Part shown: piece after piece, positions 1 through 42,269 of the stretch
Layout: every line of letters begins with the position of its first letter
How positions within the stretch are numbered: the stretch's first letter is position 1
Origin: Oscillospiraceae bacterium
Lineage (GTDB): Bacteria > Bacillota > Clostridia > Oscillospirales > WRJC01
Length of the DNA: 42,269 nt
Assembly: GCA_009777355.1 (NCBI GenBank)
Contig: WRMA01000007.1
Span: 1-42,269, forward strand
Reading direction: 5' to 3'
Program-made: the position numbers and the translations under genes
Notes under the pieces: model-generated
Told to the model about the DNA's origin: nothing
Database searches by the model: none
Seen by the model: only the letters and a program-made list of their open reading frames with translations

Positions 1-3000
1 ATCTTCCGGTCCATAACCGTACTCGCCGCTTAATTCTATCCTCTTCTTCTCTTCGTTTACCGCTCTCTCTAAAATCCTGACGTATAAATCATAGCCGACC
101 GCGTCCATTTGTCCGTGCTGCTGCGCTCCGAGTAAATTGCCCGCGCCCCTGATTTCTAAATCTCTCATCGCGATTTTGAACCCCGCGCCAAATTCTGTAT
201 ATTCGCGTATCGCCGTGAGTCTTTTCGTTGCGATTTCAGTTAGGACTTTATTTTTGGGATACGTAAAGTATGCGTAAGCGCGTCTGTTCGAACGTCCTAC
301 CCTGCCCCTTATTTGATGAAGCTGAGAAAGCCCCAGTCTGTCCGCGTCCTCTATTATCAGGGTGTTCGCGTCCGGTATATCTATCCCCGATTCTATAATC
401 GTCGTGCAAACTAATATATCTATTTCGCCCTCGAGCATACTTCGCCATACTTTCGATAAAGCTCCCTCGTCCATCTGTCCGTGGCCCACACCGATTTTTA
501 TGTCCTCTCCCAGAATCTCCCCGAGCCTGAACGCTTTCTGCTCTATCGTCTCGACCCTGTTGTGAAGATAAAAAACCTGTCCTCCCCGTCTTATTTCGTT
601 TCTGACTGCTTCCGCTATAATATTCTCGTCGTATTCGAATATATACGTCTGCACGGGAAGTCTGTCTCTCGGCGGTTCTTCTATTGCCGACATATCTCTT
701 ATACCCGATAAAGCCATGTTTAAAGTCCTGGGAATAGGCGTAGCGGTTAAAGTTAAAACGTCGATATTTTCGGCGAGCTGCTTTAATTTTTCTTTATGCG
801 CGACCCCGAATCTCTGTTCTTCGTCCACTACTAACAACCCCAGATTTTTAAACTTAATATCTTTCTGTATTATTCTGTGAGTGCCTATAATAATATCTAT
901 CTGACCCGTTCTTAATTTTTTGATAATCTCGTCCTGTTCTTTTTTTGACCTGAATCTCGACAGCATTTCTATTTTAACGGGAAATTCCCTGAATCTGGAT
1001 AAAATCGTCTGGTAATGCTGCCACGCCAAAATCGTCGTCGGAACTAAAATCGCCGCCTGCATAGACTCGGAAACGCACTTAAACACGGCTCTTAACGCGA
1101 CTTCTGTCTTGCCGAACCCTACGTCTCCGCATAATAACCTGTCCATAGGAACAGGATTCATCATGTCTTCTTTGATTTGTTCGGAACAGATTAATTGGTC
1201 GTCCGTTTCGGCATACTCAAATAAACTCTCGAAATCTTTCTGCCATTCTGTGTCTTCAGAAAAAGCGTGGCCTTTTTTCTGCTGTCTGGCGGCGTATAAT
1301 TTTATGAGCTCGCGGGCGATATCCCTCGCGGCGTATTTCGCCTTCGCCTTCGCTTTCGTCCAGCCCGAACCGCCCATTTTCGACAGCTTGACGCTTCCCT
1401 CTCCTCCGTCGCTGCCCGCGCCTATATATTTCGACACTAAATCGAGCTGACTGCACGGAACGTATAAAATATCCGTTCCAAGATAGGCGATTTTAATAAA
1501 ATCTTTCTGAACCCCCGAAACTTCGAGTCTTTCGACCGCGACGAATCTGCCGATGCCGTAATTATTATGCACGACGTAATCCCCCGGAGATAAATCGGTA
1601 TACGACATGAGCTTCTGTCTCGCGGTTTTAGCGTATTTACCCCCGGACTGCCGGACTATCCCCGATTCGCCCCGTCCCCGTCTCGCTCCGGCTCCGGCGG
1701 GCCTTTTGTCCGAACCCCCGTCCGTAATCAGCGCGAACTTCTGTCCGGGCAGTTCGAACCCCGGTATAGAAAATATTGCATTAGCCCCCTTCCGTGAAGG
1801 GGGTGGCAAAATGTCCGCAGACATTTTGACGGGGGTTGGCGTATTTTTTTGCAACCCCCGCCCTTCGGGCACCCCCTTCACAAGAAGGGGGCTTTCGTTA
1901 AGAGGGCGGCTTTTATTATTATCGCCGATTCTCGGGGTTTTTACGAGAGTGACTAACCCCTCGGGTATATCGTCTATATTATTACATTTGCCAAATTCCG
2001 GGAGAATATATTTAACCCCCGAATCCTCAAGATAATCGGCGAAGCTTTTTATTCCCGCGTCCGAATCGAGGAAAACCAGAGTCTTATATTGATTTTCGCA
2101 GTATTTGCTTAAATCGTCCTTTAAAATTTCGAAACCGTCTGAAAATCCCGCCGTCTGCCTTGAATTAAAAGAATAAATCCCCGATAATCTCATGTCCGAA
2201 CTGCTTTGCCCGCTTAAAAAATTATCGCATATCACAGTTTTAAATTTTAGTTTTTCAATGTGAAAATCCTCGAGCGTTACCGAACCCAGACTTAAATCAG
2301 AACCTGAATCCGGGTTTTTCTCCAGTAAATTAATAAGCGTCTCCTTCATGATTTCTTCAGCCGCTTTCTGACGTTCGTTTACTTTTACGGATTCGTTTAT
2401 AAACAAAATCGTCTTGTTTACGTCGAAATAATCGAGAAAGCATTGATTATTTTTGCTATTTTTATTTAATTGCCTCTCGCCCGCGGGAATTATGCCGAAC
2501 TCTTTTATATTTTCCGTTCTTCTCTGGGTCAACGGGTCGAAAATCCCCATAGAATCGATTTCGTCGCCGAAAAGCTCCAGCCTTACGGGTTTGTCTCCCG
2601 ACGGCGAAAATATATCTATTATGCCGCCCCTGACTGAAAATTTTCCCGTTTCTTCGACGATATCAACCCTTTCGTAACCCATCGAAGCGAGATTTTCAAG
2701 AAATTCACGCATATTTTCTATACTTCCGCCGAATTTCAAATCTATAAAAGACTCTATAAGCTCTTCAGCCGGCATAGTATACTGTAAAAGCGCGTCGAGA
2801 GTCGTTATGACGACGTCGAAATCCCCGTTTAAAACTTTGGCGAGGATTTTTATCCTCTCATGTTCGAACGGGCCTCCCGAAACCGGGGAAATTATATTAT
2901 TGTTATTTACTCCGGCTAAAATCTCGTCTTTTTTGGGATATATATAAACCCCGCCGAAAAAATTAAGCATAGAATCCCGAAGTTTAACCGACGTTTTTTC

Positions 3001-3201
3001 GTCCGGAGAAACAATCAGGGCTTTTTCTCCCGCGTCGACGCATAAAGCCGCCGCGAAAGTCTCCATACTTCCCGTACTCAACCCCGCCGCCGCTATGGGA
3101 AAGCGCCGCTTCGCGTTTTTTAACTTAGCCAGCTCATAAACGAGATTTTTGTATTCGCCGCTGTTTTTAAACGCGGATAATATTAAATCCGTGAAAATCA
3201 A
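1..3201 (-). CDS. mfd: Transcription-repair coupling factor Mfd (3' end cut by window edge)
   Basis: ATP-dependent translocase that removes RNA polymerase stalled at DNA lesions and recruits UvrA for nucleotide excision repair. About 1067 codons are present with no stop; the family is usually 1150-1180 residues, so only the C-terminal tail is missing. In order: UvrB-like N-terminal module, a polymerase-interacting segment around residue 540 (VVHNNYGIGRF), helicase Walker A GDVGFGKT near residue 691, DEEQ box near 788 and the TATPIPRTL motif. The TTG start at 3201 touches an AGGGGG ribosome binding site with no spacer, so the true start may be a few codons further in (ATT at 3198 or ACG at 3192). 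A palindromic repeat adds about residues 437-473 in frame. Confidence 0.95.
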   Translation of the reverse strand, partial: MIFTDLILSAFKNSGEYKNLVYELAKLKNAKRRFPIAAAGLSTGSMETFAAALCVDAGEKALIVSPDEKTSVKLRDSMLNFFGGVYIYPKKDEILAGVNNNNIISPVSGGPFEHERIKILAKVLNGDFDVVITTLDALLQYTMPAEELIESFIDLKFGGSIENMREFLENLASMGYERVDIVEETGKFSVRGGIIDIFSPSGDKPVRLELFGDEIDSMGIFDPLTQRRTENIKEFGIIPAGERQLNKNSKNNQCFLDYFDVNKTILFINESVKVNERQKAAEEIMKETLINLLEKNPDSGSDLSLGSVTLEDFHIEKLKFKTVICDNFLSGQSSSDMRLSGIYSFNSRQTAGFSDGFEILKDDLSKYCENQYKTLVFLDSDAGIKSFADYLEDSGVKYILPEFGKCNNIDDIPEGLVTLVKTPRIGDNNKSRPLNESPLLVKGVPEGRGLQKNTPTPVKMSADILPPPSRKGANAIFSIPGFELPGQKFALITDGGSDKRPAGAGARRGRGESGIVRQSGGKYAKTARQKLMSYTDLSPGDYVVHNNYGIGRFVAVERLEVSGVQKDFIKIAYLGTDILYVPCSQLDLVSKYIGAGSDGGEGSVKLSKMGGSGWTKAKAKAKYAARDIARELIKLYAARQQKKGHAFSEDTEWQKDFESLFEYAETDDQLICSEQIKEDMMNPVPMDRLLCGDVGFGKTEVALRAVFKCVSESMQAAILVPTTILAWQHYQTILSRFREFPVKIEMLSRFRSKKEQDEIIKKLRTGQIDIIIGTHRIIQKDIKFKNLGLLVVDEEQRFGVAHKEKLKQLAENIDVLTLTATPIPRTLNMALSGIRDMSAIEEPPRDRLPVQTYIFEYDENIIAEAVRNEIRRGGQVFYLHNRVETIEQKAFRLGEILGEDIKIGVGHGQMDEGALSKVWRSMLEGEIDILVCTTIIESGIDIPDANTLIIEDADRLGLSQLHQIRGRVGRSNRRAYAYFTYPKNKVLTEIATKRLTAIREYTEFGAGFKIAMRDLEIRGAGNLLGAQQHGQMDAVGYDLYVRILERAVNEEKKRIELSGEYGYGPED
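1783..1893. repeat. 111-bp palindromic element inserted in frame inside mfd
   Basis: The ends are inverted repeats (AGCCCCCTTC / GAAGGGGGCT). Inside are smaller palindromes: AAAATGTC / GACATTTTG, AACCCCC / GGGGGTT and CCCTTCGGG. Its length is exactly 37 codons, and the mfd frame reads through without a stop, adding a Pro/Gly/Lys-rich stretch just before the conserved GFELPGQKFALITD segment. It resembles in style the G/C-rich nested-hairpin elements at 32952 and 38262, and in concept the Rickettsia palindromic elements that add peptides to proteins. The exact boundaries are judged from the inverted repeat. Confidence 0.75.
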
Positions 3202-3250
3202 CCCCCTGTGTTTTTTTTTATATATAAATTGCAATAAAACAAATCGTTGT

Positions 3251-3327
3251 GTAGGGAACGCATTTATGCGTTCCGAAAAAACATGAAATCACGCGCAATT
3301 CGCGGAACGGATAAATCCGTTCCCTAC
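3251..3327. repeat. Nested palindromic repeat, GTAGGG...CCCTAC family, copy A
   Basis: It lies in the 152-base gap between mfd and rlmH. Both arms of the outer inverted repeat (GTAGGGAACG ... CGTTCCCTAC) are themselves palindromes: GGAACGCAT-TT-ATGCGTTCC on the left and GGAACGGAT-AA-ATCCGTTCC on the right. The right flank (AATTTATGCCGTT) is shared with the copy at 41023. Confidence 0.8.
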
Positions 3328-3353
3328 AATTTATGCCGTTCTGCGATATATTT

Positions 3354-3842
3354 TTATTTGCAATATTTTCGCCCCGATTCAATCGCCCACGCGCGGTAGA
3401 TTTGCTCCGCGAGCATAACCCTTGAGAGTCTGCGCGTAAACGTCATGTCTGAAAGAGACAGCAAATAATCCGCCGTTTTTTTCACTTCTCCCGACAAACC
3501 GTGGGAACTGCCGATTATAAAATCGACGGACCGGGAGTTTACGGCTTTACCGCCGAACAAAAGCGACGAGAAATCTTCCGACGAAAGTTTTCTCCCCTCT
3601 ACGCATAAGGCTATTTTAAACGCTCCGGGATTTATTTTCGCGAGGATTTTTCTCCCCTCGGTTACTAATCCCGCCTCGATTTCCGATTTATTAGGGTTAG
3701 CCGGGAGTTTTTCTTCTTTTATCTCTATATTTTCTATTTTGAAATCCCTGCTTAAACGCTTTATATATTCGCTTACGGCTTCGCCGTAATATTTCTCCCC
3801 GGCTTTTACGCCGCCCGCGTATATTATATTTATTTTTCTCAT
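3354..3842 (-). CDS. rlmH: 23S rRNA (pseudouridine1915-N3)-methyltransferase RlmH
   Basis: SPOUT-class methyltransferase that methylates pseudouridine 1915 in helix 69 of 23S rRNA using S-adenosylmethionine. The 162-residue length matches the family. The C-terminal half carries the knotted SAM-binding core, with the FIIGSSHGLSGEV loop and the conserved tail TFTRRLSRVMLAEQIYRAW. The gene is followed by mfd after a palindromic repeat and preceded by a lone Phd antitoxin and walJ. The rlmH/walJ neighbourhood is commonly conserved in Bacillota. The ATG start at 3842 sits one base from the upstream antitoxin stop, so the two are probably co-transcribed. Confidence 0.95.
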   Translation of the reverse strand: MRKINIIYAGGVKAGEKYYGEAVSEYIKRLSRDFKIENIEIKEEKLPANPNKSEIEAGLVTEGRKILAKINPGAFKIALCVEGRKLSSEDFSSLLFGGKAVNSRSVDFIIGSSHGLSGEVKKTADYLLSLSDMTFTRRLSRVMLAEQIYRAWAIESGRKYCK

Positions 3843-3843
3843 A

Positions 3844-4089
3844 TCATTTTGCCAGCTCCCTGAACGCCTCTATATGTCTGTCTAAAACTTTTTCCGATAT
3901 TTCACGGAACGTTCCGGAATCCGTATACCGCTGTTTTGCGATTTCCGGAATTTTAATTTCATCGTATACGCTCAGGATATATTTTCTTACGCCGTCTTCC
4001 AAAATAACGGCTGTTCCGTTTTCGTCTACGGCTTCTATAACTTTTAAAAAGTTTTTATTCGCTTCGCTTACGGATATTCTGTTTAACAT
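3844..4089 (-). CDS. Phd/YefM-family antitoxin without an adjacent toxin
   Basis: An 81-residue protein of the Phd/YefM type: N-terminal MLNRISVSEANKNFLKVIEA, followed by the characteristic strand with AVILEDGVRKYILSVYDE. Such proteins bind their own promoter through the N-terminal fold and wrap a toxin with a disordered C-terminal tail. No toxin gene touches it: the downstream neighbour is rlmH and the upstream one is walJ. A YoeB-type toxin, the usual YefM partner, lies about 0.9 kb upstream at 4976 with a different antitoxin in front of it. It is either an orphan or a displaced partner. Confidence 0.75.
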   Translation of the reverse strand: MLNRISVSEANKNFLKVIEAVDENGTAVILEDGVRKYILSVYDEIKIPEIAKQRYTDSGTFREISEKVLDRHIEAFRELAK

Positions 4090-4117
4090 ACTGCAATATA
4101 TACCTCTGTATTAAAAC

Positions 4118-4948
4118 TCATAAACTTATCATTTTTGACGGGGAAGATTTCGGCGCGACGCTTAAATAAACCGTTCCGACGTTTAATTTCGCTCCGAGTA
4201 TATTTTTTTTCGCCTCTTTTACGGCAAGCTCTCTTGTGTTATTCTCGCCGCTTAGGTGAAACAATATTATTTTTCTCGCTCCGTTTTTTATAAAATACGG
4301 CAGGGCTTCGGCGCAGTCTTTGTTCGACAGATGCCCGTTCTTCGATTTTATTCTCTGCTTGATTTTCTCCGGATAACTTGAATCCCTGAGCATCTCCAAA
4401 TCATGGTTCGACTCTATATATATTATCCCGCACCCCCGGACTGCGTCGGCTATTTCTTTTGTTATGTACCCCGTGTCGGTTATAATCCCGACGGCTTTTT
4501 TAACGGCGCCGCAATCCGTATGGGCGGCGATTATATACCCGACGTTCGCCGCGCTGTCGTGAGGGGCGGCGCAGCACTCTATGCGCAGCCGCCCTATATC
4601 GACCGCCGAACCGGGGGATATAAAATTTATAACCCCCCCGACCGACAACGCCGACTTATAATCATCGCTTAAATTATTAAACGATTCCCAGGTCATATAT
4701 ACCGGGATTTTATATTTGTTAATCAAAACTTTAAGTCCGTTTACATGGTCTATATGCTCGTGGGTTATAAAAATCGCGTCTATATCAGTGATTTTTATAT
4801 CGATTTCGGCGAGAAGCGCAACGGTCGCTCTCGCCGAACGCCCCGCGTCGATTAAAATATGCGCGTCTTTACAGCCCGCGTATATACAGTTTCCCCCCGA
4901 CCCGGACGAAAGCGAACAGGTATATATATCAGAAATTTGCGGCGTCAT
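4118..4948 (-). CDS. walJ: WalJ/YycJ-type metallo-beta-lactamase-fold hydrolase
   Basis: A 276-residue MBL-fold phosphodiesterase/exonuclease-like protein. The N-terminal SLSSGSGGNC block and the zinc signature THEHIDH (residues 62-68) are clear, with further metal ligands at H-D in AAPHDSA, D in ITDTGY and the final H in LFHLS. Members of this family are linked to cell-wall regulon and DNA repair phenotypes in Bacillus and Streptococcus; the substrate is not settled. It lies between a YoeB-type pair and the Phd antitoxin, close to rlmH as in many Bacillota, but without the walRK two-component genes. Confidence 0.88.
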   Translation of the reverse strand: MTPQISDIYTCSLSSGSGGNCIYAGCKDAHILIDAGRSARATVALLAEIDIKITDIDAIFITHEHIDHVNGLKVLINKYKIPVYMTWESFNNLSDDYKSALSVGGVINFISPGSAVDIGRLRIECCAAPHDSAANVGYIIAAHTDCGAVKKAVGIITDTGYITKEIADAVRGCGIIYIESNHDLEMLRDSSYPEKIKQRIKSKNGHLSNKDCAEALPYFIKNGARKIILFHLSGENNTRELAVKEAKKNILGAKLNVGTVYLSVAPKSSPSKMISL

Positions 4949-4975
4949 TTATTTTTACTCTCCCCGTGTGTTATT

Positions 4976-5239
4976 TTATTTATCTCCGTAATGGGAACCG
5001 CATTCGGCGACAATAATTACTCCGTTGGTTATCCGGTAAACAATACGGTTTTTATCGTCTATTTCGCGGCTCCAATATCCCGACCAGTTACCGGTCAGCG
5101 GTTCGGGCTTGCCCAGACCCTCATGTCCGCCCCGGTCAATATCTCTCAACAATTTATTTATTCGCTTCAGAGTTTTTTTATCCTGCGTCTGCCAGTAAAT
5201 ATATTGTTCCCAGGCGTCGTCGGTCCACGTTTTATTCAT
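4976..5239 (-). CDS. YoeB/Txe-type mRNA interferase toxin
   Basis: An 87-residue toxin of the YoeB branch of the RelE superfamily: starts with TWTDDAWEQYIYWQTQDKKT, then IDRGGHEGLGKPEPLTGNW, SREIDDKNRIVYRI and a terminal SHYGDK. In the family, the conserved Glu, Arg and terminal His/Tyr support ribosome-dependent mRNA cleavage, and matching residues are visible here. The start overlaps the stop of the upstream antitoxin-like gene by 8 bases, a typical translational coupling. The upstream protein is not of the usual YefM type. Confidence 0.9.
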   Translation of the reverse strand: MNKTWTDDAWEQYIYWQTQDKKTLKRINKLLRDIDRGGHEGLGKPEPLTGNWSGYWSREIDDKNRIVYRITNGVIIVAECGSHYGDK

Positions 5240-5534
5240 CGCCGTCCTCCGCTTCGATTAACTCGCGCTCGGTCAGTTCGGCCGTTCCGTTATTTATCGC
5301 CTCTATTATTTCCGTAAGCTTTTTTACATGACCGGGACTGAAAAACGGGTGGTCGTATTCATACTCCACTTCCTCTCCGTTGCTTAACGCTTCCAATAAT
5401 ATTTCATAATTACCATCGGTTATCTTGCCGAGATTTCTTACCGGCTTTATTATAACCTTTTGATTTTTCTTAAAATCAACGCGGCTTGACGGAACGATAT
5501 TATCCCCGTTGTAATATCCGTATACAGAATTCAC
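5232..5534 (-). CDS. Putative antitoxin paired with YoeB-type toxin
   Basis: A 100-residue acidic protein that precedes the YoeB toxin and overlaps it by 8 bases. The N-terminus (MNSVYGYYNGDNIVPSSRVD, then KKNQKVIIKPV) resembles the small beta-rich domain of AF2212/DUF104-like antitoxins. The C-terminus is a helical, Glu-rich segment (LTEIIEAINNGTAELTEREL, then IEAEDGDE) suited to wrapping a toxin. It lacks the Phd/YefM signature. Position and overlap give the antitoxin call; the family name is a weaker inference. It follows aspS by 23 bases on the opposite side of the operon flow. Confidence 0.7.
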   Translation of the reverse strand: MNSVYGYYNGDNIVPSSRVDFKKNQKVIIKPVRNLGKITDGNYEILLEALSNGEEVEYEYDHPFFSPGHVKKLTEIIEAINNGTAELTERELIEAEDGDE

Positions 5535-5557
5535 GTTACTATCACGCTCCTTTTTAC

Positions 5558-7330
5558 CTACTTACTTTCTTTAACGACCGCGATACCCAGTTCCTCCAGA
5601 GCCTTTCCGTCGGCGAACGACGGCGCGCCGCTCATAAGCTCCGATGCGTTCTGCACTTTCGGGAACGCTATAACGTCCCTGATTGACGTAAGCCCGAGCA
5701 AAAGCGTCACGAGCCTGTCAAGCCCGAACGCGATTCCCCCGTGCTGAGGAGCTCCGTATTTATAGCTCTCGAGCAAAAATCCGAAGCGTTCCATTGCCGT
5801 CTCTTCGTCGTAACCCAAAAACTTTAACACCCTTGCCTGGATTTCCGGTTTTGTTATTCTTATAGAACCTCCTCCGGTTTCCATGCCGTTCAAAACCAAA
5901 TCGTATGCCTTCGCCCGTATTTTCGACGCATCCCCGTCATGATATCTATCAAATTCGTCCATATTCGGCAGAGTAAACGGATGATGCCTCGCGAACCATC
6001 TCTTTTCTTCTTCCCCGTATTCAAACATGGGAAAATCAGTCACCCATAAAAACTTAAATAAATTCTTCGGGATTTTATTTTTTCTTCTCGCAATCTCGCA
6101 TCTCAAAGCTCCCAGAGAAGCGTAAACGACCTCCGGGTTAGAATCCGAAACTATAAATACCGTTTCGTTCGCCTTAACGTCAAGCGAATCAAGTATTTTT
6201 TTATTTTCCTCATCAGTTAAAAATTTAGAATACGACGACGACGGAGTATCGGTATTCTTATACCATGCCAGACCTTTGGCTTTATAAGTCTTAACGTAAT
6301 CTGTCAGGGCGTCGATTTCTTTTCTCGAAAAATCCCCGTCTATTTTTACGGCTTTAATTATGCCTCCGTTCCGAACCGCTTCGCTGAAAACTTTAAACGA
6401 ACAGTCTTCGAGCGTATCCGTTAAATCAAAAAATTCATATCCGAAACGCAAATCCGGCTTGTCGGAACCGTATTTATTCATGCAGTCTTTATAAGTCATG
6501 CGCAAAAACGGCGTTTCTATATCGATACCCAAAACTTTTTTAAACAGGGTTTTCATATAGCCTTCCATTATCTCGAAAATCTCGTCCTCGTCTGCGAAGC
6601 TCATCTCCAGGTCGATTTGGGTAAATTCGGGCTGCCTGTCCGCTCTTAAATCTTCGTCCCTGTAACATCTCGCAATCTGAAAATACCTGTCGAACCCCGC
6701 GACCATCAATAACTGCTTATATATCTGCGGCGACTGCGGCAGAACGTAAAATTTACCGTTGTGAACCCTGCTGGGAACAAGATAATCCCTCGCGCCTTCG
6801 GGCGTGGGTTTTATCAGATTAGGCGTTTCTATATCGATAAAGCCGTTATCGTAAAAATAATCCCGGGTCACTCTCTGAACGTGATGCCTGAATATTATAT
6901 TTGAATTAAGCGACGGTCTGCGCAAATCCAGATACCTGTATTTCAATCTAAGTTCTTCGTTGACGTTGGTTTCGTCCTCCGATATTTCAAAAGGCGGGGT
7001 CTGCGCTTCGCCGTAAACGATTATATTGCCGACGTCTATTTCAATCGCGCCGGTTTTTCTGTCTTCGTTTATATTTTCCCCCCTGGATTTAACGATTCCG
7101 GTCGCGGCGATAACGAACTCGCTTCTTAGTCTTTTCGCGGTTTCAAAAACGGTCCTGTCCGAACCGTCGCCGAGGGTAAGCTGAATAATCCCGGTTCTGT
7201 CGCGTAAATCTATAAATATAAGCGCGCCTTTGTGCCTCTGTTTCTGCACCCAGCCCATAACGCAGACCGTCTCGCCTATATTATCCGCGGACAATTCAGT
7301 ATTGTAATGCGTCCGTTTTAACTCTCTCAT
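5558..7330 (-). CDS. aspS: Aspartyl-tRNA synthetase
   Basis: Charges tRNA-Asp with aspartate in the cytoplasm. The 590-residue length and layout fit the bacterial type: N-terminal OB-fold anticodon domain (residues 1-105, VCVMGWVQKQRHKG), class II catalytic core with motif 2 CYRDEDLRADRQPEFTQIDL, a central GAD insertion (about 290-420) and motif 3 GIAFGLDRLV near residue 550. The start is preceded by an AAAGGA site. No T-box leader was seen upstream. Whether it is discriminating or also serves tRNA-Asn cannot be decided here, because no gatCAB or asnS lies in the window. Confidence 0.97.
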   Translation of the reverse strand: MRELKRTHYNTELSADNIGETVCVMGWVQKQRHKGALIFIDLRDRTGIIQLTLGDGSDRTVFETAKRLRSEFVIAATGIVKSRGENINEDRKTGAIEIDVGNIIVYGEAQTPPFEISEDETNVNEELRLKYRYLDLRRPSLNSNIIFRHHVQRVTRDYFYDNGFIDIETPNLIKPTPEGARDYLVPSRVHNGKFYVLPQSPQIYKQLLMVAGFDRYFQIARCYRDEDLRADRQPEFTQIDLEMSFADEDEIFEIMEGYMKTLFKKVLGIDIETPFLRMTYKDCMNKYGSDKPDLRFGYEFFDLTDTLEDCSFKVFSEAVRNGGIIKAVKIDGDFSRKEIDALTDYVKTYKAKGLAWYKNTDTPSSSYSKFLTDEENKKILDSLDVKANETVFIVSDSNPEVVYASLGALRCEIARRKNKIPKNLFKFLWVTDFPMFEYGEEEKRWFARHHPFTLPNMDEFDRYHDGDASKIRAKAYDLVLNGMETGGGSIRITKPEIQARVLKFLGYDEETAMERFGFLLESYKYGAPQHGGIAFGLDRLVTLLLGLTSIRDVIAFPKVQNASELMSGAPSFADGKALEELGIAVVKESK

Positions 7331-7364
7331 AAAAATCCTTTAAACCTCACTGTATTTTTTTATT

Positions 7365-7643
7365 TTATAATATATTTTTATTCTTTAAAATTTCCGTATA
7401 ATCTTCTTCAGACATAGGACAATCTATTAATTTAATAAAATCGCCCCTGCTGTCCAGTTCTAACTGTTTCTGCATACTTGCCAATAAATAATCGTCTAAA
7501 TCCTGATTGTTACGGCTCATGAACGTACCGCATATTTCTTTTCCCTTATATACGAATATATATTGAGTATGTTTCGCGCCTTCCACTCGTATAAAACCTT
7601 TTTTCAGCAAACTCTGCGACGCTTTTTTCGCGCTTCTTACCAT
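7365..7643 (-). CDS. HicA-like small protein, possible toxin
   Basis: A 92-residue basic protein. The ATG at 7643 was chosen over an upstream in-frame ATG because GGTGAGG sits directly before it and it overlaps the preceding gene by 7 bases. The layout (LLKKGFIRVEGAKHTQYIF, the DDYLLASMQKQLEL segment and the tail LIDCPMSEEDYTEIL) resembles HicA/YcfA-like dsRNA-binding-fold toxins with a core His near residue 23. The resemblance is moderate, and the usual HicB partner is missing; the upstream 122-residue protein has no HicB features. It lies just upstream of aspS in the same direction. Confidence 0.55.
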   Translation of the reverse strand: MVRSAKKASQSLLKKGFIRVEGAKHTQYIFVYKGKEICGTFMSRNNQDLDDYLLASMQKQLELDSRGDFIKLIDCPMSEEDYTEILKNKNIL

Positions 7644-8005
7644 ACTTTCCTCACCTTTGACTTTATTATCTTTATCCTTTTTTTCAAACCTTTTCCTATA
7701 TTGACCGCTTCTTTTTCGACATACCTGACCCAAAAATAATCCAGATAACAAATATAATCCAGAATCGTTTCTTCCTCACTCGTATTTGCCGCGTATATGC
7801 CGAACTCTTCATCATCGATATTAACGTATTTTCCGCCGTTGTAAATCATTTTTACGGTATGCGGAGAATTAAACTCAAACTTAACGTCCATTTCATCGTC
7901 TTTATACTCAAGCTCCGTAAATTCTTTTAAAACGGTCACCGATTCTATTTTCTTCGCCCTCGGAAAAAATTCGCCTAACTTCTCGAAAACAACCCCCGTA
8001 TCCAT
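7637..8005 (-). CDS. Hypothetical protein, possible partner of the HicA-like gene
   Basis: A 122-residue protein that I do not recognise. It starts MDTGVVFEKLGEFFPRAKKI, has an alternating-strand middle (VKFEFNSPHTVKMIYNGGKY) and an acidic EEETILDYICYLDYFWVRYV helix, and ends in a very Lys-rich tail. The stop overlaps the start of the HicA-like gene by 7 bases, so the two are translationally coupled and may form a toxin-antitoxin-like unit. Nothing in the sequence shows a catalytic site. Confidence 0.6.
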   Translation of the reverse strand: MDTGVVFEKLGEFFPRAKKIESVTVLKEFTELEYKDDEMDVKFEFNSPHTVKMIYNGGKYVNIDDEEFGIYAANTSEEETILDYICYLDYFWVRYVEKEAVNIGKGLKKRIKIIKSKVRKVW

Positions 8006-8036
8006 ATCTTAAAATCCTCTCAACTAAAAATAACTA

Positions 8037-8465
8037 TTAATTATTAACTAACCTGCGTATCGGATTGACATATTCCCTCCAGTCCAAATCCCCGCGTTCA
8101 ATCGCCCTGACTAATATCTCCGCAGCCGCGATGTTAGTCGCCGCGGGTATCGTGTTCGCGTCGCACAGACGCAGAATATTCAGCGCGTCCTCGTCCGCGC
8201 TTTTACTGCTCTGCGTTCCCGAAACGTCCCTGAAATACAGCAGGCAATCGATTTCGTTGTACGATATCCTCGGGGCCATCTGCTGCTCCCCTCCAGAATC
8301 TCCCATAAGCATCTTCTCGATTTTCAGACCCGACGCATCCTCTATATATTTCCCCGTCACCGAATCCGCGCACAGATTATGATGTTTCAATATATTATAA
8401 TACGCTATGCAGAACTGAGCCATCAGTTCCCTTTTCATTTCGTGAGCTATTATCGCTATTTCCAT
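8037..8465 (-). CDS. mgsA: Methylglyoxal synthase-like protein with altered active site
   Basis: A 142-residue MGS-fold protein. Methylglyoxal synthase converts dihydroxyacetone phosphate to methylglyoxal and phosphate. The fold signatures are plain: IIAHEMKRELM, SVTGKYIEDASGLKIEKML, GDSGGEQQMA, NILRLCDANTIPAATN and AAEILVRAIERGDLDWREY. Against E. coli MgsA, the catalytic Asp71 in GGDQQ is Glu here (residue 60), Asp20 in the AHD motif is Glu (residue 9), and the PHDPD segment with His98 is replaced by a longer Ser/Lys stretch. Asp91 is kept (Asp80). Catalysis is therefore uncertain. It sits 20 bases after a MinD-like gene, an arrangement reminiscent of clostridial min-rodA-mgsA clusters. Confidence 0.8.
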   Translation of the reverse strand: MEIAIIAHEMKRELMAQFCIAYYNILKHHNLCADSVTGKYIEDASGLKIEKMLMGDSGGEQQMAPRISYNEIDCLLYFRDVSGTQSSKSADEDALNILRLCDANTIPAATNIAAAEILVRAIERGDLDWREYVNPIRRLVNN

Positions 8466-8485
8466 TATATATCATATCCCCTTGA

Positions 8486-9394
8486 TTATTTCTCGTTTTT
8501 AAAATATAAACTATCCGTTCTGAACCCGCCGTATTTCCTGCTTAATTTTATATTATTGTCAAGAATACGCCCGGCTATATCGTCGAAATCCTTTCTGACC
8601 CCCGATATTTTTCCGCCTTTGATATCATAGACCGTTTTCCCCGATTCCTGTAAGTCGCGTATGACGTCGCTTAATCCTATTAGTCCTATGAGCTTTATTT
8701 TCGAACGCTCGATTATTTCTACTATACCCAGGTTTAATCCGCGGGAAACCCCTTTCGGGTTAAAGCCGTTTATTATAAGCCTCACGTTTTCCCCTTTGCT
8801 CCCCGTCGATTCGGACAAAGACGCGGCAAGTCTCTCCGCGGACCTCACGGACGCAGACGAATGAAGGGTAATCACAAAAACAGTATCTGTTTTCGCCGCT
8901 AAAATATCGAACAGCTCGAATTTCCCCGACGGACAGTCAAATATTACGAAATCATAGATTTCTTTCGCCGCGGCAATAAATTCGCCGACTGCGTCTCCCA
9001 TAGAAAAACCCTCGCCGTTATTATTGCCGCCGTTGTTTTTACACTCGTATTCAAAATCGTAAAGAGGGGGGGACTTGAGGATATCGACGCTCGGACGGGT
9101 TGTTTTACTATGATTTATATTTGCATTTTTATCCCGTCCGGAAATAAACCCGAGACCGACGTTTTTCGAGTATACCGCGTCTTTGATTCCGACTCTTTTT
9201 TTCGCGACGTCGAGAAAATTATAGACTGTATCGTGTTCGCAGCCCAGAAACAAATCCACCGACCCCGACGATGCGTCAAGGTCGACTATGAGAATTTTAT
9301 ACCCCCGCGCGGCAAGGCCCGCGGCTAAATTGACGGCGACGGTCGATTTACCCACCCCGCCTTTAAAAGACGCAATCATTACAGATTTACCCAT
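8486..9394 (-). CDS. MinD/ParA-family ATPase
   Basis: A 302-residue deviant-Walker P-loop ATPase: KGGVGKST at residues 10-17 with the signature Lys, the Walker A' strand LIVDLDASSGSVD, and FVIFDCPSGKFEL as Walker B. Such proteins dimerise on ATP and position division, chromosomal or surface structures. A loop rich in Asn/Gly (residues about 118-130) interrupts the core. The end (RTDSLYFKNEK) does not look like the amphipathic membrane-targeting helix of MinD, and no minC, minE or parB gene is adjacent, so the cargo is unknown. A clean promoter lies upstream at 9457-9485. Confidence 0.85.
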   Translation of the reverse strand: MGKSVMIASFKGGVGKSTVAVNLAAGLAARGYKILIVDLDASSGSVDLFLGCEHDTVYNFLDVAKKRVGIKDAVYSKNVGLGFISGRDKNANINHSKTTRPSVDILKSPPLYDFEYECKNNGGNNNGEGFSMGDAVGEFIAAAKEIYDFVIFDCPSGKFELFDILAAKTDTVFVITLHSSASVRSAERLAASLSESTGSKGENVRLIINGFNPKGVSRGLNLGIVEIIERSKIKLIGLIGLSDVIRDLQESGKTVYDIKGGKISGVRKDFDDIAGRILDNNIKLSRKYGGFRTDSLYFKNEK

Positions 9395-9456
9395 TAAAGA
9401 AAAACGCCGCCTCTCCTGATTCTGATTTTTGTAAATTTATATACCCGCCCGATTTA

Positions 9457-9485
9457 AATATACCATAATTACGTTTATTTGTCAA
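9457..9485 (-). promoter_or_regulatory. Sigma-A-type promoter for the MinD/ParA gene
   Basis: On the minus strand TTGACA and TATATT are separated by exactly 17 bases, about 60 bases before the ATG at 9394. The gap also holds an AGGAGAGG site. Confidence 0.75.
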
Positions 9486-9562
9486 GACGGCGTAAAAAAT
9501 TTTACATTGCGAAGGCATAAAAAATATTCGCTGCAAATTTATATAATTATTGGGAATTTCAG

Positions 9563-9591
9563 TTGACAAAAGCTTTTTGCTGTGGTATAAT
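9563..9591 (+). promoter_or_regulatory. Promoter of antisense antitoxin RNA, copy 1
   Basis: Consensus TTGACA, 17-base spacer, consensus TATAAT on the plus strand. It drives transcription toward and into the 3' end of the small toxin gene at 9659-9754. Confidence 0.85.
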
Positions 9592-9597
9592 AAAATA

Positions 9598-9679
9598 AAG
9601 GCGTCGCCGGTAAACGGTTCAGCCTAATGATTTAGAAAAACAATCGCTCTCCTCTCAATTAGGGGCGGTTGTTTTTTCT
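9598..9679 (+). ncRNA. Antisense RNA antitoxin of a type I toxin-antitoxin system, copy 1
   Basis: A predicted transcript of about 80 nt from the promoter at 9563-9591 to the intrinsic terminator at 9638-9678. It is complementary to the last codons, stop and 3' tail of the toxin on the other strand, as in TxpA/RatA- and Fst-like systems. It begins with GGCGTCGCC and ACGGTTCAGCC, which also appear in slightly changed form (GGCGTTGCC ... GCGGTTCGGCC) near the 5' end of the toxin mRNA. No ORF of note lies within it. Confidence 0.75.
9638..9678. terminator. Bidirectional intrinsic terminator shared by toxin mRNA and antitoxin RNA
   Basis: AACAATCGCTC pairs with GGGGCGGTTGTT (with G-U pairs), and T-runs follow on both strands (GTTTTTTC on plus, GTTTTTC on minus). 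One arm is made of the toxin's last codons. Confidence 0.8.
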
Positions 9680-9754
9680 GTCTGCAAAATCAATTAACGC
9701 AAGAATAAAAATTACTAAATTAAGAAGTAAATCTACGTTCTGATATGTAAACAT
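9659..9754 (-). CDS. 31-residue holin-like type I membrane toxin
   Basis: A small hydrophobic peptide, MFTYQNVDLLLNLVIFILAL followed by IDFADRKNNRP: one membrane helix (about residues 8-22) and a short charged tail, as in TxpA/BsrG/BsrE-like peptides of Bacillota. The ribosome binding site is near-perfect (AAAGGAGGTG, 7 bases before the ATG). Its promoter at 9858-9886 is consensus-like, and the leader of about 97 nt starts with a GGGG-AGAAAT-CCCC hairpin, typical of these stable mRNAs. The antisense RNA runs in from the other end and shares the terminator. Toxicity is inferred from the family; it has not been shown. Confidence 0.8.
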   Translation of the reverse strand: MFTYQNVDLLLNLVIFILALIDFADRKNNRP

Positions 9755-9857
9755 TCGCCGTCACCTCCTTTACAATAACGCTCTGGAGTATGCCGGCCGA
9801 ACCGCCTACCGTATTTGTGGCAACGCCTTTATCCGGGGGATTTCTCCCCACGGTATT

Positions 9858-9886
9858 ATTATAACGTAAATTTATACAAAAGTCAA
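9858..9886 (-). promoter_or_regulatory. Promoter of the type I toxin mRNA
   Basis: Minus-strand TTGACT, 17-base spacer, TATAAT. Predicted start is near 9851, leaving a structured 97-nt leader before the toxin ATG. Confidence 0.8.
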
Positions 9887-9909
9887 GGGTTTTCTCGCAA
9901 AAAAAAGTG

Positions 9910-9938
9910 TTGACAAAAGCTTTTTTACATGATATAAT
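9910..9938 (+). promoter_or_regulatory. Promoter of antisense antitoxin RNA, copy 2
   Basis: TTGACA, 17-base spacer, TATAAT. The -35 region and flank (TTGACAAAAGCTTTTT) match copy 1 almost exactly, showing a duplication. Confidence 0.85.
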
Positions 9939-9944
9939 AGAACA

Positions 9945-10027
9945 AAGGAGTTGCCGGTAAACGGTTCAGCCTAATATATCAGAAAAACAATCGCTCTCCT
10001 GGTTGATTAGGGGCGGTTGTTTTTTCT
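9945..10027 (+). ncRNA. Antitoxin RNA copy 2, without an intact toxin of its own
   Basis: A near-copy of the RNA at 9598-9679: shared GCCGGTAAACGGTTCAGCC and AGAAAAACAATCGCTCTCCT, and the same terminator ending ATTAGGGGCGGTTGTTTTTT. The complementary strand keeps only the toxin's last eleven codons. It could act in trans on the intact toxin mRNA, because the terminator arm that pairs with it is unchanged. Confidence 0.7.
9984..10027. terminator. Intrinsic terminator of antitoxin RNA copy 2
   Basis: Same stem as copy 1 (AACAATCGCTC / GGGGCGGTTGTT) with T-runs on both sides; only the loop differs. Confidence 0.75.
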
Positions 10028-10042
10028 GTCTGCAAAATCAAT
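10007..10042 (-). pseudogene. 3' remnant of a second copy of the type I toxin
   Basis: Read on the minus strand, the end encodes IDFADRKNNRP and stop, identical to the intact toxin. Upstream the similarity ends at once and an in-frame TAA lies eight codons before the remnant. No ribosome binding site or hydrophobic segment is left. Confidence 0.65.
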
Positions 10043-10075
10043 TTCGGGAAAAATTATTTATAATCAAAAATTATC

Positions 10076-10104
10076 TTGATTTATGCGAAAAAATATGGTA
10101 TAAT
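10076..10104 (+). promoter_or_regulatory. Promoter upstream of the CD3324-family regulator leader
   Basis: TTGATT, 17-base spacer, TATAAT. Predicted transcription starts near 10111, giving a leader of about 270 nt before the regulator gene at 10383. Confidence 0.7.
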
Positions 10105-10168
10105 ATAAATATCGGTCGGGGGCGTCGGATTTTCCCGTCTGAAATACGAATGAAAGGAGTTGGTTATT

Positions 10169-10204
10169 GTGGTAAAAATCGTAGGAAAGGTGATTGAAAG
10201 TTAG
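10169..10204 (+). CDS. Possible 11-codon leader peptide
   Basis: A GTG-initiated reading frame, MVKIVGKVIES and stop, preceded by a good AAAGGAG site with a 9-base spacer, shortly after the promoter at 10076. Its last codons contain ATTGAAAG, which can pair with CTTTCAAT at 10253-10260. Size and position fit a regulatory leader peptide; no family is recognised, and it could also be chance. Confidence 0.4.
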   Translation: MVKIVGKVIES

Positions 10205-10369
10205 AATAATTTTAAAAGATTAAAATTTATTTTATTTACTTGGAATTATTCCCTTTCAATATCGCGCTTAATTACGCGCCCGGCAAGGCGAAGAGAAGAC
10301 GCTCTTTGCTTTGTAGGCGCGTACAGAGACAAATTATATTTAAGTGTAGTCAGTTAAGTTATTGAAAGG
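10193..10369 (+). promoter_or_regulatory. Candidate translational switch in the leader of the CD3324-family gene
   Basis: Three segments can pair in alternative ways. CCTTTCAATA (10252-10261) is perfectly complementary over ten bases to TATTGAAAGG (10360-10369), which contains the ribosome binding site of the gene at 10383. Its CTTTCAAT part also pairs with ATTGAAAG (10193-10200) inside the leader peptide. Between them, an independent long stem is closed by ACGCGCC (10274) and GGCGCGT (10315). Translation of the leader peptide could therefore decide whether the downstream site is exposed. This is read from complementarity only. Confidence 0.45.
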
Positions 10370-10382
10370 AGCGTAAGGTCGA

Positions 10383-10649
10383 TTGAGCAGTTACAGAAAC
10401 GCAAAGGAAATTCTGCCCGCCGATTTGCTTGAAGAAATCCAGCGGTATATAAAAGGCGAGATTATCTATATCCCCAAGCGCGACGAACAAAAAATAAAAT
10501 GGGGTACGAAAAACGGCAGCAGAAAAAAATACGACGTAAGGAACAGCAATATAAAAGAGCTTAAAAGAAACGGCATGACAATCGAGGAAATCGCGGGGGT
10601 GTACTATCTGTCCGCGGACAGCATAAGGAAAATTTTAAGCAGCGGTTAG
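10383..10649 (+). CDS. CD3324-family small DNA-binding regulator
   Basis: An 88-residue protein matching the CD3324 family of Clostridia, which has a Mor-like helix-turn-helix fold. N-terminal block AKEILPADLLEEIQRYIKGE, then IIYIPKRDEQKIKWGTKNGS, and a C-terminal HTH ELKRNGMTIEEIAGVYYLS with ADSIRKIL. A TTG start at 10383 follows an AAAGGAG site 12 bases upstream. The neighbourhood is a small-RNA patch rather than an operon, and the gene has its own terminator. Targets are unknown. Confidence 0.8.
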   Translation: MSSYRNAKEILPADLLEEIQRYIKGEIIYIPKRDEQKIKWGTKNGSRKKYDVRNSNIKELKRNGMTIEEIAGVYYLSADSIRKILSSG

Positions 10650-10735
10650 TCTGCCCGCCCGTTGCGGACATACATAAAATAAAGGGGTTGTTTACCAAAT
10701 AAAAACCGGATTTAAATTTAAATTTAAAATAAAGA

Positions 10736-10790
10736 AATAACGCGCGTATTATCCCGCAGTTTCCGGAATATATGCGCGTTATTGTATTTT
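10736..10790. terminator. Intrinsic terminator between the CD3324-family gene and nrdG
   Basis: AATAACGCGC pairs with GCGCGTTATT (10736-10783), followed on plus by GTATTTTTTATAT. It may work in both directions for the convergent genes. Confidence 0.75.
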
Positions 10791-10806
10791 TTATATACTT
10801 AAAAAA

Positions 10807-11337
10807 TCAAAAATCCTCGAGACGTTCTATCAGTCTCGCTTTCGTCGAGTTGGGATAACACGTTATGTCAAAAATACGCTGGTTCGAACTCCCCCTGAAT
10901 AATTTTCCGGACGTTTTTTTTGTTATGTCGAACTTACCGTCGATTAAATAATTCGTAACGGTCAGAAGCTCTTTGATATCTTTGTCGGTTTCCGCGATTT
11001 CAAGCAGCTCTTCGTAGAGATAACCCGAATAAGTTATGATTTCAGTACCTCTGATTTCAGTTTCGGCAAGTTTCGCAAGCTTGACAAGCTCCCTCGCTTT
11101 ACAGAACGGCTCACCTCCCGTAAAAGTAAGGCGCTTAATATTAGAACTTATTATTTTATCGGCGATTTTATATATATCCGCGTCGAACCCTCCGTTAAAA
11201 TCCTGGGTGTACGGGTTATGGCAGCCTTCGCAGTCATGCGGGCAGCCCTGGACGAACACGGCGAACCGGACTCCCGGACCGTCGACGACCGAATCTTCGA
11301 TTATTCCCGCGAGTCTAATCGGTTCAGACCGGTTCAT
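10807..11337 (-). CDS. nrdG: Anaerobic ribonucleotide reductase activating protein NrdG
   Basis: A radical SAM enzyme that generates the glycyl radical on NrdD. The [4Fe-4S] motif is CPHDCEGCH (CxxxCxxC), followed by LTFTGGEPF. I place the start at 11337 (MNRSEPIRLAG): AGAGG lies 6 bases upstream and homologues begin just before the RLAGIIEDSVVDGPG segment. The frame also stays open to an ATG at 11415, which would add 26 Asn/Gln-rich residues and has a weaker site. A DUF3800 gene and a candidate small RNA separate it from nrdD, with which it must function. Confidence 0.92.
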   Translation of the reverse strand: MNRSEPIRLAGIIEDSVVDGPGVRFAVFVQGCPHDCEGCHNPYTQDFNGGFDADIYKIADKIISSNIKRLTFTGGEPFCKARELVKLAKLAETEIRGTEIITYSGYLYEELLEIAETDKDIKELLTVTNYLIDGKFDITKKTSGKLFRGSSNQRIFDITCYPNSTKARLIERLEDF

Positions 11338-11452
11338 ACTCATCCTCTGATTTCTGACGAGTATATTCGCCTGATTAATATTTATTTGATTATATACAGA
11401 AACGGCAGTATCCATTTTATTTTTTTAACCCCAAAAAACTTTTATATTTATA

Positions 11453-11481
11453 TTGACAATAACAAAAATATGTAGTATAAT
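11453..11481 (+). promoter_or_regulatory. Promoter of a candidate small RNA antisense to the DUF3800 3' end
   Basis: TTGACA, 17-base spacer, TATAAT on the plus strand in the gap between nrdG and the DUF3800 gene. No plus-strand gene follows. Confidence 0.65.
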
Positions 11482-11487
11482 ATTATA

Positions 11488-11595
11488 AGCGGTTGACATA
11501 TAATAATTAATGCGATTGCATTTTGGCGGGTAGCAGCGGGTCGCCCAGTTGGCGGCTCCCCTAACAAGGGCTATTCGCCCATTTTTATTGCGTTG
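11488..11595 (+). ncRNA. Candidate structured small RNA in the nrdG-DUF3800 gap
   Basis: Downstream of the promoter lie three hairpins: AATGC-GATT-GCATT, GGGTCGCC-CAGTT-GGCGGCTCCC, and GGGC-TATTC-GCCC followed by ATTTTTATT, which could end transcription. The RNA would overlap the last codons and stop of the convergent DUF3800 gene. The GGTAGCAGCGGGTCGCC part loosely recalls the toxin mRNA leader at 9800 (GGTAGGCGGTTCGGCC). No coding frame is apparent. Ends are approximate. Confidence 0.45.
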
Positions 11596-12383
11596 GTTTT
11601 TATCAGTTCTTTAAACTTTGAAACAATAATTTTTGACATTTTATAGTCAATAAGATTTCTGTTAGGATTTTCTATACTGTTAATTTTTTTAAAATTTTTA
11701 AGTATATACTCTCGTTTAAATTTTGAAGAATCGCTAATATCATTTATGCCCATATCTGTTAATAGAAAATATTTATTCTCAAAAAAAGCAGAAACGTCTG
11801 CAAGCTGAACCATGTTGCTCATTTTTGAATCTGTTTTTAACGGCCGTTCAATAATATTATTGATTTTATATTCTTCTTCAAGCCTTAATATATTTAGAAT
11901 ACTGTATGTAATTTTTTCGTCAATGCTGTCTATTCTGTCTGTAATGATACTGCCTTTACTTTTTTTATCGGTTAAAAATAAATCAAACCAATAAGATAAA
12001 CAGACCAACGCAAAATAATACGGGTCTATTTTTATGTCCTGACCGATAATATCTTTAATGCTTGGTTTATGTATAGATACGGTAATTATCCCCAAACCAG
12101 AATCAGCCATAAAATCTACTGCTGCTTCGAGCGCGTTTAAATTTTGTTGCAGAGTCCTCTGACCCCAAAACGGCGTATTGCGTCTCGGATTATACATCAA
12201 TGCCGAATGAATCTCTATATCTTTTTTACCGAACAAATTTTTTTTCAATTCAGATAATTCTTCGTCAACTTTAATCCAGTCTCCGTCTTTTATAATAACA
12301 CCGCTCATGGTAAAATACGGCTGCTGTTTATCTTTATAGTTTGTTCCGGTATTCCCGCTTTCATCAATATACATTAGATACAA
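11571..12383 (-). CDS. DUF3800 domain protein
   Basis: A 270-residue protein with the DUF3800 hallmark MYLMYIDESGNTG at the N-terminus, followed by YFTMSGVIIKD and the IEIHSALMYN region; the later ITDRIDS and QLADVSAFF blocks carry further conserved Asp residues. The family has an RNase H-like fold and is often found in accessory or mobile DNA; activity is not established. It sits 33 bases after nrdD and before nrdG, splitting a pair that is normally adjacent. Its base composition is more A+T-rich than nrdD, consistent with later arrival. Confidence 0.88.
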   Translation of the reverse strand: MYLMYIDESGNTGTNYKDKQQPYFTMSGVIIKDGDWIKVDEELSELKKNLFGKKDIEIHSALMYNPRRNTPFWGQRTLQQNLNALEAAVDFMADSGLGIITVSIHKPSIKDIIGQDIKIDPYYFALVCLSYWFDLFLTDKKSKGSIITDRIDSIDEKITYSILNILRLEEEYKINNIIERPLKTDSKMSNMVQLADVSAFFENKYFLLTDMGINDISDSSKFKREYILKNFKKINSIENPNRNLIDYKMSKIIVSKFKELIKTNAIKMGE

Positions 12384-12416
12384 AACTGCAACCTCCCGAT
12401 TGTCCCTTAATATTTC

Positions 12417-14768
12417 TCACACGAACGCTATGTCTGAATACTGCGGCGTGTGTTTCACCCTCGCCTTTTCTTCTTTGACTTTCGCGTCGTTGAACCTGTC
12501 GAGAGTTCCGAGATATCCCGTTACCCGTCTGATACGGGTGAAATCTCCCCGTCCGTCGCTTTCTTTTCTGCCGCACTTCGGACATTCCGAACCTATGTTT
12601 ATTATCCCCGTGTAGCCGCAGACAGGGTCTCTGTCGACCGGATGATTTATCGAACCGTAGCCTATGCCGTTTTCTTTCATCTGCCTTATAATCTCTTCGA
12701 ACGCCTCGAGATTTTCGGACGCGTTACCGTCCATTTCGATAAACGTTATATGCCCCGCGTTCGTCAAATGATGATAAGGCGCTTCGAGTTTTATTTTGTT
12801 ATACGCGGCTATGCTGTGATATACCGGTATGTGAAAGGAATTAGTGTAATAATCCCTGTCCGTTACGTTTTTGATTTCGCCGAATAATTCCCTGTCGATT
12901 TTAACGAACCTGCCGCATAACCCTTCTGCCGGAGTCGCGATAAGGGTAAAGTTAAGCCCGTATTTAACAGTCGCTTCGTCCATTTTCTTACGCATGAACC
13001 CGACGATTTCGAGCCCGGTAATCTGCGACTGCGCGCTCTCCCCGTGATGACTTCCCGTGAGAGAAGTCAGACATTCGGCGAGACCGATAAATCCCATCGT
13101 CATAGTGCCGTGCTTCAAAACTTCCCCGATTGCGTCTTCGCTTTCCAGTTTATCAGAATCGAGCCATATTCCCTGCCCCATAAGAAACGGGAAGTTCTTG
13201 ACTTTTTTTTCGCACTGCATTTTAAACCTGTGCCTTAACTGCGCGACTACTAAATCTATTTTCTCTTCCAAATCGAGATAAAACTTCTCTATATCCCCGT
13301 TCGCCCGAATCGCTATCCTGGGCAGATTCAGCGAGGTAAAAGATAAGTTACCCCTGCCGAAAGTCGTCTCTTTCGTTTCGTCGAAATAATTCGAGATTAC
13401 CCTTGTACGGCAGCCCATGTAGGCGACTTCCGTTTCGGGATTTCCTTCCCTGTAATATTTCAGATTAAACGGCGCGTCCATAAAAGAAAAGTTGGGATAT
13501 AGTCTCTTCGCCGAAACTTTCATCGCGAGTTTAAACAAATCGTAATTTACGTCTTCTTTGTTATAGTTTTTACCCTCTTTGACTTTGAACACGTGAATGG
13601 GGAAAATAGGCGTTTCGCCGCTTCCCATGCCCGCTTCGAGAGCGAGAAGTATATTTTTTATGACGAGCCTTCCGGCGGGGCTCGTGTCGAGACCGTAGTT
13701 CAGCGAAGAAAACGGAACCTGAGCGCCCGCTCTCGAATGCATAGTGTTTAAATTATGCACGAGGGCTTCCATAGCCTGATAAGTCGCCCTGTCCGTTTCG
13801 CTCGCCGCGTACTTCACGGCGAACCTCTGCGCCTTGTCTATTATGTCCGGCTTGAAAAATCCGGACAATTCTTCTCTTTCAAGTTTGCCGTAACCGTTCC
13901 TGTTTTCGAAGACCGGACCGATATTATGCTTTTTCTCTATATTCGCCATCGCGCTCTCCGCTATATCTTTTACATCTTTTTCAGAACTGACTTCGAGATA
14001 TTTAATCAGATTCGCCTTATATAATTTTCTATAAGTCTTATCGACGCCTTTCGCGAGGGCGTAATCGAAATTGGGAATCGACTGACCTCCGTGCTGGTCG
14101 TTCTGATTCGACTGGATTGCGATACACGCGAGAGCCGAATAACTCGCTATATTGCTTGGCTCTCTTAAAAATCCGTGACCGGTGTTAAATCCTCCGGCAA
14201 ATAATCTGTCTATATCGATTTGACAGCACGTCGTCGTAAACGTCGCGTAAAAATCCAAATCGTGTATTTGAATATCCCCGTCGTGATGGGCCTTCGAGTG
14301 TTTCGGGTCGAGAATAAACATATCGGCGAACTGTTTCGAACCCTCCGCTCCGTATTTGAGCATCGTTCCCATAGCCGTGTCGCCGTCGATGTTCGCGTTC
14401 TCCCTTTTCGTGTCGCTGTCTTTAGCCGCCGTAAAAGTAATATCCTCGTACGTTTTCATGAGACGGGTGTTCATTTCCCTGATTTTATTGCGTTCGGCCC
14501 TGTATAATATATATTCTTTCGCGGTTCTCGCGTGGCCGGACTTCATAAGGACCTGCTCGACCGTGTCCTGGATATTTTCGACCGTGGGCAGCCTTTTGTT
14601 TTTTACGTATTCCTTTTCGATTTCCTCGGCTACTTTGTACGCTATATTGAGGGCGTTGTCGTAATCGCTCCCCCCAATCGCCTTCGCCGCCTTGAATACC
14701 GCGCCCGCGATTTTTTCTATGTTGAACGGCGCCTCCCGTCCGTCCCTCTTGATAATCTTAGTGACCAT
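12417..14768 (-). CDS. nrdD: Anaerobic (class III) ribonucleoside-triphosphate reductase NrdD
   Basis: Reduces ribonucleoside triphosphates to deoxynucleotides under anaerobic conditions, using a glycyl radical made by NrdG. The 783-residue protein has an N-terminal ATP-cone (residues 3-95), the NQNDQHGGQSIPNFD active-site block, the MGCRTRVISN cysteine loop and the glycyl radical motif RVTGYLG (Gly near 751). The C-terminal metal knob shows DPVCGYTG ... CPKCGRK; only three Cys are visible. Promoter at 14899-14927, with a probable NrdR box just after the start of transcription. Confidence 0.97.
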   Translation of the reverse strand: MVTKIIKRDGREAPFNIEKIAGAVFKAAKAIGGSDYDNALNIAYKVAEEIEKEYVKNKRLPTVENIQDTVEQVLMKSGHARTAKEYILYRAERNKIREMNTRLMKTYEDITFTAAKDSDTKRENANIDGDTAMGTMLKYGAEGSKQFADMFILDPKHSKAHHDGDIQIHDLDFYATFTTTCCQIDIDRLFAGGFNTGHGFLREPSNIASYSALACIAIQSNQNDQHGGQSIPNFDYALAKGVDKTYRKLYKANLIKYLEVSSEKDVKDIAESAMANIEKKHNIGPVFENRNGYGKLEREELSGFFKPDIIDKAQRFAVKYAASETDRATYQAMEALVHNLNTMHSRAGAQVPFSSLNYGLDTSPAGRLVIKNILLALEAGMGSGETPIFPIHVFKVKEGKNYNKEDVNYDLFKLAMKVSAKRLYPNFSFMDAPFNLKYYREGNPETEVAYMGCRTRVISNYFDETKETTFGRGNLSFTSLNLPRIAIRANGDIEKFYLDLEEKIDLVVAQLRHRFKMQCEKKVKNFPFLMGQGIWLDSDKLESEDAIGEVLKHGTMTMGFIGLAECLTSLTGSHHGESAQSQITGLEIVGFMRKKMDEATVKYGLNFTLIATPAEGLCGRFVKIDRELFGEIKNVTDRDYYTNSFHIPVYHSIAAYNKIKLEAPYHHLTNAGHITFIEMDGNASENLEAFEEIIRQMKENGIGYGSINHPVDRDPVCGYTGIINIGSECPKCGRKESDGRGDFTRIRRVTGYLGTLDRFNDAKVKEEKARVKHTPQYSDIAFV

Positions 14769-14859
14769 TTCGTTCCGATTTCTCCTTAAATTTTTATATA
14801 CTTTAAATAATTTGATAATACCCTATTTAGCGTAAATTTTTGGAATAATACATATTTTA

Positions 14860-14875
14860 ACACAACATATAGTAG
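14860..14875 (-). promoter_or_regulatory. Probable NrdR box in the nrdD leader
   Basis: ACACAACATATAGTAG fits the NrdR consensus ACACWATATATWGTGT at 13 of 16 positions. It lies 17-32 bases downstream of the predicted transcription start, a good place for repression. A second box at the usual ~31-base spacing was not clear. Confidence 0.5.
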
Positions 14876-14898
14876 AATTTTAATAAACGTCCTAATTT

Positions 14899-14927
14899 AT
14901 TATATACGCAGAGTAGCCTTTTGTCAA
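14899..14927 (-). promoter_or_regulatory. Promoter of nrdD
   Basis: Minus-strand TTGACA, 17-base spacer, TATAAT, both consensus. The whole 433-base gap between nrdD and metA (14769-15201) holds this promoter, the NrdR-like box, a very A+T-rich middle with no gene, and the metA promoter. Confidence 0.8.
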
Positions 14928-15100
14928 GGTATAAAATTACAAATATACAATAAATTTTTTATAATTTTCCGACATAATCCGACAAAAAATTTTTATAAAA
15001 TTTAAATTTTAAATTTTAAGTTAAAAAATTTTCCGCGTAAATACGGGGATTTCAAAACATAAAAAATAAACCGGAAACCAAAAGTTAATTTTCTGAAAAC

Positions 15101-15136
15101 AAACGTCTTAAATTATTTACAAAACGTCTTGAAATT
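15101..15136 (+). promoter_or_regulatory. Two direct repeats overlapping the metA -35 region, possible operator
   Basis: AAACGTCTTAAATT at 15101 and AAACGTCTTGAAATT at 15122 are spaced 21 bases apart, two turns of the helix. The second copy covers the -35 element. This is what a dimeric regulator site would look like; the regulator is not known. No SAM riboswitch was seen. Confidence 0.45.
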
Positions 15137-15157
15137 TTAATTGAATTGTGATAGAAT
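15129..15157 (+). promoter_or_regulatory. Promoter of metA
   Basis: TTGAAA, 17-base spacer, TAGAAT, with transcription starting about 38 bases before the ATG and an AAGGAGGG site between. Confidence 0.65.
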
Positions 15158-15201
15158 AATAGGTAATTCTCAAAACAAAAAAAGGAGGGCGCGTTTACCC
15201 C

Positions 15202-16155
15202 ATGCCTATAAAAATACCCGACAGACTACCCGCAGGAGCGGTTTTATCCGGCGAAAATATTTTCGTTATGTTTAATATGAGCGCGCAGCGTCAGGATATA
15301 CGTCCCCTGAAAATCGCCGTTTTAAATATTATGCCCACGAAAATAGTCACGGAAACCCAGCTTATAAGACTTTTGTCTAACACGTCTCTTCAGGTCGAAA
15401 TAGTTCTGCTCCGGACAGAGACGCATAAATCGAAGAATACGTCCTCGGAGCATTTGAGCTCGTTCTATAAATCCTTCAGCCAAATAAAAGACGAAAAGTT
15501 CGACGGTTTAATCATAACCGGCGCGCCCGTCGAGACTATGCCGTTCGAAGAAGTAGACTACTGGGATGAACTCTGCGAAATAATGCTGTGGTCGAAAAAA
15601 AACGTCTACTCCGCCCTGCATATATGCTGGGGAGCCCAGGCGGGGCTCTATTTTCACTACGGCATAAATAAACACCCCCTGGAGAAAAAATTATCCGGGG
15701 TGTTCGCGCACGAAGTAAACAAACCGGAGCACGAACTCGTGAGGGGATTCGACGAAATATTTTACGCGCCCCATTCGAGATACACTGAAATAAGAAAAAA
15801 AGACGTGGATTTAATGCCGGATTTGGAGATTCTCGCCTCGTCGGAAGAAGCGGGGGTTCATATAGTCGCGTCGAAAAAAATGCGCCAGTTTTATATAACC
15901 GGACACAGCGAATACGATTACGACACCCTCGCCCTCGAATATTTCAGGGATAGAGACAAAGGGCTGGACATAGAAATCCCCGCGAATTATTTTCCCGGGG
16001 ACGATATAAGCAGGACGCCGAAAAATATATGGAGAGGACACGCGCATCTATTATTTTCGAACTGGCTCAATTATTTTGTGTATCAGGACGCGCCGTATGA
16101 CATAAATCAAATCGACGCGAACTATATATCGCCGCGCAGACGCGCGCAGGATTAG
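15202..16155 (+). CDS. metA: Homoserine O-acetyltransferase (MetA type)
   Basis: Acylates homoserine as the first committed step of methionine synthesis. The 317-residue protein numbers exactly like the characterised enzymes: catalytic Cys142 (HICWGAQAG), His235 and Glu237 ([10 protein letters not shown]). Residue 111 is Glu (GAPVET), which in Bacillus cereus MetA favours acetyl-CoA over succinyl-CoA; E. coli has Gly. I therefore call an acetyltransferase despite the common succinyltransferase name. It is monocistronic, facing away from nrdD; the next gene converges on it from the other strand. Confidence 0.95.
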
Positions 16156-16175
16156 GGAAAGTCAAAAAGTCAAGC

Positions 16176-16760
16176 TTATTTTATAAACTTATATTTTTTC
16201 GCGTATGCGGCTGTAAATTTCAAAACGATAAACATAAGTATTATCTCGACCGGCAGCAGCGTGATATTTTTAAATAATCTCACCGTCGTTATAACCGCCG
16301 CGCCTTCGCTCGGGATAAATCCCATGAGCATAAGCAGCCGCGTGTTTATTATTATATTGCAGATTAAACTTACCGAAATTCTCGCGGCGGCGAGCCAAAC
16401 CGCGAAATATCTTGACTCCGGGTTTCTTTTATATAAAAACAAAGCGTATAAAATCCCCGAGAACCCGACGTTCAAGTCAAACAGAGGGTTAAACGTCCCG
16501 CCGCCTGAAAATAACAGAAACCCCAGCATATTCGTTAAAACTCCCGCCGAGAACCCGACGACCGGCCCGAATATAAACGCGGCCGACGCGAGAAACAAAA
16601 ACCCGAATCTTATTTCCAGAACCGGTCCGAGAGGTATTATAAGTATCCTGTTGCCTATAACTGTCAGAGAGATTAAAACGGCCGCAAGCGTGATTGTCCT
16701 TGCGTTTTTGAAATTTGAGCCCAGATTTGAAATCCCGAGCAGATTTAAAATATTATTAAT
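16176..16760 (-). CDS. ECF transporter S component, folate (FolT) type, probable AUU start
   Basis: A membrane substrate-binding subunit of an energy-coupling factor vitamin transporter. From the first internal ATG (16598) only 140 residues are encoded, but conserved S-component sequence continues upstream (TLAAVLISLTVIGNRILIIP, then LGPVLEIRFGFLFLA). The frame is open back to a TAA with no ATG, GTG or TTG; the best site is ATT at 16760, seven bases after GGGAGGG, giving 194 residues and about five to six membrane helices. The promoter at 16804-16832 supports this start. The FolT assignment is by sequence feel; the energising EcfAAT genes are not in the window. Confidence 0.8.
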   Translation of the reverse strand: MNNILNLLGISNLGSNFKNARTITLAAVLISLTVIGNRILIIPLGPVLEIRFGFLFLASAAFIFGPVVGFSAGVLTNMLGFLLFSGGGTFNPLFDLNVGFSGILYALFLYKRNPESRYFAVWLAAARISVSLICNIIINTRLLMLMGFIPSEGAAVITTVRLFKNITLLPVEIILMFIVLKFTAAYAKKYKFIK

Positions 16761-16803
16761 GAAAATTCCCTCCCGGTTTTTATACGATTACGATTTGCAT
16801 ATC

Positions 16804-16832
16804 ATTATACAGCAAAATCAAAAAAAAATCAA
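16804..16832 (-). promoter_or_regulatory. Promoter of the ECF S-component gene
   Basis: Minus-strand TTGATT, 17-base spacer, TATAAT. It leaves a leader of about 37 nt before the proposed AUU start. Confidence 0.7.
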
Positions 16833-16977
16833 TTATATATTTATAAAATAATATATAAAATCAATAATGTCAAAATGTGTTTACAAATTCTTCTTAATAT
16901 ATAGTTTTTTTTTGTGTATAATTTGGGTATGGATATATTTTAATATTATAATAATTATTTATTTAGGGAATTTTTTT

Positions 16978-18015
16978 ATGTTTGATAAACTCGCTCACGA
17001 CAAAATAAAACGCAAAAACAAAGTCTTCGCGCTGACGGCAATCGGTCTCGCGGCGCTGTTCGCAGGAATCAGAATACTTCTGACGTATAATTTTATAGAC
17101 CCCGACAATCATTTTTATATACCCGGTACGGACGGGTTTGTCCTGTCTGCCGATTATATAATCGCCGCCTGCGTTATAATAATCTATATTCTGTCGGTCT
17201 TTTTATATAAAGGCAGGAGAAACGGGGTAAAATGCGGGGAAGCCGCGGACTGTTTCGTGCAGGGTTCGCAGTCGCAGGTGTTTTCCGCTTCTCTCGCTCT
17301 GTTTTTGTTTATGACCGCCGCGGTTCTCCAGGGGTACGCCTTTATAAATCCGGGAGAAGCTCTCGCGGAACTGAAAGGGCTGTCTTTTATCGATAAAATC
17401 GCGGCTTATATTAAAAACTACCCGTTCGATTCCGCGATATTTTTCGCGTCCGTTTTAAGCGGCGTATATTTTTTCAAGACCGCGGCTATGAGTTTTGACA
17501 TGGGGGATAATCTGGAGCTGCTTCAGACGAATAATAATATAAAAAAACAGAAGCATAAATATTCCTCTATGCATATAATATTATCGTTTATGCCGGTCGC
17601 GTGGGCGTTTTTGAACGTTTTCAAAGCTTTCTTCGACATGAGCAAATCGGTAAACTCGCCGGTTAGGATATACGAGCTTATGAGTTTTCTGTTTATCGCG
17701 AGCTATTTTGTGCGCGAATCCAGAATGTTATTAACCCAAAGATGTGAAACGGCGAAGTTTTTCACTTACGCTTATATAGCCGTAATTATCTCGTCCGCGT
17801 CGGCCCTGCCTAATTTAATCTGGTCGTCGTTCTGGATAATGAGAACGAACAGCGGACAGATTATTTACGCTCTCGAGATTTCGCTGGTAGTTTATATACT
17901 CTCGAGAATATATTCCCAAATCAGATACGGCAGTTTTTTACTTTGCGAAGAAGAGGATTTAGATAATCCGGCAGAAGAATTAAAATTTACACAAACACAA
18001 ACAGAAGAAGAATAG
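16978..18015 (+). CDS. Multi-pass membrane protein of unknown function
   Basis: A 345-residue integral membrane protein, taking the ATG at 16978 (MFDKLAHDKIKRK); the frame is open further upstream, but that part overlaps the promoter-like DNA. About seven or eight hydrophobic segments are visible (for example VFALTAIGLAALFAGIRILL, AACVIIIYILSVFL, ALFLFMTAAVLQGYAF and the region before SRIYSQIRYG). The cytoplasmic-looking tail is acidic and Gln/Thr/Glu-rich. No family is recognised. It lies 19 bases ahead of the DivIVA-like gene, so the two probably work at the same membrane site. Confidence 0.75.
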   Translation: MFDKLAHDKIKRKNKVFALTAIGLAALFAGIRILLTYNFIDPDNHFYIPGTDGFVLSADYIIAACVIIIYILSVFLYKGRRNGVKCGEAADCFVQGSQSQVFSASLALFLFMTAAVLQGYAFINPGEALAELKGLSFIDKIAAYIKNYPFDSAIFFASVLSGVYFFKTAAMSFDMGDNLELLQTNNNIKKQKHKYSSMHIILSFMPVAWAFLNVFKAFFDMSKSVNSPVRIYELMSFLFIASYFVRESRMLLTQRCETAKFFTYAYIAVIISSASALPNLIWSSFWIMRTNSGQIIYALEISLVVYILSRIYSQIRYGSFLLCEEEDLDNPAEELKFTQTQTEEE

Positions 18016-18034
18016 CGGGAGGGTTTTTATAAAT

Positions 18035-18811
18035 ATGGATACGGGTGAGAATCTTAATTATTTCAGAGAGAGTTTCAGAGGGTTCAACAGAGACGACGTC
18101 GCGGAATATATCGCCAAACTGAGCAAAGACTACGCGCAGAACGAAAGCGGATATAAAGAACAAATCGCAAAATTACAGGCGCAGGTAACAGAGTTAAACA
18201 ATAAAGCCGAAAATCAGAAACCGCCGGATATATCGAGAGAGCTTGAAGAAATCAGAACGCTTAAAGAAAATCTTGATTTACTTAACTCGAAGAACGAAAA
18301 ACTCAAAGAAAATCTTGATTTATCCGAGCTCGAAAACTCGGAGCTTAAAGAAAAACTCAGGCGGCTTGAAGAACAGCTTAAAGAAGCGCAGAGTCAGAGC
18401 CGCAGCGAAATCTCCGGAGAAGAGGAGATTTATAAAAGCGTCATGGAAAAACTTGCTCAAACCGTCTATTCGGCAAATAAATCGGCCGAGGACGTTATTG
18501 AAAAAGCCGAACTGGAAGCGTCGGGGATAATTGCGAAAGCCGAACAGGAAGCTTTCGGCATAACGGCGAAGGCAAATCAGAAAAGAGAATCCGTAGACGA
18601 GGACTGCAAAGAAAAAACGCTTAAATTAAGGCAGAAATATGCGTTCGTTAAAAGCGAACACGAAAAACTATATAATAAATATATGGAAATATCGGAGATT
18701 TACGCCTCAGGGTTAAGTCAGACGGGGAGCGCGCTGGATATTATCTTCGGCGCGGCGGCGGTAAAAGAAGAGGAAGAAGAAGACGGGGAGAGGAAAAATA
18801 TATATGAGTAA
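18035..18811 (+). CDS. DivIVA-domain coiled-coil protein
   Basis: A 258-residue cytoplasmic protein with an N-terminal DivIVA-like membrane-targeting domain (FRESFRGFNRDDVAEYIAKL, residues 10-29) followed by a long Glu/Lys coiled coil. A short internal repeat (LKENLDLLNSKNEKLKENLD) occurs around residues 76-95. In Bacillota such proteins sense curved membrane at poles and septa and recruit division or cell-wall factors. It overlaps the next gene by 8 bases and follows the membrane protein closely, suggesting a three-gene operon. Confidence 0.85.
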   Translation: MDTGENLNYFRESFRGFNRDDVAEYIAKLSKDYAQNESGYKEQIAKLQAQVTELNNKAENQKPPDISRELEEIRTLKENLDLLNSKNEKLKENLDLSELENSELKEKLRRLEEQLKEAQSQSRSEISGEEEIYKSVMEKLAQTVYSANKSAEDVIEKAELEASGIIAKAEQEAFGITAKANQKRESVDEDCKEKTLKLRQKYAFVKSEHEKLYNKYMEISEIYASGLSQTGSALDIIFGAAAVKEEEEEDGERKNIYE

Positions 18812-20039
18812 TAATACTGAATATCAGAAAAAAGTTAAGAGGGTTTCCAACTGCGTTAAGTTAAAAGAACCGGACAGAGTGCCGTTTATCCCGGTTCTCG
18901 AGGCTTTCCCCGTTTATTACGGGGGGAAGACAATCAAAGAATGTATGTATGATTATACAAAAACGGAGAGCTGCTTCGATAAGTTTTTCGGGGATTTCAA
19001 GCCGGATTTGGGCTGGGACCCGATTATGATTTTTCCCGCGCAGGCCCTGGAGAAAATCGGCATAAACTGGTTCAGGTGGCCCGGACGCGGCATAGACGGC
19101 GACAATATCATGTACCAGTATATCGAGGACGAATATATGAAAGAGGACGAATATCCTGAAGCTATCCGGGATATGTCTGATTTTATGAACAGAAAATGGA
19201 TTCCGCGTTCTTTTTCGGCGATGCGGGGATTTGAAAAGTTGTACACGCGCAACGCGATGTGGTTCGGTTTTCTGGGAACTTTCGCGGCGTTCGACGACGA
19301 GGTTATAAACTCTATGCAGTCCGCCGCGGACGCGGCGAAAATCATAAACGAATGGTTTTCTTATCTCGGGGATTACAGGCAAAAAATGCGTAATCAATTC
19401 TCGACCCCCCTGGCTTACGGCGGGTTCGCGTACGCTCCGTTCGATATGCTCGGGGATTCGCTTAGGGGAACGGAGGGAATATTGACCGATTTATACGACC
19501 AGCCGGAGAACGTCCTGTCTCTCGTCGAGAAAATAGCCGATTACGCAATAGAAGATACTTTAAGAGCCGCCGAAAATTCAGAGAGTCCGTATATCTGGTT
19601 CTGGCTTCACAAAGGCGTGGACAGTTTTATGTCGGACGATATGTATAAAAAATTCTACTGGCCGACTCTTCAGAGATATATAGTCGCGCTGACAGAAAAG
19701 AATCTCGTTCCCGTAGTTTACTGCGAGGGGAGCTATAACACCCGTCTGGATTATCTCAAAGACGTGCCGGTCGGTAAAGTCATATATGATTTTGAAGATA
19801 TAGATATGGCAAAGGCGAAGAAAGAGCTGAAAGATATCGCGTGTATCGCGGGAAATATGCCGAATTATTTACTGTCTTACGGTACGCCCGGGGAAATCGT
19901 GGAATATATCAAGAGGCTTTTCGGGGAATGTATGGACGGCGGGGGATTTATGTTCGACACGGGAGCGTTAGTCGACGACGCGAAGTTTGAGAATTTCGCG
20001 GCGATGTACGAAGCGGTCGACAAATACGGGAGGTATTGA
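18804..20039 (+). CDS. Uroporphyrinogen decarboxylase (URO-D) family protein
   Basis: A 411-residue TIM-barrel protein of the URO-D/methyltransferase superfamily: RVPFIPVLEAFPVYYGGKTI near the N-terminus, FDKFFGDFKPDLGWDP, and a C-terminal VVYCEGSYNTRLDYLKDVPV followed by FEDIDMAKAKKELKDIACIA. No other haem genes are nearby, so it is more likely a MtaA/CmuA-like corrinoid-linked methyltransferase relative than true HemE. It starts within the end of the DivIVA-like gene. Its last five codons (KYGRY) are repeated after a downstream toxin-antitoxin module. Confidence 0.85.
   Translation: MSNNTEYQKKVKRVSNCVKLKEPDRVPFIPVLEAFPVYYGGKTIKECMYDYTKTESCFDKFFGDFKPDLGWDPIMIFPAQALEKIGINWFRWPGRGIDGDNIMYQYIEDEYMKEDEYPEAIRDMSDFMNRKWIPRSFSAMRGFEKLYTRNAMWFGFLGTFAAFDDEVINSMQSAADAAKIINEWFSYLGDYRQKMRNQFSTPLAYGGFAYAPFDMLGDSLRGTEGILTDLYDQPENVLSLVEKIADYAIEDTLRAAENSESPYIWFWLHKGVDSFMSDDMYKKFYWPTLQRYIVALTEKNLVPVVYCEGSYNTRLDYLKDVPVGKVIYDFEDIDMAKAKKELKDIACIAGNMPNYLLSYGTPGEIVEYIKRLFGECMDGGGFMFDTGALVDDAKFENFAAMYEAVDKYGRY
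20022..20037 (+). repeat. 16-bp direct repeat, left copy, at the 3' end of the URO-D gene
   Basis: AAATACGGGAGGTATT encodes the last codons of the URO-D protein. An identical copy at 20531-20546 follows the RelE-type module. Confidence 0.85.
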
Positions 20040-20303
20040 TTGGAACACACAAGAATAAAAATGAGCAAACAAGCCGAGAAGTATTTTAACAGACTTGACA
20101 ATATTACGCAGGGACGTATAAGAGAGGGAATTGGCGGCTTATTGGAAGAACCTCCGTCCGGCGATATAAAACAATTAAGAGGGGAATTTAAAGGATTAAA
20201 CAGACTTCAAATAGGCGGGTTCAGAATAATATATTTTACAGACGGGAAATTAATAAAAATAACAAATATTTTTCCCCGCGGAGACGTATATAAACGAATA
20301 TAA
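20040..20303 (+). CDS. RelE/ParE-superfamily toxin
   Basis: An 87-residue basic protein: RIKMSKQAEKYFNRLDNI, LEEPPSGDIKQLRGEFKGLN, RLQIGGFRIIYFTDGKLIKI and a terminal RGDVYKRI, the normal RelE core. TTG start at 20040 directly after the URO-D stop, with GGGAGG upstream; an ATG eight codons in is possible. The toxin comes before its partner, as in HigBA-like modules. The module is bracketed by 16-bp direct repeats, so it looks inserted. Confidence 0.85.
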   Translation: MEHTRIKMSKQAEKYFNRLDNITQGRIREGIGGLLEEPPSGDIKQLRGEFKGLNRLQIGGFRIIYFTDGKLIKITNIFPRGDVYKRI

Positions 20304-20332
20304 ATCATAAACAAAGGAGGCGCAATAGCAAT

Positions 20333-20515
20333 ATGTCAAGTTACGCGCGAACGCTGACGACATTGGCTGAGAGATTAACTGACGAGCAATGTAAGGCGTT
20401 AATAGAAATGATAACGGTTTTTTCGCTGGGGGATTCGTTTACGGCGGACGAAATAGAAGAGATACGGGAAGCGTTAAACGCAGACGAAAGCGAATATATA
20501 GATTTTGAATTGTGA
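20333..20515 (+). CDS. Small acidic antitoxin candidate for the RelE-type toxin
   Basis: A 60-residue acidic, helical protein (LAERLTDEQCKALIEMITVF and FTADEIEEIREALNADESEY) with a strong AAAGGAGG site, 29 bases after the toxin gene. No helix-turn-helix or ribbon-helix-helix is apparent, so the fold is unassigned. The antitoxin call rests on position, size and charge. Confidence 0.65.
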   Translation: MSSYARTLTTLAERLTDEQCKALIEMITVFSLGDSFTADEIEEIREALNADESEYIDFEL

Positions 20516-20530
20516 ATTTAAGCGTCCGGT

Positions 20531-20546
20531 AAATACGGGAGGTATT
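20531..20546 (+). repeat. 16-bp direct repeat, right copy
   Basis: AAATACGGGAGGTATT followed by AG reads as the same KYGRY codons plus a TAG stop. This looks like the original end of the URO-D gene, left behind when the toxin-antitoxin module came in. Confidence 0.8.
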
Positions 20547-20554
20547 AGGGTATT

Positions 20555-21091
20555 ATGGAAATATTCATGGAGATGTCGACGACGGCGAGGCATAATAAAT
20601 TGTCGGGAACTCTTTTCAGCGAGATTATAAATCTGCTGAGAAAAAAAGAAGTCCACGCTCTATCGGAAGAAGGCGCGCTCGTTTACTGGGGAACAAAAAA
20701 AGAACCGCAGTTTATCAGACTGGTCAACGCGGAAGAAATAGAAGACCCCGATAATTTCGTAAGCGAAGTAATAAGCGATTTATATTACGTTCAGCCCGAT
20801 TTTTTCGTGTTTAAGAATAATCCGTATCTATGCAACAAAAAAGGAACGAGAACCGCGGGCTACCCCGATTTGATAGTCGAAGTATGGTCGGGAGACAATA
20901 CTACTTACGACAGAAAAGTTAAACTGGATTTATACTCGAGCAGTCCGGTGACGGAGCATTGGTATATAGAGCAAAATATAAACGAAGTCGTTTGCTATTA
21001 CGGAGAAAAAAGACTCGCGAATCAATATTTGACCGACGTTCTCGTAACCCGGGGAGGTCTGGAGTTTGATTTGCGTTATCTTGCCGTGTAG
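20555..21091 (+). CDS. Uma2-family (DUF820) putative endonuclease
   Basis: A 178-residue protein of the PD-(D/E)XK-like Uma2 family: HNKLSGTLFSEIINLLR, VQPDFFVFKNN, AGYPDLIVEVWSGDNTTYDR followed by KVKLDLYSSSPVTEHWYIE. The PD ... EV(W) ... K pattern gives the presumed nuclease residues. Such genes are abundant in multicellular and genome-plastic bacteria; cellular role unknown. The ribosome binding site region is part of the right direct repeat, so it originally followed the URO-D gene directly. Confidence 0.85.
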   Translation: MEIFMEMSTTARHNKLSGTLFSEIINLLRKKEVHALSEEGALVYWGTKKEPQFIRLVNAEEIEDPDNFVSEVISDLYYVQPDFFVFKNNPYLCNKKGTRTAGYPDLIVEVWSGDNTTYDRKVKLDLYSSSPVTEHWYIEQNINEVVCYYGEKRLANQYLTDVLVTRGGLEFDLRYLAV

Positions 21092-21111
21092 TCTATATAA
21101 AAAATTTGAAA

Positions 21112-21141
21112 ACAGAACGGTTTATTAACCGTCCTGTTCTG
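21112..21141. repeat. Inverted repeat after the Uma2 gene
   Basis: CAGAACGGTT-TATT-AACCGTCCTGTTCTG. No T-run follows on plus (A-run instead), so it is not a classic terminator for the Uma2 gene. The rest of the 195-base gap shows nothing else clear. Confidence 0.6.
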
Positions 21142-21286
21142 GTAAAAAAATATTATAGAATAGCCGTCAGAAGTTTATCTGTCTGTGTGTCCGTTTATTC
21201 TATATTTATATTATATGCGCCGCTTTTTTTAGCGCCATATAATTTTGCCGGTAGTTTTAGTTAAAATTTATTACGGAGGCGGAAGA

Positions 21287-22306
21287 ATGTCGAATATATC
21301 AGGTTTATCGGGTTCGAAAGAAATAAATCAGCTGGATTTTCTCGAATCCCACGCGAATATATTAAAGATTATAGGACAGGCCGAAAATATTATCCTCGGC
21401 AAGCAGGACGTTATAAAAATGACGGTCATATCTTTTTTGTGCCAGGGGCACGTATTAATCGAGGACGTTCCGGGGGTGGGCAAAACGACTCTCGCGTCCG
21501 CCCTCGCGAAAATCGTGGGTCTGAAATATAAAAGGGCGCAGTTTACGCCGGACGTTATGCCGTCCGATATAACTGGGTTTTCTATATATAATAAAATAAC
21601 GAACGAACTTGAATATAAGGAAGGGCTCGCCCTGTGCAATATTCTTCTCGCGGACGAAATAAACAGGACGTCTCCCAAAACCCAGTCGAGCCTTCTCGAG
21701 GTAATGGAAGAGGGAACCGTTACGGTCGACGGGAAGACTCACCGCGTGCCTACGCCGTTTATGGTCATAGCGACGCAGAACCCGATAGGTTTCGTCGGTA
21801 CGCATCCCCTGCCGGAAGCGCAGCTGGACAGGTTTATCATGCGTATTTCGATAGGCTATCCGGACATAGGCAACGAAATAAAAATAATATCGGACAGAAA
21901 AACAGAGAATCCAATGGATAAGATAACGACGGCGATAAACGCCGAAGATATTATTAAAGCCCAGAATATAGTCAAGAAAATTCATATAGACGAGAGTTTA
22001 TATAAATATATAGTAGAGCTTGTGGGTAAAACGAGAGGACATCAGTATATAACTCTGGGAGCGTCGCCGAGAGCGTCGCTCGCTCTGATGAGACTTTCGC
22101 AGGCGAGGGCGTTTTTGGAAAAACGCGATTATATAATACCCGAGGATATTTTAAACATGTATATCCCCGCAATTTCGCACAGGATTATATTAAAGCAGGA
22201 AGCGAGGCTGAAAAAAATACGCGCCGAAGATATTTTAAACGACGTAAAGAAACAAATCGCCCCGATGATATTAAACGAGAATATAAACAAATCGAGAAGA
22301 GGGTAA
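21287..22306 (+). CDS. MoxR-family AAA+ ATPase
   Basis: A 339-residue MoxR-type ATPase from the ATG at 21287, which has GGAGG seven bases upstream. Walker A is DVPGVGKTTLAS, Walker B LLADEINRTSPKTQ, sensor 1 ATQNPI, and the lid region QARAFLEKRDYIIPEDI. MoxR proteins act as chaperones for metal insertion or von Willebrand-domain proteins and usually precede DUF58 and transglutaminase genes. None follow here: the next genes are HicB/HicA, so its usual partners are missing or elsewhere. Confidence 0.92.
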   Translation: MSNISGLSGSKEINQLDFLESHANILKIIGQAENIILGKQDVIKMTVISFLCQGHVLIEDVPGVGKTTLASALAKIVGLKYKRAQFTPDVMPSDITGFSIYNKITNELEYKEGLALCNILLADEINRTSPKTQSSLLEVMEEGTVTVDGKTHRVPTPFMVIATQNPIGFVGTHPLPEAQLDRFIMRISIGYPDIGNEIKIISDRKTENPMDKITTAINAEDIIKAQNIVKKIHIDESLYKYIVELVGKTRGHQYITLGASPRASLALMRLSQARAFLEKRDYIIPEDILNMYIPAISHRIILKQEARLKKIRAEDILNDVKKQIAPMILNENINKSRRG

Positions 22307-22366
22307 AAAATTATGTTAAACCGGAATAGAACCGCGTATAATAATATCAGAGGTGATATTTATATT

Positions 22367-22567
22367 ATGCCGGTAATATTTAACGTTATTATTCATAAGA
22401 GCGTCGATACAGACGGGTATTACGCCGTGTGCGATATGCCCGGCGGCGGCTGTACGGTTCAGGCCGGTACGATATATCAGGTACAGAAAGATATGTTGGA
22501 ATCGGTAAATTTTTATCTTGAAGATTATCCCGAAATAACGGATTACTATTTAAAGTTCGAGGTGTAA
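22367..22567 (+). CDS. HicB-like antitoxin, first copy
   Basis: A 66-residue protein from the ATG at 22367 (MPVIFNVIIHK). The core DGYYAVCDMPGGGCTVQAGT and the helix DMLESVNFYLEDYP match the partly degraded RNase H-like fold of HicB N-domains. AGAGGTGA lies upstream. It precedes hicA by 8 bases. No DNA-binding domain is attached. It differs clearly from the second HicB after hicA, so it is not a simple duplication. Confidence 0.75.
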   Translation: MPVIFNVIIHKSVDTDGYYAVCDMPGGGCTVQAGTIYQVQKDMLESVNFYLEDYPEITDYYLKFEV

Positions 22568-22575
22568 AAAAATAA

Positions 22576-22830
22576 ATGGGCAAGAAAGATAAACTTCTTA
22601 ACTCTGTTCTGTCCGGAAAAAAAGATAAAAACATATTATTTACAGACTTGTGCAAACTACTTGATATGATGGAATTTGACGGGCGAATAAACGGGTCTCA
22701 TCATATATACCATAAAGATAAGGTAGATGACATATTAAATTTACAGCCTGAAGGTAAACTGGCGAAACCATATCAGGTCAGGCAGGTAAGAGAATTAATC
22801 AAAAAATACGATTTGGAGATAAAAAAATGA
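22576..22830 (+). CDS. hicA: HicA-family mRNA interferase toxin
   Basis: An 84-residue HicA: SGKKDKNILFTDLCKLLDMM, then the double-stranded RNA-binding-like core with the catalytic His in NGSHHIYHKD, and LNLQPEGKLAKPYQVRQVRE. HicA cleaves mRNAs and is neutralised by HicB. It overlaps the following hicB by 4 bases (ATGA), the normal coupling, and is also preceded by a second HicB-like gene. Confidence 0.92.
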   Translation: MGKKDKLLNSVLSGKKDKNILFTDLCKLLDMMEFDGRINGSHHIYHKDKVDDILNLQPEGKLAKPYQVRQVRELIKKYDLEIKK

Positions 22831-23048
22831 GCAAATACGAAGTGTTAATTTACTGGAGTAACGACGATAATTGTTTTATTGCCGAGGTACCGGCGTTACC
22901 CGGCTGTATGTCGGACGGCAAAAGTAAAGTTGAAGCGTTGAATAATATAGAAATTATTATAGAGGAATGGCTCGAAACCGCGGAAATGTTAAACAGACCG
23001 ATTCCCGAACCGTCCTATATTCAGCGCAGGATTGCGTCGGGCGAGTAA
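22827..23048 (+). CDS. hicB: HicB-family antitoxin, cognate copy
   Basis: A 73-residue HicB: KYEVLIYWSNDDNCFIAEVP, ALPGCMSDGKSKVEALNNIE, and IEEWLETAEMLNRPIPEPSY, all family hallmarks. It overlaps hicA by 4 bases. It is a short form without a separate C-terminal DNA-binding domain. Confidence 0.92.
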   Translation: MSKYEVLIYWSNDDNCFIAEVPALPGCMSDGKSKVEALNNIEIIIEEWLETAEMLNRPIPEPSYIQRRIASGE

Positions 23049-23078
23049 AATCCCCCTCATAGAATCAAAAAACAAAAA

Positions 23079-23118
23079 CCCCGGAGGATAGGTTTATCCG
23101 AAAACCTTTCCTCCGGAA
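23079..23118. terminator. Intrinsic terminator between hicB and the M23 peptidase gene
   Basis: CCGGAGGA pairs with TCCTCCGG, with an inner AGGTTT / AAACCT stem. On the minus strand it is followed by GTTTTTGTTTTTTG, a strong T-tract, so it mainly ends the peptidase transcript. Confidence 0.8.
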
Positions 23119-23137
23119 TTTAAATCTATTTATTTAA

Positions 23138-24058
23138 TCAAAAACCGATATAGTCGAACGGGTCGGCAGGTTCTCCGTCTTTCGTCATCTCGAAATGCAG
23201 GTGGGGAACGTCGCCGGTTTCTATTAGCGCGGTCTGCCCTACCAGGCCGATTGTCTCGCCTGATTTAATCTGCGCGCCGGGCGTTATATTCGCCGGAATT
23301 GTTTCGTGGAGATTTTTATATATAGATTTTATACCGCCGTAATGTTCTATGACGACGGTTTTACCCATTAACGGGTCGTCGTGTACGCTGTATACGACGC
23401 CGTCCGAAACGGATTTTACGCCCGCGCCGATTTCGCTTTCTATATCTATACCCGCATGGGTTCTGTAATCGTTCATCGCAAGACAGTATTCATGGGTATT
23501 CGGGCTGTGGAGCTTTAACACCTGACCCTGTACGGGTCTCGCGAAAACCGACGGATTAGAGAAGACTTCTATCGCGTCTCTGACAGAATCGTCGATAAAA
23601 TCGGCCGTTCTGTCGGTCGGCAAAGGCGGCTCTTCTTGATTCTCCTGATTCTGCTGATTCTCCTGCCCCGCGGGTTCGATAACTTCGCCGGACTCTCCGG
23701 ATTCGTTATTGTTATTGTTCCCGGGTAAATCAGTCTGAGGTTCGGCTATGGGTTCGGGGATTTCCCTCTCGTCGATTTCACGGGGCTGAGTTTGGGGTTC
23801 TGTTTTGGTTTCCGTTGCCGGTTCAGTCTGAGGCTCCGTCTCTCTTCTCCTGAAGAAATCCAGAATCGCCTCCTCGCTGTCCGCGTTGTTATTATTATTT
23901 TCGCCGCCGTTTAAATTCAGGTTCGCGTTGCTTTGATTCTGCGTTTCGCTCTGGTTAAACATAGAATATATGCTTAAAAACATTATGCTTACGATACATA
24001 ACACCAAAACGATATAGAGAACTTTTGTTATGTTGCTGTTTCTTTTTTTGAAATTCAT
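23138..24058 (-). CDS. Membrane-anchored M23 (LytM/SpoIIQ-like) peptidase
   Basis: A 306-residue protein with one N-terminal membrane anchor (VLYIVLVLCIVSIMFLSIYS, residues 14-33), a long low-complexity Asn/Gln/Glu/Thr/Pro linker (about 34-150) and a C-terminal M23 domain. The metal motif is intact: HAGIDIE (HxxxD) and HLHFEM (HxH), so it may be an active peptidoglycan endopeptidase outside the membrane. The layout recalls SpoIIQ, but no sporulation genes flank it and SpoIIQ metal sites vary, so that is only a possibility. Confidence 0.88.
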   Translation of the reverse strand: MNFKKRNSNITKVLYIVLVLCIVSIMFLSIYSMFNQSETQNQSNANLNLNGGENNNNNADSEEAILDFFRRRETEPQTEPATETKTEPQTQPREIDEREIPEPIAEPQTDLPGNNNNNESGESGEVIEPAGQENQQNQENQEEPPLPTDRTADFIDDSVRDAIEVFSNPSVFARPVQGQVLKLHSPNTHEYCLAMNDYRTHAGIDIESEIGAGVKSVSDGVVYSVHDDPLMGKTVVIEHYGGIKSIYKNLHETIPANITPGAQIKSGETIGLVGQTALIETGDVPHLHFEMTKDGEPADPFDYIGF

Positions 24059-24134
24059 AAAATTATATGACCTCCCGGAAAATAATTAATTCTCATAAGA
24101 TTTATTTTCTAATTATAGATATTTTTGCCTTTTA

Positions 24135-24164
24135 TTGAGAATTTATACAGGAAATTTATATAAT
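24135..24164 (+). promoter_or_regulatory. Promoter of trmFO
   Basis: TTGAGA, 18-base spacer, TATAAT. Transcription would start near 24171, so the only upstream in-frame TTG (24135) is part of the -35 box and cannot be the start codon. Confidence 0.65.
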
Positions 24165-24197
24165 TTAAAAAAAATTTTTTTTTACAGGAGGGGAAAA

Positions 24198-25589
24198 ATC
24201 ATAAACGATACGCAGAAAATACCGGAAACGCCGGAAATCAATATAATCGGCGCGGGTCTCGCGGGGTGCGAGGCGGCATGGCAGGCGGCGGAGCGCGGGG
24301 TAAAAGTAAAACTTTTCGAGATGAAGCCGGTTAAATTTTCACCCGCGCACTCGGATAAAAATTTCGCGGAGCTCGTCTGCTCAAATTCTTTTAAGGCGAA
24401 AAGCATAGAAAACGCGGTCGGATTATTAAAAAAAGAACTTGAAACCGGAGGAAGCCTGATAATCGAGGCGGCGTACGCTTCACAAGTCCCGGCGGGCGGA
24501 GCTTTAGCCGTCGACAGGGATAATTTTGCCGGATATATAACGGATAAAATAAAATCGCATAGAAATATAGAAGTTATAATCGGGGAAGTTGGGAAGATAG
24601 ATTTGAATAAGATTAATATTATCGCTACAGGGCCGCTGACTTCCGAAAGTCTTCACGAAGAAATAAGATTATTAATAGGCGGGGAATATCTGGAGTTTTT
24701 CGACGCCGCCGCGCCGATAGTGAGTATGGATTCTATAGATTTCGTAAGCGAAGGCGGCGCGTTTTATGCGTCCAGATATGACAAAGGGGATAAAGATTAT
24801 ATAAACTGCCCCCTTACAAAAGAAGAATATGAAATATTTCATAAAGCCTTGATATCTGCCCAAACCGTGAAGCTTCGCGGATTTGAGACGGAGTATATCG
24901 AAAAGAACGTGTTCGAGGGATGTATGCCGGTTGAGATAACGGCGAAAAGAGGGGAGGAGACCCTCCTGTTCGGGTGTATGAAACCCGTTGGCATAACAGA
25001 CCCGAAAACGGGTAAGCAGCCGTACGCCGCAGTACAGTTAAGGCAGGACAACAAAGAGGGAACTATGTATAATATAGTGGGATTCCAGACGAATTTAACT
25101 TTCCCCGAACAAAAACGGGTGTTTTCTCTTATACCGGCTCTTAAAAACTGCGAATTTTTAAGATACGGGGTAATGCACAGGAACACTTTTATAAATTCGC
25201 CGGAACTTCTCGATAATTGCTATAATCTTAAAGAGAACGGAAATATATATTTCGCCGGGCAAATCACGGGAACTGAAGGTTACGTATGCTCCGCGGCGTC
25301 GGGATTCTCCGCGGGAATCGCGGCGGCTTCGAAAATACTGGGTTTGCCGGGTTATATTTTCCCGAAATCCACGGCAATCGGCGCGCTCGCGCATTATATA
25401 AGCGGCGGGAGTATGCATAGATTTCAGCCTATGGGCATAAACTTCGGAATAATAGAGAATCCGGAGATTACGGGTAAAATAAAGGGCGGGAAAAAATTTA
25501 TAAGGCAGAAGATTGCGGAAATCTCGCTCGAATATATGACAAACTGGAGAAATTCGCAAAAACATCTTGAAAAACTTCCGGGAATGTGA
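24198..25589 (+). CDS. trmFO: Folate-dependent tRNA (uracil54-C5)-methyltransferase TrmFO, non-AUG start
   Basis: Makes ribothymidine at tRNA position 54 using methylenetetrahydrofolate and FAD. N-terminal FAD-binding NIIGAGLAGCEAAWQAAERG, the conserved AELVCSNSFK, the PAGGALAVDRD block and GFQTNLTFPEQKRVFSLIPA identify it. Family members start a few residues before the GAGLAG loop. No ATG, GTG or TTG exists there: AGGAGGGG (24186-24193) is followed by AAAA-ATC-ATA in frame, so AUC (24198) or AUA (24201) is the likely start, giving 462-463 residues. A long form from TTG 24135 is unlikely because that TTG lies in the promoter. Confidence 0.9.
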   Translation: MINDTQKIPETPEINIIGAGLAGCEAAWQAAERGVKVKLFEMKPVKFSPAHSDKNFAELVCSNSFKAKSIENAVGLLKKELETGGSLIIEAAYASQVPAGGALAVDRDNFAGYITDKIKSHRNIEVIIGEVGKIDLNKINIIATGPLTSESLHEEIRLLIGGEYLEFFDAAAPIVSMDSIDFVSEGGAFYASRYDKGDKDYINCPLTKEEYEIFHKALISAQTVKLRGFETEYIEKNVFEGCMPVEITAKRGEETLLFGCMKPVGITDPKTGKQPYAAVQLRQDNKEGTMYNIVGFQTNLTFPEQKRVFSLIPALKNCEFLRYGVMHRNTFINSPELLDNCYNLKENGNIYFAGQITGTEGYVCSAASGFSAGIAAASKILGLPGYIFPKSTAIGALAHYISGGSMHRFQPMGINFGIIENPEITGKIKGGKKFIRQKIAEISLEYMTNWRNSQKHLEKLPGM

Positions 25590-25614
25590 TATAATACCAA
25601 TATGCAATTAAAAT

Positions 25615-25693
25615 GTAGGGGCGGCCATTGGCCGTCCGTCTGAAAAACGTCAAAACTGCGTTGGTTTTGCGGACGCGCAATGCGCGCCCCTAC
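25615..25693. repeat. Nested palindromic repeat, GTAGGG...CCCTAC family, copy B
   Basis: 79 bp between trmFO and plsX. Left arm holds GGCCATTGGCC, right arm GCGCAATGCGC, each self-complementary. The same length and nearly the same sequence recur at 39948-40026. Confidence 0.85.
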
Positions 25694-25777
25694 AATCAGG
25701 ATTTTAATTTCGCAAGAAGTCTATTGAATAAATACCAGAAAAAATCAAAATGCGAAAGGGCAGAGTATATTAAAATT

Positions 25778-26785
25778 ATGAAAATACTTCTGGACGCTAT
25801 GGGCGGAGACCACGCTCCCGACGAAACCGTCAAGGGCGCGGCTCTCGCGGTCGGCGAACTCGACGTTGAGATTATTCTCGTCGGGGATAAAAATAAAATA
25901 AACAAAGTAATCGAAGAGAATAAACTATCGAGGAAGAATATAGCGGTCGTACATACGGAACAGGTACTGACAATGGAAGACGACCCGATATCCGTCGTAA
26001 AATCGCGCAAGGATTCTTCTATGGGAGTGTGTTTCCGTATGCTTGCGGACGACAGGGACGACGAAATAAAAGCGATGGTATCGGCCGGAAATTCCGGCGC
26101 GCTTCTCGCGGGTTCGAGTCTCGTGATAAAACGCATACACGATATAAAGAGAGCGGCGATTGCGGTCGTCCTGCCGTTTGAGAGGAAGACGCTGTTAATA
26201 GACGCGGGCGCGAATCTCGATATAAAAGCGGAGTATTTAAAACAGTTCGGGTTTATGGGTTCTATATATATGAAGAAAATCTTCGGGATAGAATCGCCTA
26301 CCGTCGGTCTCGCGAACAACGGCGCGGAGCAGACTAAGGGAACTCCGGAACACGTCGAGGCGTATAAACTGCTGTCGGGTACAAAGACTATAAATTTCGT
26401 CGGCAATATAGAAGGCAGGGATATGACGATGAGGGAAAAAAGCAGCGACGTTCTGGTTACGGACGGATTCACGGGGAATATGATTCTGAAATTAACCGAA
26501 GGTTTCGGGATTTACATGAGTCACAGGCTTAAAGATATGTTTCTCAAAGATTTCTTCACGAAAGTCTCGGCGGTTTTATTAAAAAATTCCCTGCGCGAAT
26601 TTAAGCGGTCTTTCGACCAGTCGGAATACGGGGGCGCGCCGTTTCTGGGAGTGCGCAAGCCGGTCATAAAAGCCCACGGGAGCGCGAACGCGAAAGCGAT
26701 AAAAAACGCCGCGCGCCAGGCGAAATTCTGCGTCGAGACGAAGCTCGTCGAGGAGATAGAGCTGCAAAGCAGGATAAACAAGTAG
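25778..26785 (+). CDS. plsX: Phosphate acyltransferase PlsX
   Basis: Converts acyl-ACP and phosphate to acyl-phosphate for phospholipid synthesis; a peripheral membrane enzyme. The start is the ATG at 25778 (MKILLDAMGGDHAPDETVKG), the family's usual N-terminus, giving 335 residues; the frame stays open upstream through repeat B. Other blocks: VSAGNSGALLAGSSLVIKRI, LLIDAGANLDIK, NFVGNIEGRDM and VTDGFTGNMILK. In most Bacillota acpP and rnc follow; here a DUF433/DUF5615 pair replaces acpP. The stop codon TAG is the first TAG of repeat C. Confidence 0.95.
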   Translation: MKILLDAMGGDHAPDETVKGAALAVGELDVEIILVGDKNKINKVIEENKLSRKNIAVVHTEQVLTMEDDPISVVKSRKDSSMGVCFRMLADDRDDEIKAMVSAGNSGALLAGSSLVIKRIHDIKRAAIAVVLPFERKTLLIDAGANLDIKAEYLKQFGFMGSIYMKKIFGIESPTVGLANNGAEQTKGTPEHVEAYKLLSGTKTINFVGNIEGRDMTMREKSSDVLVTDGFTGNMILKLTEGFGIYMSHRLKDMFLKDFFTKVSAVLLKNSLREFKRSFDQSEYGGAPFLGVRKPVIKAHGSANAKAIKNAARQAKFCVETKLVEEIELQSRINK

Positions 26786-26849
26786 GGGCGATTATCAATC
26801 GCCCGTGAGAAACTGCGGATATATGCGGGCGAATAATATTCGCCCCTGC
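26782..26849. repeat. Nested palindromic repeat, GTAGGG...CCCTAC family, copy C
   Basis: Left arm palindrome GGCGATTATCAATCGCC, right arm GGCGAATAATATTCGCC; the right end reads CCCTGC rather than CCCTAC. The left end supplies the plsX stop codon. Confidence 0.8.
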
Positions 26850-26890
26850 GCGCGATTTGAACAGAAATAAAACAATAAGGAGTTAATAAT

Positions 26891-27124
26891 ATGGCTTTTA
26901 AACTTGACAGGATTACTTTTGCGTCTGATATCATGGGCGGTCAGGCGTGTATACGGGATATCAGAGTTCCGGTTTCATTGATTATGAATATGCTCGCAAA
27001 CGGGGCGTCGTTTTCAGACGTGCTTGAAGATTATGAATATCTCGAAGAAGAAGATATTAAACAGGCTCTTAAATATGCTTCATGGACGGCAAGCGACCAG
27101 GTTTTGCTTTATGAGAGGGCGTAA
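26891..27124 (+). CDS. DUF433-family antitoxin-like protein
   Basis: A 77-residue protein with the DUF433 signature: ITFASDIMGGQACIRDIRVP, VSLIMNMLANGASFSDVLED, YEYLEEEDIKQALKYAS. DUF433 is an HTH-like small domain often paired with PIN-like DUF5615 proteins, as here with a two-base gap. It has AAGGAG upstream. The pair occupies the acpP position between plsX and rnc. Confidence 0.88.
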   Translation: MAFKLDRITFASDIMGGQACIRDIRVPVSLIMNMLANGASFSDVLEDYEYLEEEDIKQALKYASWTASDQVLLYERA

Positions 27125-27126
27125 AA

Positions 27127-27522
27127 ATGAGGTTTTTAGCAGATATGGGCGTATCTCCGCGCTGCGTGGAATGGCTGCGTACGCAGGGATATGACGCGGT
27201 TCATTTATATGAACAGGATTTGCATAAACTTGCGGACGGCGATATTTTAAAAAAGGCGCGCGCGGAGAAGAGAGTTTTATTGACGATGGATTTGGATTTT
27301 GCCAGAATTTTGTCAAGTCTTGAAGCTGATAATTTACCGCTTACCGTGATATTTAGATTAAGCGACCACCGTCCGCATAATATACAGGCTATGCTTGAAA
27401 TAATATTGCCGGCTATTGAGCAGTATTCGGAACGGGGCGGCGCCATATTTTCTGTGAACGATAATAAAACACGGATTCGCCGGCTGCCGATTAATATTAA
27501 CGGGGGAAAAGAACATGAGTGA
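27127..27522 (+). CDS. DUF5615 PIN-like toxin candidate
   Basis: A 131-residue PIN-like (Mut7-C-type) protein: MRFLADMGVSPRCVEWLRTQ, GYDAVHLYEQDLHKLADGDI, LLTMDLDFARI. The Asp residues at 6, about 40 and about 58-60 give the expected acidic, metal-binding cluster, so an RNase role is plausible. It forms a two-gene module with the DUF433 gene. The C-terminus (VNDNKTRIRRLPI) is the family's usual ending. Confidence 0.85.
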   Translation: MRFLADMGVSPRCVEWLRTQGYDAVHLYEQDLHKLADGDILKKARAEKRVLLTMDLDFARILSSLEADNLPLTVIFRLSDHRPHNIQAMLEIILPAIEQYSERGGAIFSVNDNKTRIRRLPININGGKEHE

Positions 27523-27543
27523 AAGAGAAAAGGTATAAAATTA

Positions 27544-28299
27544 ATGAAACAGAAAACAGATTTGAAAATCACGAAAAAAAGAAGCAAGTCGAACGCGGAG
27601 AACTCGGCGGTCGATTTCGCAAAGAAAATCAAATACGACTACAAAGATATTTCTCTGCTTGAAACGGCTCTGACCCATTCGTCGTACTCGAACGAAATGC
27701 GGTCGAAAGGCGTAAAAATCGAATGTAACCAGAGGCTCGAGTTTCTGGGAGATTCGGTATTGTCCCTGATAACGTCGGAGTATATTTACTCGAAGCTGAA
27801 AAACAGCAAAGAAGGGGAGCTTACCCGCGTAAGGGCGAGTATCGTCTGCGAGGATTCGCTGTTTAAATTCGCCGAATCCATAAATCTCGGCGACGCCCTG
27901 TTTTTGGGCAAAGGCGAAATCGGCTCGAACGGAAGGAATCGTAAGTCTACTCTCGCGGACGCTTTCGAAGCCGTTCTGGGTTCTGTTTTTCTTGACGGAG
28001 GATTCGACGCGGCTAAGAAGTTTTTGTTTAGATTTATAACGAAACCGATAGAAAGTATATCAGACGGGGGAAAAACGGAGGACCATAAGAGTCTTCTCCA
28101 GCAGATAATCCAGCAGGGCGGCGAGGGAACGCTTAGATATACTCTCGTCAGCGCGACCGGACCGGACCACGAGAAGATTTTTGAAGTGAACGCCGAATTA
28201 AACAATAATATTATAGGCGAGGGAAAGGGCGCGTCAAAAAAAGAGGCTGAGCAGAACGCGGCAAAAGAAGCCCTCGGACTGTTCGGGTATCAGAATTAA
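27544..28299 (+). CDS. rnc: Ribonuclease III
   Basis: Endonuclease specific for double-stranded RNA; processes rRNA precursors and mRNA duplexes. The 251-residue protein has the signature NQRLEFLGDSVL (residues 62-73), a second acidic site in ADAFEAVLGSVFLDGG, and a C-terminal dsRNA-binding domain with GEGKGASKKEAEQNAAKEAL. A 25-residue Lys-rich N-terminal extension is longer than usual. It would be the enzyme that cuts toxin mRNA-antitoxin RNA duplexes such as the one at 9.6 kb. It precedes the radical SAM gene and smc. Confidence 0.96.
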   Translation: MKQKTDLKITKKRSKSNAENSAVDFAKKIKYDYKDISLLETALTHSSYSNEMRSKGVKIECNQRLEFLGDSVLSLITSEYIYSKLKNSKEGELTRVRASIVCEDSLFKFAESINLGDALFLGKGEIGSNGRNRKSTLADAFEAVLGSVFLDGGFDAAKKFLFRFITKPIESISDGGKTEDHKSLLQQIIQQGGEGTLRYTLVSATGPDHEKIFEVNAELNNNIIGEGKGASKKEAEQNAAKEALGLFGYQN

Positions 28300-28309
28300 A
28301 AAAATATTT

Positions 28310-29344
28310 ATGAGAAAGCATTATAATATACCCGTCTTTATCACCCATTCGGGCTGCAGAAATAACTGCGTTTTCTGCAACCAGAAAATCATAACGGGGC
28401 AGTCCGGAAGCGCGGACGAGGAAAAAATAAAACGGACAATCGAAAAATTTACAGATATTATTTATAGAAATAATCAGGATAATCGCGCCGGCGCTGAAAT
28501 CGCTTTTTTCGGGGGTTCTTTTACCGGGCTTGAAAAAAGCGAGATGATTAGATATTTAGAAATCGCGAACAGATATATAGATAAATATAAAATCATAACG
28601 GGCGTACGCCTTTCAACGAGACCGGATTATATTACCAAGGAAATAATTGATATTTTATTGAAATATAATACAAAGGCAATCGAACTGGGAATCCAGAGTA
28701 TGTTCGACGAGGTTTTGTCCGCGTGCAAAAGAGGGCATACGTCAAAAGACAGTAAGAACGCTTGCGGGATAATAAAAGACGCGGGGATAAATCTAACCGG
28801 GCAAATCATGCTCGGACTTCCGGGTTCGAACCGGGAAAAAGATATAGAGACGGCGGAGATTCTCGTGAAACTGGGGATAGATTCCGCGAGGATATACCCG
28901 GCGGCGGTTCTTGAAGACACCGAACTCTGCGAGTTGTACAGAAACGGGAGATACGAGCCTTTGAGTCTCGATGAGGCTGTGTTCAGGGCGAAAGAAATAA
29001 AGAAAATCTTTGACTATAATAATATAAAAGTTATTAGAATGGGTTTATGTTCGTCGGATATAGATATAAATGATAGTAATATTATCGCGGGGGTTTATCA
29101 CCCCGCGTTCGGGGAGCTTGTCGAAAGCGAGATTATATACGACAGACTTGCTGAAGAGACAGAAAAAATTTGCAGGGGCGCGCATTGCGCGTCCGGCGGT
29201 GTTATTATTCGCATGAACGATGATAGTCTTGTTATATACGCGGACAAGAAAGATATGTCAAAGACGGTCGGGCATAAGAGAAGAAACATAGAGAGACTAA
29301 AAGAAAAGTTTAATTTAAGAGAAATAATAGTAACGGAGAAATAA
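28310..29344 (+). CDS. Radical SAM protein, Elp3-like
   Basis: A 344-residue radical SAM enzyme with the cluster motif CRNNCVFCN (CxxxCxxC, residues 16-24), FFGGSFTGL as the SAM-binding glycine motif, and IQSMFDEVLSACKRGHT. It resembles the Elp3-like, coproporphyrinogen-oxidase-like proteins that often lie between rnc and smc in Clostridia; substrate unknown. In the C-terminal third a 24-bp half of a palindromic repeat is read in frame as CRGAHCASG. It ends 3 bases before smc. Confidence 0.88.
   Translation: MRKHYNIPVFITHSGCRNNCVFCNQKIITGQSGSADEEKIKRTIEKFTDIIYRNNQDNRAGAEIAFFGGSFTGLEKSEMIRYLEIANRYIDKYKIITGVRLSTRPDYITKEIIDILLKYNTKAIELGIQSMFDEVLSACKRGHTSKDSKNACGIIKDAGINLTGQIMLGLPGSNREKDIETAEILVKLGIDSARIYPAAVLEDTELCELYRNGRYEPLSLDEAVFRAKEIKKIFDYNNIKVIRMGLCSSDIDINDSNIIAGVYHPAFGELVESEIIYDRLAEETEKICRGAHCASGGVIIRMNDDSLVIYADKKDMSKTVGHKRRNIERLKEKFNLREIIVTEK
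29172..29195. repeat. Half-element of the GTAGGG...CCCTAC repeat inside the radical SAM gene
   Basis: GCAGGGGCGCGCATTGCGCG followed by TCCG matches the right arm of copies B and D (reverse complement) at 23 of 24 positions. It is read in frame. Confidence 0.7.
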
Positions 29345-29347
29345 AAA

Positions 29348-32300
29348 GTGTTCTTAAAAACAGTTGAACTGACCGGGTTCAAATCGTTTCCGTCGAAAAC
29401 GTCTATTACTTTCGAGAGGGGTATAACGGCTATTATCGGTCCGAACGGCAGCGGTAAATCGAATATTTCGGACGCAATCAGGTGGGTTTTCGGCGAGACG
29501 TCTTCTAAAGCTATGCGCGGCTCAAAAATGGAGGACGTTATTTTCGGCGGGACAAAAGAAGTAAGGCCGTCGAGTTTCGCGAGGGTTTCTCTCGTTATAG
29601 ACAACTCCGATAATCTCGTGGACTGCGATTTCAGCGAAATAAAAATCACGAGACAGCTTGCGAGGTCGGGAGAGAGCGGATATTTTATCAACGACAGAAG
29701 CGTCAGACTAAAAGATATATACGAGCTTTTTTTGAACACGGGAGTCGGCAGAGAGGGTTATTCTATAATAGGCCAGGGGAAAATAGCCGAGCTGATTTCG
29801 AGAAGAAGCGAGGACAGGCGCGGGATATTTGAGGAAGCGTCGGGAATATCAAAATACAGGTACAAAAAATCGGAAGCCGAAAAAAAATTATCGAACGTTG
29901 AGGATAATTTAACGAGAATAAAAGATATCGTTTACGGACTCGGGGAACGGCTCGAAACTCTCGGGCCCGAGGCTGAAAAGGCGAAGAAATATATAGAGCT
30001 TTACGAGAGGAAAAAATCGCTCGAAATATATACGTGGGTCGATTCGGCGGAGAAAATCAAACGGGAATTTGAGAAATTAATAAGCGGCTGCGAAATATCG
30101 AAGTTTAATTACGAAAACGCGGACTCGGAATTTATCAGACTGAACGAAAAGACGGACAATCTATATAATAAAATCCAGGAAATCAATCTGTTATATGAGA
30201 ACAGAAAAAACGAAAATCACAGGATTGCGAATAATATAGTGACAAAAAATTCGGATATCGAAATATTAAAAAATAATATCTCGAAAATCCGTGATAATAT
30301 AGAATTTAATCTTTATGAATTTAACAGAAACAAGAGTGATATTGAAATTCTTGACAGAGATATAGCAGACAAAACGATTATAATAGACAGAATAAGTTCA
30401 GAATATAAATCGCTTGAACTCGAAATAGAAGATATTGTTAATTATTCCGAACATATAGAGTTTAAACTGTTGGAAATCAATAATAAAATCGAAGAAATCA
30501 ATAATATATTATCTGAAATAAATACTGAAATAAACGAGCTTAAAATAAAAATCTCGGAAAAAAACAGCGAAATCAGGCATATAAGCGAGAGAAAAGAGAT
30601 ATTATCGAGGGAAATCGGGAAAATCGGGGATATAAGAGAGAAGAATAAAAAAGAACTCGGGATTTTAAATTCCCTTAAAAAATCAGCCCTGACAGAAAAA
30701 GAAAAGTCGGAATTAAAACTTGCGGAGACTGAAAACAAAATAAAAGATTTGGTAAATTCTGAAAAATCAAAGCGTAAAGAACTGGATTCCCTGTATCTAA
30801 AAAGCGAAAGAAACGAGAATACAATCCAGACTTTAACGCATATTTACGAGAATCTGGAGGGTTATCCGGACAGCGTTAAAAGCGTGATAAAAAGAGGCCT
30901 GAAAGGCGTAAACGGAACGATTGCGCAGTTAATAGAAACCGACGAAAAATATTCCGAAGCAATCGAAGTCGCTCTCGGGCAGAATCTCCAGAATATAATA
31001 GTAGACGACGAAAATTCGGCGAAAGAAGCGATAAGATATCTCAAGACGAATAATCTCGGACGCGCGACGTTTTATCCGAGAAATATAATAAAGGGCAGGT
31101 TTATAGAACGCGAAAAGCTCGATTATCTATGCAGGAATAATAAAGCGTCGGGGTTTATAGACGCGGGCAGCGAGCTCGTCTCATGCGAACAGAAATATAT
31201 AAATATAATAAAATATCTGCTCGGCAGGACTATAATCTGCGATAATATAAATAATGCGGCAAAAATCGCGGAGAGATTAAACTATATGTATAAAATCGTC
31301 ACTCTCGACGGTCAGGTAATAAACGCGGGCGGTTCTTTTACGGGAGGTTCGACGGCAAGAAAAAGCTCGATGCTGTCGAATAAAAATAAAATAGAAAATC
31401 TTAAAAATCAAAATATTGAACACGCAAAAAATCAAAAAGAGATTTCAGGACAAATCGAAAAAATAGCCGGCTATATAAATCGGCTGAACAAAGAATATGA
31501 TTTACAGAAAGAAGAGCTTAACTCAAAAATCCTGGATTTATATAATCTGGACTCTGATATAAAGCTGAAAATTTCAGAAGTCGAACTCGGGGAATCGCAA
31601 ATCAATTCGGCCGAAAACGAAATCAGGGAGAACGCCGGAAATCTTGTCCGGGAAACAAAAAAAGAACTCGAAGGCAAACTTTCTGAATACGGGAGAAAAT
31701 TCGGCGAAAATACCCGGATTCTGGACGAACTTAAAAATCAGGCGAAAAAAACGTCCGGAGAAAAAGACGCCGTTTTGATTAAGATAAACGAACAGAGACT
31801 CGTTTTATCGGGGGTTTTAAATAATATAAATATAGAGACAGAGCGACTGGAAAATTTGAACAGGGAGAGGGTAAATCTTAAAAACAAAAACGCCCGGCTT
31901 TCAGACGATAACAAAGAGAAAAACAGCGAGTTGATTTCAGGGGAAAACAAAATCGAAGCTGAAAAAAAAGAAATCGAAGAACTGACAAAAACGGCCGGAA
32001 GAATAGCGCTTGAATTGCTTGAATATGAAAAGGGGCGTACGAATCTCGAAAAAGAAAACGCCGAAACGAAAAATAATATCAAAGACAAAGCGGCCGAGCG
32101 CGACGCCCTCTTCAGGGAACACACAAGGCTCGAATCTATGAGAAGCGAAAAAGAAAAAGAACACGATTCAATCATAAATAAACTTTGGGAAGAATATAAT
32201 CTGACTTTTTCGGACGCGAAAGAAATGGTCCTGACCTCTCTCGAAACGTCGCAGATTACAGTAATAACGGAAAATCCCGGGAACATCGCAAAGGAACTCT

Positions 32301-32947
32301 CGAAGATAAAATCCGGGATAAAAGAACTCGGAACGGTAAACGTAAACGCGGTCGAAGAGTTTAAAGAAGTAAGCCGGAAATATGATTTTTTATCGGGGCA
32401 GTCGTCCGATTTGAGGGATTCTATAGAGAGTTTGCAGAAGATTATAGATAATCTCGAAACTGAAATGAAAAAAGTGTTCTCCGAATCCATGAATCAGATA
32501 AATCAGAACTTCGGGGAAGTTTTCTCGGAGCTTTTCGGCGGGGGAACGGCGGGGATAATATATACCGACCCGGACAACGTCCTGGAGAGCGAACTCGAAA
32601 TCGAAGTCAGACCTCCGGGGAAAAATATCAAGCATATATCGCTGCTGTCCGGAGGGGAGCAGACGTTCGTCGCAATCGCGCTTTATTTCGCGCTGCTGAA
32701 AATCAACCCCGCGCCCTTCTGCGTCCTCGACGAAATCGAGTCGGCCCTGGACGAAGTGAACGTCGACAGATTCGCGGGATATCTGAAAAGATACGCCTCG
32801 CAGACGCAGTTTATACTGATTTCCCACAGACGGGGAACGATGGAAGCGGCAAACAGGCTTTACGGGATAACGATGCAGGACAAAGGCGTGTCGAAATATC
32901 TGGCTCTGGACATAAACGAAGCGGAGAAGAGACTCGGGAAGATATAA
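29348..32947 (+). CDS. smc: Chromosome partition protein SMC
   Basis: ATPase that loads with ScpAB onto DNA and drives loop extrusion for chromosome condensation and segregation. The 1199-residue length is typical. Walker A GPNGSGKSN lies near residues 32-40, a hinge with GYPDSVKSVIKRGLKGVNGT and later GGSFTGGS near 505-670, two long coiled coils either side, signature LSGGEQTF near 1099 and Walker B VLDEIESALDEVNV. GTG start at 29348, three bases after the radical SAM gene. It is followed by a 157-bp palindromic repeat and ftsY. Confidence 0.97.
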   Translation: MFLKTVELTGFKSFPSKTSITFERGITAIIGPNGSGKSNISDAIRWVFGETSSKAMRGSKMEDVIFGGTKEVRPSSFARVSLVIDNSDNLVDCDFSEIKITRQLARSGESGYFINDRSVRLKDIYELFLNTGVGREGYSIIGQGKIAELISRRSEDRRGIFEEASGISKYRYKKSEAEKKLSNVEDNLTRIKDIVYGLGERLETLGPEAEKAKKYIELYERKKSLEIYTWVDSAEKIKREFEKLISGCEISKFNYENADSEFIRLNEKTDNLYNKIQEINLLYENRKNENHRIANNIVTKNSDIEILKNNISKIRDNIEFNLYEFNRNKSDIEILDRDIADKTIIIDRISSEYKSLELEIEDIVNYSEHIEFKLLEINNKIEEINNILSEINTEINELKIKISEKNSEIRHISERKEILSREIGKIGDIREKNKKELGILNSLKKSALTEKEKSELKLAETENKIKDLVNSEKSKRKELDSLYLKSERNENTIQTLTHIYENLEGYPDSVKSVIKRGLKGVNGTIAQLIETDEKYSEAIEVALGQNLQNIIVDDENSAKEAIRYLKTNNLGRATFYPRNIIKGRFIEREKLDYLCRNNKASGFIDAGSELVSCEQKYINIIKYLLGRTIICDNINNAAKIAERLNYMYKIVTLDGQVINAGGSFTGGSTARKSSMLSNKNKIENLKNQNIEHAKNQKEISGQIEKIAGYINRLNKEYDLQKEELNSKILDLYNLDSDIKLKISEVELGESQINSAENEIRENAGNLVRETKKELEGKLSEYGRKFGENTRILDELKNQAKKTSGEKDAVLIKINEQRLVLSGVLNNINIETERLENLNRERVNLKNKNARLSDDNKEKNSELISGENKIEAEKKEIEELTKTAGRIALELLEYEKGRTNLEKENAETKNNIKDKAAERDALFREHTRLESMRSEKEKEHDSIINKLWEEYNLTFSDAKEMVLTSLETSQITVITENPGNIAKELSKIKSGIKELGTVNVNAVEEFKEVSRKYDFLSGQSSDLRDSIESLQKIIDNLETEMKKVFSESMNQINQNFGEVFSELFGGGTAGIIYTDPDNVLESELEIEVRPPGKNIKHISLLSGGEQTFVAIALYFALLKINPAPFCVLDEIESALDEVNVDRFAGYLKRYASQTQFILISHRRGTMEAANRLYGITMQDKGVSKYLALDINEAEKRLGKI

Positions 32948-32951
32948 TATA

Positions 32952-33108
32952 CCTCTTTCAAAACCGAAATACGACCACCCCGCCGACTTCGTCGGCACCC
33001 CTCCACGGAGGGGAATTAATAAAACGGCGGAGTTGAGTGAAAATTCCCCTCCGTGGAGGGGTGGCGCGGCGCGTAAGCGGCGTGACGGGGTGGTTTTGAA
33101 AGAAGTCC
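32952..33108. repeat. 157-bp nested-hairpin MITE-like repeat, copy 1 (smc-ftsY gap)
   Basis: Outer inverted repeat CTTTCAAAACC / GGTTTTGAAAG, then CCACCCCG / CGGGGTGG, and inner CCCCTCCACGGAGGGG / CCCCTCCGTGGAGGGG palindromes. It is over 80 percent alike by eye to the copy at 38262. It ends 28 bases before the ftsY start and holds no ORF of note. Confidence 0.9.
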
Positions 33109-33136
33109 AATAAAAAAATAAAATCGGGGAGAATAT

Positions 33137-34042
33137 ATGGGATTATTTGATAAATTAAAAAAAGGACTGCAAAAGACAAAAGATACGGTTTTAAATCAGG
33201 TAAACAATATTTTTAAGGCTTTTGTGAAAATAGACGAGGATTTACTCGAAGAGCTTGAAGAGATATTAATCGCGTCGGACGTCGGGGTAAACGCATCGGC
33301 TGAAATAATCGCGCGTTTGCGCGGGGAAATAAAAGAACGCAGACTATCGGACGGCGAAGAAGTCAAAGAAGTTCTATGCGAAATTATTTCCGATATAATA
33401 GGCGGCGAGGAAAAATTAAATCTGGAATCGAAACCGTCGGTAATTCTCGTAATCGGGGTGAACGGCGCGGGGAAAACTACGTCTATCGGCAAAATCGCGA
33501 ATATTCTGCGGAGCGAAAAAAAGACCGTGACGGTCGCGGCGGCCGATACTTTCAGAGCCGCCGCGATAGAACAGCTCGAGGTCTGGACACAGAGGGCGGG
33601 CGTGGATATTATAAAGCACAAAGAGGGTTCGGACCCCGCCGCGGTCGTTTACGACGCGATTCAGTCGTGCAGGAGTAAAAAGACCGACGTTTTGATAATA
33701 GATACGGCGGGCCGTCTGCACCATAAAAAAAATATGATGGACGAACTCGCGAAAATATCGAGGGAAATCAACCGGGAAAACCCCCGCGCGAGCGCGGAGA
33801 CCCTGCTGGTACTCGACGCGACGACGGGGCAGAACGCGGTAAATCAGGCGCGCGAGTTTAAAAACGCGGCGAATATAACGGGGATAATTTTAACGAAGCT
33901 CGACAGCTCGTCGAAAGGCGGCATAGTGATATCAATCCGGAGAGAGCTGGGAATCCCCATAAAATATATAACGGTCGGGGAAAAAATAGACGACGTGGAT
34001 AATTTCGACGGGAAAGAATTTGTCAGGGCGCTATTTGATTAG
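33137..34042 (+). CDS. ftsY: Signal recognition particle receptor FtsY
   Basis: SRP GTPase that receives Ffh-ribosome complexes at the membrane for co-translational insertion. The 301-residue protein has the NG domain only, as in many Gram-positive bacteria: G1 GVNGAGKTTS (residues 107-116), AAADTFRAAAIEQLEVW, G3 DTAGR, TTGQNAVNQAREF and G4 TKLD. It reads TKLDSSSKGG where TKLDGTAKGG is usual. Start with GGGGAGAATAT upstream; transcript comes through the MITE-like repeat or starts within it. No ffh follows; mazEF lies next. Confidence 0.96.
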   Translation: MGLFDKLKKGLQKTKDTVLNQVNNIFKAFVKIDEDLLEELEEILIASDVGVNASAEIIARLRGEIKERRLSDGEEVKEVLCEIISDIIGGEEKLNLESKPSVILVIGVNGAGKTTSIGKIANILRSEKKTVTVAAADTFRAAAIEQLEVWTQRAGVDIIKHKEGSDPAAVVYDAIQSCRSKKTDVLIIDTAGRLHHKKNMMDELAKISREINRENPRASAETLLVLDATTGQNAVNQAREFKNAANITGIILTKLDSSSKGGIVISIRRELGIPIKYITVGEKIDDVDNFDGKEFVRALFD

Positions 34043-34105
34043 ACGTTAAAAAAATTCAAATAAAATAATACGCTGAAATATAATTTTTATCGAGGTGGTA
34101 TATTT

Positions 34106-34351
34106 ATGACGGGTAAGATTTCAAAGTGGGGAAACAGCCTCGGGCTGCGTATTCCCAGAATTGCCGTTGAAACCCTGGGTTTAAACGACAACGATATTGT
34201 AAATATTGAAACAAAGGGAAAATCGATAGTTATCAGACCGATGGAGAAACGGCTTACGCTTGAGAGTATTTTCGAGGATTGGGACGGTACTCCGTATGAT
34301 TCCTATGATTGGGGAGAACTTGATAAACCTGCCGGGAGGGAACTGATATGA
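34106..34351 (+). CDS. mazE: MazE-type (AbrB/SpoVT fold) antitoxin
   Basis: An 81-residue protein with the swapped-hairpin DNA-binding fold: KISKWGNSLGLRIPRIAVET, LGLNDNDIVNIETKGKSIVI. The C-terminal tail SIFEDWDGTPYDSYDWGELD is the toxin-binding part. GAGGTGG lies upstream. It overlaps the toxin gene by 4 bases (ATGA). The module sits between ftsY and rdgB. Confidence 0.92.
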   Translation: MTGKISKWGNSLGLRIPRIAVETLGLNDNDIVNIETKGKSIVIRPMEKRLTLESIFEDWDGTPYDSYDWGELDKPAGRELI

Positions 34352-34692
34352 TTTTCAGTCAGGGAGATATAGTCAAATTTAATTTTGACCCGACGCTCGG
34401 ACACGAGCAGGCGGGATACCGCCCCGCGCTTGTATTAAGCCGGGATTTGTTTAACGGGAACACAAAACAAATAGTTGTTTGTCCGATAACAAGCAAAACC
34501 AAACGCCTTCCTATGAGAATTGCCCTTGACGAACGTACCGCAACAGCCGGTTATATTATGTGCGACCAAATAAGAACTATAGATATTATAGCGAGAAAGC
34601 CTTCTTTTGTAGAGAAAATACCGGGTGATTTATTGGAATTGGCTCTTGAAACTGTTACAGCGGTGTTTCAAATGCCGCAGCCAAGAGAATAA
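34348..34692 (+). CDS. mazF: MazF-type mRNA interferase toxin
   Basis: A 114-residue PemK/MazF protein: GDIVKFNFDPTLGHEQAGYR, PALVLSRDLFNGNTKQIVVC, PITSK, then MCDQIRTIDIIARK. In the family the conserved Arg and Thr/Ser after PIT support single-strand RNA cleavage. It is translationally coupled to mazE. The next gene rdgB follows in 11 bases. Confidence 0.93.
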   Translation: MIFSQGDIVKFNFDPTLGHEQAGYRPALVLSRDLFNGNTKQIVVCPITSKTKRLPMRIALDERTATAGYIMCDQIRTIDIIARKPSFVEKIPGDLLELALETVTAVFQMPQPRE

Positions 34693-34703
34693 GGGGAAAA
34701 TTT

Positions 34704-35324
34704 ATGAAAAAAACGAAGATAATATTCGCGTCGGGGAACCCGGGTAAAATAAAAGAGATGGGTTATTTAATCAATAAGAATTTAAACGGGTTTGAGACAG
34801 AGCTGCTTGGATTAAAAGACGTAGGCTTTACTGATGAAATAATCGAGAACGGCGGAACTTTCGAGGAAAACGCTGAAATTAAAGCGCGCGCGGTTTTTGA
34901 TAAAACCGGTATGATTTGTTTTGCCGACGATTCGGGATTATGCGTAGATGATTTAAACGGCGCGCCGGGGATATATTCGGCGAGATACGGCGGAAAAGCC
35001 GACGGCGGCGACGGTAACGCGAGGCTTTTGCGCGAACTAAAAGACGTTCCGGATAATAAAAGAACGGCGTATTTTTACTGCGCGATTTACTGCGTAATAG
35101 ATAAAAATACGAGTTTCTGCGTTTCGGGGAAATGCTCCGGGATTATTACGCGGGAAAAAACCGGAGAGGGAGGTTTCGGCTACGACCCTGTGTTTTATTA
35201 TCCGCCGGGGAAAAAGACTTTCGCGGAGATGACGGACGAAGAAAAAAATAAAATCAGCCACAGGGCAATCGCGGCGGAACAATTCGCAAAAGAAATCGTC
35301 AAATATATGATAGAGATTAAATAA
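34704..35324 (+). CDS. rdgB: XTP/dITP diphosphatase (RdgB/HAM1)
   Basis: Hydrolyses non-canonical purine nucleoside triphosphates to monophosphates, cleaning the dNTP pool. The 206-residue protein has IIFASGNPGKIKEM at the N-terminus, the catalytic FADDSGLCVDDLNGAPGIYS block and ARYGG, and ends in GEGGFGYDPVFYYPPGKKTF with AEMTDEEKNKISHR. It lies at the head of the conserved yhbY-nadD-yqeK run. Confidence 0.95.
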   Translation: MKKTKIIFASGNPGKIKEMGYLINKNLNGFETELLGLKDVGFTDEIIENGGTFEENAEIKARAVFDKTGMICFADDSGLCVDDLNGAPGIYSARYGGKADGGDGNARLLRELKDVPDNKRTAYFYCAIYCVIDKNTSFCVSGKCSGIITREKTGEGGFGYDPVFYYPPGKKTFAEMTDEEKNKISHRAIAAEQFAKEIVKYMIEIK

Positions 35325-35350
35325 AAAAACAAAGAGAGGTTCAAAAAATA

Positions 35351-35659
35351 ATGCTTACAAGCAAACGGCGCGCAAAGCTTAAATCAATCGGCGCGAATAC
35401 CGAAACCCTGTATCAAATGGGTAAAAACGAAATCGACGGAAATTATATAATCCAAATCAATACGGCTCTCGACGCGAAAGAACTCATAAAAATAAAAGTT
35501 CTCGAAAATTCAGTATATAACGCGAGGGAAGCGGCGGATAATCTCGCGGAGAAAACGGACAGCGAGGTCGTCTGCGTCATCGGCTCGAAAATTTTGCTGT
35601 ACAGGAAATCGCGCAGGGCTGAAAAACGAGAATTATCAAAAATGATTGAAAATATATAA
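35351..35659 (+). CDS. yhbY: YhbY-family RNA-binding protein
   Basis: A 102-residue CRM-domain protein that binds pre-ribosomal RNA during large-subunit assembly. Family features: LTSKRRAKLKSIGANTETLY, QMGKNEIDGNYIIQINTALD, ELIKIKVLENS, and the terminal VVCVIGSKILLYRKSR. Usual neighbours obgE before it are absent, but nadD, yqeK and rsfS follow as expected. Confidence 0.92.
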   Translation: MLTSKRRAKLKSIGANTETLYQMGKNEIDGNYIIQINTALDAKELIKIKVLENSVYNAREAADNLAEKTDSEVVCVIGSKILLYRKSRRAEKRELSKMIENI

Positions 35660-35709
35660 ATTTACAAAAAAGTTAAAGAAATCGTTATATTATTGAGGTA
35701 TAATAAACT

Positions 35710-36357
35710 TTGGCGCGTAAAAAAATAAACAAAATAGGAATCTTCGGAGGGACGTTTAACCCGGTCCACAAAGGTCACGAGATTTCAGGCATTGAATTTT
35801 ATGAGAAATTTAATCTCGGCAGGCTGATTATTATACCCGCGAATATTCCGCCTCACAAAAAAAATTACGGCGGAGTCTCCCCCCGCGAGAGATTAGATAT
35901 GTGCCGCCTGTGTTTTAATAAATATGAAAATGACTATAATATAGAAGTTTCGGATATCGAAATAAAAAAGGACGGGGTAAGCTACACTTTCGACACTCTC
36001 GAAGCTCTCCGGGAAATATATCCCCCCTATCAGAATTTAATATATTTTCTGGTCGGTTCGGATATGTTTTTAGAGCTTGAACACTGGCATAGATACAAAG
36101 AAATTCTCGATATGTGCGTATTTGTTTCGGCATTGAGAAATAATAATAAAACTGAAAGAGAGAAGGTTACGGAATTTCAGAGAGAATTGTTAAGCCGGGG
36201 ATATAAGACGGAGATTATCGAAAATAATATAGTCGAAATCTCTTCGACCGAACTGCGGGAGAAGATAAAACGGGGAGAGCCGGAAAGCGAACTTCTTGAA
36301 TATTTGAGTCCGGAAGTTTTAAATTACATAAAAGAGAGAAGAATTTATGTTCTGTAA
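35710..36357 (+). CDS. nadD: Nicotinate-nucleotide adenylyltransferase NadD
   Basis: Adenylates nicotinate mononucleotide in NAD synthesis. The 215-residue protein has the nucleotidyltransferase motif GGTFNPVHKGH, IIPANIPPHKKN and the second motif SSTELREKI. It starts at TTG (35710), with GAGGT 10 bases upstream and no closer ATG. It overlaps yqeK by 11 bases. Confidence 0.95.
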   Translation: MARKKINKIGIFGGTFNPVHKGHEISGIEFYEKFNLGRLIIIPANIPPHKKNYGGVSPRERLDMCRLCFNKYENDYNIEVSDIEIKKDGVSYTFDTLEALREIYPPYQNLIYFLVGSDMFLELEHWHRYKEILDMCVFVSALRNNNKTEREKVTEFQRELLSRGYKTEIIENNIVEISSTELREKIKRGEPESELLEYLSPEVLNYIKERRIYVL

Positions 36358-37003
36358 TAAAAATAAGATAAGCATAGATAATCTTGACGGTATCAGGGAG
36401 ACGGTCAGAGGTTTGGTTAAAGAAAAAAGATATACGCATATACTCGGGGTCGAGGGCGAAGCCGTCAGAATCGCGGAGATTTTCGGTTCAGGCGAAGATT
36501 TTATAAAGAAACTGAGGGCTGCGGCTCTTCTTCACGATATAACGAAAGAGTTCGATATGAAAAAACAGCTCGAGATATGCGGGAAATATAATATAGAAAT
36601 ATCGGAAGACGATATAAAGGCGGTTAAGCCGCTCCACGCGAAAACCGGCGCGTATATCGCAAAAACAGAGTTCGGCGCGGACAGTTTGATTTTCAACGGG
36701 ATATATAACCATACTGTGCCGAGTTCGCCGCCGGGAAAGTTCGGGTTTGATTTGTTCGGCAAAATAATCTATCTCGCGGACTGGACCGAACCGAACAGGG
36801 ATTTCCCCGAGTGTATAGAGATACGCGATTATTTTTATTCGAGAATAGATTCCGGAAATAGAGATAAAGCCATGATACTGGATAAAACGCTGCTGCTTTC
36901 GTATAATAAAACTATAGAAATCCTTGTAAGAGACGGTCTGTTTATTCACGAAGATACGGTCAAATGCAGAAATAATCTTATAATTAAAGAAATTACGGTG
37001 TGA
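36347..37003 (+). CDS. yqeK: YqeK-family HD-domain hydrolase
   Basis: Bacillota YqeK proteins hydrolyse diadenosine tetraphosphate (Ap4A). This 218-residue copy has the HD metal set: H in YTHILGVEGEAVRIAE, the HD in RAAALLHDITKEF, H in VKPLHAKTGAYIAK and D in IIYLADWTEPNRDFP. It overlaps nadD upstream and touches the LCP gene downstream (stop and GTG start overlap), as part of a tight operon. Confidence 0.93.
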   Translation: MFCNKNKISIDNLDGIRETVRGLVKEKRYTHILGVEGEAVRIAEIFGSGEDFIKKLRAAALLHDITKEFDMKKQLEICGKYNIEISEDDIKAVKPLHAKTGAYIAKTEFGADSLIFNGIYNHTVPSSPPGKFGFDLFGKIIYLADWTEPNRDFPECIEIRDYFYSRIDSGNRDKAMILDKTLLLSYNKTIEILVRDGLFIHEDTVKCRNNLIIKEITV

Positions 37004-38241
37004 AAAAAATTATGCTTAAACAATATAAATTACCCGAAGTTCCCGGAGACGGCAAAGAAAAAAACGGCAGAAATAATAAAGGCAGGGGTCTGAATAAAAA
37101 CAAAAAAGTAAAATTCATGACGGTGAGAAAGATTATTCTGCTGTCGTTTCTGGGTCTTATATTTTTGTTTCTGCTTCTGGCTTATCTGTTTCTGAATTTC
37201 TACAGACCGTCGCAGGGCGAGTCTCCGAAAGTAAATTTCGGGGATGAGTTTTCGTTCGGAACGTACTCGGACGACGGGAGCGGCGAGACCGCGCCTCCCG
37301 AGGATTTGTCGGGAGACAGAGACCGGGACTGCTTCACTTTTCTTATACTCGGCTCAGATTCGGGAACGAATACCGACACTATTATGGCCGTTATGGTAAA
37401 CGTGAAGGAAAATTCGGCTTCGGTTCTGAACATACCCAGGGATACGTATGTGAGCGCGAGAAACTTCTCCGGGAAAATCACGAACGTTTACGGCAGGGGG
37501 CGCAGTCTCGCCTCGCAGGGCGGGATTACCGGAAGGGAAGAGATATCGAAGGCGGGAGTAGAGTATGTGTGCGCGATGATACAGTATACTTTCGGGATTC
37601 CCATAGACAAATACGTCCTGATTAATTTAGAAGGCTTTAAAGTTCTCGTAGACGAAATAAAAGGCGTGGAGGTAGACGTGCCGATGAGAATGAAATACTC
37701 GGACCCCGAACAGAATTTATATATAGATTTATATCCCGGACTGCAAATACTCGACGGGAACAAAGCCGAACAGCTCGTAAGATTCAGGCAGCCCGACGAA
37801 GGGAGCGGCAACCCGACCTATTACAGCATAGGTTACGCGGGGGAAGATTTGGGAAGAATAAAAACCCAGCAGACGTTTTTATCGGCCGTTATGAAAAAGA
37901 TGATAAACCCGATTGATTTGGGAAATATAAGAAGTCTCTTCGAAGTGGGTTCAAAATATATGATTACGAACATGACGGCCGCGGATATAGGGTGGTTCGG
38001 GGTTCAGATGACTAATATCAAGCTCGAAAACGTAAGGACGCATACGCTTCCCGGAACATGGGTCAGTCCTCATCAGGTCGTATACAGGCAGGAAGCTATG
38101 GAAATAATAAACAAATATTATAACCCGTTCAGAAAAAACATACCCGAGTCTAATTTTAATATCGACGATAAAGGCATGGTATTTGACAACAAACCCCAAA
38201 TCGATATCGACGGAGTTACGATGTCCGAATTAATAAGATAG
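37000..38241 (+). CDS. LytR-CpsA-Psr (LCP) family glycopolymer ligase
   Basis: A membrane enzyme that attaches teichoic acids or other glycopolymers to peptidoglycan. The 413-residue protein has a basic cytoplasmic tail, one membrane helix (IILLSFLGLIFLFLLLAYLF, about 45-64), a short acidic linker and the LCP domain: FLILGSDSGTNTDTIMAVMV, LNIPRDTYV with the catalytic Arg/Asp, and NLEGFKVLVDEIKGVEVDVP. It starts at GTG 37000, overlapping the yqeK stop. The yqeK-LCP-rsfS order is common in Clostridia. Confidence 0.93.
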   Translation: MKKIMLKQYKLPEVPGDGKEKNGRNNKGRGLNKNKKVKFMTVRKIILLSFLGLIFLFLLLAYLFLNFYRPSQGESPKVNFGDEFSFGTYSDDGSGETAPPEDLSGDRDRDCFTFLILGSDSGTNTDTIMAVMVNVKENSASVLNIPRDTYVSARNFSGKITNVYGRGRSLASQGGITGREEISKAGVEYVCAMIQYTFGIPIDKYVLINLEGFKVLVDEIKGVEVDVPMRMKYSDPEQNLYIDLYPGLQILDGNKAEQLVRFRQPDEGSGNPTYYSIGYAGEDLGRIKTQQTFLSAVMKKMINPIDLGNIRSLFEVGSKYMITNMTAADIGWFGVQMTNIKLENVRTHTLPGTWVSPHQVVYRQEAMEIINKYYNPFRKNIPESNFNIDDKGMVFDNKPQIDIDGVTMSELIR

Positions 38242-38261
38242 AAGATAGATTTGTAAAATAG

Positions 38262-38423
38262 ACCTCTTTCGAAACCGAAATACGACCACCCCGCCGTCTG
38301 CGGACGGCACCCCTCCACAGAGGGGAATGAGTAAGAAAACGCCGGAGCAGAGTGAAAATTCCCCTCTGTGGAGGGGTGGCGCGACGCGTAAGCGGCGTGA
38401 CGGGGTGGTTTTGAAAGAAGTCC
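38262..38423. repeat. 162-bp nested-hairpin MITE-like repeat, copy 2 (LCP-rsfS gap)
   Basis: The same layout as the copy at 32952. Changes come in pairs that keep pairing: CCACAGAGG / CCTCTGTGG replaces CCACGGAGG / CCTCCGTGG, and GCCGTC-TGCG-GACGGC replaces GCCGAC-TTC-GTCGGC. It ends about 43 bases before the rsfS ATG. Confidence 0.9.
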
Positions 38424-38465
38424 AATATTTAAATAAAATAAAAAAATAAAACGGAAAGGAATTTT

Positions 38466-38912
38466 ATGAGTACGGAAAATACAGAAATCGTAAAAAAAGA
38501 AGAGGCGAAATATATCGAAATCAATCCCGGACAGTTCGGGAAGGCAAAAGAACTGGCGGAGAAAATCGGTGAAATCCTGGACGATAAGAAAGCCCGTAAC
38601 GTGAAAATAATCGAGACTAACAGACAGACGATAATATCGGATTATTTCGTTATCGCGACGGGAAATTCGTCGGTTCATATAAGGGCTCTCGCGGGTGAAA
38701 TCGAAGAACAGTTAAAAGAAAATTACGGGGTAACCCCCGCGAGAATAAACGGTCTCGAGAGCGCGGACTGGATAATTTTAGACTATGATTCTGTCCTCGC
38801 GCATATTTTCAACAGCGAGGCGAGAGATTACTATAAACTCGAGAAACTCTGGGGAGAGGGCGGCGGCAGAGTCGACGTGGACGGACTTCTCATGCTTGAC
38901 AAAAGCGAGTAG
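38466..38912 (+). CDS. rsfS: Ribosome silencing factor RsfS
   Basis: Binds ribosomal protein L14 and blocks subunit joining when nutrients are low. The 148-residue protein has AEKIGEILDDKKARNVKIIE, SDYFVIATGNSSVHIRALAG, GLESADWIILDYDSVLAHIF and the terminal ARDYYKLEKLWG. A 20-residue Glu/Lys N-terminal extension is longer than usual. AAAGGA lies upstream of the ATG. Confidence 0.94.
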   Translation: MSTENTEIVKKEEAKYIEINPGQFGKAKELAEKIGEILDDKKARNVKIIETNRQTIISDYFVIATGNSSVHIRALAGEIEEQLKENYGVTPARINGLESADWIILDYDSVLAHIFNSEARDYYKLEKLWGEGGGRVDVDGLLMLDKSE

Positions 38913-38915
38913 TTT

Positions 38916-39932
38916 ATGATTTATATAGAATCGAAATTAAAAGACGCGGCCTTTAATATCGCGGCCGAAGAATATATAACCGTGTCTTTTAACCGGCCCG
39001 TCTTTATGCTGTGGCAGACTGAAAAATGCGTCATAATCGGGCGCAATCAAATCGCGGCGGCTGAAATAGATTTGCGCGAGGCCGAATTATCCGGGGTGAA
39101 TATAGTCAGGAGAACGAGCGGAGGCGGAGCCGTGTTTTCGGACGCGGGCAATATCATGTACACTCTCTCAACCGGATTTAAAGAGTCGGACGACCCGAAG
39201 AAAATCGAGCGCGAACTTTTTGCCGAACCTATGGCAAGGGCGCTGAACAAAATGGGAGTACCGGCGGTTGTTTCGGGCAGAAACGATATAGTTTTAAACG
39301 GCAGAAAAATCTCCGGGCTCGCGCAGTACGCGAAAAAAGACAGACTGTGCACGCACGGTTCTCTTCTCTATGACACGGATTTGACCCTTCTCTCGAAATT
39401 ATTGAAGCCGGACCCCGAAAAAATCAATTCGAAGGCTTTAAAATCAGTCAGGTCAAGAGTCGTTAATATCCGGGAATATCTCGAAGAAAATCAAAAAAAT
39501 CAGGATTTTTTATCGGTAACGGACTTTATAGAACGGCTTAAAATCAATTTATTTTCTGAATTTGAAATCGATTCCGAAATAATAAACTATGAATTTTCAG
39601 AGTCCGATATAAAGCGAATCAATATTATAAAAGACGAAAAATACGCGAATCAAAGCTGGACGAACGGAACGACCCCGCGATTTTCCGTCAGGGAATCAAA
39701 AAGATTTCCGGCGGGTAAACTCGATATATTTCTCGATTCGGAACTCGGCGTTATAAAATCGTGCGGGATTTTCGGCGATTTTCTGGGGGTTTTACCCGTC
39801 GGTGAACTGGAGAAAAAACTCGCGGGGCAGCCGTACGACTATAATTTTATATCCGGTCTTCTGTCAGGCATAAATCTGCGGCTTTATCTGGGAGATATAA
39901 AACGCGAAGAATTTCTGGAGTGTTTGTTTTAG
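38916..39932 (+). CDS. lplA: Lipoate-protein ligase A
   Basis: Activates lipoate and transfers it to acceptor proteins such as GcvH or 2-oxoacid dehydrogenase subunits. The 338-residue protein has FMLWQTEKCVIIGRNQIAAA, RRTSGGGAVFSDAGNIMYTL, GRNDIVLNGRKISGLAQYAK and a C-terminal accessory domain with PRFSVRESKRFPAGKLDIFL. It lies 3 bases after rsfS, likely co-transcribed. No lipoylated target protein is encoded in the window. Confidence 0.94.
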   Translation: MIYIESKLKDAAFNIAAEEYITVSFNRPVFMLWQTEKCVIIGRNQIAAAEIDLREAELSGVNIVRRTSGGGAVFSDAGNIMYTLSTGFKESDDPKKIERELFAEPMARALNKMGVPAVVSGRNDIVLNGRKISGLAQYAKKDRLCTHGSLLYDTDLTLLSKLLKPDPEKINSKALKSVRSRVVNIREYLEENQKNQDFLSVTDFIERLKINLFSEFEIDSEIINYEFSESDIKRINIIKDEKYANQSWTNGTTPRFSVRESKRFPAGKLDIFLDSELGVIKSCGIFGDFLGVLPVGELEKKLAGQPYDYNFISGLLSGINLRLYLGDIKREEFLECLF

Positions 39933-39947
39933 GCTTATAAACAAATT

Positions 39948-40026
39948 GTAGGGGCGGCCATTGGCCGTCCGTCTGAAAAATGTCAAAATCACATTGATTT
40001 TGCGGACGCGCAATGCGCGCCCCTAC
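39948..40026. repeat. Nested palindromic repeat, GTAGGG...CCCTAC family, copy D
   Basis: 79 bp, a close copy of copy B with nearly all differences confined to the central spacer; both palindromic arms are identical to those of B. Confidence 0.85.
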
Positions 40027-40054
40027 GATTAAATTTTGAGGTTTATTTATATCT

Positions 40055-40768
40055 ATGCGCAAAAAATACGAAAAACTGGGCATACTCGGGGGAATGGGTC
40101 CCCTCGCGACGTATACGCTGTATAAAAATATAATCGAAGACACCCCCGCGGAAAGAGACCAGGAGCATATCGACATGGTTATTTTAAACGCGGCTTATAT
40201 ACCCGACAGAACTAACGGGATACTTCACGGGGGGAAATCCCCTCTGCCCGAACTTCTGGACGCGCTTAAAATCCTCGAAAGCTCCGGCTGCGATTTAGTC
40301 GCTATCCCGTGCAACACGTCGCATTATTTCTATGACGAAATGCAGGACTCGTGTAAAATCAAAATATTAAACATGATAGAATTAACCGCTGAAAAATTAA
40401 ATCAACTCGGCGTTTCGAAAGCCTTTCTGACCGCAACCGAAGGAACTGTGAAAACCGGAATATATCAAAAATACTGCGCAAGAAAAAATATAGAAATCGT
40501 CTCTCCGGATAATCGCGAAACCGATGAATTAACGCGTATAATTTACGAAATAAAAGCGGGGAAAAATCCCGACGTTACAGAATTAAAAAATATCTCTGAA
40601 AAATATTATAATCTCGGCTGCGAGAAAATAATTCTCGGGTGTACCGAACTGTCGCTAATCCCAAAAAAATACATAAAAAATAACAGTCCGGAGACTGTTA
40701 TTGACGCAATGGATATTCTAAAAGATAAAATTCTGGAATCGTTCGGGATAAAAAATAAGATAACATAA
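40055..40768 (+). CDS. Aspartate/glutamate racemase family protein
   Basis: A 237-residue PLP-independent amino-acid racemase. N-terminal LGILGGMGPLATYTLYKNII, then the two catalytic cysteines in AIPCNTSHYF and ILGCTELSLI. Such enzymes interconvert L- and D-aspartate or related amino acids for cell wall or signalling uses; the substrate cannot be told from sequence. GAGG lies 13 bases upstream of the ATG, just after repeat D. Confidence 0.9.
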   Translation: MRKKYEKLGILGGMGPLATYTLYKNIIEDTPAERDQEHIDMVILNAAYIPDRTNGILHGGKSPLPELLDALKILESSGCDLVAIPCNTSHYFYDEMQDSCKIKILNMIELTAEKLNQLGVSKAFLTATEGTVKTGIYQKYCARKNIEIVSPDNRETDELTRIIYEIKAGKNPDVTELKNISEKYYNLGCEKIILGCTELSLIPKKYIKNNSPETVIDAMDILKDKILESFGIKNKIT

Positions 40769-40769
40769 A

Positions 40770-40985
40770 CTATAAATCGTCCGCGTCCTGTTCGGGGTCG
40801 CCGCCGTCGTAGGACGTTCCCGTGTACGAACCCATGACGTCGCTTTGAATATTGTCTCCGCCGTTACTGCCGAAATTATCCGGCATATTCGCCGTCCTGA
40901 ACGCCCTTACCGCTTCTTCGGCTTTTCTCGAAATTCCGCCCTTGACGGGCTTTTTTTTGTTTTGAGAGGGATAATTATAATCCAA
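40770..40985 (-). CDS. Small conserved hypothetical protein
   Basis: A 71-residue hydrophilic protein from a TTG at 40985 (DYNYPSQNKKKPVKGGISRK); a GTG at 40994 is an alternative. The tail DVMGSYTGTSYDGGDPEQDA followed by DDL resembles the ending of small proteins seen in many Clostridia, with no known function. It looks disordered: Gly/Asn/Asp-rich and no hydrophobic core. The longer frame to 41060 reads into repeat E and is unlikely. Confidence 0.65.
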   Translation of the reverse strand: MDYNYPSQNKKKPVKGGISRKAEEAVRAFRTANMPDNFGSNGGDNIQSDVMGSYTGTSYDGGDPEQDADDL

Positions 40986-41022
40986 GATTAACACAATCCT
41001 TTCTATATAAATCTCAACGGCA

Positions 41023-41090
41023 GTAGGGACGAACTGTGTTCGTCCGCCGATACCGCGCAAATCCCGCGGACGAACACAGTTCGTCCCTAC
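41023..41090. repeat. Nested palindromic repeat, GTAGGG...CCCTAC family, copy E
   Basis: The arms are a perfect 24-bp inverted repeat, each also palindromic inside (GGACGAAC-ACA-GTTCGTCC). An outer pair AACGGCA / TGCCGTT extends it to about 41016-41103. The right flank matches copy A. Confidence 0.85.
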
Positions 41091-41155
41091 AATTTATGCC
41101 GTTATCGGTATATATTATCCGTGTATTAAATAAATCTATGCGGAATTAATAATCG

Positions 41156-41572
41156 CTATTCTAAAATAAACTCCTGCGCTATCGGATAATCGTTCCAGAA
41201 GTTGCCGTCTGAACGATAGTATTTTCTCGAAACGGAGCCGTTTTTATCAGTATAGTCTATAACAAAAACCTGCCCCGTCTCTATTTCAGTTTCCACGGGA
41301 AAATTATGATACGGGAGAACGTCGCCCGTCGCAGGGTTGTTTTTAAAGTCTTCATAGGCGTTTTCCAAACGCCGAAATTCACGTTTCGTAAAATCTATAT
41401 CAAATTCAGTAAGGTCTTGTTCCCCGAAATGCGTAAAGATATATTCTTTTCCGCCGACAGATATTTTTTCAGAGCCGTCAGTTTGACCGTCGCTATTATT
41501 ATCGCCGCAAGCAGTAATCGTTACAGCTATAAAAGCCATAATAATAAAAAATACGGCTGTTTTCTTTGTCAT
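41156..41572 (-). CDS. Small putative lipoprotein
   Basis: A 138-residue secreted protein with a lipoprotein signal peptide: Lys-Lys, then AVFFIIMAFIAVTITACG, with Cys22 as the likely lipidated residue. After a short Asn/Asp/Gly linker comes an unrecognised domain with FTHFGEQDLTEFDIDFTKRE and a beta-rich end (GQVFVIDYTDKNGSVSRKYY). Probably anchored on the outer face of the membrane. No family recognised; the gene stands alone. Confidence 0.75.
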   Translation of the reverse strand: MTKKTAVFFIIMAFIAVTITACGDNNSDGQTDGSEKISVGGKEYIFTHFGEQDLTEFDIDFTKREFRRLENAYEDFKNNPATGDVLPYHNFPVETEIETGQVFVIDYTDKNGSVSRKYYRSDGNFWNDYPIAQEFILE

Positions 41573-41618
41573 CTTTGCTTCTCCTTATTACTGGTAAAAT
41601 ATAAATTATTCGTTTCAA

Positions 41619-41807
41619 TTATATACGTAAATTTCCGGATTCGTTTGCGTTCGCAACAACTTTAAATCCGTATTTTTTCGCGGCGGCTTCTCCGCGCCGA
41701 TTAAAATACAACGTCCTCTGCGGAGTTGTCATATCTTTGGTTAATTCGTTAATTTCACGGCGTATCTTGTGTATCTCGTCCAAGATGGTATCTGGTTTTC
41801 TCATCAT
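41619..41807 (-). CDS. Putative antitoxin paired with PIN toxin
   Basis: A 62-residue basic protein (MMRKPDTILDEIHKIRREIN, then ELTKDMTTPQRTLYFNRRGE) with GGAGG five bases upstream. It overlaps the end of the PIN gene by 53 bases, a longer overlap than usual. Position after a VapC-like toxin suggests its antitoxin; the order toxin first is less common. No DNA-binding fold is obvious. Confidence 0.65.
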   Translation of the reverse strand: MMRKPDTILDEIHKIRREINELTKDMTTPQRTLYFNRRGEAAAKKYGFKVVANANESGNLRI

Positions 41808-42267
41808 CGATTACCTCCATCGGTGAATTTATTTCGATTGCTTTATATCCTAAAAGAATATTTATTGCCCCGGTAAGTCTAATTGTTTTTTCTTTAACTA
41901 TATGCCTGAAATTAAGACTGATAATCATATCAAGCGCGTTCGCCGAAGCAACCGCTATATGGCTTGCGTCTGCGAGCGAGCCTCCCGGGAGCGCGCCCTC
42001 GGCTATATATCGCATTGCGAGATTGTCGGCTTCATCGGAAACGGGAAGAACTTTTATATTATATTTTTTTATGAGCGCTATCATCTTATCCCGCTTTTCT
42101 TTCGGCGCATTTTCTAATTCGTAAATCACATAAAACGAAGTAAACGCTTCAAATTTCCCCGCCGCGCATTCTTCAAACAGCGTTACCGTGTCGGCATGAG
42201 CTTCTCTGTCTGTATCGAAATAAAAATTGAACAGGGTGGTTTCTATATATATTTTTTGTTTTCTCAT
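41755..42267 (-). CDS. PIN-domain (VapC-like) toxin
   Basis: A 170-residue PIN-domain protein: KIYIETTLFNFYFDTDREAH, EAFTSFYVIYELENAPKEKR, ADASHIAVASANALDMIISL and a terminal GYKAIEINSPMEV. The first conserved Asp is a Glu here (YIETT, the form common in this subfamily), and the later Glu (YELE) and Asp (ADASH) are present, so RNase activity is plausible. The last about 20 residues run on past the usual end and overlap the partner gene. Upstream context lies outside the window. Confidence 0.85.
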   Translation of the reverse strand: MRKQKIYIETTLFNFYFDTDREAHADTVTLFEECAAGKFEAFTSFYVIYELENAPKEKRDKMIALIKKYNIKVLPVSDEADNLAMRYIAEGALPGGSLADASHIAVASANALDMIISLNFRHIVKEKTIRLTGAINILLGYKAIEINSPMEVIDDEKTRYHLGRDTQDTP

Positions 42268-42269
42268 AA

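Follow-up and report, generated by a model that had tools for sequence, protein, structure and literature searches.

A palindromic doublet inserted in frame in mfd of an Oscillospiraceae bacterium shares its layout with the flanks of DUF559 nuclease genes

The window analyzed here, a 42,269-nucleotide stretch of an Oscillospiraceae genome (contig WRMA01000007.1), opens with mfd, the gene of the transcription-repair coupling factor (Table 1). We identified within this gene a palindromic element of exactly 111 bp with AGCCCCCTTC and GAAGGGGGCT ends, free of stops in the minus-strand mfd frame, whose 37 codons encode SPLLVKGVPEGRGLQKNTPTPVKMSADILPPPSRKGA. A first-pass annotation of the same DNA had described the length, the palindromic ends and the open frame, and the sequence and its translation bear out all three. 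It had also placed the segment at residues 437-473; this length holds but the numbering, which implies a later start, does not, and counting from the TTG at 3234 gives residues 448-484. The insert lies, as had been claimed, between the UvrB-related and polymerase-interacting modules, after the UvrB-interaction domain (166-252) and before the CarD/RID domain (548-604). The gene is otherwise intact as far as the contig end, and the protein scores above its NCBIfam cut-off despite the insert and the C-terminus lost there. No NCBIfam or Pfam model matched the insert peptide; its usefulness to Mfd remains unproven, and we claim no benefit. The predicted RNA fold of the element reaches -74 kcal/mol on either strand (z = -8.3 and -10.5), and none of 200 shuffles was equally stable. 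Together with the 42 pieces, many of 40-46 bp, that a BLAST search with the element retrieved from its own genome, these values argue against a chance palindrome.

Table 1. Positions in the window of mfd, its palindromic insert and the C4-family doublets.
Feature	Position	Strand	Remarks
mfd (transcription-repair coupling factor), host gene	1..3234	-	C-terminus cut by contig end
Complete 111-bp palindromic doublet, C5 family, in frame in mfd	1783..1893	.	Sequence, BLAST, fold, Mfd alignment
Half-unit 1, 56 nt	1783..1838	+	Hairpin 1, TG, hairpin 2, tail
Half-unit 1 hairpin 1, CCCCCTTC-cgt-GAAGGGGG	1785-1803		Then TG
Half-unit 1 hairpin 2, CAAAATGTC-cgca-GACATTTTG	1807-1828		
Half-unit 1 tail, GGGGGTTG	1831-1838		
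Spacer of mfd element, 13 bp	1839..1851	.	DUF559 gene in its place in related cassettes
Half-unit 2, 42 nt, inverted	1852..1893	-	Hairpin 1, TG, hairpin 2, tail
Half-unit 2 hairpin 1	1872-1891		Then TG
Half-unit 2 hairpin 2, CCC-gaa-GGG	1861-1869		
Half-unit 2 tail	1852-1859		
C4-family (CCCCTCC..GGAGGGG) doublet between smc and ftsY	32943..33124	.	Half-units 32977-33013 (-), 33046-33094 (+)
Second C4-family doublet	38254..38439	.	Half-units 38285-38325 (-), 38361-38409 (+)

The element is palindromic, as first described, but it is not one simple palindrome: two inverted half-units surround a short spacer, and each is built, in order, of hairpin 1 (CCCCCTTC-loop-GAAGGGGG), TG, a variable hairpin 2 and a G-run tail (GGGGGTTG). 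Hairpin 2 changes in sequence and length among copies (CCCGAAGGG, GTCGCGAAGCGAC, CCGTCCGCAGACGG and others) yet stays palindromic and is therefore kept as a structure. Full copies of this family, which we call C5, end AAA/GCCCCC…GGGGGC/TTT and have a spacer of ~30 bp (13 bp in mfd). Two sister families with the same layout and shorter C-runs, C4 (CCCCTCC..GGAGGGG) and C3 (CCCTCTTT..AAAGAGGG), share the genome. C5 copies adjoin or sit between C3-type half-units in nested or composite arrangements (L002, L003, L004 and L016; contigs C140, C25 and C53), and the C3 and C4 elements have common outer ends like AGACTTCTTGCATAACT / AGACCTCTTTCAAAACC, which suggests an additional transposon-like carrier. 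The window also holds other repeats. Intergenic inverted repeats at 3250-3328 and 41023-41090 start TGTAGGG or GTAGGG and have arms of 26 and 25 nt that are 92-100% complementary. Two 92-bp copies, 86% identical and ~350 bp apart (9562-9653 and 9909-10000), are each followed by a common 49-bp repeat in a region without annotated long genes, and are possibly duplicated small-RNA or promoter units.

The first-pass annotation had predicted a clean gap of 37 residues in Mfd of close relatives. The gap is present in a same-genus Mfd (…DDPGAPQN-LFDMQGFELP versus …PLNE[insert]NAIFSIPGFELP in the protein alignment), although the net difference in this poorly conserved linker is ~40 residues and not exactly 37. 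An exact DNA empty site is lacking for mfd, and no target-site duplication is evident at the insert. The two outcomes named beforehand as refuting, a conserved segment in relatives and an element unique in the genome, did not occur. It is hardly credible that the segment never moved and is a native linker or a local low-complexity expansion of Mfd: the site is indeed a variable linker between domains, but a near-identical element recurs elsewhere in the genome, which already contradicts such an origin, the congener has an empty site, and the two-arm design is structured and asymmetrical.

Repetition of the element within genes was observed directly. Besides mfd, about nine conserved genes of this genome (91% complete; all genomes used are drafts and most probably metagenome-assembled) carry C5 half-units or doublets in frame, among them tsaD (two), dnaX (two), cysS, ispE, tmcAL, 1-phosphofructokinase, an ECF-type ATPase gene and one additional gene. 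Relatives have empty sites at both positions in tsaD and in tmcAL and ispE, and at the cysS, dnaX and 1-phosphofructokinase positions the congener G001 carries an insert that is larger. TsaD scores above its family cut-off despite two inserts. Four further full copies span 115-122 bp, three of them without a spanning reading frame, and 12 of 21 sampled C5 sites in G001 were in frame in open reading frames (ORFs). In dnaX (L006, contig C107), an extra NRGNNSENGGDRGSNRENSGSGERG repeat-like linker separates the two half-units, as if the insert region had expanded further. The very stable mRNA hairpin leaves room for an effect at the level of RNA or translation, in which the element would be excised or processed, or the ribosome would bypass it, and no 37-residue segment would be made. 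We regard this as highly improbable given a length that is a multiple of three, an open frame, in-frame insertions of differing lengths and in several reading frames in other genes, and the absence of any Rfam match at the gathering threshold in a scan of the window.

How such insertions remain translatable can be judged from their stops. The C5 half-units leave four to six of the six frames open, and C3 units are richer in stops (mean 3.7); hairpins fell within ORFs in 13 of 17 cases for C5 versus 3 of 52 for C3. Openness is largely a matter of base composition, since shuffled half-units averaged 4.5 open frames and three of six are open in the mfd doublet itself. C4 copies inside ORFs were not counted, since several of the ORFs concerned appear spurious. 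The pattern is consistent with a simple filter that lets insertions persist wherever frame and stops allow. Gene-less doublets in other families of the order are mostly intergenic, and the flanks of ~19 doublets, judged by eye, had no obvious target-site duplication.

The description of the insert as a palindromic element proved incomplete, as the evidence supports a doublet of REP-like half-units whose relatives flank genes for DUF559 nucleases, which makes DUF559 a candidate mobilizer. The domain is present in 89 of 295 genomes of the order. Both DUF559 genes of the genome under study lie beside half-units, with C4-type arms on contig 9 and C3-type arms on contig 123. Scoring the best inverted repeat between two 500-bp flanks, we obtained a median of 19.5 at 39 DUF559 genes versus 10.0 in 357 local control windows from the same stretches (p = 1.6e-13). 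Scores of at least 15 were reached at 27 of the 39 genes and at none of 29 HNH nuclease genes (p = 6e-10), which establishes a specific association; some 30% of the DUF559 genes tested had no clear flanking pair. The flanks contain hairpin 1 (e.g., CTCCCTTGTGTAAAGGGAG) outermost, then TG, a variable palindrome and a tail (e.g., GGAGGGATTGT), and the mfd element matches this cassette layout (inverted hairpin 1, TG, hairpin 2 and purine tail, with hairpin 1 outermost). C3-type cassettes have the opposite orientation. Comparable flanks were also seen in Gammaproteobacteria, Hydrogenophilales, Endomicrobium and a Moranbacterium, although not at every DUF559 gene tested there.

Nuclease and arms also covary. 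For cross-family pairs only, DUF559 protein distance correlated with hairpin-1 distance (Mantel r = 0.718, permutation p at most 2e-4; hairpin-1 strings chosen by eye), and the nearest DUF559 neighbor in another family had the same hairpin type in 29 of 38 cases versus 6.1 expected. Genomes with the CTCCCTTGTGTAAAGGGAG palindrome encoded DUF559 more often (36/56) than those without it (39/239; p = 4e-12), and DUF559 was present in 20 of the 24 genomes with five or more copies. Among the matches listed, inverted CTCCCTTGTGTAAAGGGAG pairs fell into 13 spaced 100-134 bp apart without a gene and seven spaced 393-427 bp apart, six of which hold DUF559. The seventh (L316) was rejected as a cassette, being two adjacent doublets. 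No gene other than DUF559 was found inside the palindrome pairs examined. The cassette ATG lies 0-7 nt past the tail in about half of the cassettes and the stop codon falls within the opposite arm in 16 of 30, including the C4 cassette on contig 9, whose nuclease ends in the arm-encoded …HPALRAPLHGGE. Thus, the nuclease gene and its arms act like a single unit. Neither this genome, at its 91% completeness, nor G001 yielded a DUF559 cassette with the exact C5 arms of mfd; the nearest approaches are L168, a C5-like cassette in another family, and L323, a cassette of G001 with the variant C5b.

We also observed whole cassettes in frame in host genes. In G001, an entire DUF559 cassette with C5-like arms lies in frame in a gene for an FAD oxidoreductase (L323, G001:C3), which is 583 aa long compared to about 440 aa in the genome under study and in G002. 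At the same site G002 has a single in-frame half-unit (L327, C228) and the genome under study a different palindrome (L328, C102), and nothing is inserted in three outgroups. This linker of the three congeners is an insertion hotspot and, as the cassette of G001 and the half-unit of G002 demonstrate, both forms can occupy the same in-frame site. A second in-frame cassette, with C4-like arms, was found in another family in a DNA methylase gene similar to type III modification genes (L150, G010:C2).

DUF559 is a nuclease of the PD-(D/E)XK/Vsr type (YcjD, a DUF559 protein, detects Vsr; PMC1189080), and the DUF559 profile matched PDB 3hrl (E = 1.7e-25) and the homing endonuclease I-Bth0305I (PDB 3r3p; E = 1.2e-4). 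By sequence, cassette DUF559 belongs to the same superfamily as the EDxHD enzyme I-Bth0305I, Vsr and YcjD (PMC3943268; PMC1189080) but differs in lying outside any intron or intein, between palindromic arms, and in being translated within a host protein in two cases. The literature that we searched, with incomplete coverage, contained no link between DUF559, YcjD or COG2852 and palindromic repeats, which is weak evidence. The main rival to a mobilizing role is that DUF559 is a guest, a homing-type gene that invaded the spacer of pre-existing doublets spread by something else. Homing endonucleases typically invade existing elements. The kinship with I-Bth0305I, the mere half-unit of G002 where G001 holds a cassette and the excess of gene-less over gene-carrying CTCCCTTGTGTAAAGGGAG pairs (among the matches listed) would all suit a guest, and this origin, though unlikely, deserves to be kept in mind. 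It does not readily accommodate a start codon that abuts one arm and a stop often in the other, the covariation of arm type with nuclease sequence across families, the prevalence of DUF559 in palindrome-rich genomes (20 of 24 with at least five copies) or the lack of any other gene inside the pairs examined.

A different source of mobility would be expected if the elements belonged to a conventional REP/BIME family and a REP-associated Y1 (HUH) transposase moved them. The mfd-type elements do meet one criterion of REP/RAYT systems, the inverted unit pairs of BIMEs and REPINs, and resemble the REPtrons of RAYT (TnpA-REP) in having units that occur singly or in inverted pairs, a small nuclease gene between cognate palindromes and covariation of the two (PMC3733652; PMC8266576). 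The half-unit alignment, however, lacks the GTAG or CGTC tag at the foot of the palindrome, and no adjacent Y1 gene flanked by the same palindromes was found. The only Y1_Tnp (RAYT-like) gene in the genome, a weak match (L062 1501-1908, contig C57), is tied to a different palindrome, GTAGGGGCG, and its own reading frame includes GTAGGGGCGCGC palindromes. RAYT was therefore rejected as the mobilizer, and without tag or Y1 transposase we did not file the elements under REP/RAYT; C5-type architecture flanks DUF559 genes of the PD-(D/E)XK/Vsr-like fold instead, and has two hairpins and a G-run tail per unit that in this genus often lies within genes. Overall we judge mobilization by a Y1 transposase very unlikely. 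Members of the GTAGGGGCG family are interspersed in the window at 25610-25696, 29170-29195 and 39943-40029. The mfd element also shares with MITEs its terminal inverted repeats and its lack of a gene and, as with MITEs (in-frame ones such as Coxiella QMITE1 among them; PMC5896051), may derive, with no gene of its own, from a larger element that has inverted ends. The related gene-carrying element, however, encodes DUF559 rather than a DDE transposase, and no target-site duplication was seen.

We consider it probable that the mfd insert is a gene-less, non-autonomous copy of a DUF559-carrying mobile palindromic element, its movement and the role of DUF559 being inferred. In the autonomous form, the gene for the small Vsr/EDxHD-like nuclease would replace the spacer between the inverted half-units, and its product would recognize the arms of its own element type and cut or nick DNA. 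Copying to new sites could then involve cassettes with the gene, doublets without it and perhaps single half-units, with doublets such as that of mfd driven in trans. The arms are G/C-rich and stop-poor and the nuclease gene reads into an arm in many cassettes, so a copy that landed in a gene would often stay translatable, and selection would retain only in-frame, tolerated insertions such as that in the Mfd linker. The mobilizer, the chemistry and the copying route are all inferences; no excision, target-site duplication or activity was seen, and no movement, binding or cutting was observed. The missing cassette with exact C5 arms, the DUF559 genes that have no clear flanking pair and the mostly intergenic doublets of other families also count against this explanation.

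The first-pass annotation had drawn a parallel with the Rickettsia palindromic elements (RPE; Ogata et al., 2000, 2002, as described in PMC10969869 and PMC3733652). The likeness in behavior stands, as both are palindromic repeats of ~100-150 bp, translated in frame as part of numerous unrelated conserved genes and present in other copies in intergenic DNA, and the RPE criterion of a palindromic repeat in frame in several unrelated genes is met. Membership of that family is not evidenced and remains undecided, RPE sequences not having been compared. The mfd-type elements differ in coming from an unrelated lineage (a Clostridia-like order), in a peptide unmatched in Pfam/NCBIfam and in the two-hairpin half-units that they have in common with DUF559 cassettes. 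They are best treated, by analogy, as comparable to both RPE and REP/RAYT without being assigned to either.

Discussion of in-frame protein-coding palindromes has so far centered on Rickettsia; to our knowledge, their source of mobility has not been identified, and no mobilizer of RPE is known to us. Here, about ten conserved genes of an unrelated lineage show the same behavior, and there is a concrete and testable candidate for the engine: a widespread, uncharacterized nuclease whose gene lies between palindromes of the same kind and covaries with them. We lean, if only slightly, toward the broader proposition that DUF559 proteins, Vsr-like, present in many phyla and hitherto without a role, mobilize a large class of REP-like palindromes as cassettes, doublets and half-units, creating protein segments in frame and even nuclease-host fusions. 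For annotation, Pro/Gly/Lys-rich inserts in bacterial proteins, such as PPSxKGVPEGRG, may be mobile-element sequence. If correct, the proposed explanation would give DUF559 a function, define an element class parallel to REP/RAYT and offer one way in which repeats give rise to new protein sequence.
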